NCBI GenBank assembly: GCA_026002995.1
Contig: BPGK01000001.1
Span: 2,046,001 to 2,110,000, forward strand
DNA length: 64,000 nt
Direction: 5' to 3'
Source of the DNA: Gaiellaceae bacterium
Lineage (GTDB): Bacteria; Actinomycetota; Thermoleophilia; Gaiellales; Gaiellaceae
Under the pieces are notes generated by a model. The model saw nothing but the letters and a program-made list of their open reading frames with translations. It made no database searches and was not told the origin of the DNA. This document shows, piece by piece, positions 1-64,000 of the stretch. A program made the position numbers and the translations under genes. Position 1 is the first letter of the stretch; the number at the start of each line of letters is the position of its first letter.

Positions 1-390
<390 letters not shown>

Positions 391-404
391 TCAGTGCGGT
401 TCGG

Positions 405-3995
<3,591 letters not shown>

Positions 3996-4212
3996 CGTTG
4001 GACAGCCTCCCTTGTGTGGTGCAGGGTCGAAGACGGGCAGGATTGGACGAGCGGCCTCGGCGGAACCACGGAGGATAGCGGACGACCAGAGCCCACCGCA
4101 AGCCCCCTCGGGCTGCGGTCGACTCGACGAGCAAGGATAGCGGACGAGTCGAGCGAGCGCGTGCGCCCAGGCACCGGAGGCCCGGCTGCCTCCGGTGCCT
4201 GGCTGCGTCTCG
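3996..4212 (-). promoter_or_regulatory. rplL-rpoB intergenic leader
   Basis: The 217-bp spacer has no gene. Reading on the minus strand it holds the strong stem-loop described separately, then two copies of a 13-bp direct repeat (TCGTCCGCTATCC, at 4147-4135 and 4085-4073). Each copy runs into TATCCT, a plausible actinobacterial -10 box, but no convincing -35 box lies at the right distance. Between the copies is a weaker hairpin (4095-4119, five plus five pairs with one bulged base). The rpoB Shine-Dalgarno sequence GGGAGG closes the region. Partial termination in this spacer, plus a secondary rpoBC promoter, would fit known control of L10 operons; that is inferred. Confidence 0.45.
4167..4202 (-). 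terminator. Strong stem-loop, candidate attenuator before rpoB
   Basis: A perfect 14-bp inverted repeat (CCAGGCACCGGAGG at 4167-4180 and its complement at 4189-4202) encloses an 8-nt loop and begins 10 bp after the rplL stop codon. There is no T-run on the minus strand side, so it is not a classical intrinsic terminator. In E. coli the rplL-rpoB spacer holds an attenuator and an RNase III site, so an attenuator or processing role is the likeliest reading. Confidence 0.6.
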
Positions 4213-4599
4213 CTACTTGAGCTCGACCGTCGCGCCGGCCTCCTCGAGCTGGGCCTTGATCGACTCGGCCTCTTCCTTCGTCGCCCCCTCTTTCACCGTG
4301 TTCGGGGCGCCATCGACGAGGTCCTTCGCCTCCTTGAGCCCGAGACCCGTCACCGCGCGGACGACCTTGATCACCTGGATCTTCTTGTCGCCGGCGGCAG
4401 TGAGGACAACGTCGAACGAGTCCTTCTCCTCCGCGGGCGCGGCGCCCTCGGCGGCCCCAGCGGGAGCCGCGGCCGCGACAGCGACCGGAGCGGCGGCCGT
4501 CACGCCCCACTCCTCCTCGATCGCCTTCTTCAACTCGACGAGCTCCAGCACGGTCATCTTGCCGAGCGCGTCGAGGATCTCCTTGACGTCCGTTGCCAT
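4213..4599 (-). CDS. rplL: 50S ribosomal protein L7/L12
   Basis: The 128-residue stalk protein L7/L12 recruits translation factors to the ribosome. An N-terminal dimerisation helix ([20 protein letters not shown]) is followed by an Ala/Pro-rich hinge at roughly residues 35-57. The C-terminal domain carries the conserved [20 protein letters not shown]. Length and domain order are normal for the family. The ATG start at 4599 lies two bases after the rplJ stop, so L10 and L12 are translationally adjacent, as expected for proteins that form one stalk complex. The gene is followed by the stem-loop before rpoB. Confidence 0.98.
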
Positions 4600-4601
4600 G
4601 T

Positions 4602-5288
4602 CTACTCCTCCTCTTCCGGAGCGTCGGTTTGCCCTGTTTCCTGATGTTCCGAGACAGGTCCGGGTGAGGCCGAACCTGCGTCCGTATCGCCGTCCGCCTG
4701 GGTGGCCTCGACGACGAGCTCGTCACTCTCCGGTGCGCCAGCACCGGAGGGCGAGACATCGCCGCGCTCCTCGAGCTGGGCGATCCGGGCGTCGATCAGG
4801 CCCACGAGGTCGCGCACCGGCGCCGTCACGAGCCCGAGCAGCTGCGTGAGTGGGGCGACGATCGCGCCGACGAGCTGGCTGCGCAGGACGTCCGCCGGAG
4901 GCAACGTCGCGAGCTCCGCCACCTCTTCGGCGCTGAGCGTCCGCCCTTCGAGGACGCCGCCGCGGAGCGCGAGGACATTCGTCTCCCGTGCGGTCGCAGC
5001 GAGAGCCTTCGCCACCGCGACCGGGTCGCCTCCGGACTCGATGAAGGCGATGGCGGTCGGCCCCTCGAGCATGACGAGCAGCGCCTCGGCTCCCGCCTGC
5101 TCGGCAGCGCGGCGCGTGAGGGTGTTCTTGACGATACGGAACCGGGCGCCGTGCGGCAGCAGCTCCTCGCGCAGCGCCTCGAGCTGCTTGTTGGTGAGGC
5201 CGCGGTAGTCCGCGACGATCAGCGTCTCGGTCGAGGCGAGCCGGTCGGCCAGCTCGGCGACGATCCGTTCTTTGTCCGATCTCAGCAC
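4602..5288 (-). CDS. rplJ: 50S ribosomal protein L10
   Basis: L10 anchors L7/L12 dimers to 23S rRNA and usually represses its own operon by binding the leader mRNA. I chose the GTG at 5288, giving [13 protein letters not shown], because GGGAGGA lies seven bases before it. An in-frame ATG at 5303 would add five residues but would overlap that ribosome binding site. The domain reads through [18 protein letters not shown] and [12 protein letters not shown]. The protein is 228 residues, longer than the usual 165-180, because of an acidic Glu/Asp/Gly-rich tail of about 45 residues after the L12-binding helix. The gene is preceded by an L10-type leader. Confidence 0.93.
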
Positions 5289-5439
5289 GTCGGGTCCTCC
5301 CATGCCGCCCCCGGAAACGACGCGACCCGCGCGAGGCGGGTCCGAGCGACGACGGTGCGTCGAGAACCGGCCTCGGCTGGGCCTCTGCCCCGACGTCGGT
5401 CGCGGGGCTGCCAGCGGTCTTCGGCGGGCGGGTTGGTGA
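5289..5439 (-). promoter_or_regulatory. Ribosomal L10 leader (autoregulatory mRNA structure)
   Basis: The spacer between rplA and rplJ reads on the minus strand AAGACCGCTGG, typical of L10 leaders. It then folds as GCTGG paired with CCAGC (5411-5415 with 5376-5380) and GCCCC paired with GGGGC (5404-5408 with 5387-5391), with an asymmetric internal loop CA opposite AGAGGC. That is the shape expected for the L10 binding site. A second perfect hairpin (GACCCGC arms, 5324-5342, five-base loop) follows just before the rplJ Shine-Dalgarno sequence and could sequester it or act as an attenuator. Assignment rests on position and hand folding, so a covariance-model search would settle it. Confidence 0.7.
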
Positions 5440-6171
5440 CTAGGCGGGAACTGTAGCTTCCTCCAGCTCCTCCGTGATGTCGCGCGTCTTCGTCGCGTCG
5501 ACGTGGACTCCGGGGCCCATCGTGGTCGCGAGCGTGATCTGCTTGATGTAGCGACCCTTCGCCGCGGAGGGCTTGGCGCGGACGATCTCCTCGACGAGGG
5601 CCGCGTAGTTCTCGAGCAGCGCGCGCTCGTCGAAGCTGCGCTTGCCGATCGGGACGTGGACGTTCCCACCCCGGTCGGTGCGGTACTCGAGCTTGCCCGC
5701 CTTCGCATCCCGGACCGCCTTGCCGACGTCGAAGGTGACGGTGCCGGTCTTCGGGTTGGGCATGAGCCCGCGCGGACCGAGCACGCGACCCAACTTGCCG
5801 ACGACGCCCATCTGATCCGGCGTCGCGATCGCGACGTCGAAGTCGGTAAACCCCTCCTCGATCTTGCTCGCGAGGTCAGCGGAGCCGACGACGTCCGCAC
5901 CGGCCTCCTCCGCCTCGCGCGCCTTCTCGCCCTCCGCGAAGACGACCACGCGGACGTCCTTGCCCGTGCCGTGGGGGAGCATGACCGTCCCGCGCAGCTG
6001 CTGATCGGCGTGCCGGACGTTGAGCCCGAGCCGGAAGTGCGCCTCGATCGTTTCGTCGAAGCGCGCGCCGGGGATGCTCTTCAGCGCGCGGACGGCCTCG
6101 AGCGGTGTGTACGTGCGCTCGCGCTCGATCGCCGCGCGCGCCTCGCGGTAGCGCTTCCCGTGCCGAGTCAC
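5440..6171 (-). CDS. rplA: 50S ribosomal protein L1
   Basis: The 243-residue L1 protein binds 23S rRNA near the E site and in many bacteria also binds its own mRNA. It has the expected [11 protein letters not shown] start, the [20 protein letters not shown] segment and the signature [20 protein letters not shown]. The GTG start at 6171 has GGAGGTGGAG directly upstream. Instead of following rplK at the usual short distance, it is separated from rplK by 371 bp that consist almost entirely of three tandem 125-bp repeats. Confidence 0.97.
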
Positions 6172-6546
6172 TGCGTCTCCACCTCCGTCTGCCCCGCAGA
6201 GCGGTCACCCGCGGGAGCGGCTGCCCGCTCGCGGAAACCCCTGAAGCGGCCGCATGCGCGGCCGGTCGCTGCGCTGGACGCGAGAGTCGTCGTCACGGCG
6301 TCTCGACTCCCGTCTGCCCCGCCGAGCGGTCACCCGCGGGAGCGGCTGCCCGCTCGCGGAAACCCCTGAAGCGGCCGCATGCGCGGCCGGTCGCGGCGCT
6401 GGAAGCGAGCGTCGTCGTCACGGCGTCTCGACTCCCGTCTGCCCCGCCGAGCGGTCACCCGCGGGAGCGGCTGCCCGCTCGCGGAAACCCCTGAAGCGGC
6501 CGCATGCGCGGCCGGTCGCTGCGCTGGAAGCGAGCGTCGTCGTCAC
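6172..6546. repeat. Three tandem copies of a 125-bp unit between rplK and rplA
   Basis: Copies start near 6172, 6297 and 6422 with an exact 125-bp period and differ at only a few positions. The unit includes the final rplK codons (Gly-Val-Glu-Thr-Pro-stop), so it looks like triplication of the rplK 3' end plus the original rplK-rplA spacer. The copy next to rplA has diverged at its edge to give the rplA ribosome binding site. Each unit carries two good hairpins: CGGCCGC with a 4-base loop, and GAGCGG/CCGCTC with a 4-base loop. The period is not a multiple of three, so the array is not coding. It may be an amplified regulatory element, but no function is shown. Confidence 0.9.
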
Positions 6547-6965
6547 GGCGTCTCGACTCCCATGCTGCGAGCGGTGCCGGCGATGATCTTCATCGCCTGC
6601 TCGACGTCGCGGGCGTTGAGATCCGGCATCTTCGTCTCGGCGATCGAGCGGAGCTGCGCCTCGCTCAACCTGCCGACCTTCGTCCGATTCGGCTCACCGG
6701 AGCCGGACTCGATCCCGAGCGCCTCCTTGATGAGGACTGCGGCGGGTGGCGTCTTCGTGATGAAGGTGAACGAGCGGTCCTCGAAGACCGTGATCTCGAC
6801 GGGAATGATGCGGCCGTTCTCCTGGGCCGTCTCCGCGTTGAAGGCCTTGCAGAACTCCATGATGTTGACGCCGTGCTGACCGAGCGCAGGCCCTACCGGC
6901 GGCGCGGGGTTCGCCTGCCCGCCGGGGATCTGGAGCTTGATGATCGTCAGAACCTTCTTCGCCAT
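6543..6965 (-). CDS. rplK: 50S ribosomal protein L11
   Basis: The 140-residue L11 binds the GTPase-associated region of 23S rRNA. The N-terminal domain shows [20 protein letters not shown] and the conserved [20 protein letters not shown]. The C-terminal RNA-binding domain includes [18 protein letters not shown] and the terminal [14 protein letters not shown]. Start and length match the family. Its last codons form the edge of the downstream 125-bp repeat array. It follows nusG after 63 bp with a small hairpin in between. Confidence 0.98.
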
Positions 6966-6987
6966 GTCGCCACGCCGTTTCCGTTGG

Positions 6988-7007
6988 GGGCGAGGCTTGC
7001 CTCGCCC
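6988..7007 (-). terminator. Hairpin between nusG and rplK
   Basis: Perfect 8-bp arms (GGGCGAGG and its complement) enclose a 4-base loop in the 63-bp nusG-rplK spacer. No T-run follows, so partial termination, a processing site or simple spacer structure are all possible. Confidence 0.4.
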
Positions 7008-7028
7008 GGCTCGCCCGCTTGCCGCGCC

Positions 7029-7562
7029 TCAGTCGATCTTCTTCACCTGGTCGAACCCGAGCTCCACCGGCACCTGCCGCTCGAAGATGTCCACGAGGAC
7101 CTTCAGCTTCTGCTGGTCCGGGTTGACATCGACGATCTCGCCGTCGAAGTCGGAGAGCGGCCCGGAGGTTACCTTTACCGACTCGCCGAGGGAGAACTCA
7201 ACCTGCGCGCGCGGAGCCTGGCCGCCCGCGGGGGACCCGTGGTGGAGGATGCGGTCGACCTCGCTCTGCGAGAGCGGAACGGGCTTCGAGCCGGCGCCGA
7301 CGAACCCGGTGACGCCAGGCGTCCCCTTCACCACCGACCAGGCCTCATCGGACATGTCCATGTTGACGAGCACGTAGCCGGGCAGCACCCGCTTCTCGGT
7401 CTGCACCTTCTGCCCGTCCTTCGTCTCGATTACCTGCTCGGTCGGGACGACCACGCGTCGGAACGCCTGCTGCTGGTTCATGGAGACGATCCGATGCTCG
7501 AGGTTGGCCTTCACCTTGTTCTCGTGCCCGGAGTAGGTGTTGATGACGTACCACTGGAACAT
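7029..7562 (-). CDS. nusG: Transcription termination/antitermination protein NusG
   Basis: NusG binds RNA polymerase and couples it to Rho or the ribosome. The ATG at 7562 gives MFQWYVINTYSGHENKVKANL, the normal NusG N terminus, and AGGGG precedes it. The frame continues open upstream but that part is not NusG-like, so 177 residues is taken as the true length. The NGN domain shows KRVLPGYVLVNMDM and TGFVGAGSKPVPLS. The KOW domain shows GESVKVTSGPLSDFDGEIV near the C terminus. It lies 11 bp after secE, the conserved secE-nusG pair. Confidence 0.97.
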   Translation of the reverse strand: MFQWYVINTYSGHENKVKANLEHRIVSMNQQQAFRRVVVPTEQVIETKDGQKVQTEKRVLPGYVLVNMDMSDEAWSVVKGTPGVTGFVGAGSKPVPLSQSEVDRILHHGSPAGGQAPRAQVEFSLGESVKVTSGPLSDFDGEIVDVNPDQQKLKVLVDIFERQVPVELGFDQVKKID

Positions 7563-7573
7563 GTGCTGAGCCC

Positions 7574-7894
7574 CTAGAGGAGAACGCGGTCGACGAGCGG
7601 GCGGATGATCTGATCGAGGCCCCACAGGTACGCGCCGACGATCGCGCACGCGATGATGACGACGACGACGCCCTGGAATGTCTGCCTTCGGCTCGGCCAA
7701 TCCACCTTCCGAAGCTCGGCGACCGACTCGCGAACGAACTGACCGCGGCGGTGATCGGCCTTGCGGCCCGTCTGCTGCTTGACGGGCTGCTGCGCCGGAC
7801 GCACCTGCGCCGCGCGGGCACGGCGACCGGTGGCCGCGCCGTCACCGGCGGCGGCACGCGCCGCTCGGCGCTGCCTGCGCGTCTCGCGTGCCAC
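7574..7894 (-). CDS. secE: Preprotein translocase subunit SecE
   Basis: SecE clamps SecY in the Sec translocon. The 106-residue protein starts at GTG 7894, five bases after the rpmG stop, with GAGG overlapping that stop as ribosome binding site. The first 50 residues are a basic, Ala/Arg-rich extension typical of actinobacterial SecE. Next come the conserved amphipathic helix FVRESVAELRKVDWPSRRQT and one transmembrane segment, VVVVIIACAIVGAYLWGL. Position before nusG supports the call. Confidence 0.93.
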   Translation of the reverse strand: MARETRRQRRAARAAAGDGAATGRRARAAQVRPAQQPVKQQTGRKADHRRGQFVRESVAELRKVDWPSRRQTFQGVVVVIIACAIVGAYLWGLDQIIRPLVDRVLL

Positions 7895-7899
7895 CCGCG

Positions 7900-8061
7900 C
7901 TACCTCGTCTCGCGGTGCGGCGTGTGGCGCCCACACCAGCGGCAGTACTTCCGGAACTCGACCCGGTCGGGCGAGTTCCGCTTGGACTTCTGGGTCTGGT
8001 AGTTCCGTCGCTTGCACTCGGTGCAGGCGAGCGTGATCGCGACTCGGACTCCGGTTGCCAT
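7900..8061 (-). CDS. rpmG: 50S ribosomal protein L33
   Basis: A 53-residue ribosomal protein L33 starts with [20 protein letters not shown] at ATG 8061 and ends HTPHRETR. It is the zinc-ribbon (C+) form, with CxxC pairs at Cys13/Cys16 and Cys40/Cys43. Location between a tRNA gene and secE-nusG is the common order in Gram-positive bacteria and Actinobacteria. The gene is short but length and motif agree fully with the family. Confidence 0.95.
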
Positions 8062-8105
8062 TGTGCGTTGTCTTCTCGGTCGATCGGTGCTTCGTGAGGT
8101 GCGAG

Positions 8106-8179
8106 TAGCGGCGGCAGGACTCGAACCTGCGACACGCGGATTATGATTCCGCTGCTCTAACCAACTGAGCTACGCCGCC
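8106..8179 (-). tRNA. tRNA-Met (CAT), elongator type
   Basis: The complement folds into a full cloverleaf. The acceptor stem starts GGCGGCG and the D arm includes AGCTCAGTTGG. The anticodon stem-loop is GCGGA-ATCATAA-TCCGC with anticodon CAT. The T arm is GCAGG-TTCGAGT-CCTGC. The anticodon stem lacks the three G-C pairs of initiator tRNA, so it is an elongator Met tRNA; a CAT tRNA modified to read Ile AUA cannot be excluded by eye. CCA is not encoded. It heads the rpmG-secE-nusG cluster. Confidence 0.92.
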
Positions 8180-8282
8180 GCGCGCGGAGCAGTGTAGCAG
8201 GGGGAGACAGACGCCCTCGCCTCACGAGGCGACGGTCGAGCACACGGACCGCCCAGCCGACGCCGTCACTACGATCGCCGAC

Positions 8283-8883
<601 letters not shown>

Positions 8884-8888
<5 letters not shown>

Positions 8889-8901
8889 AGCGTCCTCTAC
8901 G
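8884..8901. terminator. Bidirectional stem-loop at the tdk 3' end
   Basis: CGTAGAG and CTCTACG pair perfectly around a 4-base loop and overlap the stop codons of the two convergent genes, tdk and the DUF2269 gene. No T-run follows on either strand. Position suggests termination in both directions. Confidence 0.45.
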
Positions 8902-9445
8902 TCACGGGTGAGCCACGCCTCTCTCGGAGCGGGGCGAGGAAGACCGCGGTCAGCGCGAGCAGGACGGCCGTTGCGATCGCAATGACCCACCAGTCAGAGG
9001 CAGTCGGCTTGACAACCATCGCGAAGACGATCGCGTACATGAAGGAGAGATCGACGCGGAGGATGGCGAAGAGCCGGTTGATGAGATCCTGACCCACCGG
9101 AGTCGTCGGCCCGACGACCGGGACGCGCTTCGCCATCGGCGAGAGGACGAACAAGCCGGTCGCGAACGAGGCCGCGAACGTCGCGAGCGCGAAGACGACC
9201 CAGAGCTGGCCCCACTCCCAGCTCCCCTCGACCATCAGGCCGATCCCGGCGAGGATGACGGCGAGGGACGCGGGCACGAACATGCGCTCTGAGAGCCACC
9301 CCGCTCGGCCGGCGAAGCGAGCAAGCTCTTCCGGATCGCCGGCGCGACGGACGACGAGGCCGTACATCTGGAACGTGAAGGAGCCGCCGAGCCAGATCAC
9401 GGCGGCGGCGATGTGGACAAAGAGCAAGAGCTCGTACCAGGTCAC
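8897..9445 (-). CDS. DUF2269-like integral membrane protein
   Basis: A 182-residue protein with about four transmembrane segments. The first includes WYELLLFVHIAAAVIWLGG, whose His and Trp-Leu-Gly-Gly pattern resembles DUF2269 and related CopD-like membrane proteins. The last is near WWVIAIATAVLLALTAVFL. The start is the GTG at 9445 because GGAGG lies nine bases upstream; the reading frame extends further but without membrane-protein features. The function of the family is unknown. Convergent with tdk. Confidence 0.75.
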   Translation of the reverse strand: MTWYELLLFVHIAAAVIWLGGSFTFQMYGLVVRRAGDPEELARFAGRAGWLSERMFVPASLAVILAGIGLMVEGSWEWGQLWVVFALATFAASFATGLFVLSPMAKRVPVVGPTTPVGQDLINRLFAILRVDLSFMYAIVFAMVVKPTASDWWVIAIATAVLLALTAVFLAPLRERRGSPVT

Positions 9446-9574
9446 GGCGGGACACCTCCGAGGTCGAGTGAGGGGGCCGACGACGGCGACCGTCTCACAT
9501 GTCGTGGCACTGCGCAAGGGCCGCGTCCCGACGCCAGCGAGCGAGCCGGGCGTCGATCCCTGGAACAGCGGGGC

Positions 9575-9604
9575 GCAACGCGGGAGACCTGACCCCCGCG
9601 TTGC
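9575..9604. repeat. Dispersed palindrome, copy A
   Basis: The core GACCTGACCCC (9586-9596) is one arm of the GGGGTCAGGTC family also found near 26.4, 48.2, 51.9 and 58.5 kb. Here only one arm is complete. The flanks GCAACGCGGG (9575-9584) and its exact complement (9595-9604) form a 10-bp inverted repeat around it. It lies in the 173-bp gap between two minus-strand genes, and I see nothing else in that gap. Confidence 0.65.
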
Positions 9605-9618
9605 AGACGGCGGCGGTC

Positions 9619-10308
9619 TCAGGAGTCGGGCGGGCGGCGCGACGCGAGCTCCTGCGCCCGTGCTTCGGGGTCGAGCCGGCGCAGGCGCGGATCGACCTCG
9701 AGCGACGCGACGAGCTCCGCAACCTCCTCCGGGCTCCGCTGGTCGAGCTCACGCAGCGCGCTGTGGAGCCGCGCCTGCGAGTCTCCGAGGCGGACTCTGC
9801 CCTCGTGGAGATGGAGGACCGTGTGCGGCGCGATGGGCGCGAACTCGCCCTCCGGGGCGCGCATGAGCGGTGCGAGCACCTCGTCGCCCACCTCCAGCCG
9901 ATCCTCGCCGTCGGGTACGACGGGAGTGAACTCCCCGTCGTGGAGCACCCAGCCCCAACTCCGGAAGCGGATGACGCCCCGCACGACGCGCGCGGGATCG
10001 TAGGCCCAGAGCGTCGACCTGATCACGGCGGTCACCTCACGCCCGACGGGCCCTTCCCCGATGCGCTTCGTGCGCTCGTCGAGCGGAAGCCGCCGCTCCC
10101 CGACGATCGTGAGCGTCGAGATCTGATCGGCGAAGGTCGCCCAGTCCTCGAGCGACTCGGCTGGCCAGCGGGTCGAGGCCGCGGCACCCACGATCATCGG
10201 TGCGTGGCTTTCCGGACGCCCGTCGGACGACGCCAAGACGATGGCGCAACCCAGGACTCCGAGCGCGAGCGCGACGGAGGCGATCCGGGCCCGGCGCGCG
10301 ATCTGCAT
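9619..10308 (-). CDS. Putative secreted or lipid-anchored protein next to a metzincin
   Basis: I do not recognise a family. The 229-residue protein begins at ATG 10308 with a basic then hydrophobic leader (MQIARRARIASVALALGVLG) ending in a possible lipobox VLGC, so it is probably exported and may be lipid-anchored. The rest is soluble, acidic and of mixed character, ending in a charged stretch VAELVASLEVDPRLRRLDPE. It starts 16 bp after the metzincin stop, so the two are probably cotranscribed and may act together outside the cell, for example protease and partner. No catalytic motif was found. Confidence 0.6.
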   Translation of the reverse strand: MQIARRARIASVALALGVLGCAIVLASSDGRPESHAPMIVGAAASTRWPAESLEDWATFADQISTLTIVGERRLPLDERTKRIGEGPVGREVTAVIRSTLWAYDPARVVRGVIRFRSWGWVLHDGEFTPVVPDGEDRLEVGDEVLAPLMRAPEGEFAPIAPHTVLHLHEGRVRLGDSQARLHSALRELDQRSPEEVAELVASLEVDPRLRRLDPEARAQELASRRPPDS

Positions 10309-10324
10309 GCTCCATGAGGCGCGA

Positions 10325-10984
10325 TCAGTAGGCACCGTTGATCTCGCTTCGATTGTGAGCTCCGAGCCCGAGCGAGTTCGAGCCCGCGGCGACCATGCAC
10401 GCGAGCGACGGGTCGGTGTTCGAGAGCGCGGGCGACGCCTGCTGGCCGTGCGTGAGGCCGACCGCGTGGCCCGTCTCGTGGCAGGTGATGGTCTGCGCCC
10501 AGAAGTCGCTGTAGAAGACGACGTAGTGCTGGTCGCAGCGCGTCGAGCTGATCGGGTCGTCACAGAAAGTCCAACCCGAGACCCCGCGCGGGAGCGGAGT
10601 CGGGTTCACCTGGTAGATGACGTCCGTCTCCGCCGAACCGGTATACGACGGCGGCGCCTCCCAGCGGACGGTGAGATCCGTGGGCTCGAACTGCGTCGAG
10701 AGGACGTTCGTGATGACCCCTTTCGAGGTCGAGTTGAGCGAGCCCTCGCTGAAGTACGTGAGCACGGAGTTGTCGGTCTGACAGAAGGTCGTCGTCTTCG
10801 CGCAGGCGGCGGAGTAGTTCGCCGTCGGCCGCATGCTGTCGACGTGGTGCGCCCAGCTCGCCGAGCTGAACATGAGCGACAACGTCGAGAGCGCCGCAGC
10901 GAGAACACTCGCGCCGAGGGCCGCCGGCCACCGGCGCCACGATCGCGAAGACGAGGAAGAAGACGAGGAGTCGGTCACGAGCAC
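10325..10984 (-). CDS. Secreted metzincin-type zinc metalloprotease
   Basis: A 219-residue putative secreted protease. The N terminus has a run of eight serines, then RSWRRWP and a hydrophobic signal sequence ending near SASWAHH. The catalytic motif HExxHxxGxxH is complete as HETGHAVGLTH, with His169, Glu170, His173 and His179. Six cysteines suggest disulfides and an extracellular location. The start is GTG 10984; a second GTG six bases later is equally possible, and neither has a clear ribosome binding site. The fold beyond the zinc motif matches no family I can name. A lipoprotein-like gene follows at 16 bp. Confidence 0.8.
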   Translation of the reverse strand: MLVTDSSSSSSSSRSWRRWPAALGASVLAAALSTLSLMFSSASWAHHVDSMRPTANYSAACAKTTTFCQTDNSVLTYFSEGSLNSTSKGVITNVLSTQFEPTDLTVRWEAPPSYTGSAETDVIYQVNPTPLPRGVSGWTFCDDPISSTRCDQHYVVFYSDFWAQTITCHETGHAVGLTHGQQASPALSNTDPSLACMVAAGSNSLGLGAHNRSEINGAY

Positions 10985-11228
10985 GATGCTAGGGGCGGAG
11001 CTGCAGGCGCGGCAATTGGCCGAAAGGGACAGGTCTCGAGCGCACCTGCCACAACCCGCCCCGCCTCCGCTCCGCCATCCCTTCCCGGCGAAGACGGCGC
11101 TTGACGGAGCAGGGCCTCGACTGCTTCGGGCATGTCGTTCAGGAGACGCCGTCGACGATCCGGCGCTCTCATGTCACCGATCTGACACAGAGCCGGCGAG
11201 GGACGCGGGCGAGGCGAGCCTCGCCGCC
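10985..11228. promoter_or_regulatory. Intergenic region before the metzincin gene
   Basis: The 244-bp gap has no gene. It contains a stem-loop after pilC (described separately) and an interrupted inverted repeat TGTCA-6 bases-TGACA at 11172-11187 that could be an operator for the metzincin operon. No confident promoter boxes are visible. Confidence 0.3.
11208..11225 (-). terminator. Stem-loop after pilC
   Basis: GGCGAGG and its complement CCTCGCC form a 7-bp stem with a 4-base loop just three bases past the pilC stop, on the 3' side of the pilus operon. No T-run. Probable end of the pilM-to-pilC transcript. Confidence 0.5.
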
Positions 11229-12431
11229 CTACTGGACGAGCTGGAGGAGCTTGAACATCGGCAGGTACATCGCGATGACGATGACGCCGACGATGACACC
11301 GACGCCGACCATCATCAGCGGCTCGATGATCGACGTGAGCGAGTTGATCGAGGTGTCCACCTCGTCCTCGTAGAAGTCAGCGACCTTGTCGAGCATCTGC
11401 TCGAGCTCCCCCGTCTCCTCGCCGACCTTGACCATCTGGGCGACGAGCGGCGGGAAGATCGGGTTCTCGACGAGGGGCTGCGCGATCGGGACGCCCTGGT
11501 GCACCTTCGCGCGCACGTCGGCGAGCGCGGACTCGACGACCCAGTTGCCCGAGGTCTGCCCGGAGATCTCGAGCGCCTTGATGATGTCCACACCCGCCGC
11601 CACGAGCGTCGCGAGCGTGCGCGAGAAGCGCGCCATCGTGACCTTGAGGACGACCTTGCCGATGCCGGCTGGGATACGGAGCTTGAAGCGGTCCCAGGCC
11701 TGGCGCCCCGGCTCCGTCCTCTTCCAGCGGCGGAAGCCGTAGATGCCGCCGCCGATCGCGGGGAAGATGACGAACCAGTAGCCGCGCATGACGTCGGAGG
11801 CGGCGACGACGACCTTCGTCAGGAACGGCAGCTCGCCTCCCAGATCGGCGAACACGTTCTGGAAGACGGGGACGAGGAAGAGGAGCATCCCGGCGAGCAC
11901 GAGGAACGCGAAGCTGAGGACGACCGTCGGGTAGACCATCGCCCCCTTCACCCGCCTGCGGATCTTCATCTCCTTCTCGATCTGGACGGCTGCGCGGTCG
12001 AGCACGGTGTCGAGGATCCCGGCCGCCTCGCCGGCTTCGACCATGGCGACGTAGAGGCGGTCGAAGACCTTCGGGTGCTTCGCGAGCGCCTGCGAGAGGA
12101 GGAGGCCCGCCTCGACGTCCATGCGCACCTCGCGGATGACCTCGGCGAGAACCGGGTCGTCCGTCTGCTGCTCGAGGATGACGAGCGAGCTGACGACGTT
12201 CAGCCCGGCCTCGATCATCGTCGCGAACTGGCGCGAGAAGACCTGCAGCGAGCGCGGCTTCACCTTCTTGCGCTTGCCCGCGCCGGCGCTCGCGTCGACC
12301 TCGGTCAACGACGTCGCGCGCAGCCCCCGCTGGCGGAGCTGCTCGCGGGCAGCGGCGGCGTCCGGCGCCTGGATCTCGCCACGCGATTCGATCCCGAGGG
12401 CGTTGATCGCGCTGTACGTGTAGGAGGCCAT
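11229..12431 (-). CDS. pilC: Type IV pilus inner-membrane platform protein PilC
   Basis: PilC is the polytopic platform on which the PilB and PilT motors act. The 400-residue protein starts at ATG 12431 (MASYTYSAINALGIESRGEI) and has the two tandem T2SS-F domains: one around QVFSRQFATMIEAGLNVVSS and a second around ARFSRTLATLVAAGVDIIKA. Membrane segments lie after each, including the C-terminal IEPLMMVGVGVIVGVIVIAM. The conserved MVEAGEAAG and MVKVGEETGELEQ motifs are present. It is the last gene of the operon running down from pilT. Confidence 0.96.
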   Translation of the reverse strand: MASYTYSAINALGIESRGEIQAPDAAAAREQLRQRGLRATSLTEVDASAGAGKRKKVKPRSLQVFSRQFATMIEAGLNVVSSLVILEQQTDDPVLAEVIREVRMDVEAGLLLSQALAKHPKVFDRLYVAMVEAGEAAGILDTVLDRAAVQIEKEMKIRRRVKGAMVYPTVVLSFAFLVLAGMLLFLVPVFQNVFADLGGELPFLTKVVVAASDVMRGYWFVIFPAIGGGIYGFRRWKRTEPGRQAWDRFKLRIPAGIGKVVLKVTMARFSRTLATLVAAGVDIIKALEISGQTSGNWVVESALADVRAKVHQGVPIAQPLVENPIFPPLVAQMVKVGEETGELEQMLDKVADFYEDEVDTSINSLTSIIEPLMMVGVGVIVGVIVIAMYLPMFKLLQLVQ

Positions 12432-12473
12432 CTGGTTCCGCCTATCGGCAGCCCTCACAGGCCCCTTGAGGCG

Positions 12474-12965
12474 CTAGAAGTCGCTCCCGAAGACCGAGGT
12501 GACCCGCGCGAGCACGCGCGAGCTCGAAGGCCTGCGGACGACCACTGTGACCTGCTTGACCGGGGCGCCGCCGGTCGGGGCGGACTCGACGATGTACGTG
12601 TCGACGCGGTACGTGCGGCCGTCGGGACCGGTGACCTCCTGCGAAGGAGTGCACGTGGCGACGAGCGGGCTGCAGGTCTGGTTGACGAGCGGCGTGACGT
12701 AGGCCTCATCGCCGGTGTACGTCGCGTCGACGGACGCGAGGGCGCTCGTGTCGAGGTAGATGTCGGCGTAGCGGATCGCGCGGAAGCGCTCGAGCTGCCG
12801 GTCGGCGACGGCGGCGGAGGTCGATGCCTCCGCCGACCTGCGCAGGGTCACGAAGCCCGAGTTGAGCGTCAGCAGGATCGCGAGGATCCCGATGTTGATC
12901 AGGACGATCGCGGCGAGCAGCTCGACGAGCGCAAAGCCGCTCCCGCTGCGGGCGCGCGCACCCAT
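12474..12965 (-). CDS. Type IV minor pilin / pseudopilin (PilV-like)
   Basis: A 163-residue prepilin-like protein. A short basic leader MGARARSGSG precedes FALVELLAAIVLINIGILAI, with Gly before Phe as the prepilin peptidase site, Glu at position +5 and a hydrophobic helix. This N terminus, and the length, resemble minor pilins such as PilV or pseudopilin GspI. Two Cys lie close together in the C-terminal part, possibly a disulfide. It lies between pilC and the protein after pilO and is presumably a minor subunit that primes assembly. Confidence 0.82.
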   Translation of the reverse strand: MGARARSGSGFALVELLAAIVLINIGILAILLTLNSGFVTLRRSAEASTSAAVADRQLERFRAIRYADIYLDTSALASVDATYTGDEAYVTPLVNQTCSPLVATCTPSQEVTGPDGRTYRVDTYIVESAPTGGAPVKQVTVVVRRPSSSRVLARVTSVFGSDF

Positions 12966-12967
12966 CG

Positions 12968-13696
12968 CTACGGCGTCGCGCCGGCCCCGGGCTGTGACGC
13001 CGGGGGCGTACGCTCCACTGCGGGGGCGCCGCTTCCGACCGAGACGAGGACGAGCCTGTAGGTCGCGCCGGTCGCCGTGTTCTCGAGGACGACGGGCTTG
13101 CCGAGCGTGAGGACAGTCGTCTTCGCTCCGTTGGCGTAGGCGCCTCCGGCGATCCCGATGGTGACCGCCTTCGCGCGCGGCTTCTCCGCGACGAGGACGA
13201 AGACGGGGTCGGCTGCGGGGAAGGCCGAGCCCGGGGCGACGGGCTCGGGGGCGCCGTTCACCCGGATGACCGTGACCGACGGCTTCCCGCCGGTCGCGAA
13301 CTCCCGGCGGGTGACGTCGCCTCCCGCAGCGCCCTTCTTCGTGCCGGCCGAGCCGGAGCCCTCGCTCGTGGCACCGTCGGAGGCCGTCACGACCTGCTGC
13401 ACGAAGGGATCCTTCTTCGCGAAGAGTCCGAAGGCGCGGAGCTTCGTTCCTTCGCTCGCAGGCAGCGCGACCTCCTCGCCGCTTCGAACTGACGGAGTGC
13501 CCGGCGTGGAGCTCCCCGGTGTGGCCGCAGACGCCGTCGAGGTCGACGTCGTCGGCCGGGCCGAGGTCTGCGTCCCGGACGACCCCCCGAGGATCTTCGG
13601 GAGCTGGATCGCGAGTAGGACGATCAGGACGACGCCGCCGACGGCGACGAAGATCTTCTGCTTGCGCTCGCGGGCCGCTCGCTGCTCGGAGGTCAT
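12968..13696 (-). CDS. Single-pass membrane protein in the PilP position
   Basis: A 242-residue protein with a basic N terminus (MTSEQRAARERKQK), one transmembrane helix (IFVAVGGVVLIVLLAIQLPK), a Thr/Ser/Pro/Ala-rich linker of about 45 residues and a beta-rich C-terminal domain. Its ATG overlaps the pilO stop (ATGA), so it is translationally coupled to pilO, where pilP stands in proteobacterial pilMNOPQ operons. Sequence similarity to PilP is not obvious, and there is no outer-membrane secretin nearby. An alignment-complex partner of PilN/PilO is a reasonable guess. Confidence 0.6.
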   Translation of the reverse strand: MTSEQRAARERKQKIFVAVGGVVLIVLLAIQLPKILGGSSGTQTSARPTTSTSTASAATPGSSTPGTPSVRSGEEVALPASEGTKLRAFGLFAKKDPFVQQVVTASDGATSEGSGSAGTKKGAAGGDVTRREFATGGKPSVTVIRVNGAPEPVAPGSAFPAADPVFVLVAEKPRAKAVTIGIAGGAYANGAKTTVLTLGKPVVLENTATGATYRLVLVSVGSGAPAVERTPPASQPGAGATP

Positions 13697-14361
13697 GAGG
13701 TCCTCCCTGCCGCTTCCGTTCCGGAGGACGTGCCGTCGGAAGAGCTCGTCGAGGAGGTCGACTGCGCGGGGGTGAGCGGACCGTCGTAGACGTACGCGTT
13801 CAGGACGACCGTCCCGTCGAGCCTCGGAAACCCGCGCTCCTGCGACTCGACGAGCTCCACGCTCTGCACGTCGAGCAGACGACCTCTCGCGCGCACCCGG
13901 TTCCCACGGACGGCGACGAGGCCGCGCGCGGCGCGCAGGAAGCGCGTGATCTGGAAGTACCCCCCGTCGAGCGAGACGGTGACGGGGATCATCGTCGCTC
14001 CACCCGACCCGACGGTCGCCGTCCCGGGCGAGATCGACCGAAGCGTGACGCCGCTCCGCCGCGCGAGCGCGCTCAGCTCGAGGACGAGGCCCGCCTGATC
14101 GGCGCTCGAGGGCATGGCCTTCACGAGCTGGAGCACCTCCGCGACGGGAACGCGCGCGGAGGCCGGCGAGGGCCGGCTCGCGGCCGCCCGCGCGGCGACG
14201 AGGCGCGCTTGGGCCGCGACGACCTCATCGCCGAGGCGGGCGACTTCTGCCCGCTTCGGGGAGACGAGCACGAACCAGGCACCCGCCGCGTACAGGAGGA
14301 GCGCGAGCGCGGCAAGCGCGAGCGTGGCGCGCGGGGAGAGCGCTGCCAGGCGCTGTCTCAC
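13693..14361 (-). CDS. pilO: Type IV pilus assembly protein PilO
   Basis: PilO forms the inner-membrane alignment complex with PilN. The 222-residue protein starts at GTG 14361, with GGAGG seven bases upstream, and the GTG overlaps the pilN stop as GTGA. It has a short cytoplasmic start, one transmembrane helix (ATLALAALALLLYAAGAWFVL), a coiled-coil region (EVARLGDEVVAAQARLVAARA) and a ferredoxin-like C-terminal domain with YFQITRFLRAARGLVAVRG. A low-complexity Ser/Thr tail ends the protein. The overlapping frame upstream is not coding. Confidence 0.88.
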   Translation of the reverse strand: MRQRLAALSPRATLALAALALLLYAAGAWFVLVSPKRAEVARLGDEVVAAQARLVAARAAASRPSPASARVPVAEVLQLVKAMPSSADQAGLVLELSALARRSGVTLRSISPGTATVGSGGATMIPVTVSLDGGYFQITRFLRAARGLVAVRGNRVRARGRLLDVQSVELVESQERGFPRLDGTVVLNAYVYDGPLTPAQSTSSTSSSDGTSSGTEAAGRTS

Positions 14362-15029
14362 GACGCGCCTCCGGGCTGCACCGAGGCGAGAACGGTGAAC
14401 GTGACGACGGGCTTCTGCTTCCGCACGTCCGTGGGCTGCTGCGCCGTCTTCGAGCCGGCGGGCGTCGCCGCTTGCTCGGGCACGACGAGCGCGGTCCCCG
14501 CGAGCGTCACGCCGGTCAGCGAGGGCAACGCGGCGAGCCGCGTGAGCACTCTCGCGACAGACTCGTGCGAGTACGTCGCCCCCTCGATCGTCACCCCGCG
14601 CGCGACGTCTGTCGCCGCCTTCGTCGCCGGCGTCGCTGCGGTCGGGGAGGATGGCGCGGGAGCCGCCGCCGCGATCCCGGTGAGCCACGCATCCTCCGGC
14701 AAGACGAGTGCGAGCTGCTGGAGCAGGCGGTCGAACGCGACGCGGCGGGAGACGGCCGCGGACAGCGCCGCGAGACGGTTCGTCCGCTCCTGCTGAAGCG
14801 CAGCCGGTGCGACCGCCGGTGCGGCAGCGGTGGGGATCCTTGCGATCGCGGCCTCCACCGCCGCGACCTCGGAGCGCAGCGACTCGGCCTCGTTTCCGGC
14901 CGACAGGAAGGACAGGGCAAGGACGACCGTGACCGCCACGAACCCCCCTGCCGTCGCGAGGAACGGAAGCCGAGACGAGCCGGCCCGCCGCGTGGCGTCG
15001 TCGCGTGGGAGGAGGTTGACGGCGCGCAT
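14358..15029 (-). CDS. pilN: Type IV pilus assembly protein PilN
   Basis: PilN links cytoplasmic PilM to periplasmic/exterior PilO. The 223-residue protein has the diagnostic N-terminal PilM-binding motif in MRAVNLLPRDDATRR, one transmembrane helix around ATAGGFVAVTVVLALSFL, a coiled coil and a C-terminal domain containing VARVLTRLAALPSLTGVTL. It begins immediately after the pilM stop (15030) and overlaps pilO by four bases. Length and layout are as expected. Confidence 0.92.
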   Translation of the reverse strand: MRAVNLLPRDDATRRAGSSRLPFLATAGGFVAVTVVLALSFLSAGNEAESLRSEVAAVEAAIARIPTAAAPAVAPAALQQERTNRLAALSAAVSRRVAFDRLLQQLALVLPEDAWLTGIAAAAPAPSSPTAATPATKAATDVARGVTIEGATYSHESVARVLTRLAALPSLTGVTLAGTALVVPEQAATPAGSKTAQQPTDVRKQKPVVTFTVLASVQPGGAS

Positions 15030-16358
15030 CTAGTCCTCGATCCCCAGTCCGATCGCGACAGCGAAGGAGCCGATCTGGTCGATCCGCCCGACCCCTTCGG
15101 AGACGTGCATGCGGCGCAGCGGATCACCGACGCGGACGGGTACGCCGAGCAGCCGTCCGAGCTCCTCCGGGAGCCCGCTGAGGTGCGCCGAGCCACCCGT
15201 GAGCTGGATCTCGCCGATCCCGAGAGCTCCGGGCTGCGCCTGGTAGAACTGGAGCGACGCGACGAGCTCGCGCGCGAACGATTCGAGCGCGCTGCGCGCC
15301 GCCTCGCGCACCGCCGCAACCTGCCCCGGAGCGAGCCCCTCGATCGGCCGGTCTTCGACGAGCGAGAGCTGACGCTTGATGCTCTCGACCTCGCTCGGGG
15401 CCAGGTCGAGCGCGCGCGCGATGACGACGTTCAGCGACCAACCGCCCCAGTCGAGAACGCGCGTGAAGTCGCAGTAGCGCCCGGTCGAGACGGCGATCGT
15501 CGTCCGGTCGTGCCCGATCGTGACGCCGACGAGCGCACCGCCCCCCGGGAAGGTGTCGGTCGGCGCGGCGAGCGCGCGGAGCAGCGCGAACGCTTCCAGG
15601 TCGATGCCCGCGAGCTCGAGGCCGGCGCCGCGACACGCGAGCAGGTAGCGGTCGACGACGTCTCGGTACGCGACGACGAGCAGGATGCGGTGCGCACGGG
15701 TTCCGTCCTCGCGCTCCTCCTCGCTGAGGACGACGTAGTCGAGCACGGCCTGCTCGAGCGGGATCGGGAGCACCTCCTCGGCTCGGAAGCGAATCGCGTT
15801 GTCGAGCTGCGCCTCGTCGTGGACGCCTTCGATCTCGAACACGCGGACGCCGATGCGGTTGGTGGAGATTCCGAGCCGGATCCCCTTCTTCGGGAGCTTG
15901 TGCGTGTCGAAGAACCGCTTGAGAGCCCTCGCGAGCGCGTCGGGATCGCGCACCTCGCCCGAGGCGACGAGACCCGGCTCGAGCGGCATGCGAACGGCCT
16001 CGACGAGCTCGGGAGCGCCGTTGTTCGACACGTACGCAGCGGCGATCTGGGAGGCGCCGATCTCGAGCCCGACGAGCTTCTTCGTCGCCTTCCCCTTGCC
16101 GCGCTCGCGGCGCGGCCACCGCTCGCGGCGCGGTCCCTCCGGGCCCCGTGCGCGCTCCTCCTTCGCGACGGCCTTCCGCTCCGACTTCGTCCGCTTCTCC
16201 GCCGCCTTCGCCTCGGCCAGCGCCCGCTTCTCCGCCTCGCGGGCCGCCTTCGCCTGCGCCCGCCGCTCGCGTCTCGTCAGCTCACCAGCCCCGGGCTCGC
16301 GGGCACCGCGACGGAAGAGGCGCCGCCGCTTCTCCTGATCGTGCCGCAGCGCGCTCAT
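15030..16358 (-). CDS. pilM: Type IV pilus assembly protein PilM with basic N-terminal extension
   Basis: PilM is an actin-like ATPase-fold protein under the inner membrane that binds the PilN tail. The core starts near residue 93 with KKLVGLEIGASQIAAAYVS and shows ALVGVTIGHDRTTIAVSTG and IGEIQLTGGSAHLSGLPEEL, the nucleotide-binding signatures. The first 90 residues are an unusual extension of Arg, Lys, Glu and Ala, probably a long charged helix; typical PilM has none. ATG 16358 overlaps the pilT stop by one base (TGATG). The extension may be real, or translation may start later, but no better start with a ribosome binding site is seen. Confidence 0.92.
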   Translation of the reverse strand: MSALRHDQEKRRRLFRRGAREPGAGELTRRERRAQAKAAREAEKRALAEAKAAEKRTKSERKAVAKEERARGPEGPRRERWPRRERGKGKATKKLVGLEIGASQIAAAYVSNNGAPELVEAVRMPLEPGLVASGEVRDPDALARALKRFFDTHKLPKKGIRLGISTNRIGVRVFEIEGVHDEAQLDNAIRFRAEEVLPIPLEQAVLDYVVLSEEEREDGTRAHRILLVVAYRDVVDRYLLACRGAGLELAGIDLEAFALLRALAAPTDTFPGGGALVGVTIGHDRTTIAVSTGRYCDFTRVLDWGGWSLNVVIARALDLAPSEVESIKRQLSLVEDRPIEGLAPGQVAAVREAARSALESFARELVASLQFYQAQPGALGIGEIQLTGGSAHLSGLPEELGRLLGVPVRVGDPLRRMHVSEGVGRIDQIGSFAVAIGLGIED

Positions 16359-17524
16359 CAGCCGCTCCCGGCGAGTCGGAGACCGCCTGCGGGCTGCTCG
16401 GGAGGCGAGGCAAGGGTCACGGGGATGCCACTGCGTTCGAGCATCCCGACGAGCTCGTCCCTGCGGCTCGAGACCGTGAGCGCGGTCTCGATGGTGATGA
16501 CGCGCTTCTGGACGAGCTCGACGAGACCGTGCTCCATCGTCTGCATGCCGCGCTGGAGGCCGGTCTGCATGACGGAGTAGACCTGCTCGATCTTCGCCTG
16601 GCGGATGAGGTTCCGGACTGCGTCGTCGGGGAGGAGGATCTCGAGGCAGGCCACGCGCCCCGATCCGTCCGCAGTCGGGAGCAGCGCCTGCGTGACGATG
16701 CCCTGCAAGGTGCCGGCGAGCTGCATGCGCACCTGCTCCTGCTGCGCCGGCGGGAAGACGTCGATGATGCGATCGATCGTCGACGGCGCGCTCTGCGTAT
16801 GCAGGGTCGCGAGCACGAGGTGGCCGGTCTCGGCGGCGGTGAGCGCGGTCGAGATCGTCTCCAGGTCGCGCATCTCGCCGAGCAGGATCACGTCGGGGTC
16901 CTGGCGCAACGCCGCGCGCAGTGCCTCGGCGAACGTCGTCGCGTCGGTCCCGATCTCCCGCTGCGTCACGACGCAGCGCTTGTGCCGATGCACGAACTCG
17001 ATCGGATCCTCGATCGTGAGGATGTGGTGCGCCTTCGAGCGATTCACCTCGTCGATCATCGCCGCGAGCGTCGTCGACTTCCCCGAGCCGGTCGGCCCGG
17101 TGACGAGAACGAGCCCGCGGGGCCGCATGGCGAGCGCCCGAAGCGACGCGGGCAGGCCGAGCTCCTCGAGCGTCTTGAGGTCGGTGGGGATGTGCCGGAA
17201 CGCGGCCGCGAGGGAGTCGCGCTGGAAGTGGACGTTGACGCGGAAGCGGCCGAGGCCCGGGACACCGTGGCCGAAGTCGAGCTGGCGCTCGACCTCGAGC
17301 TGCTTCTGCTGCTCGGTCGAGAGGATCCGGTAGAGCAGCGCGCGGCTGTCGTCGGGCATGACCTTCGGCGCGCCGTCGAGCGCGACGAGCTCACCGTGCA
17401 CCCGGATCGTCGGCGGAGCGCCGGGGACGAGGTGCAGGTCGGAGGCCTTCGCCTCCACCATGCGCGCGAGCAGGTCGTCGATCGAGGTCGCCGGGGCGTC
17501 CATGGACAGGGTGCGTATCGGCAC
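16358..17524 (-). CDS. pilT: Type IV pilus retraction ATPase PilT
   Basis: PilT powers pilus retraction. The 388-residue protein has Walker A GPTGSGKS at residues 143-150, the Asp box region HHILTIEDPIEFVH, Walker B DPDVILLGEMRD and the His box GHLVLATLHTQSAPSTIDRI. The start is GTG 17524; ATG 17503 is an alternative, but the second PilT-like protein at 24 kb shares the same P-x-x-x-x-S-M-D beginning, which favours the GTG. It is the first gene of the minus-strand pilus operon and is divergent from pilA across 162 bp. Confidence 0.93.
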   Translation of the reverse strand: MPIRTLSMDAPATSIDDLLARMVEAKASDLHLVPGAPPTIRVHGELVALDGAPKVMPDDSRALLYRILSTEQQKQLEVERQLDFGHGVPGLGRFRVNVHFQRDSLAAAFRHIPTDLKTLEELGLPASLRALAMRPRGLVLVTGPTGSGKSTTLAAMIDEVNRSKAHHILTIEDPIEFVHRHKRCVVTQREIGTDATTFAEALRAALRQDPDVILLGEMRDLETISTALTAAETGHLVLATLHTQSAPSTIDRIIDVFPPAQQEQVRMQLAGTLQGIVTQALLPTADGSGRVACLEILLPDDAVRNLIRQAKIEQVYSVMQTGLQRGMQTMEHGLVELVQKRVITIETALTVSSRRDELVGMLERSGIPVTLASPPEQPAGGLRLAGSG

Positions 17525-17686
17525 GCCTCCGTCCGGGCTTGAGCGAGCGACACCTCCCGGCTCCCGCGCACCGACCTCCCACGCGACTCACCCGCGAAAT
17601 CACCCGTTTTGGGGTAGGTCCCGCGCGGCTTCCATCCGATGCCCGCCCCGTATCCGCGTCCCCTACCACTGCGGAAGGAGCACCAG
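17525..17686. promoter_or_regulatory. Divergent promoter region between pilT and pilA
   Basis: The 162-bp gap must hold promoters for the pilT operon and for pilA. It contains an imperfect palindrome around ACCCGTTTTGGGGT (near 17603-17616) and a TATCCG box at 17651-17656 pointing toward pilA. AAGGAG at 17675-17680 is the pilA ribosome binding site. Boxes were assigned by eye and are weak. Confidence 0.4.
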
Positions 17687-18073
17687 ATGATCCAGCGGAT
17701 CCGGCAGCGACTCGACGCGAGCTCGGCCCAGGGCGGCTTCACCCTGATCGAGCTCCTCGTCGTGATCGTCATCATCGGCATCCTCCTCGCCATCGCCGTC
17801 CCGTCCTACCTCGGGTTCCGCGAGCGGGCGAACGACAGCGCGGCCCAGTCCAACGTCCGGGCGGCGCTCCCGGCCGTCGAGGCGTACTACGCCGACAACG
17901 GCACCTACAGCGGTATGGACCTGGCGGCGCTGCAGGCGATCGACCAGAACGTCTCGCTCGACGGCGATCCGGACGTCACCGCGACGACGTACTGCATCCA
18001 GAGCACGGTCGGCGGCCAGACCTGGAGCATCTCCGGCCCGGGCGACACGACCCCTGCCGAGGCGGCCTGCTAG
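17687..18073 (+). CDS. pilA: Major type IV pilin PilA
   Basis: The 128-residue prepilin has a 17-residue leader, cleavage between Gly17 and Phe18, Glu at +5 and the hydrophobic helix of GFTLIELLVVIVIIGILLAI. The globular part has two Cys near the C terminus, giving a D-region disulfide. ATG 17687 is preceded by AAGGAG; the open frame upstream is ignored. It is single, divergent from pilT, and followed by a strong stem-loop, as expected for a highly expressed major subunit. A pseudopilin role is possible but less likely. Confidence 0.93.
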   Translation: MIQRIRQRLDASSAQGGFTLIELLVVIVIIGILLAIAVPSYLGFRERANDSAAQSNVRAALPAVEAYYADNGTYSGMDLAALQAIDQNVSLDGDPDVTATTYCIQSTVGGQTWSISGPGDTTPAEAAC

Positions 18074-18103
18074 GCACCGCCTGAAGGAAGAAGCGGCGCG
18101 ACG

Positions 18104-18127
18104 GAGGGCGCGGGCGACCGCGCCCTC
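18104..18127 (+). terminator. Stem-loop terminator after pilA
   Basis: GAGGGCGCGG and its complement form a perfect 10-bp stem capped by a GCGA tetraloop, 30 bp after the pilA stop. There is only a weak T/C stretch afterwards. It probably ends or protects the pilA transcript. Confidence 0.65.
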
Positions 18128-18185
18128 TCTCGTGCTCGCGGCGGCTTCGGTAAAGCGTCGCCGGCCCACTGCCGATACCCACCTC

Positions 18186-18725
18186 GTGACCGCCACCCTG
18201 AGCCCGCCCGTTCGCGTCGCCGTCGTCGTCGGCCTCCTCGCCGCGACCGGCCTCGCCGCCGCCTTCTTCCTCCTCGGCCGCACGGCCACCGACGCGGCGC
18301 CGGTCGCCGTGACGCCGGTCGCTCGGCCGGCAACTCCGACGACCGCGCCGGGGAAGCCGGCGCGGGCACAGTCGCCGAAGCCGGCCCGGCGCGTCCCCGC
18401 GAGCCCGACGAGCGGCCTCCCGGCCCCCGTCGACCGCGCCCTGCGCGCACGCAAGGTCGTCGTCGTGAGCGTCTACCTCCCCGGCTCGCCCGTCGACGCG
18501 CTCGTCCGCGCCGAGGCCCGGGCTGGGGCGGCGAAGGCCGGCGCGGCCTACGTCGCGATCCGGGCCACGAGCTCGAAGCTCCTCGCGCCGCTCGTCGCGA
18601 AGGCCGGCGTCCCGCCGGAGCCGGCCGTGATCGTCGTCAGGCGACCCGGCGAGGTCGTCGCCACCTTCGGCGTGACCGACCGCGACCTCGTCGCGCAGGC
18701 CGCTCTACACGCGAAGAGACGGTGA
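18186..18725 (+). CDS. Membrane-anchored protein of unknown function
   Basis: A 179-residue protein starting at GTG 18186 (MTATLSPPVRVAVVVGLLAA). It has one N-terminal transmembrane segment, a Pro/Ala/Thr-rich linker of about 45 residues and a C-terminal alpha/beta domain from about residue 85. That domain has RKVVVVSVYLPGSPVDALVR and a repeated beta-strand pattern vaguely like a thioredoxin fold, but no CxxC motif. Located between pilA and pilB, so a role at the pilus is possible. Its stop overlaps the start of the next gene (GTGA). Confidence 0.6.
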   Translation: MTATLSPPVRVAVVVGLLAATGLAAAFFLLGRTATDAAPVAVTPVARPATPTTAPGKPARAQSPKPARRVPASPTSGLPAPVDRALRARKVVVVSVYLPGSPVDALVRAEARAGAAKAGAAYVAIRATSSKLLAPLVAKAGVPPEPAVIVVRRPGEVVATFGVTDRDLVAQAALHAKRR

Positions 18726-18991
18726 GCGAGGCAGTCGCGCAGGAGACGCCCGGGCGGGAGCTCTACGTCCGCCACGCGCGGCGCAACGGCGAGTCCGTCG
18801 TCCTCCTCCGCGCGGTCGATCAGGGCGTGCGCTGCGTCGTCGAGGTCGACGTCTGGCGCGGCGACGGACACTCGTACGCGCCCGAGAAGGCCGGGCCGTA
18901 CGTCTTCCCGAGCCCGGTCGAGGCGACCCGCTTCGTCACCGACGCGGTGGAGGCGCTGATCGCGCTCGGCTGCGACGTGCGCGCGTCCTAG
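18722..18991 (+). CDS. Small protein of unknown function coupled to the membrane protein upstream
   Basis: An 89-residue soluble protein starting at GTG 18722, overlapping the previous stop by four bases, which implies translational coupling. It reads VRHARRNGESVVLLRAVDQ and ends in a predicted helix TRFVTDAVEALIALGCDV. No family is recognised. Convergent with pilB, 30 bp away. Confidence 0.6.
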   Translation: MSEAVAQETPGRELYVRHARRNGESVVLLRAVDQGVRCVVEVDVWRGDGHSYAPEKAGPYVFPSPVEATRFVTDAVEALIALGCDVRAS

Positions 18992-19021
18992 CAACGCGCG
19001 CACACGGCTGTCGCCCGCGTC

Positions 19022-20794
19022 CTACGCCAGGACGCGAGCGAGCTCTTCGACCGACGTGAGGCCCGCGGCCACCTTCTCCATCCCGTCGTCCCAGAGCAGC
19101 CGCATCCCGCTCTTCAACGCAGCGCGCTCGATCTCGTCGCGACTTGCGTGCTGGACGGCGAGAGCCGCGATCTCCTCGGTCATGCGCAGGAGCTGGAAGA
19201 TCCCGATGCGGCCCGAGTAGCCGGTGTGGTTGCAGCGCGGGCAGCCTCTCTTGCGGTAGAAGACGATCCCGTCGTAGGCCTGCACGACGTCGTGCGACAC
19301 GCGCGCCTCGAGGAGGTCGGCCTCGGTCGGCTGGTAGGCCTCGCAGCAGTGCGTGCAGAGCTTGCGCGCAAGCCGCTGCGCGAGCACCGCGGACACCGCG
19401 GCGCCGGTCAGGAAGGGCTCGACACCCATCTCGCCGAGGCGCGTGATGGTCGACGGCGCGTCGTTCGTGTGGAGCGTCGAGAGCACGAAGTGCCCCGTGA
19501 GCGCCGCCTCGATCGAGATCTTCGCCGTCTCGACGTCGCGGATCTCGCCGACCATGACGACATCCGGGTCCGAGCGCAGGATCGAGCGCAGAGCCGAGGC
19601 GAACGTGAGCCCGGCGCGCACGTTGATCTGCACCTGGTTGACGCCGGCGAGCCGATACTCGACCGGATCCTCGACCGTGATGATGTTGATCTCGGGCCGA
19701 TTGATCTGCGCAAGGCAGCCGTAGAGCGTGGTCGACTTGCCCGAGCCGGTGGGGCCGGTGACGAGCAGCGCGCCGGTCGGCCTCCGCACGACTTGCTCGA
19801 GCTGCTCGCGCATCGCCTCGGAGAGCCCGAGCTCGGTGAGCGTCGGCGGGCGGCGCGACTTGTCGAGGAGCCGCATGACGACCTTCTCGCCTTCCACCGT
19901 GGGCAAGGTCGCGACGCGGATGTCGAGCATGCGCCCGACGGCGGTCGCCGAGAGCGAGATCCGGCCGTCCTGGGGCTTCCGCCGCTCCGCGATGTCGAGC
20001 TTCGCGAGCACCTTGAGCCTCGTCGTTACGCCCGCGGCCATCTTCTTCGGAAGCCGCTGCACCTCCCGTAGGACGCCGTCGACGCGGAAGCGGATGACGA
20101 GCGAGTCCTCCTGCGGCTCGAAGTGGACGTCCGACGCGTTCTCCTCGGCCGCCTGGAAGATGATCGCGTTGACGAGCCGGACGAGCGGCCCGTCCGAGAT
20201 TCCGTCGTCGGCCTCGAGGTCGTCTCCCTCGTCGGCGTCCTCGTCGACCGCGACGAAGCTCTCGCTCGCCTCGGCTGTGCGCATGAGCCGCCTGAGCTCG
20301 GTCGCGATGTCCTCCCGCGAAGCGACGCCGAGCTCGAGCTGGTGCCGCGTCGCGAGCCGCAGCGCGTCGATCGCGTGCAGGTCGCCGGGGTCGGCGACGG
20401 CGACCTTGAGGACGTCTTCCTCGAGCGCGTAGGGGACGGCGAGCGCGCGCTCGAGCGTTGGCAGGGGAATCGTCTGCGCGGCCTCGAGCGATACGCCCAC
20501 GGCCGCGAGATCGACGAGCGGGAGGTGGTGACGTGCGGCGAGCATCCGGGCGACGCCGTCCGCGGGCGCGATCCCCTCGTCGATGAGCGCCTGCGTGACC
20601 GACGAGCCCTCGGCGGTGCGCTCGCGGACGAGCGCGAGCTGCTCCCGCTCGAGGAGCTCGGCGCGCTCCAAGACCTCGAGCACGAGCTCGGCCGTCTCGG
20701 TGACCGCGAGCGTCGAGAGCTGCCGATGCCCCGCAGGGTCGTCGGAATCGGCGAGCCCGATCGTTCGCAGCGTGGGTGCCCGGTGAGCGTCCAT
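19022..20794 (-). CDS. pilB: Type IV pilus extension ATPase PilB
   Basis: PilB (GspE family) drives pilin polymerisation. The 590-residue protein has N-terminal MshEN-like segments, the SDVHFEPQEDSLVIRFRVDG motif, Walker A GPTGSGKS at 347-354, Walker B DPDVVMVGEIRD, the His box GHFVLSTLHTNDAPSTITRL and a C-terminal zinc-binding pair of CxxC motifs (LCTHCC and GCPRCNHTG). The ATG start at 20794 is clear. It is followed on the transcript by no close gene and preceded by pilD at 57 bp. Confidence 0.95.
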   Translation of the reverse strand: MDAHRAPTLRTIGLADSDDPAGHRQLSTLAVTETAELVLEVLERAELLEREQLALVRERTAEGSSVTQALIDEGIAPADGVARMLAARHHLPLVDLAAVGVSLEAAQTIPLPTLERALAVPYALEEDVLKVAVADPGDLHAIDALRLATRHQLELGVASREDIATELRRLMRTAEASESFVAVDEDADEGDDLEADDGISDGPLVRLVNAIIFQAAEENASDVHFEPQEDSLVIRFRVDGVLREVQRLPKKMAAGVTTRLKVLAKLDIAERRKPQDGRISLSATAVGRMLDIRVATLPTVEGEKVVMRLLDKSRRPPTLTELGLSEAMREQLEQVVRRPTGALLVTGPTGSGKSTTLYGCLAQINRPEINIITVEDPVEYRLAGVNQVQINVRAGLTFASALRSILRSDPDVVMVGEIRDVETAKISIEAALTGHFVLSTLHTNDAPSTITRLGEMGVEPFLTGAAVSAVLAQRLARKLCTHCCEAYQPTEADLLEARVSHDVVQAYDGIVFYRKRGCPRCNHTGYSGRIGIFQLLRMTEEIAALAVQHASRDEIERAALKSGMRLLWDDGMEKVAAGLTSVEELARVLA

Positions 20795-20851
20795 CAGCGA
20801 TCCCTCGAACGAGTCATCGGCACGAACGGCGCGCGGCTTGACGGCCGCGAG

Positions 20852-21595
20852 TCAGAAGAGGGAGAGGTACGCCTCGAGGATCGCGTCGCCCGCGAAGAGC
20901 GCGACGACCGCGCCGAAGGCGAGGAAGGGGACGAGCGGCAGCGCGAGCTTCCGGGCCGCGATCCCGTGGCGCGCGGCGAGCACTCCCGCGGGGACGAGCG
21001 CCGCGAGGAGGCCTACCATGAGCGCCACCGGCGCGGTCGCCCCGAGCATCGCCCCGAGCAACAGGGCGACCTTGACGTCGCCGTGCCCGAGCCCGCGGGG
21101 ATACGCGAGCACGGCGAGGAAGAGCGCACCACCCGCGCCGATCGCCGCGAGCGCCCACTCGAGACCGGGGTCGAGCGCCGTCCGACCGACGAGGACTGCC
21201 ACGGCGGCAGGGAGCACGATACGGTCGGGGACGATCCGCCGCTGGACGTCGATCGCCGCCAGCGCAACGAGCACCGCGCAGAAGCCGGCCGCCAGGGCCG
21301 CGTACGCCGTCGGCCCGAACACGGCGATGCACGCGACGACGAGCGCCGCAGTCAGAGCCTCGACCGCCGGGTAGAGGGCCGAGATCGGAGCGGCACAGTG
21401 CCGGCAACGCCCTCGCAGGAGGAGCCAAGAGACGATCGGGACGTTGTCGCGCCAGAGGATCCGCTCGCCGCAGCTCCCGCACGAGGAGGGCGGACGGAGG
21501 ATCGACCGCCGCTCCGGCACGCGCGCGACGACGACGTTGAGGAAGCTCCCGAGAGCGAGCGCGGGAGCGAGGACGAAGACGGCGGCGGCGCTCAC
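20852..21595 (-). CDS. pilD: Prepilin peptidase (A24 family)
   Basis: This membrane aspartic protease cleaves prepilin leaders and can N-methylate the new N terminus. The 247-residue protein has the cytoplasmic zinc site (Cys39, Cys42, Cys64, Cys67) and both catalytic aspartates: Asp116 in AAIDVQRR and Asp173 in GLGHGDVK. About seven hydrophobic segments are present. The start is GTG 21595, four bases after the pilX-like stop. It would process PilA and the minor pilins in this locus. Confidence 0.94.
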   Translation of the reverse strand: MSAAAVFVLAPALALGSFLNVVVARVPERRSILRPPSSCGSCGERILWRDNVPIVSWLLLRGRCRHCAAPISALYPAVEALTAALVVACIAVFGPTAYAALAAGFCAVLVALAAIDVQRRIVPDRIVLPAAVAVLVGRTALDPGLEWALAAIGAGGALFLAVLAYPRGLGHGDVKVALLLGAMLGATAPVALMVGLLAALVPAGVLAARHGIAARKLALPLVPFLAFGAVVALFAGDAILEAYLSLF

Positions 21596-21598
21596 GAT

Positions 21599-23029
21599 CT
21601 ACCCCGCGTAGCTGCCGTCGATCGGCTCGACGCGCGTCAGGGTCACCGTCGCCGCGGGCATGCCGAGCATGTACTCGTCGATGGGATACGGCGGCGCCTT
21701 GAGGTTCGCAGAGTTCGAGATCGTCGCGCTCCGCGTGATCAGCGGCCCCCAGATGGTCGTGTTGTTGTCGAGCTCGAGGTCGTTCACGGCGTAGATCGCG
21801 CCCTGGAAGTTGACGTGGTTGCCGATGTCGCCGGAGAGCGGGTTGCTCGACGTCTCCGAGACGAGGGAGCCGGCGACGAAGACGAGAAGGTCCTGCCGCG
21901 GATCCCACGTGTTGTCGCAGGCGGGCACACCGCAGAGGTCGGCCCTATTTCGGATCCGCACCTGGCCCGACGCGTACAGGGTCGCTCGACCGTCGTACTG
22001 GATGAGGTTGAGGTTCGTCCAGCTCAGATGCCCGTCGAAGTAGATCGTCCCCTTCACGGTCAGCGTGCCCGGCGAACCGGGCTGCCAGGAGAGCCGCGCC
22101 ACCTCGACTCCATTGACGACCTTCCGACAGTCGTATGCGGTGCTCGGCGTCAGGTTGATCTCCCCGCGACTGACGTTGAGCGTCGTGTCGTTGTCGAACC
22201 CGCCGGGGAAGCTCCCGGTCGTGCAGCCCGATCTCGGCCCGAGGTCGGCGTTCGTGTACCAGGTCGCGAGGTCGACGACTGGCTTCGAGATGGTCGGCGG
22301 GAGCGTCCCGATCGACGACGCCCACACCCGCGAGGCAGGGCCGCAGGCGACTGGCGTCCCCGCGTAGTGGCACGTCCCCGTCGCGGCGAACTCCGAGATC
22401 GGGCTCCCCGAGCTCCCGATCTGCGCGCTGTTGTTCATGTACAGGCTCCCGATGACGTGGACTGCCGGGCTCCACACCTGCGAGTTGTTCTGCATGCAGA
22501 GGTTCCCGCGGACGTAGATCGCGAGGTCGAGGGTGACGAGGTTTCCGAGCGTGATGCAGCTCGACGGCTGGTCGATGAAGAGGTAGTTCCACGGGCGCAT
22601 GTCGGGCTCCGTGGCGGTCGTGACCTGAGCCTGCGCGCTGACGGTGCGGACGACCGGAGCCGCGCTCGGCCCCGTCGGGTTCGCGACCGTGCCGACGCCG
22701 GTGAGCGTCCAGGTCGTGCCGCTCAGCGACCCTCGATACGTGACCGTGCCGCCGGAAAGGCTCACCGTCGTCTCCGGCACTGCCTCGGCGTTGTAGGGAT
22801 CGGCCGCGCTCGAGAGCGTCGCGAACGCGTAGCTGAGCCCCGCCTCGGCGAGCCCGTACGCCTTCTGGTCGGCACGCGAGCGCTCCGCCGCGCTCTGGTT
22901 CGAGGTCACGTAGACGAAGACACCCGCAGCGAGGCTCGAGAGCACGACGGTGACGCCCAGGGCGAGCGGGAGCGCGATCCCGCGCTGGTCTCGGAACTTC
23001 TCTCGAACCGCAATCACGATCAGGGGCAC
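21599..23029 (-). CDS. PilX-like large pilus-associated protein
   Basis: A 476-residue protein with an N-terminal hydrophobic helix near residues 18-40 (RGIALPLALGVTVVLSSLAA) and then a long, Ser/Thr/Asn-rich, beta-rich exported region with several Cys pairs. The helix resembles PilX/class III-like pilins, in which Glu+5 is missing. GTG 23029 is chosen because AGGAG lies five bases upstream; the frame extends to 23077. Repeated strand patterns such as GSLYMNNSAQIGSSGSPIS suggest a beta-helix-like adhesin part. Lies between pilD and the pilW-like gene, so it is probably a tip or minor component. Confidence 0.7.
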   Translation of the reverse strand: MPLIVIAVREKFRDQRGIALPLALGVTVVLSSLAAGVFVYVTSNQSAAERSRADQKAYGLAEAGLSYAFATLSSAADPYNAEAVPETTVSLSGGTVTYRGSLSGTTWTLTGVGTVANPTGPSAAPVVRTVSAQAQVTTATEPDMRPWNYLFIDQPSSCITLGNLVTLDLAIYVRGNLCMQNNSQVWSPAVHVIGSLYMNNSAQIGSSGSPISEFAATGTCHYAGTPVACGPASRVWASSIGTLPPTISKPVVDLATWYTNADLGPRSGCTTGSFPGGFDNDTTLNVSRGEINLTPSTAYDCRKVVNGVEVARLSWQPGSPGTLTVKGTIYFDGHLSWTNLNLIQYDGRATLYASGQVRIRNRADLCGVPACDNTWDPRQDLLVFVAGSLVSETSSNPLSGDIGNHVNFQGAIYAVNDLELDNNTTIWGPLITRSATISNSANLKAPPYPIDEYMLGMPAATVTLTRVEPIDGSYAG

Positions 23030-23117
23030 GCCTGCTCCTCGCTGGGAGTTCCCGGCGAAGTGAACGACCGACCCCATGAGCTCGCGTCCCCCGTCGGGGG
23101 GAGTGACCGCATCGCGC

Positions 23118-23678
23118 TCATGCCCGCGTGGAGTTGCGGAGGACGATGTCGTCCTCGAGCCGGTAGTCGGCGAGACCGCCTCCCGGTCGCGTGTTCACGG
23201 GGAGATCGACCGAGAGCACGGCCAAGCCCGTCGGCGACTGGGGCGCGAACGCGAAGACCGTCCCGCTCGTGAGGAAGTCCGCGATGCGCTTGCCCGAGGC
23301 GCTGCACGTCGCCCCGACGACGCGATAGAGGGCGAAACGCGTCCCCGAGCCCACGGTGCACCAGCTCACGGTCGTGCCGCCGAGGGCGCTCGGGCAGCGG
23401 GACCCGAGGACGATCGTGATGCTCGTCGACACGCCCGTCGGCGTCACCGAGGTCGCGCAGTGCACCTCGCGGCGGAGTTGGTCGAGCGCGAGACGGGCGT
23501 TGATCTGCGACGTGAAGCGGCGGTTCATCTCGCGCTCGGCGTTCATCGCCGCGACGAGGATCGTCGCGAGCGCGGCGATCACGAGACCGAGCATCGCGAT
23601 CACGGTGAGCATCTCGACGAGCGTGAGCCCGTGCTCGTCGCGGCGGAGGCGTCGCAGGGCGCGCCGCACGTGAGTCAT
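23118..23678 (-). CDS. Minor pilin with prepilin signature (PilW-like)
   Basis: A 186-residue protein starting at ATG 23678. A basic leader of about 17 residues precedes the cleavage site in DEHGLTLVEMLTVIAMLGLV: Gly before Leu, Glu at +5, then the hydrophobic helix. The remainder resembles PilW/GspJ-type minor pilins, with several Cys. The open frame upstream runs through the pilT-like gene and is not used. One base separates it from the pilT-like stop, so the two are coupled. Confidence 0.82.
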   Translation of the reverse strand: MTHVRRALRRLRRDEHGLTLVEMLTVIAMLGLVIAALATILVAAMNAEREMNRRFTSQINARLALDQLRREVHCATSVTPTGVSTSITIVLGSRCPSALGGTTVSWCTVGSGTRFALYRVVGATCSASGKRIADFLTSGTVFAFAPQSPTGLAVLSVDLPVNTRPGGGLADYRLEDDIVLRNSTRA

Positions 23679-23679
23679 G

Positions 23680-24864
23680 TCAGCCCCCTGCGACGCGGAG
23701 AGCGGGTAGGCCGTCGTCCGGCTTCTCCGCGGGCGGCTCCTCGCGCTCCGGCTCACCTGCCGCAGCGCGCGCGGCCCTCTCCGCCCGGTTCAGGGCGATC
23801 TCGAAGTCGTGCCGGTTCGTCGCCGCGTTCGCCGCCGTCTCGCGATCGACCTCGCCCGAGAGAACGAGCTCGATGAGGGAGGCAGAGAACGTCTGCATCT
23901 GGAAGAACTCCCCCTCGGCGATGGCGTCGGGGATCTCCTCGACCCGGCCCTCGCGGATGAGCTCGGCGATGCGCGCGTTCGTCACCATCACCTCGATCGC
24001 GGGAACCCGTCCGCCGCGTGACCGCACGAGCAGACGCTGGCTGATCACGCCGCGCAGCACGCCCGCGAGGATGGAGCGCACCTGCGCCTGCTTCTCGGGC
24101 GGGAAGAACTCGACCATGCGGCCGATCGTCTCCGCGGCGTCGAGCGTATGGAGCGTGGAGAAGACGAGGTGACCCGACTCGGCCGCCTGGAGCGCGACCT
24201 TCGCGGTCTCGGCGTCGCGGAGCTCGCCGATGAGGATGACGTCCGGATCCTGGCGGAGCACCCGCCGCAGCGCCTGCTCGAAACTCTCCGTGTCGAGCCC
24301 GATCTCGCGCTGGTTGACGATGCAGCCCTTGTCGGGGTGGAGGATCTCGATCGGGTCCTCGATCGTGACGATGTGCTGGCGGCGTGTCCGGTTGATGTGG
24401 TCGAGCATCGCCGCGAGCGTCGTCGTCTTGCCTGAGCCGGTGGCACCGGTGACGAGAACGAGCCCGCGCTGCTCCTCGGCGAGCCGACGAACGCCCGCGG
24501 GGAGGTGGAGCTCGTCAAAGCCGGCGATGACGTCGGGGATGACGCGGAACGCGAAGGACGTGGCTCCCCGCTGCCGGAAGCCGTTGACGCGGAACCGCGG
24601 CAGCCCCGGCTCCGAGAAGGCGATGTCGAGGTCGCCCGACTCTTCGAACTGACGCCTGCGGGCCGGAGCGGAGACGGTGACCTGCTCGAGGATGTCCTCG
24701 AGCTGCGCATCCCCGAGCGGAGGGTGCTCGGCGAGCGGCGAGAGAACGCCGTCGATGCGGAGCACCGGCGGCTGGCCCACCTTGAAGTGGACATCGCTCG
24801 CGCTCGAGGCGACGGCGTGGCGGAGCACGGCGAGGAGGTCCATGGACACGCGTTGCATCGGCAC
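23680..24864 (-). CDS. Second PilT-family ATPase
   Basis: A 394-residue PilT/PilU-type motor. It contains Walker A GATGSGKT, the Asp box QHIVTIEDPIEILH, Walker B DPDVILIGELRD and His box GHLVFSTLHTLDAAETIGRM. It differs from the first PilT in Walker A and has a longer, charged C-terminal tail rich in Glu and Pro. GTG 24864 is used since it yields the same beginning as the first PilT; ATGs at 24858 and 24843 are alternatives. The apparent extension to 25014 is antisense to the tRNA-Tyr gene and is not real. A PilU-like auxiliary retraction motor is likely. Confidence 0.88.
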   Translation of the reverse strand: MPMQRVSMDLLAVLRHAVASSASDVHFKVGQPPVLRIDGVLSPLAEHPPLGDAQLEDILEQVTVSAPARRRQFEESGDLDIAFSEPGLPRFRVNGFRQRGATSFAFRVIPDVIAGFDELHLPAGVRRLAEEQRGLVLVTGATGSGKTTTLAAMLDHINRTRRQHIVTIEDPIEILHPDKGCIVNQREIGLDTESFEQALRRVLRQDPDVILIGELRDAETAKVALQAAESGHLVFSTLHTLDAAETIGRMVEFFPPEKQAQVRSILAGVLRGVISQRLLVRSRGGRVPAIEVMVTNARIAELIREGRVEEIPDAIAEGEFFQMQTFSASLIELVLSGEVDRETAANAATNRHDFEIALNRAERAARAAAGEPEREEPPAEKPDDGLPALRVAGG

Positions 24865-24915
24865 GCGCGCACGCTCGCTTGAGACCGGTCGGGTCGGCCG
24901 GGACGCGCGACGGGC

Positions 24916-24921
24916 TACAAT
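24916..24921 (+). promoter_or_regulatory. -10 box for tRNA-Tyr
   Basis: TACAAT lies 11 bases before the mature tRNA 5' end, a good -10 match at a plausible distance. No matching -35 box is visible at 16-18 bp. Confidence 0.45.
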
Positions 24922-24931
24922 TCCGCGTCTC

Positions 24932-25013
24932 GCAGGGATTCCCGAGTGGCCAAAGGGGGCGGGCTGTAAACCCGCTGGCTCAGCCTTCGGAGGTTCGAAT
25001 CCTCCTCCCTGCA
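24932..25013 (+). tRNA. tRNA-Tyr (GTA)
   Basis: An 82-nt class II tRNA. Acceptor stem GCAGGGA pairs with TCCCTGC, the anticodon loop is CTGTAAA with anticodon GTA, there is a long variable arm, and the T arm is GGAGG-TTCGAAT-CCTCC. CCA is not encoded. The long variable arm is normal for bacterial tRNA-Tyr. The antisense strand gives the well-known spurious peptide GGFEPPK. Confidence 0.95.
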
Positions 25014-25103
25014 TCGCGAAGTCCTAGCGAGGACGCCGGAGCGATACCTCTCCCTCGTTCGAGCGATTGCGGAGGGGGTACGTCCTCACGCACCCTTCCT
25101 GTG

Positions 25104-26408
25104 ATGGAGCGCTTCGCGCACACGTTTGGAGTGGTCCACGCTCGTCCGGAGCAGGGGCACGCGTCCCAAGAGCCCCGGACTGGCACGAGCGTTGCGATCG
25201 GGTTCCCCCTCGCAGCGCTCGCTGCCCTGTGTGCGTGGCTTACCCTCGGACCTCAACAGCCGCTCCTCCCCGCGCTCGGCCCGGTCGCAGCGCTCGTCCT
25301 CGCCTGCGCGGTGTACGCGCTCTTCCCCCTCGTCCGCTCGCAGCGGTCGTTCATGACCTTCGAGCGTCCGCTCCTCGTCCTCGTCGGACTCGTGGGAGGA
25401 CCGGTCGCCGGCGCCCTCGGGGGCATCGCGATCGGGCTCGGGGACGTCGAGGCGGTCTGGCGGCGGCGGAGCACGTACGCCGGCCTGGGCATGCTCGAGG
25501 GCATCGCAGCCGGCTTCGTGGGCGCCGCGTGGCGTGCGGGAGCGATCTCGCTCGTCGAGGCCGTCGCGCTCGCGAGCGCCCTCGCTCTCGCGATCGGACT
25601 CGGCGGGTTCACGATCGTCGGCTGGGTGCGCCGCTGTCTCACGCGGCAGGTTCTCGGCCGCGCGCTCACCCTCGACGCGGGCGAGCTCCTCGTCTCAACG
25701 CCGCTCGTCTACCTCCTCGCGAGCTCCTTCTCCTCCGCTCCCGTGGTCACGGTGCTCGCCGCCATCTCCTGGCTCGTACTCGTCGGCGCTGGCATGTCAG
25801 CGCTTGCGCGTCAGGAGCGCCGCATCGAGGAGATCCGGCGCGACCAGCTCCGCGACCTGCTCACCGGCGCTCTCAACCGCCTCGGTTTCGAGGAGGCGGT
25901 CGCCGCCGCGCACGCACGCGTGCTGCGGGGAGAGCTGCCCGCAGCGGTGCTCGTGATCGACCTCGACTCCTTCCGACGCTTCAACGAAGAGCATGGCCAC
26001 CTCGGCGGCGACGAAGCGCTCCGGCACGTGACCCGGCGAATCGTCGGCGCCCTCCGCCCCGAGGACGCCGTCGCCCGCTGGGCGGGGGACGAGCTCTGTG
26101 TACTCTCGCCGCGCGCCGGCACGCTCGAGGTGGTCGAGCGGCTCGCGGAGCGCGTCCGGGCCGCAGTAGCCGGCGAGCCGCTCTCGATCGAGGGCCAGAC
26201 GTGCCCCGTCACCATCTCCGTCGGAGGGACGCTCCTTACGGAAGAGACGAGCCCCGACGAGGCCTTCGACCGCGCCGACGAGGCCCTCTACCTCGCGAAG
26301 CGCCGCCGCAACGCGGTGAAGATCCTCCCCCCGCGCAGGCGGGCGCCGAAGGAGGCGGGAGAGGGGCTCGTGCCCGTACCACCGCGGGCGACGCTCGACG
26401 GGGCCTGA
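25104..26408 (+). CDS. Membrane GGDEF-domain protein, variant active site
   Basis: A 434-residue protein with an N-terminal region of about six to seven membrane segments (residues 30-230) and a C-terminal GGDEF domain. The domain includes LLTGALNRLGFEEA, LVIDLDSFRRFNEEHGHLGG and RWAGDELCVLSP. The signature is A-G-D-E-L at about residue 325 instead of G-G-D-E-F. First-position Ala is tolerated in some active diguanylate cyclases, but Leu at the last position makes activity uncertain. ATG 25104 follows an in-frame GTG at 25101, and neither has a close ribosome binding site. Adjacent to the pilus locus, so control of pili by c-di-GMP is possible. Confidence 0.85.
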   Translation: MERFAHTFGVVHARPEQGHASQEPRTGTSVAIGFPLAALAALCAWLTLGPQQPLLPALGPVAALVLACAVYALFPLVRSQRSFMTFERPLLVLVGLVGGPVAGALGGIAIGLGDVEAVWRRRSTYAGLGMLEGIAAGFVGAAWRAGAISLVEAVALASALALAIGLGGFTIVGWVRRCLTRQVLGRALTLDAGELLVSTPLVYLLASSFSSAPVVTVLAAISWLVLVGAGMSALARQERRIEEIRRDQLRDLLTGALNRLGFEEAVAAAHARVLRGELPAAVLVIDLDSFRRFNEEHGHLGGDEALRHVTRRIVGALRPEDAVARWAGDELCVLSPRAGTLEVVERLAERVRAAVAGEPLSIEGQTCPVTISVGGTLLTEETSPDEAFDRADEALYLAKRRRNAVKILPPRRRAPKEAGEGLVPVPPRATLDGA

Positions 26409-26410
26409 GC

Positions 26411-26517
26411 GGGGTCAGGTCTTCCACGTTCCACCCGTACGGCCCGCGGCAGAGACGCTGGAGCACCGAGGCGCCCCGAAGCACACGCAGGAGCTGGAAC
26501 GAGGAAGACCTGACCCC
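26411..26517. repeat. Dispersed palindrome, copy B (arms separated by 60 bp)
   Basis: The left arm 26411-26434 (starting GGGGTCAGGTC and containing GTTCCAC) and right arm 26495-26517 are complementary over 23 bp with one mismatch. The central 60 bp is unlike the other copies, as if DNA had entered the palindrome or the centre had been lost elsewhere. It sits directly after the GGDEF gene stop. Confidence 0.75.
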
Positions 26518-26662
26518 CTCGTTCGAGGCGCCCCTACGCCACGCCAGGGAACGTGATCGCCATCCAGCCGACTAGACTGCACGCCATGGCCAGGGCGGGA
26601 CGGTACACGGAAGGCGGCGCAAGCCCCCGCCTGTACGCCGCACTCCGTCGGATCTGGCGTAC

Positions 26663-26735
26663 GCCCTCTTAGCTCAGTCGGTAGAGCACCTCCATGGTAA
26701 GGAGGGGGTCGCCGGTTCGAGTCCGGCAGAGGGCT
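26663..26735 (+). tRNA. tRNA-Thr (GGT)
   Basis: Complete cloverleaf of 73 nt: acceptor GCCCTCT with AGAGGGC, D arm with AGCTCAGTCGG, anticodon stem-loop CCTCC-ATGGTAA-GGAGG (anticodon GGT), and T arm GCCGG-TTCGAGT-CCGGC. CCA is not encoded. The 145 bp between copy B of the palindrome and this tRNA holds no gene that I can see. Confidence 0.95.
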
Positions 26736-26860
26736 TCCCCCACACACAGACCATCTCGCCGCTCCGCCGATCCGGGTCGCGACCGATCCGAATCCGTCTT
26801 TTCCCCCGATGCGACGGCGAGTCGGCGCTGCCAGCATGGCCTGTGGAAAGGAGGGGAGCC

Positions 26861-27280
26861 ATGCAGAGCATCGTCAAGTGGACGCCCTTCTGGGACCTCG
26901 ACGTGATGGAGCGCCGCATGCGGCGGATGCTCGAGGACTTCGGGGTCGCGCCCGCTCCGCTTCCGGCCGCCGACATGTACGAGACCGACAAGGAGCTCGT
27001 CGTCGAGCTCGACGTCCCAGGCTTCGAGGAGAAGGACCTCGAGCTCGCGGTCTCGGATCACACGCTCACCGTGAAGGGCGAGCGGAAGCAGGAGGCAGAG
27101 GAGAAGGAGAAGACCTTCTACCTGCACGAGCGGCTCGAGAAGCACTTCGAGCGGAAGTTCACGCTGCCGCCCGAGGCTGACGTCGAGCACGTGGAGGCGA
27201 AGTTCCGGGCCGGCGTCCTCGAGGTGCACGTGCCGAAGATCGAGCAGGCGACGCCGCGAAAGATCCCGATCACGGCGTAA
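26861..27280 (+). CDS. Small heat shock protein, Hsp20/alpha-crystallin family
   Basis: An ATP-independent chaperone that binds unfolding proteins. The 139-residue protein starts at ATG 26861, preceded by AAGGAGG. The alpha-crystallin domain spans about residues 38-130, with ELVVELDVPGFEEKDLEL, TLTVKGERKQE and the conserved AKFRAGVLEVHVPK. The C-terminal KIPITA provides the I-x-I/V tail motif. An in-frame GTG at 26843 overlaps the ribosome binding site and is rejected. A strong stem-loop follows. Confidence 0.95.
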   Translation: MQSIVKWTPFWDLDVMERRMRRMLEDFGVAPAPLPAADMYETDKELVVELDVPGFEEKDLELAVSDHTLTVKGERKQEAEEKEKTFYLHERLEKHFERKFTLPPEADVEHVEAKFRAGVLEVHVPKIEQATPRKIPITA

Positions 27281-27304
27281 CCCGCTCGGCGGCACGCTCG
27301 CGAG

Positions 27305-27335
27305 GCGAGCGCCCACCCGTCCGGTGGGCGCTCGC
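27305..27335. terminator. Bidirectional terminator between Hsp20 and a convergent gene
   Basis: A perfect 13-bp stem (GCGAGCGCCCACC and its complement) with a 5-base loop lies between the convergent hsp20 gene and a small minus-strand gene. Long and symmetrical, so it probably serves both transcripts. Confidence 0.75.
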
Positions 27336-27351
27336 CCATCGGGGCGCGGGT

Positions 27352-27573
27352 CTACTTCGACTCGGACTCCCTTTCGGCGAGCGCGACGCCGGCGCGCTCG
27401 AGCTGCTCGGCGATGCGGAGGTGGTCGAGCTCCAGAACGCGCGCGATGGAGTGGGCGAGTGCGTGGATGGTCACGCCCCGCTCGGTCCGGAACGCGAGCG
27501 TGAGCTCCTCGCTGAGCGCCTCACGGAGCTCCTGCTCGCTCAGGCCGATCTGCATCTCTCTCGTGCTGGACAT
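27352..27573 (-). CDS. Small protein of unknown function
   Basis: A 73-residue predicted helical protein, charged, with SEQELREALSEELTLAFRTE and VTIHALAHSIARVLELDHLR. The ATG at 27573 has GGAGGAG upstream. It overlaps the 3' end of the preceding hydrolase gene by 53 bp in another frame, so it depends on that transcript. No family recognised; Hsp20 is convergent on the other side. Confidence 0.65.
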   Translation of the reverse strand: MSSTREMQIGLSEQELREALSEELTLAFRTERGVTIHALAHSIARVLELDHLRIAEQLERAGVALAERESESK

Positions 27574-28261
27574 GGGTCTCCTCCCGGTCGAGAGCCTCGG
27601 GTGCTCGCCACTCGTCGAAGACGGAGGTGAACCAAGACGCCGCGAGCGAGGCGACGCGCTGGAGCGCGCCCGGCTCCTCGAAGAGGTGCGTGGCGCCGGG
27701 GACGACGACGAGCTCGTGCCGGCAGCTCAAGAGGCGGGAAGCCTCGCGGTTGAGCTCGAGCACGAGCGGATCCGCGCCTCCGACAATGAGGAGCGTGGGG
27801 GCTCGCACCTTGGCGAGCCATGCGGCGGCGAGGTCCGGACGTCCGCCGCGCGAGACAACCGCCGCGATCTCCTCTCCGAGCTCGGCCGCCGCGACGAGCG
27901 CCGCGGCGGCGCCCGTGCTCGCGCCGAAGTACCCGATCGGCCGGGCTGCCGCGTCCGGTTGCGATGAAAGCCAACGAGTCGCATCGACGAGCCGACGAGC
28001 CAGCAGCTCCACGTCGAAGACGTTGCGCCGGTCAAGCTCCTCCCCGGGCGTCAAGAGGTCGAAGAGGAGCGTCGCGATGCGCGCACGGTTCAGCTCCTCG
28101 GCAACGCGCACGTTGCGCGGGCTCCGACGGCCGGAGCCGCTCCCGTGGGCGAAGACCACCCAGCCGAGGGGGCGAGCGGGGACGGTGAGATCCGCGGGCA
28201 GCCGTACGACGCCGCTCCGAACCTCGGCCGTGCGTCGGACCACTCCGGCGAGCTCACCCAT
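27521..28261 (-). CDS. Alpha/beta hydrolase (dienelactone hydrolase-like)
   Basis: A 246-residue hydrolase. The N-terminal strand LGWVVFAHGSGSGRRSPRNV carries an oxyanion HGSGSG motif, the nucleophile elbow is GYFGASTG with the Ser, and the acid and His are near APTLLIVGGADPLVLE and VPGATHLFEEPGAL. Such proteins are often annotated as dienelactone hydrolase family and accompany phosphoribosyltransferase or stress genes. ATG 28261 is chosen; ATG 28276 is also in frame. The substrate is unknown. Confidence 0.8.
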   Translation of the reverse strand: MGELAGVVRRTAEVRSGVVRLPADLTVPARPLGWVVFAHGSGSGRRSPRNVRVAEELNRARIATLLFDLLTPGEELDRRNVFDVELLARRLVDATRWLSSQPDAAARPIGYFGASTGAAAALVAAAELGEEIAAVVSRGGRPDLAAAWLAKVRAPTLLIVGGADPLVLELNREASRLLSCRHELVVVPGATHLFEEPGALQRVASLAASWFTSVFDEWRAPEALDREETHVQHERDADRPERAGAP

Positions 28262-28419
28262 ACCGCGAGGATCCATGCTCGCAGGCGCTGCGGCATCGGG
28301 CTTTCTCCCGATCGTCCCTCGGCATGTCCGCACTCCGCACCCAGCGGGTCGATGGGGGAGCCTCCTCGGAGTCACGAGTGCACCGGAGCGGACTTGGCCC
28401 CTGTTGCAGGGGCGTCAGG

Positions 28420-28850
28420 TCACGCAACGAGCGGATTCGACCACCGCACGCCCGGAAAGCGAGAGTAGTCCGCGTCGGCCGAGCAGAGCTCGGCGCCGTG
28501 CTCGAGCGCGAGTGCGGCGAGGTGCGCGTCCGTCGTCAAGTTGCCGGCGGTGCCGAGTGGCTCGAGCAGCTGGCGGAGCAGAACGGCGTGTCGGGGCCGG
28601 GATGGAGCACAGTGGCGCAGAGCACAGCGAGCCATGCATCCACGATGTCGAGCGCCTCCTCGACGCGGAGCGGAGACCGAAAGACCCGAGGGTTCGTCAC
28701 CAGGCGGACGAAAGCGAGCAGCACGAGCCACGAGAAGCCGAACGCCTCGGTGGCAGAGAGGCGCTCCTCCAGCCACTCCTTGGCCCGCTCGTGCAGCGCA
28801 GACGAGGCGTCGTACGCGTAGAGCAACAGGTTGACGTCCGACAGCTTCAC
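28420..28850 (-). pseudogene. vapC: VapC-like PIN toxin, single-base frameshift
   Basis: The N-terminal half (from GTG 28850, MKLSDVNLLLYAYDASSALH with catalytic Asp5) and the C-terminal half (RHAVLLRQLLEPLGTAGNLT with the later acidic residues, ending 28420) are in different frames. The switch lies at the C-run in GGCCCCGACAC, near 28580-28595. One extra C would restore a normal PIN protein of about 143 residues. So this is either a decayed toxin or a one-base error in a C homopolymer. It overlaps the antitoxin by four bases (GTGA). A programmed -1 shift is unlikely but not excluded. Confidence 0.8.
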
Positions 28851-29092
28851 TTGCGCAGCTCGAGCTTGCGAACCGTCTCGTCGTCCTCGAGACGCGCTGC
28901 GAGCTCGAGCGCCTGGTCGAGGTCGATGCCGGGCCGGAGGTCGAGCACCCGTGCCTCGACTCGAAACGGCACTCGCTGCCCCTCGTCGAGACCGCGCCTC
29001 AGAACCATGTTCACCGTCTGCTTGAGCGACAGCCCACGCTCACGCGCCAGCGCGCGCAGCCTGTCCGCGACGTCCGCATCGAGCGTCATCAT
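28847..29092 (-). CDS. vapB: VapB-like antitoxin
   Basis: An 81-residue protein with an N-terminal helix-rich ribbon-helix-helix-like part, MMTLDADVADRLRALARERG and LSLKQTVNMVLRRGL. The C-terminal tail is acidic and would bind the toxin. The ATG at 29092 has GGGAG at five bases. The stop overlaps the vapC start by four bases, the standard toxin-antitoxin layout. If vapC is truly broken, this gene may persist as an orphan antitoxin. Confidence 0.82.
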   Translation of the reverse strand: MMTLDADVADRLRALARERGLSLKQTVNMVLRRGLDEGQRVPFRVEARVLDLRPGIDLDQALELAARLEDDETVRKLELRK

Positions 29093-29179
29093 GTCGACTC
29101 CCTGTGCTCCTGCGCGGCCCTGGGGCCGAGGCGGCCGGTGGCGGAGGAGATGCGACCGGCCACACGAAGGAGTCGTTCC

Positions 29180-30112
29180 ATGGCGTGGCGAGACGGAGAG
29201 ATCTGGCTCGACACGGACGTGCTCTGGTTCCGGGATACGTCCGACGACGCCCGCGCCTCGCTCGAGCTGCACGCGCCGTCCTTCGCGGGGCTCGACTCGG
29301 CCGCGCTCGCCGCCGCGATCCCGAATGGCCTCGCACAGTCGCGCTGGCGGAGGGCCGAGCGCGAGCGCAGGCGCGCCGCGCGGAAGACGCGCGCGGCGGC
29401 GCTCGTGGTCGGCCCGGCCGTCCTCCTCTCGCTCGCGGCGCCGAAGCTCGGCGGCGCCTCCCGCACGGGCGCCGCGCTCGAGCACGACCCTCCCAGCCTG
29501 CCCTCGCTTCCGCCGGGCGAAACGCTCTCCGCGAAGCGCCCGGGCCTCACGCCGGCTCGCGCTCGAGAGCGCGCGCTCCGCTTCTCGGAGATCGCGTGGG
29601 GCCGGGCGACCTCGTACGGGCTCCAGTACGCCGGGTCGCTGAGCGGCGCGACGCAGCTCCCCGTCGAAGGCCCCGACTGGGTGACGTGGAACCCGAACCG
29701 AGATCTCCGACCGAACGCGCCGCATCGCCTGTGGGGGCACGAGCAGATGATCCGGACGCTCCTCGCCGTGCTCCAGGCGTACCGGGCCGAGAACCCAGAC
29801 GCGCCGCGCGTCGTCGTCGGCGACCTCAGCCTCCGCCACGGAGGGCCGATGGACTCGCACCGCTCGCACCAGAACGGGCTCGACGTGGACGTCTACTACC
29901 CGCGACGCGATCAGGAGCTCCGTCCCCCGAGCACGCCCGACGAGATCGACCGCAGGCTCGCCCAGGATCTCCTCGACCGCTTCGTCGCCGCGGGCGCGCA
30001 GATCGTCTTCGTCGGCTACCGGACGGGGCTCCGCGGGCCGCGTGAGCGGGTCGAGCCGTACCCGAACCACGAAGACCACCTGCACGTCCGCTTCCGCAAT
30101 CCGCGGAGCTGA
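29180..30112 (+). CDS. Penicillin-insensitive murein endopeptidase-like protein (M74)
   Basis: A 310-residue membrane-anchored protein. The N-terminal 65 residues are cytoplasmic, followed by a basic stretch RWRRAERERRRAARKTRAAA and one transmembrane helix. The exported domain has the zinc-site pattern of MepA/LAS peptidases: HGGPMDSHRSHQNGLDVDVY and NHEDHLHVRF. These enzymes cut cross-links in peptidoglycan. The ATG at 29180 has AAGGAG. It is convergent with the SGNH gene and divergent from vapBC. Confidence 0.82.
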   Translation: MAWRDGEIWLDTDVLWFRDTSDDARASLELHAPSFAGLDSAALAAAIPNGLAQSRWRRAERERRRAARKTRAAALVVGPAVLLSLAAPKLGGASRTGAALEHDPPSLPSLPPGETLSAKRPGLTPARARERALRFSEIAWGRATSYGLQYAGSLSGATQLPVEGPDWVTWNPNRDLRPNAPHRLWGHEQMIRTLLAVLQAYRAENPDAPRVVVGDLSLRHGGPMDSHRSHQNGLDVDVYYPRRDQELRPPSTPDEIDRRLAQDLLDRFVAAGAQIVFVGYRTGLRGPRERVEPYPNHEDHLHVRFRNPRS

Positions 30113-30120
30113 CGCGCGAG

Positions 30121-30930
30121 CTACCCGACGACCGCTCGGACGAGGGGCGCGTACCCGAGCGCGTGGCCGTTCCGGTTCGGGTGGTAGCTCTCGATCGTGC
30201 TGAGGAGGTTCAAGCCGTTGATCCAGGCGCTCCGCGAGCAGACCGCGTGGCCCGTGAAGGGGCCGAGCGCGCTCTGGTACGAGAAGCCCGCCGCAGCGGC
30301 GCGAGCCGCGGTCAGGGCGTCGAGCGCGTCCGCGAGCTGGTTCGCCTTGGTTCGCTCGGTCGAGCTGATCCCGGTCGTGCCGAGGCAGCTCGCGCTCGAG
30401 AAGAGCCGCGGGTACCCGAGGACGACGACCCTCGCGTCCGGCGCCGCTTGCTCGATCGCAGCGTAGGCGGCATCGAGCCGAGGGCCGAGGAACGTCGCAA
30501 GCGTCGCGCGCGTTGCGTCCAACGCGCTGGCGCAGGCGGAGAGGGTGCACTGCGCGATCAGGCTGGAGAAGCCGATGTCGTTGCCGCCGATCGTCACGGT
30601 GACGATGTCGGTGTCGGCCGTGAGCGCCTGAGCCTGCGAGCTCAGGAGGCTCGTTGTCGTGGCCCCGGAGCAGGCGACGAACTCGAGCGACGTGTTCTCC
30701 CGCTCTCGGGCGACGAGGTACGGGTAGGCGTACGTGCTCCGTCGGCAGGAGCTCGAGAGCGTGTAGCTCCCGGTGCCGACGCCGGACGAGTAGCTGTCAC
30801 CGAGCGCGACGTACCGATCAGGCTCCGTCGCCGCCGGCGCGGAGAGGGCGAGGAGCGCGAGGAGGAGCGCTGAAGCCGAGACTGCGACGACAGTGAGCCG
30901 TGCGGCTCGCCAGGAGAACATCCTCGTCAC
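30121..30930 (-). CDS. Secreted SGNH/GDSL-family esterase
   Basis: A 269-residue exported hydrolase. After a signal peptide ending near SAPAATEP come block I GDSYSSGVG with the Ser, block III GGNDIGF with Asn, and block V ESYHPNRNGH with the catalytic Asp/His region. Six Cys suggest three disulfides, as in the Streptomyces secreted esterase/lipase of this type. Start assignment is uncertain: GTG 30930 is used, with ATGs at 30921 and 30948 as alternatives. Confidence 0.85.
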   Translation of the reverse strand: MTRMFSWRAARLTVVAVSASALLLALLALSAPAATEPDRYVALGDSYSSGVGTGSYTLSSSCRRSTYAYPYLVARERENTSLEFVACSGATTTSLLSSQAQALTADTDIVTVTIGGNDIGFSSLIAQCTLSACASALDATRATLATFLGPRLDAAYAAIEQAAPDARVVVLGYPRLFSSASCLGTTGISSTERTKANQLADALDALTAARAAAAGFSYQSALGPFTGHAVCSRSAWINGLNLLSTIESYHPNRNGHALGYAPLVRAVVG

Positions 30931-30963
30931 TGCGCGACCGTAGCGCATTCGCTGCGCCCGCGC

Positions 30964-32601
30964 TCAGCGCGCGTCGTGGACGATCTCGCCCTCCAGGAGC
31001 GTGAGCACGACCTTCGTCTCGGCGGGTGAGGGCCCTTCCGGGGCGAGGATGTCGTCGCGGAGGACGACGAGGTCGGCGAGCTTTCCCGGCTCGATCGTGC
31101 CAGTGAGCGGATCGAGCCCGTTGACGTACGCGCTCCCGAGCGTTTGCGCGGCGATCGCCGTCCGGAGGTCGAGCCTCTCGTCGGGGAGGAACGGCTCGGC
31201 GTCGGGCTCCTCGGGGAGCCTGCGCTCGACGGCGACCTCGAGCTGGAGCAGCGGGTCGGGCGTCGAGACCGACCAGTCGCTCCCGAACGCGAGCCTGGCG
31301 CCGGCGCGCCAGAGGCTCGCGAACGGGTACATCCTCCTCCCCGCCTCCTCCGAGATGAACGGAAGCGTGAGGTCGTCGACGTAGCCGGAGAGGACGGCCC
31401 AGTACGGCGTGACGTTGGCGACGACGCCGAGCCGCGCGAAGCGCGGGAGGTCGTCCGGGTGCACGACCTGGAGGTGTGCGAGATGGTGGCGCGCGTCGCG
31501 CGCGCCGTTGACGCGACGAGCCGCTTCGATGGCGTCGAGCGCCTCGCGGACGGCACGCTCGCCGAGCGCGTGCACGTGCACCTGGAACCCCTCGGCGTCG
31601 AGCGCGCTGACGATCCGGCGGAGCTCGTCGGGCTCGTACAGCGAGAGGCCGGTGTTGTCGGTCGGGAGCCCGTCCGGACCGAGGTACGGCTCGAGCATCC
31701 CGGCCGTGAAGTTCTCCATCACCCCGTCCTGGAAGAGCTTCGCGCCGCGCATCCGCATCCGGCCGCGCCGAGACGCCGCGCGCCGCTCGACGAGCTCGGC
31801 GAGCTGCTCGGGCCCGCGCTCGGGATCCCAGGCGAGGTTTCCCTCGAGTCGGAGGGTCAGCTCGCCGCGCTCGGCCGCGCGCTCGTACGTCTCGACGATC
31901 GCCGGCCAAGCGTTCGCCTCCTGGCACGCGGTGATGCCGAGGCTGAGCATGAGCGCCTGCGCCCGCCGAAAGCCCGCGTCGCGATCTGCCTGCGACGGCT
32001 CCGGGAGCACCTCCTCGAAGAGCCGGAGCGCGCGCTCGTGCACCGTGCCGGCCGGGGTGCCGTCGGGCTCGCGCTCGATCACGCCGCCGGGGGGATCCGG
32101 CGTGTCGGCGCCGATCCCGGCCAGCTCGAACGCACGGGTCGAGGCCCACAGCGAGTGGGCATCGCGCGTCGTCAGCGCGACCGCGCGGCCCGGCACGGCC
32201 TCGTCGAGGAGCTGCCGCGTCGGCATCGGCCCGCCGAAGTCGTCCATCGACCAGCCTCCGCCGACGATCCACTCCTCGTCGGGATGCGCGGCCGCGTAGC
32301 GCCGCACCGTACGCAGGTGCTCCTCGGGCGACGCGCTTGCGCTGAGGTCGCACTGGAGGAGCTCGAGCCCGCTTCCCGCGAGGTGGATGTGTGCGTCCTG
32401 GAAGCCGGGCAAGACGAGGCCCCCTTCGAGCTCGATCACCTCCGTCGCCGGGCCGATGAGCTCGGCGATCTCGCGCGCGCTCCCCACGGCGACGATCCGA
32501 CCTGCGGCGAGCGCGAGCGCTTCGGCATCCGCGAGGCCGGCAGCAACGGGGTGGACGCGCCCCCCGACGAGAGCGAGGTCGGCTCTCACGGGCACAAGCA
32601 T
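30964..32601 (-). CDS. YtcJ-like metal-dependent amidohydrolase
   Basis: A 545-residue amidohydrolase of the superfamily 3/YtcJ type. Metal and substrate elements are [10 protein letters not shown] near residue 68, [39 protein letters not shown] and the Asp in [13 protein letters not shown]. The C-terminal composite beta-sandwich domain reads [13 protein letters not shown]. The ATG at 32601 gives [16 protein letters not shown]; the open frame further upstream covers a divergent gene. The substrate is unknown. Confidence 0.88.
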
Positions 32602-32721
32602 CGCAGGTGGGCGTCCGAGCCGGCGGTCGCGTCCGCCGTCACGATGACTTCCACGGCGCGGGCCGGTCCAAGCTCCGGCTTGGAGCACCCGAATCACAAC
32701 GAGGACGAGAGGAGACCCGAG

Positions 32722-33222
32722 ATGGCGAACGACGAGTTGATCACCTGCCTGTGGTTCGACCACGGAGAGGCACGCAAGGCAGCAGAGTTCTACGCCTCGG
32801 TCTTTCCGGACAGTCGCGTCGGCGCAACCCACAGAGCGCCCGCCGCATATCCCGGTGGCGAAGAGGGCGACGAGCTGACCGTCGAGTTCACGGTCCTGGG
32901 CCAGAAGTTCGTCGGTCTCAACGGTGGCCCCGAGTTCCGACCGAACGAGTCCGTCAGCTTCATGGTGGTGACCGAGGACCAGGCCGAGACCGACCGCTAC
33001 TGGAACGCGATCGTCTCCAACGGCGGCGAGGAGAGCGCCTGTGGCTGGTGCAGGGATCGATGGGGCTTCTCCTGGCAGATCACGCCGCGCGTGCTGCTCG
33101 ACGCCTTCTCCGGGCCCGACCGAGCAGCGGCCAAGCGCGCCTTCGAGGCGATGCTGCCTATGCGGAAGATCGACGTCGCTGCGATCGAGGCGGCGATCCG
33201 GGGGGAGGGGATCGACGCATGA
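32722..33222 (+). CDS. VOC-family protein (PhnB/3-demethylubiquinone methyltransferase-like)
   Basis: A 166-residue glyoxalase-fold protein. It begins [20 protein letters not shown] and contains [34 protein letters not shown] and [20 protein letters not shown], which is the pattern of PhnB-like or 3-demethylubiquinone-9 3-methyltransferase-like VOC proteins. The ATG at 32722 has GAGGAGA upstream. A metal-dependent or binding role cannot be assigned. Divergent from the amidohydrolase. Confidence 0.88.
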
Positions 33223-33314
33223 GCGAACGACGATGAGGGACGCGCCCGCACGGTCGGGGAGCGCCGCAGCTCTTGGCGCGATAGCGTCGCGCCGACACGA
33301 CGAGAGGAGGAGCG

Positions 33315-33680
33315 ATGAAGGACCACGTCGCGTGGGTGATCGAGCTCGCAGTGAAGGACGGGCGGCTCGACACGTTCCGGGCGCTGATGGAGGAGATGGT
33401 CGAGGGGACGAGCGCCGAGCCGAAGACCCTTGCCTACGAGTGGTACATCTCGGAGGACGCAAGCGAAGTCCACATCTTCGAGAAGTACGCCGACTCGGAG
33501 GCGATGATCCTGCATGTCAACGGCTTCCTCGAGAAGTGGGCGTCCCGCTTCATGGAGTGCGTGGACATCACTCGCTTCGTCGTCTACGGCGACCCGAGCC
33601 CGGCCGCGCGCGCGATCCTCGACGGCTGGAGCGCACGCTACCTCGGCCCTTGGGGGGGCTTTTCCCGCTTCGCCGCCTGA
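33315..33680 (+). CDS. Antibiotic biosynthesis monooxygenase-like (ABM) protein
   Basis: A 121-residue dimeric alpha/beta-barrel protein of the ABM/quinol monooxygenase type, with VAWVIELAVKDGRLDTFRAL, the helix MEEMVEGTSAEPKTLAYEWY and VHIFEKYADSEAMILHVNGF. The ATG at 33315 is preceded by GGAGG. The substrate is unknown. It follows a VOC gene by 92 bp on the same strand. Confidence 0.82.
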   Translation: MKDHVAWVIELAVKDGRLDTFRALMEEMVEGTSAEPKTLAYEWYISEDASEVHIFEKYADSEAMILHVNGFLEKWASRFMECVDITRFVVYGDPSPAARAILDGWSARYLGPWGGFSRFAA

Positions 33681-33687
33681 GCGCCGC

Positions 33688-34707
33688 TTAGGCGACGTCG
33701 ATGAGGACCTTGCCCACGGCGCCGGCCTCCACGGCGTCGTGGGCCGCCGCGGTGCGCTCGAGCGGGAAGCGGTGGAGCGGCAGCCCCGCCTCCTCCCCAA
33801 CGGGAAGCGCGCCGTCCGCGAGCGCAGCCGAGACGTCGGCCACCGCCTGCTCCTTCGACTCATCCGGAACGGTGTAGACAAGCACGAAGCGGTAGGTGAC
33901 GTTCTTCAGCATGAGCGGCCACTGGTCGGTCCCGATCCCTGCTCCCCCGTCCGCCGCGTACACCGCGACTGTGCCGTTCGGCGCCACCGTGGCCGCGTCG
34001 AGAGGGCCGTTCACTGCGGGCGCGACCTCGACGACGAGATCGACACCGTCGGGCGCGAGACGCCGGATCGTCGCGACCGCGTCCTCGTCGCGGTAGCGGA
34101 CGACGTCGTCCGCACCGGCCGCACGGGCGAGCGCCGCCTTCTCCTCCGTGCTCACCGTCGCAAGCACTCGCGCTCCGGCCCAGCGCGCGAGCTGGATCGC
34201 GGCATGCCCGACGGCCCCCGCGCCCCCGGCGACGAGCACCGTCCTTCCGACGAGCGCCCCCGGTCGGAGCGAGCGCGGTCCGTCGGCAGCGGCTGTCAAG
34301 CAGATGCACGCCGTCAGCGCGGGGATGCCGAGGCTCGCCCCGAGATCGAACGATGCGCCGTCCGGAAGCGGCACAGCCTGCCGCTCGGGGAGGACGACGA
34401 GCTCCTGCGCGGTCCCGCCGGGACGACCCCAGGCCGCCTCCCAGATCCAGACGCGCTCGCCGAGCCGGTTTCGCGAGACGCCCTCGCCCACCGCGTCGAT
34501 CACGCCCGCGCCGTCCTGATTCGGAACCTGCTCGGGGAAGGGGAGCGCACCGCCGCGCGGCGCGCGCCTCGCTTTCCAGTCCGTCGGATTGACCCCGGAG
34601 ACGTGAACCCGGACGCGGACCTCGCCCGGCCCCGGCGTCGGCTCGGGACGCTCGACGAGCCGAAGCACGTCCGACCCGCCTGGCTCGGAGTAGACAACCG
34701 CTCTCAC
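33688..34707 (-). CDS. NADPH:quinone oxidoreductase-like MDR protein
   Basis: A 339-residue medium-chain dehydrogenase/reductase without structural zinc cysteines. The N-terminal GroES-like part has MRAVVYSEPGGSDVLRLVE and VHVSGVNPTDWKARR; the Rossmann motif is VLVAGGAGAVGHAAIQLAR. GTG 34707 has GGAGG at four to five bases; the longer frame upstream is another gene's antisense. It probably reduces quinones or enones with NADPH. Confidence 0.88.
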   Translation of the reverse strand: MRAVVYSEPGGSDVLRLVERPEPTPGPGEVRVRVHVSGVNPTDWKARRAPRGGALPFPEQVPNQDGAGVIDAVGEGVSRNRLGERVWIWEAAWGRPGGTAQELVVLPERQAVPLPDGASFDLGASLGIPALTACICLTAAADGPRSLRPGALVGRTVLVAGGAGAVGHAAIQLARWAGARVLATVSTEEKAALARAAGADDVVRYRDEDAVATIRRLAPDGVDLVVEVAPAVNGPLDAATVAPNGTVAVYAADGGAGIGTDQWPLMLKNVTYRFVLVYTVPDESKEQAVADVSAALADGALPVGEEAGLPLHRFPLERTAAAHDAVEAGAVGKVLIDVA

Positions 34708-34747
34708 GCAGCCTCCGGGACTCCTCGGTGAGACCCGCCGCTTGAGC

Positions 34748-35161
34748 TCACAGCCCGAGCGCTTCGACGGCTCGCTGGAACTGGTCCTCGCGCACGTAGA
34801 CGAGGTACCCGAAGGCGCCGCGATCGTCGGTGACTCCCGACGAGGCGTACACGTCCACGCCTGCGCGGAAGAGCTGCTCATGGACGCTCGCGAGCGCGCC
34901 GAGCTCGTCGTCACCTTGCACGAGCAGCGCGTGGTAGGGCCCGTCCAGCGGGAGCTGCGCAGCACGCGCCTCGGCGACGAGCTTGTTCGGATCCTCCGGG
35001 AAGAGGGCGAACTGCGCGAGGCTCGGCCCGCTCGGGACGGCCGTGAAGGCGAGGAGGTTCACGCCGAGATCCGCGAGCTGGCGCAAGACGCGGTACGCGG
35101 CGCCGAGCTCGTCCCGGACGTTCGCGTAGTAGTACTCGACCGGACGAATCGTGAAGGCCAT
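34748..35161 (-). CDS. Small ACT-like domain protein
   Basis: A 137-residue protein that appears to have two ACT-like beta-alpha-beta units: DELGAAYRVLRQLADLGVNL with LAFTAVP, and GALASVHEQLFRAGVDVYAS with GAFGYLVYVRED. ATG 35161 gives MAFTIRPVEYYYANV. It may bind small molecules or regulate a neighbour. It is 40 bp from the MDR gene on the same strand. Confidence 0.7.
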   Translation of the reverse strand: MAFTIRPVEYYYANVRDELGAAYRVLRQLADLGVNLLAFTAVPSGPSLAQFALFPEDPNKLVAEARAAQLPLDGPYHALLVQGDDELGALASVHEQLFRAGVDVYASSGVTDDRGAFGYLVYVREDQFQRAVEALGL

Positions 35162-35223
35162 CGCTCCTCCTCACCCTACCGCGGACGCAGCCGAGCGGCG
35201 GAGGTGACGGCTACCGTCGGACG

Positions 35224-36126
35224 ATGGGCGGCCACGACGACGGCACCGTGAGCCCACGCACGTGGCTCTACGCAGCCCTGGTCGGGTTCGTTCTCCTCTG
35301 GATCCTCGGCCCGGACGTGCTGCGGGAGGCGATCCCGATCTGGCTTCCGTTCCTCGTCGCGCTCGGGCTCGAGCTCGCGTTCCTCGCGGGTGCGCTCCGC
35401 GGACCCCCGACGCGCCACCCGAACCGCCTCCCGCAGGAGATCGACCGCGAGCGGTGGGGTTACCCGGTGGATCGGCCGAGCTCCGCCGAGTCGGACGAGG
35501 GGCTCGAGCCGACGCGCGAGAGAGCCGAGCCGCCACGACGACTCGGCGGGGCGCTCGTCGGCCTCGTCGTCATCGCCGCGCTCGCGGGCCTCGTCTGGGC
35601 GACCCAGAGTCGCACGGGCTGGTCGTCGCTCAGCCGCGAGGCACGCGCTGCCGCCGAGGAGCGTCTCTCCCGGGAGGCGTCGCTCGTCGCGGGGAAGCCA
35701 GTGACGATCCGCTGTGACGAGGAGCGCGCGCACGTCGGCGTCGTGCAGGGCGCCGAGGGCGTCGCCCGGGTAGGAGGGACGCTCGCCTACCTCACGCCGG
35801 AGCGCTGCTACGACCTCTACCGCCTCGCGTTCCGCGGCGACATCCGGTCGAGCCGGACGGCGCTCGCCATAGCAGTCCTCGCACACGAGGCCTGGCACCT
35901 GCGCGGCGTGCGAGACGAGGGGGTGACGGAGTGCTACGCGCTCCAGTCCGGGGTCGAGCTCGGAGAGCGGCTCGGTCTCTCCGAGGAGACAGCGCGCCAG
36001 CTGATGCGGCAGCAGCTCACCGAGAACGCGCTGCGCGGTCTCGTGAGCGCCGAGTACCGGGTGCCTCCCGACTGCCGCGACGGCGGGCGCCTCGACCTCG
36101 ACCCCGACAGCGCCCGCTTTCCGTGA
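35224..36126 (+). CDS. Membrane protein with HExxH motif
   Basis: A 300-residue protein with three hydrophobic segments: two near residues 12-55 and one at about residues 108-125. An outward domain carries AIAVLAHEAWHLRGV, which includes HEAWH, a zinc-metallopeptidase signature (HExxH), and VTECYALQSGVELG, where a Glu could be the third ligand. The C-terminal half has two Cys and the pattern GLVSAEYRVPPDCRDGG. No named family recognised. ATG 35224 starts 62 bp from the divergent ACT gene. Confidence 0.65.
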   Translation: MGGHDDGTVSPRTWLYAALVGFVLLWILGPDVLREAIPIWLPFLVALGLELAFLAGALRGPPTRHPNRLPQEIDRERWGYPVDRPSSAESDEGLEPTRERAEPPRRLGGALVGLVVIAALAGLVWATQSRTGWSSLSREARAAAEERLSREASLVAGKPVTIRCDEERAHVGVVQGAEGVARVGGTLAYLTPERCYDLYRLAFRGDIRSSRTALAIAVLAHEAWHLRGVRDEGVTECYALQSGVELGERLGLSEETARQLMRQQLTENALRGLVSAEYRVPPDCRDGGRLDLDPDSARFP

Positions 36127-36174
36127 GGCCAGAGCCCACGCGCGAGCACGCCGCAGCTCCTCTACCCTCTCCAG

Positions 36175-37047
36175 ATGGCCGGTTCCCGCCAGGGCTCGGG
36201 CGCTCTTCGGGCCATCTTCGTGACTCTCGTCGCCGTTGCAGCGCTGGCTGGCGCCGCGGTGGGCATCGGCCGCATGCTCGTCGAGCGACAGCTGGACGGC
36301 GAGATTCGGGAGCTGCTCGAGAGCTCGGGCGACACCGAGCGCCCGCTCGTCACCGAGCGCGACCTCGCCTCGCTCCCGGGCCCTGTGCAGCGCTGGCTTC
36401 GCTGGGCCAGCATCCTGGGCACACGACTGGCCGCCACCGCTCACATCCGGCAGCGCGGAGACTTCCGGCTCGCCGAGGAGCGCGGATGGATCCCGTTCTC
36501 AGCGGAGCAGACCTTCACCACCGAGCCGCCCGGATTCGTATGGAGAGTGCGCATGACAATGGCGAAGGTCCTCGTCATCGCGGGCCGCGACCGCTACGTC
36601 CGGGGCGATGCCAGCATCCGCATGCGCATCCTCTGGCTCGTTCCGGTCGCCGGAAGCAGCGGTACCGGGCTCGACCGGGGTGCGCTCGCACGCTGGCTCG
36701 GGGAGATCGTCTGGTTCCCGACCGCAGCGCTGAGCGAGCGCGTCGCCTGGGAGGAGCTCGACCGTTCGTCGGCACGCGCGACGATCTCGTACGCTGGCGC
36801 GACCGCCTCCGGGATCTTCACCTTCGATGCCGAAGGCCGTCCCGTCCGATTCGAGTCACGCCGCTACAACGACGCTCGGAAGCGGGACGAGGACTTCTCC
36901 GTGTCGATGAGCGAGCACGGCTCCTTCGCAGGGGTGCGCATTCCGACCGCCGGAAATGGCGTCTGGCACTACGAGAAGGGGGACTTCGAGTTCATCCGCT
37001 GGCACATCGACGACGTCGCGCTCGACGAGAGCGGGAACCGGCGCTGA
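36175..37047 (+). CDS. DUF6544-like membrane-anchored protein
   Basis: A 290-residue protein with an N-terminal transmembrane helix (ALRAIFVTLVAVAALAGAAV). The soluble part contains LASLPGPVQRWLRWASILGT, AEQTFTTEPPGFVWRVRMTM, EIVWFPTAALSERVAWEEL and the closing WHYEKGDFEFIRWHIDDVAL. This pattern resembles DUF6544. The function of such proteins is unknown. ATG 36175; convergent with the lipoyl-acyltransferase operon. Confidence 0.7.
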   Translation: MAGSRQGSGALRAIFVTLVAVAALAGAAVGIGRMLVERQLDGEIRELLESSGDTERPLVTERDLASLPGPVQRWLRWASILGTRLAATAHIRQRGDFRLAEERGWIPFSAEQTFTTEPPGFVWRVRMTMAKVLVIAGRDRYVRGDASIRMRILWLVPVAGSSGTGLDRGALARWLGEIVWFPTAALSERVAWEELDRSSARATISYAGATASGIFTFDAEGRPVRFESRRYNDARKRDEDFSVSMSEHGSFAGVRIPTAGNGVWHYEKGDFEFIRWHIDDVALDESGNRR

Positions 37048-37063
37048 GCCCGGAGCGCCAGTC

Positions 37064-38632
37064 TCAGATCAGGCCGCCACGGTAGGACCAGGGCCCGGGC
37101 TCGAGCCGGATCCCGCGCTTGCGACAGAACTCGCGCACCGAGTCGAGCACGACCCCACCCTCGCCGTAGATCTGTCGGCCGAGGAGGTCGAGCACAGCCA
37201 CTCCCGCTGGCGCCTCGCCCTTCGGCCGCTCCAAGGTGAGCACGACCGCTGGCGGGTCGACCCCCCCGCGGAACGACGCGACGAAGCCGACTCGCGTCCC
37301 CTCGACCTCGAAGGAGCGCAGCTCACCGTCCTCGATCGCGGAGACGTCGTGGCCACGAAGCGCCAGCAGCTCGTGGAGGTCGTCGATCATCCTCCGGCCG
37401 AGCTCCACCTGTCGCCCGCGGGAGGGCTCGTGCCGTGCCTTACCGGTCGCCTTCGCCGGCACGCCGATCGCGAACGCGCCCGCAGGGACGTCGCCGGTGA
37501 CGTACGAGTTCGAGGCGACGATCGCCTCGGAGCCGATGCGGCAGCCCGCGTAGACGACGGCACCGAGCCCGACCTGAGCGCGATCCTCGATCACGACCGG
37601 GGCGAAGCGGTTCTCGAAGCCCTCGAGGACGGAGTGGCCGATGTTGTGGGTGACGATGAGCGACCGCATCGTCAGGAAGACCTCGCGGCCCAGGAGCACG
37701 GGGCGGCAGACGTTCACGAACGCCTCGTCGCCGACGAAGGTCAGATCGCCGATCGCGAGCACCGCCCACGGGTCACGGTGACCGCCGCCGCCGAAGCGGA
37801 TCGAGCGGCCGCCCCAGATGCCGCGGCCGACGACGGCGCGGCGACAGAGGAGCTCGAGGTCGGCGCCGAACTGCGAGAGCTCGCCGATGGCGACGAGCTC
37901 CTCGCAGCGCACGTTCGCGCGCGGCCCGAGCCGCACCCCGTCTTCGATGACCACCTGGGGGGCGATCACCAGGGAGCCCTCGCCGAGCTCGACACCCTCG
38001 CCGACGACGGCGCCGTGCTCGCGGAGCGCGCGCACCTTCTCATGCGGTGGAAGAGCGACGAAGGTCGCCGGATCCTGGCGCACCGACTCGACGAAGGACG
38101 GATCGAGCCGGCCCGTCGCGTCGTCGAGATCGAACGAGGCCGGGAGGGTCACGCCCTCGAGCGAGATGCCGGCGAGGAGGGGCCTCGCCTCGGGAGCGGC
38201 CGTGGCGACCTGCTGCACGAGGAGCTCCTCGACGTCCCGCTCGGTGATGAACCCGCGCTTGTCGATCGCCGAGAGGTCGAGGCCGTAGCGTTCCGCGAGC
38301 TCGAGCGCCTTGCGCGTCGCCTTGCGCTCGCCTCCCGCCGCCTTTGCCGGCGACGGCCGCTCCTCAGCCACGTCCGTGTCGATCCGGGCGAGCTCGTCGG
38401 GGCTCTCCGCGACGTAGGCGATCACCGCCCCGAGCTCGACCTCGACACCCTCGTCGTAGAGCTGCGCGATCGTCCCAGCCCCCGGCGACTCGACCTCGAC
38501 CGTCGCCTTCGTCGTCTCCACGACGCAGACCGGCTGCCCCTGCTCGACCTGCGAGCGGTCGGGCACCAGCCACTCGGCGAGGAGCGCGTACTCGGTGTTC
38601 GCGTCCTCGCGCGTCAGGACGATCTCGAGCAT
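37064..38632 (-). CDS. Lipoyl domain + E3-binding-like domain + left-handed beta-helix acyltransferase
   Basis: A 522-residue three-part protein. Residues 1-78 form a lipoyl/biotinyl domain with candidate lipoyl Lys42 in VVETTKATVEVESP. Residues 103-138 resemble the E3/E1-binding domain of E2 proteins (RKATRKALELAERYGLDL, then GFITERDVEELL). Residues 205-400 are hexapeptide-repeat left-handed beta-helix, with THNIGHS (His329, His333) and a C-terminal GAFAIGVPAKATG, as in sugar acetyltransferases. A C-terminal part of about 110 residues is unassigned. The usual E2 catalytic domain is absent. It ends an operon with E1-alpha and E1-beta, so the acyl-lipoyl group may go straight to an acceptor. 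Confidence 0.88.
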   Translation of the reverse strand: MLEIVLTREDANTEYALLAEWLVPDRSQVEQGQPVCVVETTKATVEVESPGAGTIAQLYDEGVEVELGAVIAYVAESPDELARIDTDVAEERPSPAKAAGGERKATRKALELAERYGLDLSAIDKRGFITERDVEELLVQQVATAAPEARPLLAGISLEGVTLPASFDLDDATGRLDPSFVESVRQDPATFVALPPHEKVRALREHGAVVGEGVELGEGSLVIAPQVVIEDGVRLGPRANVRCEELVAIGELSQFGADLELLCRRAVVGRGIWGGRSIRFGGGGHRDPWAVLAIGDLTFVGDEAFVNVCRPVLLGREVFLTMRSLIVTHNIGHSVLEGFENRFAPVVIEDRAQVGLGAVVYAGCRIGSEAIVASNSYVTGDVPAGAFAIGVPAKATGKARHEPSRGRQVELGRRMIDDLHELLALRGHDVSAIEDGELRSFEVEGTRVGFVASFRGGVDPPAVVLTLERPKGEAPAGVAVLDLLGRQIYGEGGVVLDSVREFCRKRGIRLEPGPWSYRGGLI

Positions 38633-38635
38633 GCC

Positions 38636-39667
38636 CTAGCTCCGGACGCCCTCGAGCGCGAGGACGACGTCGATCACGTCCTCGACCCGCGGAAGCATCG
38701 CGTCCTCGAGCGTGCGTGCCGAGGGGATGATTCCGTCGCGCGCCGCGACGCGACGCACGGGCCGGCGCAGATCGCTCCAGGCGAGCTCGCTCACGCGCGC
38801 CGCGATCTCCGCGCCTACCCCCGCGGTGAGCGTCCCCTCCTCTGCGGTCACGAGGGCGCCCGTGCGAGCGACCGACTCGAGCACGGGGTCGAGATCGAGC
38901 GGGAGGAGCTGGGAGAGGGCGACGACCTCGCAGAAGATCTCGTGCTCGAGGATCAGCTCTGTCACGGCGTCGAGGACCACGGGCAGCATTCCCCCGTAGG
39001 TGACGACGGTCGCCGAGGCGTCGTCGAACGCGTTGCCCGAGAACGTGAGCGCCGGATACTCGCCGCCCGCCTCGCGGACGGCGAGCTCGCCGATGTGGCC
39101 GTCCTCGGGGCGCCGGCTCGGCCGCCCGTACATGAGCTTGTTCTCGATGAAGAAGACCGGCCGCTCGTCCTCGACCGCGTGCACGAGGAGCGCTCCCAGG
39201 TCGTGGCACTCGCTCGCGGCGACGACGCACACGTTCGGCACCCCGAGCAGGAGCTTCTCGAGCGACTGGCTGTGGGTCGGCCCGTACCCGCGACGGCCCC
39301 CCATCGGCGTGCGCACGACGAGCGGCACCGTGACCTGGTCGTCGTACATCTCCCGGAACTTCGCGATCCCGTTGACGATCTGGTCCATACCGAGGGCGAT
39401 GAAGTCCCCGAACATGATCTCGAGGATCGGACGGCGCCCCCGCAGCGCCATCCCGGCCGCGACGCCGAAGAGCGAGGCTTCGGAGATCGGCGTCGTGAGG
39501 ACGCGATCGGGGTACGCGTCCGAGAGCCCCTGCGTGACCTTGAACGCGCCCCCGTAGGGGTCAAGCACGTCCTCGCCCAGGAGGACGACGTCCTCGCGCG
39601 TGGCGAAGAGCTCGTGCAACGCCTCGTTCAGGACTTGCACGCAGCGCCGCTGCGTCGTCGCGCTCAC
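38636..39667 (-). CDS. 2-oxoacid dehydrogenase E1 beta subunit
   Basis: A 343-residue beta subunit of the E1 component. It has VLLGEDVLDPYGGAFKVTQG, FGVAAGMALRGRRPILEIMF and MGGRRGYGPTHSQSLEKLLL, matching PdhB/BkdB/AcoB-type transketolase pyrimidine domains. GTG 39667 overlaps the E1-alpha stop as GTGA; the lipoyl-acyltransferase begins four bases after this gene. The substrate cannot be read from sequence. It needs lipoyl protein, whose lipoyl domain is next door, and an E3, which is not in the window. Confidence 0.93.
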   Translation of the reverse strand: MSATTQRRCVQVLNEALHELFATREDVVLLGEDVLDPYGGAFKVTQGLSDAYPDRVLTTPISEASLFGVAAGMALRGRRPILEIMFGDFIALGMDQIVNGIAKFREMYDDQVTVPLVVRTPMGGRRGYGPTHSQSLEKLLLGVPNVCVVAASECHDLGALLVHAVEDERPVFFIENKLMYGRPSRRPEDGHIGELAVREAGGEYPALTFSGNAFDDASATVVTYGGMLPVVLDAVTELILEHEIFCEVVALSQLLPLDLDPVLESVARTGALVTAEEGTLTAGVGAEIAARVSELAWSDLRRPVRRVAARDGIIPSARTLEDAMLPRVEDVIDVVLALEGVRS

Positions 39668-40566
39668 AGGACCGCGGCCTCCGGGGTCGCCTCCGGCGCG
39701 GCCTCCGCCTCGGCCACGACCTCGGCCAGCCGCTCCTCGACGCGCGCGTCGATCGCCTCGCGCTCGGCCGAGTCGAGCCGCGCACCGGCGACGAGCAGCG
39801 GATCGCGCGTCCGGCGCTCCTCGATCTCCGCCGGGTCGCGGGTATCGTCGCCCTTCGAGTGCGGACTGAAGCGGTAGGTGTGGAGGACGAGGAAGAACGG
39901 CTCGCTCGTCTCGCGCACGTGGGAGACGGCGCGACCGGCGGCGGCGTGGATCTCCTCCACGTCGGTCGTGTCGAGCTCGGCGGTGCAGATGCCGAACGCC
40001 TCCGCGCGCGCCGGGATCGAGCCCGCGAGCTCGAGCTCGATCGGGGTCGACTGCGCGTAGTGGTTGTTCTCGACGACGAACAGCACCGGCAGCCTCCAGA
40101 GCGAGGCCATGTTGAGCGACTCGTACACCACCCCCTGGCCGAGCGCGCCGTCGCCGAGGAACACCGTGGACACGGCGCCCGTGCCCTTCTGCTTCTCCGC
40201 GAGCGCGATGCCGGTCGCGACGGGGACGATGCTCCCGAGGATGCCGTTCGAGTAGAAGTTCCCCTTGCACAGGTGCTGGCTCCCGCCCTTGCCGCCGCAG
40301 GTGCCCGGCGCGCGCCCCATCACCTCGCAGAGGAGACCGTACGCGTCGCCCGTGAACTCGAGGTAGTGGCCGTGGCAGCGGTGGTTGGAGAAGACGACAT
40401 CGACCTCCGGGTCGAGGTGGTCGATCACGCCGACGCCGTTCGCCTCCTGGCCGATGTACGTGTGCGTCGTGCCGACGAGCTTGCCCTGGGAGAAGAGGTC
40501 GAGGAGCGTCTCCTCGAAGCGGCGGATGAACCGCATCCGCTCGTAGAGATCGGGAAGCGCCGCCAC
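39664..40566 (-). CDS. 2-oxoacid dehydrogenase E1 alpha subunit
   Basis: The 300-residue alpha subunit binds thiamine diphosphate: GDG at 138-140 and NN at 167-168 in the usual spacing. Earlier motifs are FIRRFEETLLDLFSQGKL, YIGQEANGVG, and NHRCHGHYLEFTGD with the phosphate-binding residues. GTG 40566 overlaps the upstream stop by one base. It is shorter than most PDH E1-alpha subunits and has an Ala/Glu-rich tail. Together with E1-beta it would decarboxylate a 2-oxoacid and acylate lipoyl. Confidence 0.93.
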   Translation of the reverse strand: MAALPDLYERMRFIRRFEETLLDLFSQGKLVGTTHTYIGQEANGVGVIDHLDPEVDVVFSNHRCHGHYLEFTGDAYGLLCEVMGRAPGTCGGKGGSQHLCKGNFYSNGILGSIVPVATGIALAEKQKGTGAVSTVFLGDGALGQGVVYESLNMASLWRLPVLFVVENNHYAQSTPIELELAGSIPARAEAFGICTAELDTTDVEEIHAAAGRAVSHVRETSEPFFLVLHTYRFSPHSKGDDTRDPAEIEERRTRDPLLVAGARLDSAEREAIDARVEERLAEVVAEAEAAPEATPEAAVL

Positions 40567-41738
40567 TACAGGTACCCCAGGTCGGAGAGACGCTTCACGA
40601 CCTTCGCCTCCTCCTCAGCGGTGAGCTCGTGGCGCTCCGCGCTCTCGAGCTCTGCGAAGAGGAGCGCCCGAAGCTCGGGCGGCACGTCGTCGCGCGGCTC
40701 GCGCTCTCGCGGGTCGAGGTCGAGGCGGTAGGCCTCCTCCTCCCCGCTCTCAACCTCCAGGATCAGCTTCCACGGCGGCATGCGGACGGCGAGCTTCGTC
40801 AGCCGCCCACGGTCGGTGCCGGCGATCACCGCAGGACGGTCGCCCTCCACGTGGAGCAGGGACTCGCCGTCGGTCTCCCGCGCGGGCAGATCGGCGAGCT
40901 CGAGGAGCGTCGGAACGAGGTCGACCGAGCGCACCTGGCTCCGAACCACGGCCGGCTCGAGCCGGCCGGGCGCCGAGAGGACGAGCGGGAGCTGCACGAT
41001 CTCGTCGTACAGCGTCGCGCCGTGCATGTGGTAGACGCCCTGCACGTCCGTCTTGTCGGCGAAGCGCTCACCCCACGACTCGCCGTGGTCGGAGGTGAAG
41101 ACGAGCAGAGTGTTGTCTCGAAGCCCGAGCGCAGCGAGCTCTTCGAGGAGCGAGGCGACGAGCACCTCGGACTGGCGCTCGACTGCCTGCCGGTACTGCT
41201 CGCGCAGCGCCTCGAGCGCGCTCGCGGAGTCGGACTGGATCCCATCGATCACCTCCTGCTTCGCGGCGAGCCAGTCCTGGCGCTCGGCGTGGAGGACGTC
41301 GTAGGGCATGTGCGTCGCCCAGCTGTGGAAGTAGAGGAGGAACGGCTGCCGGCGCTTTGCACGCAGCCACGCGATCGCGCCGTCGAGCGTCTCGCTCGTG
41401 CCGAGGACGTTCGCCTCCGGGAGGTCTTTGAAGAGGTAGTTGCGGTCGAAGACGAAGCTCCCGACTTCGTAGCCGTGCGCGGCGAACGCCCGGAACACCG
41501 TCTCGATCGTCGGGTCGAGCGTCGCGTCCCAGTGCAGGTAGCCGTGGTGGTGCGCGTAGAGGCCGGTGACGAGCGACGTCGTCGATGGCGCCGTCCACGG
41601 CGCGGCGCTGATCGCCTGGTCGAACCGCATCCCGCCGGCGGCGAGCTCGTCGATCGTCCGCGTGTTGAGGAAGCGAGCGCCGTAGCAGCCGAGATGGTCG
41701 ACGCGCAGCGCGTCCGAGACGTAGACGAGGACGTTCAT
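40566..41738 (-). CDS. Sulfatase-superfamily hydrolase with Thr at the nucleophile position
   Basis: A 390-residue alkaline-phosphatase-superfamily enzyme. The metal-binding start is NVLVYVSDALRVDHLG with Asp9, and the nucleophile loop reads PWTAPSTTSLVTGL. Thr49 is in the place of the formylglycine Cys/Ser, so it is unlikely to be a classical sulfatase. A Thr nucleophile is used by LtaS-type phosphotransferases and phosphodiesterases. FTSDHGESWG supplies the other metal ligands. It is the first gene of the E1/acyltransferase operon, which suggests glycan or envelope modification. Confidence 0.85.
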   Translation of the reverse strand: MNVLVYVSDALRVDHLGCYGARFLNTRTIDELAAGGMRFDQAISAAPWTAPSTTSLVTGLYAHHHGYLHWDATLDPTIETVFRAFAAHGYEVGSFVFDRNYLFKDLPEANVLGTSETLDGAIAWLRAKRRQPFLLYFHSWATHMPYDVLHAERQDWLAAKQEVIDGIQSDSASALEALREQYRQAVERQSEVLVASLLEELAALGLRDNTLLVFTSDHGESWGERFADKTDVQGVYHMHGATLYDEIVQLPLVLSAPGRLEPAVVRSQVRSVDLVPTLLELADLPARETDGESLLHVEGDRPAVIAGTDRGRLTKLAVRMPPWKLILEVESGEEEAYRLDLDPREREPRDDVPPELRALLFAELESAERHELTAEEEAKVVKRLSDLGYL

Positions 41739-41800
41739 GGAGCCCGGCGGATTGTAGTGACCGGAGCCCGCGGCGAGGTCGTACCCGAGTTCGCCATCCG

Positions 41801-42140
41801 AGCGAACACGGCGAGTGCCTCATGAAGCTGGGCGCCCTCCCGGAGACGCTCGTCTGGGACCGCGAGGGCGCCCTGCACGCGGGCGGCCATCCGACGGGGC
41901 CGTTCGCCGCCTACTGCGGCCAGCTGCGGGTCGGCTGGCGCTTCTGCAAGGCGAAGGACCCGCAGGCGAAGGGCGTCGTCGAGCGGCTGCAGGGCTACGC
42001 GGAGACGAGCTTCGAGCCGGGCCGCCGCTTCGCGAACGAGCTCGACTTCCAGGAGCAGCTCGACCGTTGGTTTCAAGAGCGGGCCAACCTGCGCTTCCAC
42101 CGCACCCTGCGCTGCCGCCCGCTCGACAAGCAGGCTTGCC
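41801..42140 (+). mobile_element. IS21-type transposase (IstA) remnant
   Basis: About 110 residues match the C-terminal half of IstA-like integrases: LPETLVWDREGALHAGG, a DDE-type region including KAKDPQAKGVVERLQG, the typical SFEPGRRFANELDFQEQLDR, then RANLRFHRTLRCRPLD. There is no complete start, the N-terminal catalytic half and IstB are missing, and similarity fades near 42126. The open frame around it continues as antisense to the formate dehydrogenase gene and means nothing. No terminal inverted repeats were found. Confidence 0.8.
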
Positions 42141-42166
42141 GCGTCCGAAACGCCTTGGACGTGCCC

Positions 42167-44248
42167 TTACGCGACGCCGGCGGCGACGCGCTCCTCGACG
42201 GGCGCGCCGACCTTCTCCACCGAGACGGCGATCACCTTGTACTCCGGGCAGCTCGTGTTCACGTCCGCGGACGGCCCGACGAGCAGGTTCGTCCGCACCT
42301 CCGGGAAGTGGAAGGCGGTGAACACGTGGCCCGGGTCGATGCGCTCGGTGACGCGCGCCTCGACGGCGATCTCGCCGTGCTTGCTCCGCACGCGAACGAG
42401 GTCGCCCGTCTCGACGCCGAGCTCGCGGGCGTCTTCGGGGTGGATCTCGAGCCAATCCTTCGAGAGCAGCTCGAGGTTTCCGGTGCGGCGCGTCATCGTG
42501 CCGACGTTGTAGTGCTCGAGCCTGCGACCCGTGACGAGGATGAGCGGGTACTCCTCACTCGCCTCGTCCCCCGGCGCCTTGTAAGGGAGCGCAGCGAAGC
42601 GACCGAGCCCGTCGGGTTGCTCGAACCGCTCCTCGTACAGGATCGGGGAGTCGGTGCCGTCGGGAGCGACGGGCCACTGCAACCCGCGCCCCTCGAGCCG
42701 CTCGTAGGTGACGCCGGCGAAGTGTGGCGTCGTGGCCGCGATCTCGGCCATCACGTCCTCCGGTCCGGCGTACGGCAGGGGGTGGCCCAGCCGCTCCGAG
42801 ACGAGCTGGAAGATCTCGAGGTCGGTCTTCGCCGCGCCTGGCGGAGCGACCGCCGCTCGCACGAGCTGGATCCTCCGCTCGGCGTTCGTGAAGGTCCCCG
42901 TCTTCTCGAGGAACGAAGCCGCCGGGAGGATGACGTTGGCGAACTTCGAGGTCTCGTTCTCGAAGATCTCCTGCACGACGAGGAACTCGAGGCTGGAGAG
43001 GGCGGCGGTCACGTGCTCGATGTCCGGGTCGGACTGCGCGATGTCGTAGCCGCAGATCCACATCGCCTTCACGCGACCGTCGAGCGCCGCGTCGAACATC
43101 TCCTGCATCTTCAGCCCGCGCTCGCGCTTCATCGAGACGCCCCACAGCTCCTCGTACATCCGCGCGGTCTCCTCGTCGGCGACCGAGCGGTACTGGCTGA
43201 AGGTGTCGGGCAGAGCGCCGACGTCGGAGGAGCCCTGCACGTTGTTCTGTCCGCGCAGCGGCAGGAGCGCGCAGCCGGGCCGACCGATCTTGCCCGTCAT
43301 GAGCGCGAGGTTGCAGATGAGCTGGACGCACTCCGAGCCGTAGCGCTGCTCGGTGACGCCGAGGCCCCAGGCGATCGACGCCCGGTCGGCCTCGCCGTAG
43401 AGACGGGCGGCGCGCTCGAGATCGGCCGCCGGGACGCCCGTGATCCGCTCGACCTCGTCGGGGGTGTAGGCGGCGACGAGCTCGGCGACGGTCTCGAAGC
43501 CGGTCGTACGCTCGGCGACGAACGCCTCGTCGACGAAGCCGTCGCGGATCAGCACGTGCGCGAGGCCGTTCAGGAAGGCCGCGTTCGTGCCCGGGTGCAC
43601 GGGGAGGTGGAGGACGCCGTAGTCCGCGAGCTCGATCCGGCGCGGGTCGGCGGTGATGAGCTGCAGCCCGCGCAGGGCGGCCTGCTTCATCCGCGCGCCG
43701 GCGACCGGGTGCGCCTCCGTCGGGTTCGCGCCGACGATGAGCAGCACCTCGGCGCGCTCGATGTCGTCGAAGGAGCCCGTGCAGCCGGAGAGCCCGAGCG
43801 ACTTGCGGAGCGCGAACGAGGTCGGCGAGTGACAGACGCGCGAGCAGTTGTCGATGTTGTGCGTCCCGATGGCGGCGCGGAAGACGCGCTGCATCGCGTA
43901 GCACTCCTCGTTCGTCGCCCGCGAGGAGGCGAGCCCGGCGATCGCATCGGGCCCGTACTGCGCCTTGATCCGGAGGAGCTCGGAGGCGACACGGTCGAGC
44001 GCCTCCTCCCAGGTGGCGATCCGGAAGGTGCCGCTCTCGCGGACGAGCGGCGCGGTCAGTCGATCGCGCGCCCGCGTGAACTGGTGGGCGAAGCGCCCCT
44101 TGAGGCAGGTGTGGCCGCGGTTTGCGGGCCCCATGCCGGGGCTGATCGAGACGATTCTCCCGGCGCGGGTGTGGGCCTCGAGGTTGCACCCCACACCGCA
44201 GTAGCCGCAGGTCGTCGAGACGGTCGTGTCGAACCGAGTGTCAGCCAT
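42167..44248 (-). CDS. Formate dehydrogenase catalytic subunit (Mo/W-bisMGD)
   Basis: A 693-residue molybdopterin oxidoreductase. The N-terminal [4Fe-4S] site has Cys14, Cys17, Cys21 and Cys48. The catalytic residue aligned with Sec140 of E. coli FdhF is Cys139, followed by His140 in NCSRVCHSP. Central and C-terminal pterin motifs include LLIVGANPTEAHPVAGAR, GRPGCALLPLRGQNNVQG and GTFTNAERRIQLV. ATG 44248 has AGGAGGAG upstream and overlaps the ferredoxin subunit gene by eight bases. Cytoplasmic, as there is no Tat signal. It feeds electrons to the NuoE/F-like subunit via the ferredoxin-like protein. Confidence 0.92.
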   Translation of the reverse strand: MADTRFDTTVSTTCGYCGVGCNLEAHTRAGRIVSISPGMGPANRGHTCLKGRFAHQFTRARDRLTAPLVRESGTFRIATWEEALDRVASELLRIKAQYGPDAIAGLASSRATNEECYAMQRVFRAAIGTHNIDNCSRVCHSPTSFALRKSLGLSGCTGSFDDIERAEVLLIVGANPTEAHPVAGARMKQAALRGLQLITADPRRIELADYGVLHLPVHPGTNAAFLNGLAHVLIRDGFVDEAFVAERTTGFETVAELVAAYTPDEVERITGVPAADLERAARLYGEADRASIAWGLGVTEQRYGSECVQLICNLALMTGKIGRPGCALLPLRGQNNVQGSSDVGALPDTFSQYRSVADEETARMYEELWGVSMKRERGLKMQEMFDAALDGRVKAMWICGYDIAQSDPDIEHVTAALSSLEFLVVQEIFENETSKFANVILPAASFLEKTGTFTNAERRIQLVRAAVAPPGAAKTDLEIFQLVSERLGHPLPYAGPEDVMAEIAATTPHFAGVTYERLEGRGLQWPVAPDGTDSPILYEERFEQPDGLGRFAALPYKAPGDEASEEYPLILVTGRRLEHYNVGTMTRRTGNLELLSKDWLEIHPEDARELGVETGDLVRVRSKHGEIAVEARVTERIDPGHVFTAFHFPEVRTNLLVGPSADVNTSCPEYKVIAVSVEKVGAPVEERVAAGVA

Positions 44249-44888
44249 CGCTAGCTCCTCCTGCCTCCTCCAGCGCGACGAGGAGGCGCTCCGAGATCGC
44301 GTCCGTCGGGCACGTATCCGCGCACGCCCCACAGGATACGCACGTCGACTGCAGGAAGCCGGCGTCGAGGCCGGCCGTGACGTTCGAGTGAAAGCCGCGG
44401 CCGGTGGCGGTGAGGGCGAACGCGCCTTGGATCTCGTCGCAGGCCCGGACGCAGCGCCCGCACGAGATGCAGAGCTCGTGGCGCAGGACGAGGTAGGGGT
44501 GGCGCTCGTCGTGGCGCACGGGGTGGGTTGCGCCCGTCCAGCGAGGAGCTCCGACGCCGAGCCTGCGTGCGACCTCGGCGAGCTCGGTGTGCTCCGCCGG
44601 AGGGCCGGGGAGCTCCGACAGCACGAGCTCGACGACGTTCGACGCGATGCGGCGCGAGCGCTCGTCGGTCGTGGCGATCCGCATCCCATCGCGGCACGTC
44701 GTCGTGCAGGCCGGGAGCGGTCCCGGCGCACCCTCGACGGCGACGAGGCACACCCTGCACGCGCCGAACGGAACCATGCGCTCGTCGAAGCAGAGCGTCG
44801 GCACCCAGCGGTCGACGAGCTTCGCCGCCTCGAGCACGGTCGTGCCGGGGGCGACCTCGACCTCGATCCCGTCGACGACGACCTGCAT
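44241..44888 (-). CDS. Formate dehydrogenase ferredoxin-type subunit (2Fe-2S plus two 4Fe-4S)
   Basis: A 215-residue electron-transfer subunit that looks like the N-terminal region of NuoG or FdhA as a separate protein. It starts at ATG 44888 (MQVVVDGIEVEVAPGTTVLE) with a [2Fe-2S] site TLCFDERMVPFGACRVC and a later Cys. A His/Cys-type region and two [4Fe-4S] motifs follow, CISCGRCVRACDE and CVSCGACADTCPTD. Its start overlaps the NuoEF-like stop as TGATG. It would relay electrons between the formate site and the flavin subunit. Confidence 0.9.
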   Translation of the reverse strand: MQVVVDGIEVEVAPGTTVLEAAKLVDRWVPTLCFDERMVPFGACRVCLVAVEGAPGPLPACTTTCRDGMRIATTDERSRRIASNVVELVLSELPGPPAEHTELAEVARRLGVGAPRWTGATHPVRHDERHPYLVLRHELCISCGRCVRACDEIQGAFALTATGRGFHSNVTAGLDAGFLQSTCVSCGACADTCPTDAISERLLVALEEAGGASDG

Positions 44889-46537
44889 CAGCGAAGCCCC
44901 AGCTCCTCGGGGAAGTGGGCGATCAAGCTCCGGATCGGGGCCGGCATCCCGGAGCCGTGCGCGCACAGACTCGCTACCTCGAGCGTCTCGAGGAGCTCCT
45001 CGAGCTTGGCGCGGTCAACGGGCTCCTCCGCCGACACGAGCTCGAGCGCGCGGGTCATCCCGATCCGGCAGGGGAAGCACTTCCCGCAGCTCTCGTGCGC
45101 GCCGAAGCGGAGGAGGTGGCGGGCGAGCTCGCGTGCGTTCGTGCGATCGTCGAAGGCGACGATGCCGCCGTGGCCGAGCATGCAGCCCTTCTCCGCGAGC
45201 GGCTCGAAGTCGAAGGGCGTATCGAGCTCCCAGGCGGGCAGGATGCCGCCGAGCGGGCCGCCGATCTGGAGCGCCTTCAGCGAGCGGCCGTCGCGCATCC
45301 CGCCACCGAGGCCCTCGCAGATCTCGCGCAGCGACGTTCCCAGCGGCACCTCCCAGATCCCGGGTCGCTCGAAGCGCTCGTTCAAGCAGACGAGCTTCGA
45401 TCCGGGAGTCGCCCCCGGGCTGAGCGCAGCGAAGGCCTCGGCGCCGCGGAGCGCGATGAAAGGGACGTTGCACAGCGTCTCGACGTTGTTCACGACGGTG
45501 GGCAGCTCGTGGTAGCCGCGCTCCGCCGGGAAGGGCGGGCGCGAGTTGACGGTGCCTCGCAAGCCCTGGAGCGAGTTCAGGAGCGCCGTCTCCTCGCCGA
45601 CGACGTACGAGCCGGCTCCGACGACGACGTGCACGTGGAAGGAGAAGCCGCTCCCTGCGATGTCGTCTCCGAGCTCGCCGGCCTCGTACGCGGCAGCGAG
45701 CGCCGCGTCGAGAGCGGGCTTCGAGCGCGGGTACTCGGAGCGAACGTACACGTAGCCCGTCTCGGCACCGACCGCGTACCCCGCGAGCGCCATGCCTTCG
45801 AGGAGGAGCGCTGGGTTCCGCTCCATGAGGTACTTGTCGATGTACGAGCCGGGGTCGCCCTCGTCCCCGTTCGCGACGATGACCTTCGACGGGCCGGCCG
45901 CCTTGCGCGCGAACTCCCACTTGAGACCGGCGGGGAACCCGGCTCCGCCGCGCCCGCGGAGGTTCGCAGCCTTCACCTCCTCGAGGAGCTGCTCTGGCGT
46001 GAGCTCGGCGAGCGCGCGGCGAAGCCCGGAGTAGTCCCCGGGACGCGTCAGCACCGGCTCGGGGAGCGTGCTCTCCCACTCGGGCTCGGGCGCAGGCGCC
46101 GTCTCCCCCGAGAGAATGCGCTCGAGCGCGCCGGGGCCGGCATCGACGACGTCCCCCTCTCGGAACGACGGGCTCGAGTGGCAGAAGCCGAGGCAGACGG
46201 TCTCGGTGAGCGAGAGCTCCCCGTCCTCCGAGCGCGTGCCGAGCCGAAGGCCGAGCCCTTGCTCGAGGTCGCGGATCTGACCGTCGAACGCGGCCGCCCA
46301 GCAGGCGGTTCCGGTGCAGACGCGCACGTCTCTGCGCCCGACGGGCCGAAGGAGGTCGTCGTAGAACGTCGAGATCCCGTACACGGTCGCCTCCGGCAGG
46401 CCGGATGCGGCTGCCGCCGCACGCCGATCGTCGTCCGTGACCTCGCCGCGCTCCTCCAGCGCGCGCCGCAGGACGTCGAGCGTCGCCGCCGGACCGCCGC
46501 CTCGCCGCTTCAGGAGCTCGATGAGGTTGTGCGACAT
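44888..46537 (-). CDS. NuoE-NuoF fusion, NAD-reducing subunit of formate dehydrogenase
   Basis: A 549-residue fusion. Residues 1-150 are NuoE-like with a [2Fe-2S] site (Cys74, Cys79, Cys115, Cys119). From about 165 comes NuoF: the flavin/NAD loop GRGGAGFP at 195-202, ANGDEGDPGSYIDK, and the C-terminal [4Fe-4S] motif ESCGKCFPCRIG. This arrangement is found in soluble NAD-dependent formate dehydrogenases and HoxF-type hydrogenases. ATG 46537 leads the three-gene operon. It would pass electrons from formate to NAD. Confidence 0.92.
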   Translation of the reverse strand: MSHNLIELLKRRGGGPAATLDVLRRALEERGEVTDDDRRAAAAASGLPEATVYGISTFYDDLLRPVGRRDVRVCTGTACWAAAFDGQIRDLEQGLGLRLGTRSEDGELSLTETVCLGFCHSSPSFREGDVVDAGPGALERILSGETAPAPEPEWESTLPEPVLTRPGDYSGLRRALAELTPEQLLEEVKAANLRGRGGAGFPAGLKWEFARKAAGPSKVIVANGDEGDPGSYIDKYLMERNPALLLEGMALAGYAVGAETGYVYVRSEYPRSKPALDAALAAAYEAGELGDDIAGSGFSFHVHVVVGAGSYVVGEETALLNSLQGLRGTVNSRPPFPAERGYHELPTVVNNVETLCNVPFIALRGAEAFAALSPGATPGSKLVCLNERFERPGIWEVPLGTSLREICEGLGGGMRDGRSLKALQIGGPLGGILPAWELDTPFDFEPLAEKGCMLGHGGIVAFDDRTNARELARHLLRFGAHESCGKCFPCRIGMTRALELVSAEEPVDRAKLEELLETLEVASLCAHGSGMPAPIRSLIAHFPEELGLR

Positions 46538-46578
46538 CGCGAGCGACACTACCGCACGGAAACGACGGGGCTCGGCCT

Positions 46579-46602
46579 TATCGATCCGTATGAAGTATCG
46601 AT
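46579..46602. promoter_or_regulatory. Paired TATCGAT sites upstream of the formate dehydrogenase operon
   Basis: TATCGAT occurs at 46579-46585 and again at 46596-46602, 17 bp apart, each containing the palindrome ATCGAT. They lie 42-65 bp upstream of the NuoEF-like ATG in an otherwise empty 201-bp gap. This could be a regulator site or a promoter overlap; evidence is spacing and symmetry only. Confidence 0.35.
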
Positions 46603-46738
46603 GGTTCGCGCGGGTCTGGCTCGAGATCTCCTCGGTGCCCACCGGAGTCTCGCCTCCGCAGCGATTCGACCCCGGCGTTGTGGCCGAGCGCCTCGTCGCC
46701 ACCCCGTTCCGGCTCGTGCGCCGAGCGGGACTGCGCGC

Positions 46739-48136
46739 TCAGGCGGGCGCGAGCTCCCGGAGCAGGCTGCGGCCGCGCAGCCCCGCCGGCTCGTCGATCC
46801 CAAGCAGCTCGAGCACAGTCGGCGCGATGTCGAGGAGGTGCGCATCCGAGCGGCCGCGCGGCGCGATCCCGGGCCCGGCGACGACGTACAGACCGTCCTG
46901 GGCGTGGTTCGCGTCGTCGGGCCCTGTGTCGTTCTCGAGCGTCTGAATCCCTTCCTCGCCGCCGACGGTTCCCACCGAGCGCCAGTAGAGGTCGCCGAAG
47001 ACGACGATCAGGTCGGGTGGAACGCCCTGCGGGTCGCCGTACAGCTCCTCCGGCGTGTAGACCGCGGTCGGGATCGGGTTGCCCCGGTCGTCGGGGATCG
47101 CGGCGATCCGGCGCGCGAGGTCGGCGCGGACGGCCTCGTAGTCCGCAGGCTCGATCACCCCCTCGGGCTCGCGACCCTTCACGTTGAGGAACACACGCGC
47201 GTAGTAGCCGCCCTCCCCCCACGCCGTCGTCTGCGGCCAGTCGATCCCGACATCGCGCAGCGAGCACACACCCTCGGGCTCGCGGAGCGTCGCGAGCAGC
47301 CCCTCTCGACGGAGCCACTCGTTGATGCGGATTCCTCCGTCGAGCCGCTTCGCGCCGTGGTCGGAGAGGACGAAGACGACGGTGTCCTCGTCGGCGTGCT
47401 CGAGCAGCCGCGCGATCAGGCCGTCGAGGTGCCGGTGGTAGTCGAGGATCGCGCTCTCGTACGGGTTCCCTGGCTCGTGCTTCCGGTGCTCGGGATCCAT
47501 GAACTTCCAGAAGCCGTGGTGCATCCGGTCGGGCCCCATCTCGACCATTGCGAAGAGCGTCCACGGCTTCGTCTCGAGAAGGTGCTCGGCGAGGCGGAAG
47601 CGACGGTCGGTCATCTCGTAGACCTGGCGCAGGAGGTACGCCTTGTCCTCCGTCCGGAAGTCCTTGGCGTCGAAGAGGTACTCGCCGACGACCTCCTCGA
47701 TCTCGTCCCGGAGCTTGGCGGGGTACGTGTACCTGCTCTCGATCGACGGGGTGAGGAAGCAGCCGACCATGACGCCGTTCAGCGGCCGCGGCGGGTAGGT
47801 GCCGGGCACGGAGAGGACGATCGACGTGCCACCGGCACGCGTGACGTAGTCCCACAGGCGCGGCGCGCGGATCGCGTCGCTCATGGCGATGAACGTCCCG
47901 TCGTACGTGTGGTCCGAGCGATTCCGGAACCCGTAGACGCCGAGGTCACCCGGCGTCTGCGAGCTCATCATGCAGCTCCAGGCGGGGACGGTGATCGGAG
48001 GGATCACCGAGGTGAGACGCCCGTAGGCGCCGCGCTCCATGAGGCCGGAGATCGTCGGCAGCTCGTCCCGCCAGCGCTCGAGCACGAGCGACGGCTCGGC
48101 GCAGTCGAGGCCGATGAGCATCACCTTCCGCGGCAC
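46739..48136 (-). CDS. Type I phosphodiesterase/nucleotide pyrophosphatase-like protein
   Basis: A 465-residue alkaline-phosphatase-superfamily protein. The N terminus [20 protein letters not shown] supplies the first metal ligand, and [20 protein letters not shown] has the Thr nucleophile. Later come [36 protein letters not shown] and [18 protein letters not shown], matching metal-binding His/Asp positions. It belongs to the alkaline phosphatase family enzymes of unknown substrate common in Actinobacteria. GTG 48136 start. Its 5' end is next to the palindrome cluster near 48.2 kb. Confidence 0.85.
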
Positions 48137-48162
48137 GCGCGGAGCGTAGCCGAGGCAACACC

Positions 48163-48368
48163 GGGGTCAGGTCTCTCCTGTTGCACGCGCGGCGCAAGTT
48201 AGGGGTCAGGTCTCTCCTGTTGCACGCGGCGTGCAACAGGAGAGACCTGACCCCAGCGTTTCCCCACGCCGCGTGCAACAGGAGAGACCTGACCCCAGCG
48301 TTTCCCCAGCGTGTTCCTGACCCCGCCAGCGCGACGCGCTGTTCGTGCAACATGCGAGACCTGACCCC
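48163..48368. repeat. Dispersed palindrome, cluster C (four arms in 206 bp)
   Basis: A single arm lies at 48163-48189. A perfect palindrome with 26-bp arms and a one-base centre is at 48202-48254. A further arm is at 48271-48296, and a diverged one at 48344-48368. All begin or end with GGGGTCAGGTC and contain GTTGCAC. The stretch after the palindrome, AGCGTTTCCCC, repeats after the third arm, so part of the cluster arose by tandem duplication. It fills the divergent gap between the phosphodiesterase and lysC genes. Confidence 0.9.
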
Positions 48369-48417
48369 TCCTTCCGACACCCACGCGGCGCCCGCGGCGC
48401 AGACCGACACCGTCGTC

Positions 48418-49641
48418 ATGAAGTTCGGCGGCTCCTCAGTCGCCGATCCGGACAAGATCCGCCACGTCGCCCGTCGGCTCGTGGAGGCACGTGAGCGCGG
48501 AGCGCGCGTCGTGGGAACCGTCTCCGCGATGGGGCACACGACCGACACGTTGCTCGAGCTCGCCGCCAGCGTCTCGCCGAACCCGCACCCGCGCGAGCTC
48601 GACATGCTCCTCTCCACCGGCGAGCGGATCGCATGCGCGCTCGTCGCGATGGCGATCCACGACCTCGGGCACGAAGCCGTCTCCTTCACGGGCTCGCAGG
48701 CCGGGATCATCACCGACCCCGTGCACACGAAGGCGAAGATCCGCGAGATCACGCCGGTGCGCGTCCTGGACGCGCTCGATCGCGGGAAGATCGTGCTCGT
48801 CGCGGGGTTCCAGGGGTTCTCCCGGGACACCATGGACGTGACCACGCTCGGACGCGGCGGCACGGACGCGACCGCGGTTGCCCTCGCCGCCGCCCTGGGC
48901 GCCTCCTGCGAGATCTACTCCGATGTCCCCGGGGTCTTCACCGCCGACCCGCGGATCGTCCCGGACGCGCGCAAGCTGCCGGAGATCTCGTACGAGGAGA
49001 TGCTGGAGATGGCGGCCTCGGGGGCGAAGGTGCTCATGCTCCGTGCAGTAGAGCTCGCGCGCGGGCACAGTGTGCCCGTGCACGCGCGCTCGACGTTCTC
49101 AGACGAGGAGGGAACCTGGGTGAGAGACACGGCTGGCATGGAGCAACCCATCGTCTCCGCTGTGACACATGCCGAGGACGAAATCCTCTTCCACCTGCGC
49201 GGAGTGCCCGATCGCCCAGGCGCAGCGGCGACGATCTTCGACGCTGTGGCCGCCGAGCACGTCAACGTCGACACCATCCTCCAGAACGTCGTCGGCAACG
49301 CCGCCGAGGTCTCGTTCTCTGTGCCCGAGGACGACGTGCGCGCGACACGACGCGCGCTCGAGCGCGCGCAGGAGACTCTGGGAGCGTTCGAGACCGAAGA
49401 GATCTCGGACCTCGGCAAGGTGTCGATCGTCGGCGCGGGGATGCGCTCCCACCCCGGTGTTGCGGCGCGCATGTTCCGCACGCTCGCTGACGAGGGCATC
49501 AACATCCGCCTGATCTCGACGTCGCCGATCAAGATCTCGTGCTTGATCTCACGTGCCGCGGTGCCCGCGGCGGTTCGTGCGCTGCACGCCGCTTTCGACC
49601 TGGGCGCGACCGACACCCATCGCGCCGGCGACTCGGAGTAG
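48418..49641 (+). CDS. lysC: Aspartokinase
   Basis: Aspartokinase starts the lysine/threonine/methionine pathway by phosphorylating aspartate. The kinase domain starts [20 protein letters not shown] and includes [20 protein letters not shown]. Two ACT domains follow, one at [20 protein letters not shown] and one at [20 protein letters not shown], with IKISCLIS, for feedback control. I use ATG 48418; an in-frame ATG at 48352, inside the palindrome, would add 22 residues ([20 protein letters not shown]...) and gives the beta-1 strand extra residues. Neither start has a clear ribosome binding site. Confidence 0.92.
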
Positions 49642-49653
49642 GCTGCCTCGGAC

Positions 49654-51003
49654 GTGACAGAGGCCGAGGCCGCCACGCCCCCAAGGCCGCGGTCCCGTTC
49701 GCGAGCGTTCGCCGTCTGGACGGCACTCTGCGTCGCCGGGGCCCTGCTCCTCCTGAGCGCATTCGCGGTCTGGGTCAACCGCGTCGCGCTGAATACAAGC
49801 GTCTTCACCGCGACGAGCAGCCGGTTCCTCGCCGACGACGCGATTCGGAAGGCGATCGCGACCCGGGTGGTCGACGAGCTCTTCGCCTCGGTGGACGTCC
49901 AAGCCGAGGTCGAGCGGCAGCTCCCGGACGACTACAAGTCGCTCTCCGGCCCCGCAGCCGCAGGGCTGCGGCAGGCGTCGTACGCGATCCTCGAGCGCGC
50001 ATTGGAGCAGCCCCGTCTGCAGTCGCTCTTCGAGGCGACGCTCAGAGAGTCGCACCGATCGCTCGTGGTCGTCTTGGAGGGAGGAGGATCGGGGATCTCG
50101 GTTGAGCAGGGGGTCGTCACGCTCGATCTAGGCGCGATCATCGACGAGGCCGCCGAGCGGATCGGGCTCGGCGCGCAGCTCTCCGACAAGATCCCCGCCG
50201 ACGCCGGGCGAATCGTCGTCCTCCGCTCGGACGAGCTCGACACTGCGCAGGACGCGTTCCGCGTCCTGCAGGCGCTCGCCTGGTTCCTGCCGCTCCTCAC
50301 GCTCGCTGCGTTCGGGCTCGCGGTGGGGATCGCGCCCGACCGGCGACGAGCGGTGCGGGGGGCGGGGATAGTGATCGCGGTCGTCGGTGCGGTGGGCCTG
50401 CTCGCTGCCAACCTCACCCGCACGTACCTCGTCGAGGCCCTCGTCGCGAGCCGCGACGATCGCGAGGCGGCGAACCACGCGTGGGACGTTGTGACGGAGC
50501 TGCTGCGCGGCTCGTTCCGCTTCCTGATCGTCGTCGGGTTCGCCTTCCTTATCGCCACCTGGCTCGCAGGAACGGGGCGCAGAGCGCTCGCGGCGCGACG
50601 CGCGCTCGCCCCGCTCGTGACCGAGCGCGTCTGGGCCTACGTCGGCCTCGGTGTCGTCCTGCTGCTGCTCGTACTCGCAAGCGACGTGACCGATGTCACG
50701 CGCCTGCTCGTCCTCGTCTTGGTCGCCGCGCTCGGAGCGCTCTGGATCGAGCTGACGCGCCGGCAGACGCGCCGCGAGTTCCCGGAAGCCTCCGGCGCAG
50801 CGTACCTGGCCGACGTACGCCACAAGTTGCGCCGCTGGTGGGACGAGCGGCGGAGGACGCGGCTGGCTCGGGCGGCTCCGTCGACTCAGCCCGCTCTCGA
50901 CCTCGCAACGGCGCTCAGCCGCCTCGCCGAGCTACACCGAAGCGGCGAGCTCTCGGACGACGAGTACGCGGCCGCGAAGGCTCGGCTCATCGGCGGCGGG
51001 TAG
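49654..51003 (+). CDS. Membrane protein with C-terminal SHOCT domain
   Basis: A 449-residue protein with an N-terminal helix (WTALCVAGALLLLSAFAVWV), a long extracytoplasmic domain (residues about 45-210), then four or five transmembrane segments, and a C-terminal SHOCT-like motif LSRLAELHRSGELSDDEYAAAKARL. GTG 49654 starts 12 bp after lysC. SHOCT is an oligomerisation domain of unclear use. Function unknown. Confidence 0.75.
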   Translation: MTEAEAATPPRPRSRSRAFAVWTALCVAGALLLLSAFAVWVNRVALNTSVFTATSSRFLADDAIRKAIATRVVDELFASVDVQAEVERQLPDDYKSLSGPAAAGLRQASYAILERALEQPRLQSLFEATLRESHRSLVVVLEGGGSGISVEQGVVTLDLGAIIDEAAERIGLGAQLSDKIPADAGRIVVLRSDELDTAQDAFRVLQALAWFLPLLTLAAFGLAVGIAPDRRRAVRGAGIVIAVVGAVGLLAANLTRTYLVEALVASRDDREAANHAWDVVTELLRGSFRFLIVVGFAFLIATWLAGTGRRALAARRALAPLVTERVWAYVGLGVVLLLLVLASDVTDVTRLLVLVLVAALGALWIELTRRQTRREFPEASGAAYLADVRHKLRRWWDERRRTRLARAAPSTQPALDLATALSRLAELHRSGELSDDEYAAAKARLIGGG

Positions 51004-51048
51004 CGAGCGCCGGCAGGCTCTCGGACGCCGACGCCGAACTCCGGCGCC

Positions 51049-51828
51049 GTGGATGCGAGCTGGATGAGGGCCCTTGTGACCGCAGCCGTCTGGCTCGTCG
51101 TCGTGCTCATCGTCCGCTACGCACTGAACCGTGGCTACGACCACTACGAGCGGCGCCTGGCGGAGCGGGATGCTGCCGTCGCCGCCGCCCGCCGTACGAC
51201 CTTCTCGTTCCTCGTCCGCATGCTCGTCACTCTCGTTGGCCTCGTCGGCCTCTGGAGCGTACTCGCCATCTTCCCAGCGACGTCCAAGATCGCCGGCGCG
51301 TTCCTCGCCTCGAGCGCCGTGCTCGCAGTCATTGCCGGTCTCGCGCTGACCACCCCACTCGGCAACCTCGGCTCCGGGCTCGTGCTCGCGTTCACGCAGC
51401 CCGTCCGCATCGGCGACCGGGTGACGGTCGGCGCACACACGGGACGCGTCGAGCGGATCACGATCACCTACACGGCGCTCGTCTCGGACAACGGATCGGC
51501 CATCTTCGTCCCCAATCGGACGATGGTGTCGGAGACCATCGTCAACCGCTCCGGCCGCGACCCGCGGCGACTCGTGTCCGCCAGCGTGCCCGTACGCCTG
51601 GGGGCCTCGCTCACCGAGGCACGTCGGCTCGTCGAGAACGCTCTCGACCGCCTTCCGAACGCAGACGCGCTGACGCTGTCCGTTCGCGTGGGCGAGGTCG
51701 CGGAGCGCGTCGTCTGGCTCGACGTGAGCGGCTTCGCGCCTCCCGACTCCGACGTCGCCGAGGTCGCGAGCGCGATTCGCGAGCACTGCCTCGCAGCGCT
51801 CTCCGACGCCGAGCTGCTCCCAGCGTAG
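51049..51828 (+). CDS. Small-conductance mechanosensitive channel (MscS family)
   Basis: A 259-residue MscS-type channel that opens on hypo-osmotic shock. Two N-terminal helices precede the pore helix TM3 with its Gly/Ala pattern, AGLALTTPLGNLGSGLVLAF. The beta-domain reads FTQPVRIGDRVTVGAHTGRV and is followed by ITYTALVSDNGSAIFVPNRT. The C-terminal domain is of normal size. GTG 51049 is the start. Convergent with the sigma factor gene across the palindrome cluster. Confidence 0.92.
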   Translation: MDASWMRALVTAAVWLVVVLIVRYALNRGYDHYERRLAERDAAVAAARRTTFSFLVRMLVTLVGLVGLWSVLAIFPATSKIAGAFLASSAVLAVIAGLALTTPLGNLGSGLVLAFTQPVRIGDRVTVGAHTGRVERITITYTALVSDNGSAIFVPNRTMVSETIVNRSGRDPRRLVSASVPVRLGASLTEARRLVENALDRLPNADALTLSVRVGEVAERVVWLDVSGFAPPDSDVAEVASAIREHCLAALSDAELLPA

Positions 51829-51867
51829 GGTCGGAGACGGGACGGGAAGGGATGGGATCGAAGGGAT

Positions 51868-51993
51868 GGGGTCAGGTCCCTCGCGGGAGGGATGGGGTCA
51901 GGTCCCTCGCGTTGCACGCGGCGCGTCGCGGGAGGGATGGGGTCAGGTCCCTCGCGTTGCACGCGGCGCGTGCAACACGAGGGACCTGACCCC
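51868..51993. repeat. Dispersed palindrome, cluster D (four arms, one full palindrome)
   Basis: Arms start at 51868 and 51894, then a near-perfect palindrome fills 51939-51993: 16 bp of GGGGTCAGGTCCCTCG, one mismatch, then GTTGCACGC and the complementary arm. Repeats of 26 bp and 45 bp show local duplication with the flank GGGAGGGAT. It lies between convergent mscS and the sigma factor gene and could terminate both transcripts. No other feature is visible in this 211-bp gap. Confidence 0.9.
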
Positions 51994-52039
51994 AAGTCGA
52001 CCCCACCGTTGCGCACGACCCGCCTGAAGCGGCCGCTCT

Positions 52040-53140
52040 TCAGACGCAGTCTCTCAGCGCTTGCGCCTCGGGGAGCGTCTCGAGCTTCTTGAGCGTGTTG
52101 TTCTCGATCTGGCGAATCCGCTCGCGGGTGACCCCGAACGCGCGCCCGACCTCCTCGAGGGTGTAGGGGGGAGAGCCGTCGAGCCCGTAGCGGAGCTCGA
52201 GCACGCGCCGTTCGCGCTCAGGCAGCGCGGAGAGCGCGAGCTCGACGTCCTTGCGACGCAGCGTGATCGACGTCGAGTCGAACGGCGACTCCGCCTGCTC
52301 GTCGGGGACGAAGTCGGCGAGCGACGAGTCCTCCTCTTCGCCGACCGGCTTCTCGAGCGAGATCGGGAGTTGCGCCATGCGCAGGATCTCGCGCACCTCC
52401 TCGGGGTCGATCTCGAGCTCCTCCGCGATCTCCTCGGGCGTCGGCTCGCGCCCGAGCCGCTGGATCAGCTGGCGCTCGATGTGGACGACCTTGTTGAGCT
52501 TCTCGACCATGTGCACGGGGATGCGGATGGTGCGTGCCTTGTCCGCGATCGCGCGCGTCACCGCCTGGCGGATCCACCACGTCGCGTAGGTCGAGAACTT
52601 GAATCCCTTGCGGTAGTCGAACTTCTCGACCGCGCGGATGAGACCGAGCGAGCCCTCCTGGATGAGGTCGAGGAAGGAGAGGCCGCGCCCCAAGTACCCC
52701 TTGGCGATCGAGACGACGAGCCGCAGGTTCGCTTCGATCATGTGCTGTTTCGCCGCCATGTCGCCGCGCTCGATGCGCTTCGCGAGCGAGATCTCCTGAT
52801 CCGCCGTCAGGAGTGGCACCCTTCCGATCTCGCGGAGGTACAAGCGGAGCGAGTCGAGCGACGGCTCGACCGACAGGTCGAGCTTCGGCGCGACTTTCTC
52901 CTCCTCGATTGCCGGCTCCGGCTCCTCATGCGGCAGCGACGCGTGCTCCGCACCCTCGACGAGCTCGATCGAGTGGTCGATCAGGTACGCGTAGAAGTCC
53001 TCGACCTGATCCTTCGTGAGCTCGACCTCCTCGAGACCCGAGACGATCTCGTCGTACGTGAGGAAGCCCTTCTCGAGCCCCTGCTCCACGAGCTTGTGGA
53101 GCTCGTCCACCTCGGGGAGGGCGATGTCGACGGACAGCAT
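52040..53140 (-). CDS. rpoD: Principal RNA polymerase sigma factor (SigA/RpoD)
   Basis: A 366-residue group 1-type sigma factor. Regions: a short 1.1-like N terminus ([20 protein letters not shown]), 1.2 ([20 protein letters not shown]), region 2 with the -10 recognition helix in [20 protein letters not shown], region 3 ([20 protein letters not shown]) and region 4 with the helix-turn-helix [20 protein letters not shown]. All essential parts are complete, so it is the vegetative sigma factor or a close paralogue. AAAGGAG lies upstream of the start ATG. Confidence 0.96.
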
Positions 53141-53240
53141 GGGCCTGGCGTTCTCCTTTCGTGCTCGAACGGATACTGACCACCACCTACAACGCGACCC
53201 GGTCCGCCTGCCGCCCCCGGCGTCGCGATACAGCGCGCGG

Positions 53241-53246
53241 ATCCTA
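53241..53246 (-). promoter_or_regulatory. -10 box upstream of rpoD
   Basis: TAGGAT is seen about 100 bases before the rpoD ATG, with no good -35 match at 16-18 bp. Possible promoter for rpoD; weak evidence. Confidence 0.35.
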
Positions 53247-53292
53247 GACGGACCACGCGAAATGTGGAAGAGGCGGAGCTCCGCGACGTGGC

Positions 53293-54165
53293 TCAGCGCA
53301 CGCGTATCTCGCCGACGAGCTCACCGCGGGAGCTCTCCACCGGAGAGCGTTCGAGCGCGGGAAGCGGGACATCCAGACGACCGAGGAAGTCCGCGAGCGC
53401 GACACCGACGGCTCGACCGGACCCGTCCTCGACCTTGAGCGCGACGCCGAGCCCGTCGGGCGAGGCGGCGCACAGGAGTCCTTCCGCGCCACCCTTCGCG
53501 ATCCAACCCGGGTGCGCCTGCATGAGGACGGTGTCCGCCGCCCCCGGGCCCCGGACGAGCTCCGGGTACGCCCTCATCGACCGAGCCACGACGTCCGCCC
53601 CTTCACGCTCGTGCAGCCTCGAGAACGCGTGCGCCATCCGCTCGAGCGGGAGGGCGAACGTCACGACCCCGCAGCCGTCCGTTGCGGTCGGGATCGCACC
53701 CGGAGCGACCTCCGTGAGTGCGGCCACCTCGGCGAGCATCACCTGCTGGCACGGGTGCTCCGGGCGCTCGAACCCCTCCTTCGGCCACCCCCGGGCAGAG
53801 CAGAGCGCGAGCATCCCCGCGTGCTTGCCCGAGCAGTCGTGCTCGATGCGGCGCGGCGGTCGCCCGCAGGCGAGGTCGTCCTCGCTCGCCGGCGCCTTCG
53901 CGAGCAACCTGCGCACGACGGCGAGCTGCTCGGGACGAGCGAGGTGCGACGCGCATGCGATCGCGACCTCGTCCTCTGCGAGGTCAGGCCGCGCGCGCAC
54001 GACGGGCAGCGCCTGGATCGGCTTCGCGGAGCTCCGGAAGAAGGCGACGAGGCTCGGGTCTCCTACGCACGCGACGGTCTCGCGGTCGTGAACGGCGACT
54101 GCGTGGACGCGATGACGCGCCTCCACCACGCCGCCACGCCTGACCTCGACGACGATCGGATCCAC
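53293..54165 (-). CDS. L-asparaginase II-type protein (PF06089-like)
   Basis: A 290-residue protein of the asparaginase II family seen in Actinobacteria and Rhizobium, distinct from E. coli AnsB. It has [47 protein letters not shown] with a Ser/Cys/Lys region, and the later [23 protein letters not shown] 54165 starts it. It would hydrolyse asparagine; substrate preference is unproven. Its 5' end overlaps the tentative start of the divergent HTH gene. Confidence 0.88.
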
Positions 54166-54789
54166 GAGCGCACCCTACAAGCGCCGGAACGTCGCGCTAG
54201 CGAATGGTCGGAGTATCCCGTATGGTCTGGATCTATCGACCATTGGGACGCAACGGACTACCCGGCCGACGACACGCTCGTCGTCGCCGACCCAGCGCAG
54301 CTCAAGGCGCTCGCCGACGAACTGCGCGGGCGCATCGTCTCTCTCCTCCGGGAGCGGGCGCTGTCGACCCAGCAGCTCGCGCGCGAGCTCGACCTTCCAA
54401 AGGGGACGGTCGGCCACCACCTGAAGGTGCTCGAGCGCGCGGGTCTGATCCGCGTCGTCTACACCCGCCAGGTGCGGGCGGTGACGGAGAAGTTCTATGG
54501 CCGCGTGGCGCGGCTCTTCCTCTTCCACGTCGAGGATCCCGCCGACGCGCGGGCGATCGGAGCGGCGACGCTGCGCGAAGCCGCGGCCCAGCTCGAGCGG
54601 GCGCCGCAGAGCGCGAGCTCCGGTCTCGTCCTCTCCCGCCTCACGCCCGCGGACGCCCGCCGCTTCGAGCGGCGCCTCGCCCGCTTGCTCGAGGACTTCC
54701 GCAGAGCCGACACGCCCAGCGGACGGGCGCACCGGCTCGCCGTCGCCGCATGGGCGGTCGAGCCGCATCCGGAGCTGCCCGGTGCGTAG
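54112..54789 (+). CDS. ArsR-like winged-helix regulator, start uncertain
   Basis: The conserved protein runs from about 54230 (SIDHWDATDYPADDTLVVAD) to 54789. It contains an ArsR-type winged helix: LKALADELRGRIVSLLRERA, then STQQLARELDLPKGTVGHHL and KVLERAGLIRVVYTRQVR. No ATG, GTG or TTG is in frame between about 54115 and the domain. The only canonical in-frame start, ATG 54112, lies inside the divergent asparaginase gene. Thus the start may be a rare codon, or the upstream frame has shifted. It precedes and overlaps the MFS gene by eight bases, so it may control that exporter. Confidence 0.75.
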   Translation: MTRLHHAATPDLDDDRIHERTLQAPERRASEWSEYPVWSGSIDHWDATDYPADDTLVVADPAQLKALADELRGRIVSLLRERALSTQQLARELDLPKGTVGHHLKVLERAGLIRVVYTRQVRAVTEKFYGRVARLFLFHVEDPADARAIGAATLREAAAQLERAPQSASSGLVLSRLTPADARRFERRLARLLEDFRRADTPSGRAHRLAVAAWAVEPHPELPGA

Positions 54790-56077
54790 CCTCTGGCCGA
54801 GCGGCGGCCTCTGGCGGCACCCCGACTTCCTCAAGCTGTGGGCAGGCGAGACGATCAGCATGTTCGGCTCGCAGGTCGACGACCTCGCGCTCGGCCTCGT
54901 CGCGATCCTCGTCCTCGACGCGAGCGCGTTCGAGGTGGCCGTCCTCGGCACGCTCAACTTCCTCCCCTTCATTCTCTTCGCTCTGCCGGCGGGCGTCTGG
55001 GTCGACCGACTCCGGCGGCGTCCGATCCTCATCGGCAGCGACGTCGCCCGAGCCGCGCTCCTCGCCACCATTCCCCTCGCCTACGCGATCGACGCGCTGA
55101 CGTTGTGGCACCTCTACGCGGTCGTCTTCCTCGTCGGCCTGTGCCAGGTCTTCTTCGACGTCGCGTACCAGTCCTACCTGCCCTCGCTCGTCGAGCGCGA
55201 CCAGATCATGGAGGGCAACTCGAAGCTCGAGGTCAGCCGCTCAGCGGCGCAGGTGACGGGACCGGGCCTCGCGGGCGCCCTCGTCGAGATCTTCACCGCC
55301 CCCTACGCGGTGCTCGTGGACGCGCTGAGCTTCGTCGCCTCCGCCCTGTTTCTCGTCGGAATCCGCAAGCGCGAGGACCCGCCTGTCCGAGCGGTCACAG
55401 CCAACGGGTCGAAGCCGAGCGTCTTGGGCGACCTGCGCGAGGGCATCGCCTTCGTGCTCGCCAACCCCAACCTACGCGCTCAGGCCGGGTGCACCGCCTC
55501 CTCGAACTTCTTCTCGAGCCTCGCCTTCGCGATCGTCCTCGTCTTCTTCGTCCGAGAGCTCGGGCTCTCGGCGGGCGTCATCGGCGCGATCTTCTCGATC
55601 GGCGCGGCGGGCTCGCTGATCGCGGCGCTCACGGCGCGCCGTATCGCGGGCCGCTTCGGGATCGGCCCGACCTCGATCGCGATGGCGGCGCTGTTCGGCC
55701 CCTCTTTCCTCCTCGTCGCGTTCGCCCCTGCCGGGCACGCAGCGCTCCCGTTCCTCGTCGCCGCCCAGCTCGTCTTCGGGTTCACCGTCGTCGTCTACAA
55801 CATCGCCCAGGTGAGCTACCGGCAGGCGATCTGCCCCCCGAGGCTCCAGGGACGCATGAACTCGGTGATGCGGTTCATGGTCTGGGGGACGATCCCGCCC
55901 GGGACGCTCCTCGGCGGGGCGCTCGCGACCTGGCTCGGCCTGCGCGGGACGATCGTCGTCGGTGCGCTCGGGGGTGGGCTCGCCTTCTTGTGGCTCGTCT
56001 TCTCCCCCCAACGCCACCTGCGCAAACTGCCCGAGCCGATCGCCGACGACACCGCTCCCGAGCCGACGCCCGCGTAG
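54782..56077 (+). CDS. MFS transporter (enterobactin/macrolide exporter-like)
   Basis: A 431-residue, 12-helix transporter. Helix 1 follows HPDFLKLWAGETISMFGSQV, and the typical ADP/LPAGVWVDRLRRRP loop lies between helices 2 and 3. VTGPGLAGALVEIFTAPYAV and LREGIAFVLANPNLRAQAGC occur in the middle, as in MFS exporters of the EntS/MefA group. The last helices end at LWLVFSPQRHLRKLPEP. GTG 54782 overlaps the HTH stop, suggesting coregulation. It may export antibiotics or siderophores. Confidence 0.9.
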   Translation: MRSLWPSGGLWRHPDFLKLWAGETISMFGSQVDDLALGLVAILVLDASAFEVAVLGTLNFLPFILFALPAGVWVDRLRRRPILIGSDVARAALLATIPLAYAIDALTLWHLYAVVFLVGLCQVFFDVAYQSYLPSLVERDQIMEGNSKLEVSRSAAQVTGPGLAGALVEIFTAPYAVLVDALSFVASALFLVGIRKREDPPVRAVTANGSKPSVLGDLREGIAFVLANPNLRAQAGCTASSNFFSSLAFAIVLVFFVRELGLSAGVIGAIFSIGAAGSLIAALTARRIAGRFGIGPTSIAMAALFGPSFLLVAFAPAGHAALPFLVAAQLVFGFTVVVYNIAQVSYRQAICPPRLQGRMNSVMRFMVWGTIPPGTLLGGALATWLGLRGTIVVGALGGGLAFLWLVFSPQRHLRKLPEPIADDTAPEPTPA

Positions 56078-56095
56078 CCGCTACCGTCAGCACCC

Positions 56096-56923
56096 ATGCC
56101 GGAGCTGCCCGAGGTCGAGGCGTGGGTGCGGGAGCTCGACCCGCTCGTCTCGGCCGCTCCGATCGAGAAGGCGGGGCCGGCGCACATCGCGACACTCAAG
56201 ACCGTCGATCCGCCGCTCTCGGCCCTCGACGGACGACACCTCGCCGGCGCGCGGCGCCGGGGCAAGAACCTGCTCTTTCCTACCGACGACGGCGAGCTCG
56301 TCCTCCGCGTGCACCTCATGAGCGCAGGCCGGCTGCGCTACCTCGCGCCGGGATCGAAGGCGCCGAAGACGCCGATGCTGCGGATCCGGTTCGTGGACGG
56401 AGCGGAGCTCGTGCTGACCGAGGCCGGGAGGCGCAAGCGCGCCGGGGTCTGGCTCGTGACCCCGAAGCGCCTCGACGAGGATCTCGCCCACCTCGGTCCC
56501 GATGCCCTCTCGCTCGACGCCGACGGGCTCGCGACGATCCTGGCCCGCGAGCGCCGCCGGCTCCACGCGCTCCTCCGCGACCAGCGGGCGATCGCCGGGA
56601 TCGGGCGCGCGCACGCGAACGAGATCCTCCTGCGCGCCCGACTCTCGCCCTTCAAGGCCTCTACGAATCTCTCTTCGGAGGAGGTCAGGCGCCTCGCGAC
56701 GGCCATCCGCGAGGATCTCGAGCGCGCGCTCGAGCTGCGGCTACGGGGGAAGAGCGACGCGGACGTCTACCTCGTCCACGATCGTGTCGGCGAGCCGTGC
56801 CCGCAGTGCGCAACGCCGATCGCGCGCGTCGACTTCGAGGAGCACACCGTCTCGTACTGCCCGAGCTGTCAGACAGGCGGCCGAACGCTGAAGGATCGAC
56901 GCCTCTCGAAGCTCCTGCGCTGA
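56096..56923 (+). CDS. Formamidopyrimidine-DNA glycosylase family protein (Fpg/Nei)
   Basis: A 275-residue DNA repair glycosylase of the Fpg/Nei family. The catalytic Pro1/Glu2 are in MPELPEVEAWVREL. RGKNLLFPTDDGELVLRVHL and HLMSAGRLRYL follow, the H2TH region is around IAGIGRAHANEILLRARLSP, and a C-terminal zinc finger has CPQC and CPSC. It removes oxidised bases such as 8-oxoguanine or FaPy. GTG/ATG choice is clear: ATG 56096 is required to put Pro at position 2 (after Met removal). Confidence 0.93.
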   Translation: MPELPEVEAWVRELDPLVSAAPIEKAGPAHIATLKTVDPPLSALDGRHLAGARRRGKNLLFPTDDGELVLRVHLMSAGRLRYLAPGSKAPKTPMLRIRFVDGAELVLTEAGRRKRAGVWLVTPKRLDEDLAHLGPDALSLDADGLATILARERRRLHALLRDQRAIAGIGRAHANEILLRARLSPFKASTNLSSEEVRRLATAIREDLERALELRLRGKSDADVYLVHDRVGEPCPQCATPIARVDFEEHTVSYCPSCQTGGRTLKDRRLSKLLR

Positions 56924-56965
56924 CGAAGGTGATCCGGTTCGGCCCGCCCTGCGTACAGTGCTACG

Positions 56966-57949
56966 GTGGCCGACGTGAGGGACACGGTGGAGCTCCACGA
57001 CGATCTCCAGGCCTCGTCGCCGGAGATCGCGCTCTCGCTCTCGCGGGCGGGCGTGAGCGGCGTCCAGAAGGCCGTCCGGATCCGGCGCGGCGAGGCGGAG
57101 ACCGTCATGGCCGCGGTCATCGACTGCACCGTCGACCTCGCGGCCGATCAGAAGGGCGTCCACATGTCGCGCTTCCCGGAGCTCTTCGACGAGGCGATCG
57201 AGCTGGTCGTCGAGCAGGAGGCGTTGCTCGTCGAGGTGCTCGCCGAGCACATCGCAAGCCGGATCATCGAGCGGCAGGGGGCGCTCCGGGCGGAAGTCTG
57301 GATCCGCGCCCAGTGGCCGATCCACCGGCGGACGCCCGTCAGCGGGCTCGCGACGCAGGAGATGGTGACGCTGTGCGGAGTCGCCGCGGCGTCCGAGTCG
57401 GGGACGCGTCGCGTCGTCGGAGTCGAGGCGACGGGGATCAACGCGTGCCCGTGCGCACAGGGACTCGTCCGGAACCGCGCCTCGGAGCGGCTCCTGGAGG
57501 CGGGCTTCGAGCCGGGCGACGTCGCACGTATCCTCGAGCTCGTCCCGATCGCGACGCATAACCAGCGCGGCCGCCAGACGCTCTTCGTCGGCACCGCCAG
57601 CGACCTCGACGCCGTGAGGCTCCTCGACATCGCCGAGCGCGCGATGAGCGCCCCGATCTACGACCTCCTCAAGCGGCCCGACGAGCTCTTCGTCGTCGAG
57701 CACGCGCACCTCCAGCCGCGCTTCGTCGAGGACTCGGTGCGCCATGCGCTCCGAGACGCCCTCGAGAGCCTCCCCGAGCTCGCCGACGAGGACTTCCTCC
57801 TCTCGCGACAAGTCAACTTCGAGACGATCCACGTGCACGACGTCGTCGCCGAGCGCTTCGGGACAGTCGGCGAGCTCCGTAGCGAGCTCGCAGGCGACGG
57901 CCCGAGCCCCGTGCAGACCACGCTCGCCGACTGGCTCAGTCGCTCGTAG
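56966..57949 (+). CDS. folE2: GTP cyclohydrolase FolE2 (type IB)
   Basis: FolE2 converts GTP to 7,8-dihydroneopterin triphosphate, the first folate step, in organisms that lack FolE or under zinc shortage. The 327-residue protein has GVSGVQKAVRIRRGEAETVM, MSRFPELFDEAIELVVEQ, the active-site GVEATGINACPCAQGL and the later EHAHLQPRFVEDSVRHALRD. GTG 56966. It overlaps plsY at its 3' end by 14 bp (convergent). ThyA and DHFR lie 2-3 kb away, completing part of the folate picture. Confidence 0.94.
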   Translation: MADVRDTVELHDDLQASSPEIALSLSRAGVSGVQKAVRIRRGEAETVMAAVIDCTVDLAADQKGVHMSRFPELFDEAIELVVEQEALLVEVLAEHIASRIIERQGALRAEVWIRAQWPIHRRTPVSGLATQEMVTLCGVAAASESGTRRVVGVEATGINACPCAQGLVRNRASERLLEAGFEPGDVARILELVPIATHNQRGRQTLFVGTASDLDAVRLLDIAERAMSAPIYDLLKRPDELFVVEHAHLQPRFVEDSVRHALRDALESLPELADEDFLLSRQVNFETIHVHDVVAERFGTVGELRSELAGDGPSPVQTTLADWLSRS

Positions 57950-58556
57950 CCCGGCGCCGCAGCTCGAAGCGATGCTCGGTCCCGCCGGCGAGCCGGCGGA
58001 TGTTCTGGCGGTGGAGGAGGATCACAGCGAGGGCACCGAGGACTCCGAACACGGCGATGGGCCATGGGTACGAGAGCGCGACGAGAAGCACGGCGAGCGA
58101 GAGCGCGGTCACGATCGACGCGAGTGATGCGTAGCGCGTCAGGGTGAACACGACGATCCAGATTCCGAGGCAGATCACCGCAACGAGCGGAGCGAGCGCG
58201 AACGTCGCACCACCGGCGGTCGCGACCATCTTCCCCCCCTTCTCGAAGCGCAAAAACACAGGGCGGGCGTGCCCAAGCATCGCCGCCGACGCTGCCAGCA
58301 CTCCGACGAGCGCTCCGCCCGCCCAGAGCCCGAGCAGCGCCGCCACGAGCCCCTTCGCCGCGTCCAGCAGCGCAACCGTCGCCCCGAGCGAGCGTCCGTA
58401 CGCACGGAACACGTTCGACGCGCCGACGTTCCCGCTCCCACGGGTACGAATGTCCTCGCCGCGGAAGATGCGCGGCAGCCAGTAGCCAAACGGCAGCGAG
58501 CCCAGGACGTACCCGCCCAGAACAGCCGCGAGAGAGGAAGGGGTCAGGTCTTCCAT
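57936..58556 (-). CDS. plsY: Glycerol-3-phosphate acyltransferase PlsY
   Basis: PlsY acylates glycerol-3-phosphate from acyl-phosphate in phospholipid synthesis. The 206-residue membrane protein has five helices and the three catalytic motifs: YVLGSLPFGYWLPRI, RTRGSGNVGASNVFRAYGR and RFEKGGKMVATAGG. The ATG at 58556, and the first six codons (MEDLTP), lie inside the palindrome arm; no other in-frame start exists before the first helix. So the repeat supplies the N terminus. Confidence 0.94.
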   Translation of the reverse strand: MEDLTPSSLAAVLGGYVLGSLPFGYWLPRIFRGEDIRTRGSGNVGASNVFRAYGRSLGATVALLDAAKGLVAALLGLWAGGALVGVLAASAAMLGHARPVFLRFEKGGKMVATAGGATFALAPLVAVICLGIWIVVFTLTRYASLASIVTALSLAVLLVALSYPWPIAVFGVLGALAVILLHRQNIRRLAGGTEHRFELRRRATSD

Positions 58557-58588
58557 GTTCCACCGTGGAACATGGAAGACCTGACCCC
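58540..58588. repeat. Dispersed palindrome, copy E (perfect, 24-bp arms)
   Basis: A perfect palindrome of 24-bp arms with a one-base centre: left arm begins GGGGTCAGGTC and ends GTTCCAC. It covers the plsY start codon and lies 11 bp before the SOD-like stop. Hence it may act as terminator for the SOD-like gene and as the 5' end of plsY. Confidence 0.92.
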
Positions 58589-58599
58589 TCTGACGCGCG

Positions 58600-59211
58600 T
58601 CACGCGACCGGGATCCGGTACGCGTCGATCCAACCGTTCACGACGCTCCAGTCGAGGTTGCGGAGGAACGCGTCGATGTAGGCGCCGCGGTCGGTTTGGT
58701 AGTCGAGGAAGTACGCGTGCTCGTACACGTCGAGCGCAACGAGCGGCGTCGCGTTCCAGACCGGGAACGTGTTCTGGGCGTCTCCGACGTAGTTGAAGAG
58801 CCGGGCCTCGTCCCAGTCGTACGCCGTCCAGGCCCACCCGCGGGCGGCCATGCCCGACGCCTTGAGATCGGCGCTCCAGGCCTCCGCCGACCCGAAGTCT
58901 CGCTCGATGAGCGCCCCGATCGCGCCGTCGGGCTCGCCGCCCTCTCCTCCCAGGTGCTCGAAGTACACCTCGTGGTTCTTGATCCCGCCGATCGCGAACG
59001 TGAGATCGACCTTGAGCGCGCGGAGATCCGAGTAGACCTGGTTCGCGGTGGCGAGCTCGACCTCCGCGAGCTTGCCCAGGATCTCGTTGCGCTTCGCGAC
59101 GTAGCCTTGGTAGAGCCGATAGTGCGCGTCGATGGTGGCGCGCGAGATGCCGTCGAGCTCGTGGAGCGCTGGCTTGAGCTCGCGGGGCCTGATCTCGACG
59201 AAGTTCGTCAT
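58600..59211 (-). CDS. Superoxide dismutase-family paralogue with altered metal site
   Basis: A 203-residue Fe/Mn SOD-fold protein. The three C-terminal metal ligands can be matched: His80 in [12 protein letters not shown], Asp161 and His165 in [10 protein letters not shown]. The first His is not in its usual place: the family motif HHxKHHxxYV is [10 protein letters not shown] here, so His30 is about one position off. Proteins of this type are found beside canonical SOD genes; activity is unproven. ATG 59211 is divergent from sodA. It may bind a different metal or be structural. Confidence 0.82.
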
Positions 59212-59251
59212 CCGCGTGTCCTCCAGGTCGGGGCGGGAACGCCGCGGAGCA

Positions 59252-59257
59252 TATCCT
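59252..59257 (+). promoter_or_regulatory. -10 box for sodA
   Basis: TATCCT at 59252-59257 lies 39 bases before the sodA ATG within the 84-bp divergent region, so the box can serve sodA. No clear -35. Confidence 0.4.
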
Positions 59258-59295
59258 TCTGTCGGAATCGCACCCCGGAGAGAGGAGATCGAGAG

Positions 59296-59904
59296 ATGGC
59301 ATTCACCCTTCCCCCGCTCCCCTACGACGTCACCGCGCTCGAGCCGCACATCGACGCCCGCACAATGGAGATCCACCACGGCAAGCACCACCAGGCCTAC
59401 GTGGACAACGCGAACAAGGCGCTCGAGGGCACGGAGTGGGCCGACCGCTCGGTCGAAGACGTCCTGCGGAACATCGACCAGATCCCCGAGAGCGTGCGCA
59501 CCGCGGTGCGGAACAACGCCGGCGGCCACGCGAATCACACGCTCTTCTGGGAGATCATGTCCCCGGATGGCGGCGGCGAGCCGAGCGGCGAGCTCGCCGA
59601 CGCGATCTCGTCCGCCTTCGGTGACGTCGCCACGTTCAAGGAGACGGTGATCCAGAACGGGATCACGCGGTTCGGCTCGGGCTGGACGTGGGTCGTGTGG
59701 AACGGCTCCGGGCTCGAGGCCTATTCGACCGCGAACCAGGACTCGCCCCTGATGGAGGGCCATGTGCCGATCCTCGGGATCGACGTGTGGGAGCACGCCT
59801 ACTACCTCCACTACCAGAACCGGCGCCCGGACTACCTGGCCGCCTGGTGGAACGTCGTGAACTGGGACGCCGTCGCCGCGAAACTCGCCGCCGCTCGCGG
59901 GTAG
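59296..59904 (+). CDS. sodA: Superoxide dismutase (Fe/Mn)
   Basis: A canonical 202-residue Fe/Mn superoxide dismutase. All four metal ligands are in place: His27 in EIHHGKHH, His81 in [10 protein letters not shown], Asp163 and His167 in [10 protein letters not shown]. The family motif [11 protein letters not shown] is present. ATG 59296 with AGAGGAG upstream. Whether Mn or Fe is used is not decided. It detoxifies superoxide in the cytoplasm. Divergent from a paralogue. Confidence 0.96.
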
Positions 59905-59984
59905 GCGTCCATGTCCAGGGCGGGGCGCCAACTCGGCGCCCCGCTGGGCGTCGCGCGCCGGAGGCCGCGCTATCGTCGGTCGTC

Positions 59985-60800
59985 GTGAGCGACCGCCCCG
60001 TCCGGACGCAGTACGAAGACTTCGCGCGCCACGTCCTCGAGCACGGCGTACCGAAGGACGACCGCACCGGCACCGGCACGGTGAGCGTGTTCGGCTACCA
60101 GATGCGGTTCGACCTCTCGGAGGGCTTCCCGCTCGTGACGACGAAGAAGGTGCACTTCCGCTCGATCGCGTACGAGCTCCTCTGGTTCCTGCGCGGCGAC
60201 TCGAACGTGCGCTGGCTCCAGGAGCACGGGGTCACGATCTGGGACGAGTGGGCGGACGCGGACGGGGAGCTCGGTCCGGTCTACGGCGTGCAGTGGCGGA
60301 GCTGGCCGACGCCGGAGGGCGGTCACGTCGACCAGATCGCCGAGGTCGTGCGCCTGCTGCGCGAGGAGCCCGACTCGCGCCGCATCGTCGTGAGTGCGTG
60401 GAACGTCGCCGACCTCCCGAAGATGGCGCTACAGCCGTGCCATGCCTTCTTCCAGTTCCACGTCGCAAGCGGGGAGCGCCTCTCGTGTCAGCTCTACCAG
60501 CGGAGCGCCGACGTCTTCCTCGGGGTGCCCTTCAACATCGCGAGCTACGCGCTCCTCACGCACATGCTCGCGCAGCAGTGCGACCTCGTCCCCGGCGACC
60601 TCGTCTGGACGGGCGGTGACTGCCACATCTACGCCAACCACCGCGAGCAGGTCGCGGAGCAGCTCTCGCGCGAGCCGTACCCGTACCCCGAGCTGCGCCT
60701 GCGCCGGCGCCCTCCGTCGATCTTCGACTACGCGTTCGAGGACTTCGAGGTCGTGGGCTACCGGCACCATCCGGCGATCCGCGCGCCGGTCGCCGTGTGA
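59985..60800 (+). CDS. thyA: Thymidylate synthase
   Basis: ThyA makes dTMP from dUMP with methylene-tetrahydrofolate. The 271-residue protein starts at GTG 59985 ([13 protein letters not shown]). It has the [19 protein letters not shown] and [20 protein letters not shown] motifs, nucleophile Cys152 in [10 protein letters not shown], and [20 protein letters not shown]. The open frame before 59985 belongs to no gene. Its stop overlaps the folA start by four bases, so thyA and DHFR are translationally coupled, as expected since ThyA oxidises folate that DHFR re-reduces. Confidence 0.96.
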
Positions 60801-61357
60801 AGCTCGTCGTCGCCGCCGCGATCGCGCGGAACGGCGTCATCGGGCGCAACGGGACGATCCCCTGGCGGCTCCCCGAGGACCTGAGACGCTTCCGAGAGCT
60901 CACGACCGGGCACGCCGTCGTCATGGGCCGCCGGACGTGGGAGTCGCTCCCCGACCGCTTCCGGCCGCTGCCCAGTCGGCGAAACGTCGTCGTCACGCGC
61001 AACCCGGACTGGGCGGCAGAGGGCGCCGAGCGCGCGGGCTCGCTCGAGGAAGCGCTCGCCCTGCTCGAGGACGCGCGTCTCGTGTTCGTGATCGGCGGCG
61101 CAGAGATCTACGCGGCAGCCATCCCACTCGCCGACGAGCTCGCGCTGACCGAGATCGACGCCCAGATCGAGGGCGACACCTTCTTTCCCGCCTGGGACCC
61201 CACGGAGTTCGAGGAGGTCTCGAGGGAGGAGCGCGTCTCGCACGACGGGACGCGTTTTGCTCACGTCACCTACCGGAGGCGGCGAGCTCGAGGACGGCCT
61301 CGCGGAAGACTTCGGTATGGAGATCGACGTCGGCCTCCGTCGTGGCCGGCGACATGA
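60797..61357 (+). CDS. folA: Dihydrofolate reductase
   Basis: A 186-residue DHFR. It has [72 protein letters not shown] and the terminal [11 protein letters not shown] 60797 overlaps thyA by four bases. The last 30 residues ([15 protein letters not shown]...) are a basic tail arising from the convergent overlap with the aminotransferase gene, about 92 bp; normal DHFRs end near the YRR. The enzymatic core is complete. It reduces dihydrofolate with NADPH. Confidence 0.94.
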
Positions 61358-62624
61358 GCGCCATGTTGTGGAACGGCGTGAGCAGGATTCCACGGTTCAG
61401 CGCGTAGAGGTGCATGTAGCGCTCGAGCGCGACGTTGCCCGCCTCGTGCGCTTCGGCACCGCTGCGCGGCCACTTCGGCCCGAAGAGGTACTCCGCGCGG
61501 CAGCCGAGTCGCGTGACGTGCCACGGAAGCCCGGACTCGGCGATCGCCGCCTCGACGCCCGCCGTCCACCGCTCGGCGAGCGGGATCATGCGCGCGAAAG
61601 CCTCCTCGGTCAGCACCTCGCCGAGGGTCGCGCGCATCGCCGCGAGCGAGAGCGCGTTCGCCGCCAGCGTCCCGCCTACCCCGCCGACGTCGACGTCCTC
61701 GAGCTCGATCGTCCCCGCGAGGCGCGCCGCGACCTCCTCCGAGAACCCGTACGCCGCGGCGGGAATGCCCCCGGCGATCGGCTTGCCGATGGTGACGATG
61801 TCCGGCTCGAGGCCCTCGGCGCCCGTGAAGCCGCCTGGCCCGCAGCAGATGGTGTGCGTCTCGTCGATCGCGAGGAGCGTCCCGGAGCGACGGGTCAGCT
61901 CGCGGAGGGCGTCGTGGAAGCCCGGCTCCGGGTGGACGATGCCGATGTTCGTGAGCGCCGGCTCGGTGAGCACGACCGCGACCTGACCGTCGGAAAGCGC
62001 GCGCTCGAGCGCCTCGACGTCGTTGAACTCGACGACCCGCGTCGTCACCGCCGGATCGACCGGAGGCCCGAGGTTGCCTTTCCGGGCGACGACGCGGCCT
62101 CCCTCGAGCGTGGCGAATGTCTCGTCGACGGTGCCGTGGTAGCACCAGTTGAACACGAGCACGATTGACCGCCCAGTCAGGTGGCGAGCCAGCCGGATCG
62201 AGAAGCGGTTCGCATCGGTCGCCGTGAGCGCGAACTGCCAGGAGGTGACGCCGAAGCGGCGCGTGAGCTCCTGCGACACCCAGAGCGCGTCCTCGCTCGG
62301 GAGCATGAGCGTGATCCCCTTGGCTGACTGGTCAATCAGCGCCCTGCGCGTCGGCTCAGGAGCGTGGCCGGTCATAGCGCCCGTGTCGCCGAGGCAGAAG
62401 TCGACGTACTCGATCCCGTCCACGTCGACGAACCGCGCGCCCTTCGCCTCGCGCACGTACACCGGGAAGCCGCCCGGCCACTTGCGCATCCAGTGCATCG
62501 GGACGCCTTCGAACAGCGTCGCCGCGGCCCGCTCGTGGAGCCGACGCGAGCGCGGGTGCGACTCGACGAACCGCGCCTCCTCACGGGCGTAGAGCTCCGC
62601 GATCCGCTCCGGAGACGGGTTCAT
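61266..62624 (-). CDS. Class III aminotransferase (HemL-like)
   Basis: A 452-residue pyridoxal-phosphate enzyme of the class III aminotransferase/glutamate-1-semialdehyde aminomutase group. It shows WPGGFPVYVREAKGARFVDV, DTGAMTGHAPEPTRRALI, a PLP site LLAIDETHTI with the Asp, and the Lys in VTIGKPIAGGIPAAAYGF. Length is a little above normal HemL because of an N-terminal extension. HemL itself would be expected in a haem cluster; here it is in an operon with an SDR and GreA, so a different substrate is possible. ATG 62624 overlaps the SDR stop. Confidence 0.9.
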   Translation of the reverse strand: MNPSPERIAELYAREEARFVESHPRSRRLHERAAATLFEGVPMHWMRKWPGGFPVYVREAKGARFVDVDGIEYVDFCLGDTGAMTGHAPEPTRRALIDQSAKGITLMLPSEDALWVSQELTRRFGVTSWQFALTATDANRFSIRLARHLTGRSIVLVFNWCYHGTVDETFATLEGGRVVARKGNLGPPVDPAVTTRVVEFNDVEALERALSDGQVAVVLTEPALTNIGIVHPEPGFHDALRELTRRSGTLLAIDETHTICCGPGGFTGAEGLEPDIVTIGKPIAGGIPAAAYGFSEEVAARLAGTIELEDVDVGGVGGTLAANALSLAAMRATLGEVLTEEAFARMIPLAERWTAGVEAAIAESGLPWHVTRLGCRAEYLFGPKWPRSGAEAHEAGNVALERYMHLYALNRGILLTPFHNMALMSPATTEADVDLHTEVFREAVLELAASGR

Positions 62625-63400
62625 GCCGCCGCCCAGGCCGTCGTGGACGGATCGACGACGAGCGCCCCTCCGTCGACGGGCACCGCAGCACCCGTGACGT
62701 AGCTCGCCTCGTCCGAGAGCAGGAAGGCGACGACGGCGGCGACCTCCTCGGGCGCGGCCGGGCGGCGCAGGGGAACGTGACGGTGCGCGAGCGCGTACGC
62801 CTCGTCGAGGGACATCCCGCGCGACGCGGCGAGGCCGCTCATATCCTCGTCCCCCATCGGCGTACGAACCCAGCCGGGACAGACGGCGTTGGCGCGGACG
62901 CCTCGCGGACCGTAGTCGTTCGCAATCGACTGGACGAGCATCACGAGCCCGGCCTTCGAGGCGCAGTAGGACGCCCAGCCAGGACCGGCCCGGTGGGCGT
63001 TGATCGAGGCGACTCCGACGATCGCGCCCCCGCGCTCGACGAGCAGCGGCAGCGACGCCCGTGCGACGAGGAACGCTCCGGTGAGGTTCGTCCGCAGCGT
63101 GCGCTCCCAGCCCTCGGGCGTGTCCTCGCCCACGGAGGCGGAGTCCCCGATGCCGGCATTCAGGACGACCGCAGCGAGCCCGCCGAACGCTTCCCGGGCG
63201 GCCCTCGCGAGCTCCTCGGCGTGCGCGGGATCGCCGACATCACCGGGCACGATCACTGCGTGCTCGAGCCCGGAGGCGACCTCCTCGAGCGGACCCGGAC
63301 GACGGCCGGAGAGAACGATCCCGAACCCCTCGTGCGCAAGCCGTCGGGCGACGGCGGCGCCGATCCCGGTTCCGGCGCCCGTGACGATCGCAGCCCGCAC
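62621..63400 (-). CDS. Short-chain dehydrogenase/reductase
   Basis: A 259-residue SDR. The cofactor motif TGAGTGIG is close to the N terminus, NAGIGD follows, and the catalytic Ser and YCASK appear in VGVASINAHRAGPGWASYCA. The C-terminal end VTGAAVPVDGGALVVD is typical. GTG 63400 is four bases after the greA stop; a GTG at 63412 is also possible. Its stop overlaps the aminotransferase ATG (ATGA). Substrate unknown. Confidence 0.9.
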   Translation of the reverse strand: MRAAIVTGAGTGIGAAVARRLAHEGFGIVLSGRRPGPLEEVASGLEHAVIVPGDVGDPAHAEELARAAREAFGGLAAVVLNAGIGDSASVGEDTPEGWERTLRTNLTGAFLVARASLPLLVERGGAIVGVASINAHRAGPGWASYCASKAGLVMLVQSIANDYGPRGVRANAVCPGWVRTPMGDEDMSGLAASRGMSLDEAYALAHRHVPLRRPAAPEEVAAVVAFLLSDEASYVTGAAVPVDGGALVVDPSTTAWAAA

Positions 63401-63404
63401 GCCG

Positions 63405-63857
63405 CTACGCACGACGGATGCCGAGGATCCGGGCCTTCCAGCGCCCACGGGGGGCCTCGACCTCGACGACGTCTCCGACGGCGGCGCCCATCAGAGCGCG
63501 GCCGAGCGGCGAGTCCGGCCCGACACCGCCGACTGCCGAGATCTCGACCTCCATCGTCTCGCCGTCCTCGTCGGCGATCTCGACGATCGATCCGACCCCG
63601 ACATGCTCGTCCGTGTCGTGCTCCACGACGATCGCGTTGGCAAGGCGAGCGCGCAGCTTCTTGATGCGCGCCTCCAGGAGCCCCTGCTCGTTCTTGGCTG
63701 CGTGGTACTCGAAGTTCTCGGACAGGTCTCCGAACGAGCGTGCGGTCTTGATCGCCTCGATCACCTCGGCGCGTCTCGGCCCCTCGAGCTCCGCCAACTC
63801 GGCTTCGAGCGCAGCGACCTGGGCGGGGGTCAAGCGCTCTCGTCTCGGCTCGGGCAT
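63405..63857 (-). CDS. greA: Transcription elongation factor GreA
   Basis: GreA stimulates RNA cleavage by stalled RNA polymerase. The 150-residue protein has the N-terminal coiled coil (LTPAQVAALEAELAELEGP, RRAEVIEAIKTARSFGDLSE, NFEYHAAKNEQGLLEARIKK) with the acidic Asp/Glu tip, and the C-terminal FKBP-like domain (VGVGSIVEIADEDGETMEVE, SPLGRALMGAAVGDVVEVEA). ATG 63857. It heads the greA-SDR-aminotransferase operon. No other gene on its 5' side is seen within the window. Confidence 0.94.
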   Translation of the reverse strand: MPEPRRERLTPAQVAALEAELAELEGPRRAEVIEAIKTARSFGDLSENFEYHAAKNEQGLLEARIKKLRARLANAIVVEHDTDEHVGVGSIVEIADEDGETMEVEISAVGGVGPDSPLGRALMGAAVGDVVEVEAPRGRWKARILGIRRA

Positions 63858-63920
63858 GGGGAAAACCTAGACCATCTCGCGAGCGGCGCGCCTCCCGACA
63901 GCGATCCGATGGAAGGAAAC

Positions 63921-63959
63921 GAGCGGCCCGGGCTCCTACGCCGGAGGCCCGGGCCGCTC
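63921..63959. terminator. Strong stem-loop near the window end
   Basis: A 13-bp stem (GAGCGGCCCGGGC and its complement) extended by three more pairs with one bulge encloses a 6-base loop. It lies upstream of greA, so it probably terminates a minus-strand gene beyond the window. No T-run; assignment by stem strength. Confidence 0.6.
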
Positions 63960-64000
63960 CTCGCACGTTCGTCGTGCATGCCTGTCTTCGCCAGACTAGG

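Follow-up and report, generated by a model that had tools for sequence, protein, structure and literature searches.

The window analysed here is a stretch of 64,000 nucleotides from the genome of a Gaiellaceae bacterium, an uncultured actinobacterium (hereafter G000), in which plsY, coding for glycerol-3-phosphate acyltransferase, follows a superoxide dismutase family gene (sod) on the same strand. The features found at the junction of the two genes are given below in window positions.

57936-58556, minus strand: plsY, glycerol-3-phosphate acyltransferase (TIGR00023), 206 amino acids
58539-58541, minus strand: plsY codon 6 (CCT), at or next to the native ATG/GTG start position of same-genus relatives
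58540-58588, no strand given: RAYT-linked REPIN-like palindrome, an inverted repeat with 24-bp arms and a 1-base centre
58554-58556, minus strand: plsY start codon ATG, within the 3' arm of the palindrome
58589-58599, minus strand: 11-nt remainder of the sod-plsY spacer, from the sod stop to the palindrome
58600-59214, minus strand: sod (superoxide dismutase family), the upstream neighbour of plsY

The palindrome at the plsY start

The palindrome (GGGGTCAGGTCTTCCATGTTCCAC-C-GTGGAACATGGAAGACCTGACCCC) consists of 49 bases, forming 24 perfect pairs around a single central base. It begins 11 nt after the sod stop codon (TGA, 58602-58600) and occupies almost the entire sod-plsY spacer. The original prediction placed the ATG of plsY and the codons for M-E-D-L-T-P in the palindrome arm, which was confirmed from the window sequence and its translation: the 3' arm takes in codons 1-5 together with two bases of codon 6 (CCT). 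The further claim that no alternative in-frame ATG, GTG or TTG precedes the first membrane helix was also found to be correct. The 27 in-frame codons upstream of the ATG (up to a stop at 58640) include no ATG, GTG, TTG or CTG, and the next canonical in-frame start is a GTG at codon 49, beyond helix 1 and the GSGNVGASN motif. PlsY matches TIGR00023 with 171.7 bits (cut-off 137.2) over residues 11-196, i.e. after the repeat-encoded residues, and no other significant match to PlsY turned up in the genome. The region upstream of plsY (58600-59905) harbours two superoxide dismutase-family genes arranged back to back and divergently, the minus-strand one (beside plsY) being only a weak match to Sod models.

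A RAYT-linked repeat family

Whole-genome repeat searches, together with the reading of the stretches around the repeats, placed the plsY palindrome in a large repeat family. The 11-base core of this family, GGGGTCAGGTC, is present in 155 copies (69 forward, 86 reverse) in the 2.62-Mb single-contig genome, the reversed control giving 0, and 14 of the copies fall in the window (shuffle mean, 0.05). Full arms of the plsY subtype with no more than 3 mismatches number 33 in the genome (control, 0). With core counts in the window and the genome this far above those of the shuffles and the control, and with matching full arms, the plsY palindrome is not a product of chance. The 155 cores are gathered in about 65 clusters, mainly inverted pairs between called genes, and fall into several sequence subtypes, that of the plsY 3' arm being ATGGAAGACCTGACCCC. 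Other copies in the window, and the gene that one of them enters, are as follows.

9586-9596, minus strand: lone arm of the repeat family
26411-26517, no strand given: family copy with one plsY-subtype arm (GTGGAACGTGGAAGACC) and one GAGGAAGACC arm
48163-48374, no strand given: five-arm cluster (>><<<), upstream of and into lysC
48352-49641, plus strand: lysC, aspartate kinase, with its start ATG and MRDLTP within the last arm of the 48163-48374 cluster
51868-51993, no strand given: four-arm cluster of the repeat family

Elsewhere in the genome, six arms of the same direction follow each other every 24 bases at G000:561857-561987, making up a head-to-tail array of half elements. About 50 nt downstream of G000:2303284, beside a repeat arm, there is a sequence similar to the 3' half of a tRNA(Asp) (CCTGTCATGCGGGAGGTCGCGGGTTCGAGTCC), where ARAGORN found no complete tRNA. 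The window also contains a unit of ~125 bases in three tandem copies, 94-95% identical (6167-6561).

A RAYT gene at G000:495.6 kb (NCBIfam REP_Tyr_transpos, 82.7 bits, cut-off 80) is flanked on both sides by arms of the family in inverted orientation, one of which is identical (24/24) to the plsY arm; the same 24-base sequence recurs unchanged at other places as well. A second RAYT, at 1287.5 kb, is also located between arms of the family. On account of its high-copy inverted pairs, situated mainly between genes, and of the RAYT genes enclosed by its arms, the family can be regarded as REPIN-like. It shares with the REP/REPIN elements of RAYT (TnpA-REP) transposases the high-copy inverted pairs and clusters, the existence of subtypes, the copies flanking RAYT and the mainly intergenic location (PMC2817692, PMC3116915, PMC8266576), but differs from them in that a single arm forms no obvious palindrome, the GTAG head was not recognised, and several copies lie within coding sequence and supply start codons. 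In a non-systematic reading of arm contexts, GGGGTCAGG was not regularly preceded by GTAG; in some RAYT systems, mutation of this tetranucleotide is reported to be largely tolerated (PMC8266576). As no GTAG was recognised, the presumed movement of the palindromic element by a RAYT is a matter of association with these genes only.

REPs are extragenic by name and are mostly considered for what they do at the ends of mRNAs. For the present family the term is only partly true, because copies are also found in frame within carB, dnaE2 and an lhr-like gene. The carB copy (ARGQVFHVPGLEHGRPDPADP; G000:1223079-1223128 within G000:1221011-1224121) is absent from most relatives. In G008 and G009 this site of carB is occupied by an unrelated palindrome, TCCGGAATCCGC...GCGGATTCCGGA, and this difference led to the rejection of shared ancestry for the insertion. 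In the error-prone DNA polymerase gene dnaE2 (repeat at G000:1542074-1542126) and in the lhr-like helicase gene, named by sequence reading (repeat at G000:1913710-1913801), the frame stays open through the repeat. The Rickettsia palindromic elements (RPE; reviewed in PMC10969869) are likewise palindromic mobile DNA residing in frame inside conserved genes, as the carB, dnaE2 and lhr-like copies do, the plsY repeat being at the start of its gene rather than internal; RPEs, however, measure about 150 bp and are fused within ORFs, whereas the unit described here is about 50 bp long, RAYT-linked and recurrent at start codons. Enterobacterial RU-1/RU-2 and the QMITEs of Coxiella are further small mobile repeats that have become joined to reading frames; a predicted N-terminal signal sequence and a C-terminal extension are among the fusions described (PMC2759123, PMC5896051). 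Those examples concern putative or strain-specific proteins, in contrast to the genes treated below, which are conserved core genes whose native start has been displaced.

Displaced starts in plsY and other core genes

A plsY match was obtained in 46 of the 61 genomes searched, and the N terminus was readable at 29 loci besides that of the window, all from the same order. Neither the repeat nor MEDLTP is present at any of these 29 loci. In the same genus, the start codon of plsY, either ATG or GTG, corresponds to codon 5-6 of the window protein, as in MSDVLAIVGGYL (G006), MTEALAVLGGYL (G002), MVEALAILGGYL (G001) and the GTG-initiated V-TQAAAVLGGYL (G010) and V-IEAVAVVGGYL (G009). The repeat-free relatives thus begin at a start of their own, which indicates that the repeat took over this function: as judged by sequence comparison, plsY of the window no longer has its native start, which has been replaced by the palindrome ATG five codons further upstream. 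The same comparison, together with the finding that other core genes also begin in this arm, supports the proposal of the original prediction that the palindrome was inserted where the gene began and was then domesticated. The flanks of the insertion have diverged, so that neither its precise joint nor what became of the native start codon can be read from them; insertion and start replacement were probably one event.

In all five of these same-genus relatives sod adjoins plsY, with the sod stop 3-12 nt upstream, an arrangement which suggests that the two genes are co-transcribed. Other small palindromes are located at the sod-plsY junction or the plsY start in G007, G019 and G022, and the junction seems to be an insertion-prone spot.

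Codon-scored gene calls around all clusters, combined with arm-by-arm reading, showed that lysC, whose N terminus runs from the arm on to ...TVVMKFGG, is joined by lepA of this genome (MEDLTPQDRIRNFAIIAH) as a gene that begins in the same arm. Further cases in other species are lepA of G004 (MQDLTPQERIRNF), mtnA of G007 (MEDLTPSRIVRL), a methylmalonyl-CoA mutase-like gene (mutA) of G007 and a penicillin-binding-protein-like gene of G008, the last two named by sequence reading. With the single exception of G004 lepA, the lepA and lysC genes of relatives start without the repeat. The triplet at the start position of the arm is ATG in only 12 of 155 arms, ACG and GAA being commoner. Six of the 12 ATG arms are continued in frame by a coding gene, as against 13 of the 143 others (Fisher p = 0.0009, as counted with home-made codon-score gene calls on copies that are related). 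In the lysC cluster four arms have AGG and ATG occurs only in the arm at the gene, while in G004 lepA the 3' arm reads ATG and the 5' arm implies ACG. Together with the enrichment of ATG arms, these two cases point to selection acting on the start codon, either upon insertion or later.

The lepA captures of G000 and G004 end at the same base. A five-gene tree, several deeper nodes of which are weak, groups G000 with G002, G006 and G007, apart from G004 (91-92% support), with repeat-free lepA in between; a single shared insertion is therefore not favoured, and on this phylogeny the two captures look independent. Three other candidates were not counted. The mtnA of this genome was set aside as a clean capture because repeat-free relatives natively encode DLTP there, from which it follows that chance similarity can mimic an arm. 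In an acs-like gene (G000:987705, minus strand) the arm ATG is in frame, but a downstream start, MMDYQLNV, is plausible, and in rpsP the usual start, MAVKIRL, is preceded by the arm ATG at a distance of 17 codons.

Probable translation from the palindrome and competing explanations

The reading that fits these observations best, and which we consider very probable, is that insertion of a RAYT-linked REPIN-like palindrome into the sod-plsY junction displaced the native plsY start, as one instance of a start-codon capture that recurs in the genus. Family membership, the absence of repeat and MEDLTP from relatives, the loss of the native start and the recurrence are shown at the level of sequence, while the course of events can be pictured as follows. 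The palindrome would have landed at the very short sod-plsY junction and displaced the plsY start; the in-frame ATG offered by its ATGGAAGACCTGACCCC-subtype 3' arm would have allowed the essential plsY to survive, and PlsY would have gained the five residues MEDLT, the P that follows them standing where the old start was. Start-codon capture of this kind would have been repeated in the genus at lysC, lepA (two species), mtnA, mutA and the PBP gene.

The consequences for translation were assessed by calculation. The hairpin at plsY has a computed stability of about -46 to -49 kcal/mol, with about -46 kcal/mol for the hairpin folded alone, and in the RNA of the junction the computed probability of the plsY ATG being unpaired is 0.00. 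Freeing bases -12 to +13 at this start is calculated to require about 39 kcal/mol, compared with 13, 15 and 21 in three relatives. The predicted occlusion of the start codon thus holds in silico, and only there. The starts of mtnA and mutA in G007, lepA in G004 and the PBP gene in G008 are likewise closed in silico, whereas in lysC and lepA of this genome, where extra arms compete, the ATG is computed to be partly accessible.

PlsY is most probably translated from the palindrome ATG. With sod and plsY on one transcript, the hairpin would strongly lower independent initiation on plsY, which may then depend either on the ribosome terminating on sod, 11 nt before the palindrome, or on processing of the RNA.

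The nearness of the palindrome to sod also allows it to be seen as an element that mainly serves the upstream gene, by protecting its mRNA or affecting translation termination, the plsY start being a by-product. In E. coli, REPs situated just after stop codons have been proposed to act in these two ways. The hairpin 11 nt past the sod stop is similar in position, and several other clusters of the family sit 2-14 nt past a stop codon; here, however, the same hairpin also holds the start codon of the next gene, and further clusters are far from stops or within genes. Such a primary role in sod expression is considered unlikely. An intrinsic terminator was also looked for and none was found, the palindrome being without a T run.

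The strength of the hairpin, the closed plsY ATG, the energy needed to open it and the four similarly closed starts in G004, G007 and G008 could also be taken as signs of an evolved translational switch, which would shut the plsY start and open on temperature, helicase action or sod translation, so regulating phospholipid synthesis. Yet a structure conserved at orthologous starts, of the RNA thermometer or riboswitch type, was not found, the palindrome being absent from 29 of 29 other plsY loci, and no alternative-pairing element was seen. Moreover, perfect arms are to be expected from a recent mobile copy, and the stability is therefore no sign of selection. This makes a dedicated switch improbable, and the partly open lysC and lepA starts of this genome favour a tolerated start-codon capture over it; the working mode of the hairpin is most likely tolerance or tuning.

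Equally improbable is a leaderless plsY mRNA, beginning within or just before the 3' arm, so that the hairpin could not form. Such a transcript would remove the problem of occlusion, but a sigma-70 consensus search detected no sigma-70-like promoter on either strand between 58400 and 59300, the hairpin itself included, and the sod-plsY junction is tight in the five relatives. The suggestion of the original prediction that the mRNA starts within the hairpin thus found no support. Finally, although the mtnA of some relatives natively contains DLTP-like codons, the notion that MEDLTP is the native PlsY N terminus, with the palindrome arising around it by chance or through assembly error, hardly deserves credence, given that no relative plsY encodes it, that the 24-base arm recurs identically at the RAYT locus and elsewhere, and that the genome is a single contig in which the sod-plsY order of the relatives is kept on both sides.

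RAYT/REPIN biology, the insertion of RPEs into genes and MITE-ORF fusions are already known (PMC2817692, PMC3116915, PMC8266576, PMC10969869, PMC2759123, PMC5896051). In the literature searched, which covered few subscription papers and gives no proof of priority, no report was found of REP-type elements repeatedly supplying the start codons of core genes, and a search for the core sequence GGGGTCAGGTC returned only hits unrelated by title.

A broader generalisation can be offered tentatively: the RAYT-linked palindromes of Gaiellaceae may be recurrent start-codon donors at tight, co-transcribed junctions, where arms with an ATG, sometimes created by mutation, would be kept and give rise to MxDLTP and a start hairpin, resetting the expression of core genes. 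On the preferred reading, a RAYT-linked repeat family has several times provided essential or core genes with their start codon and N terminus. These genes offer a natural collection in which to study how a start codon enclosed in a hairpin of roughly -46 kcal/mol gets translated, and whether expression within operons is retuned by mobile palindromes. As for gene callers, most MxDLTP starts beside these repeats in the clade would be repeat-derived and are not to be "corrected".
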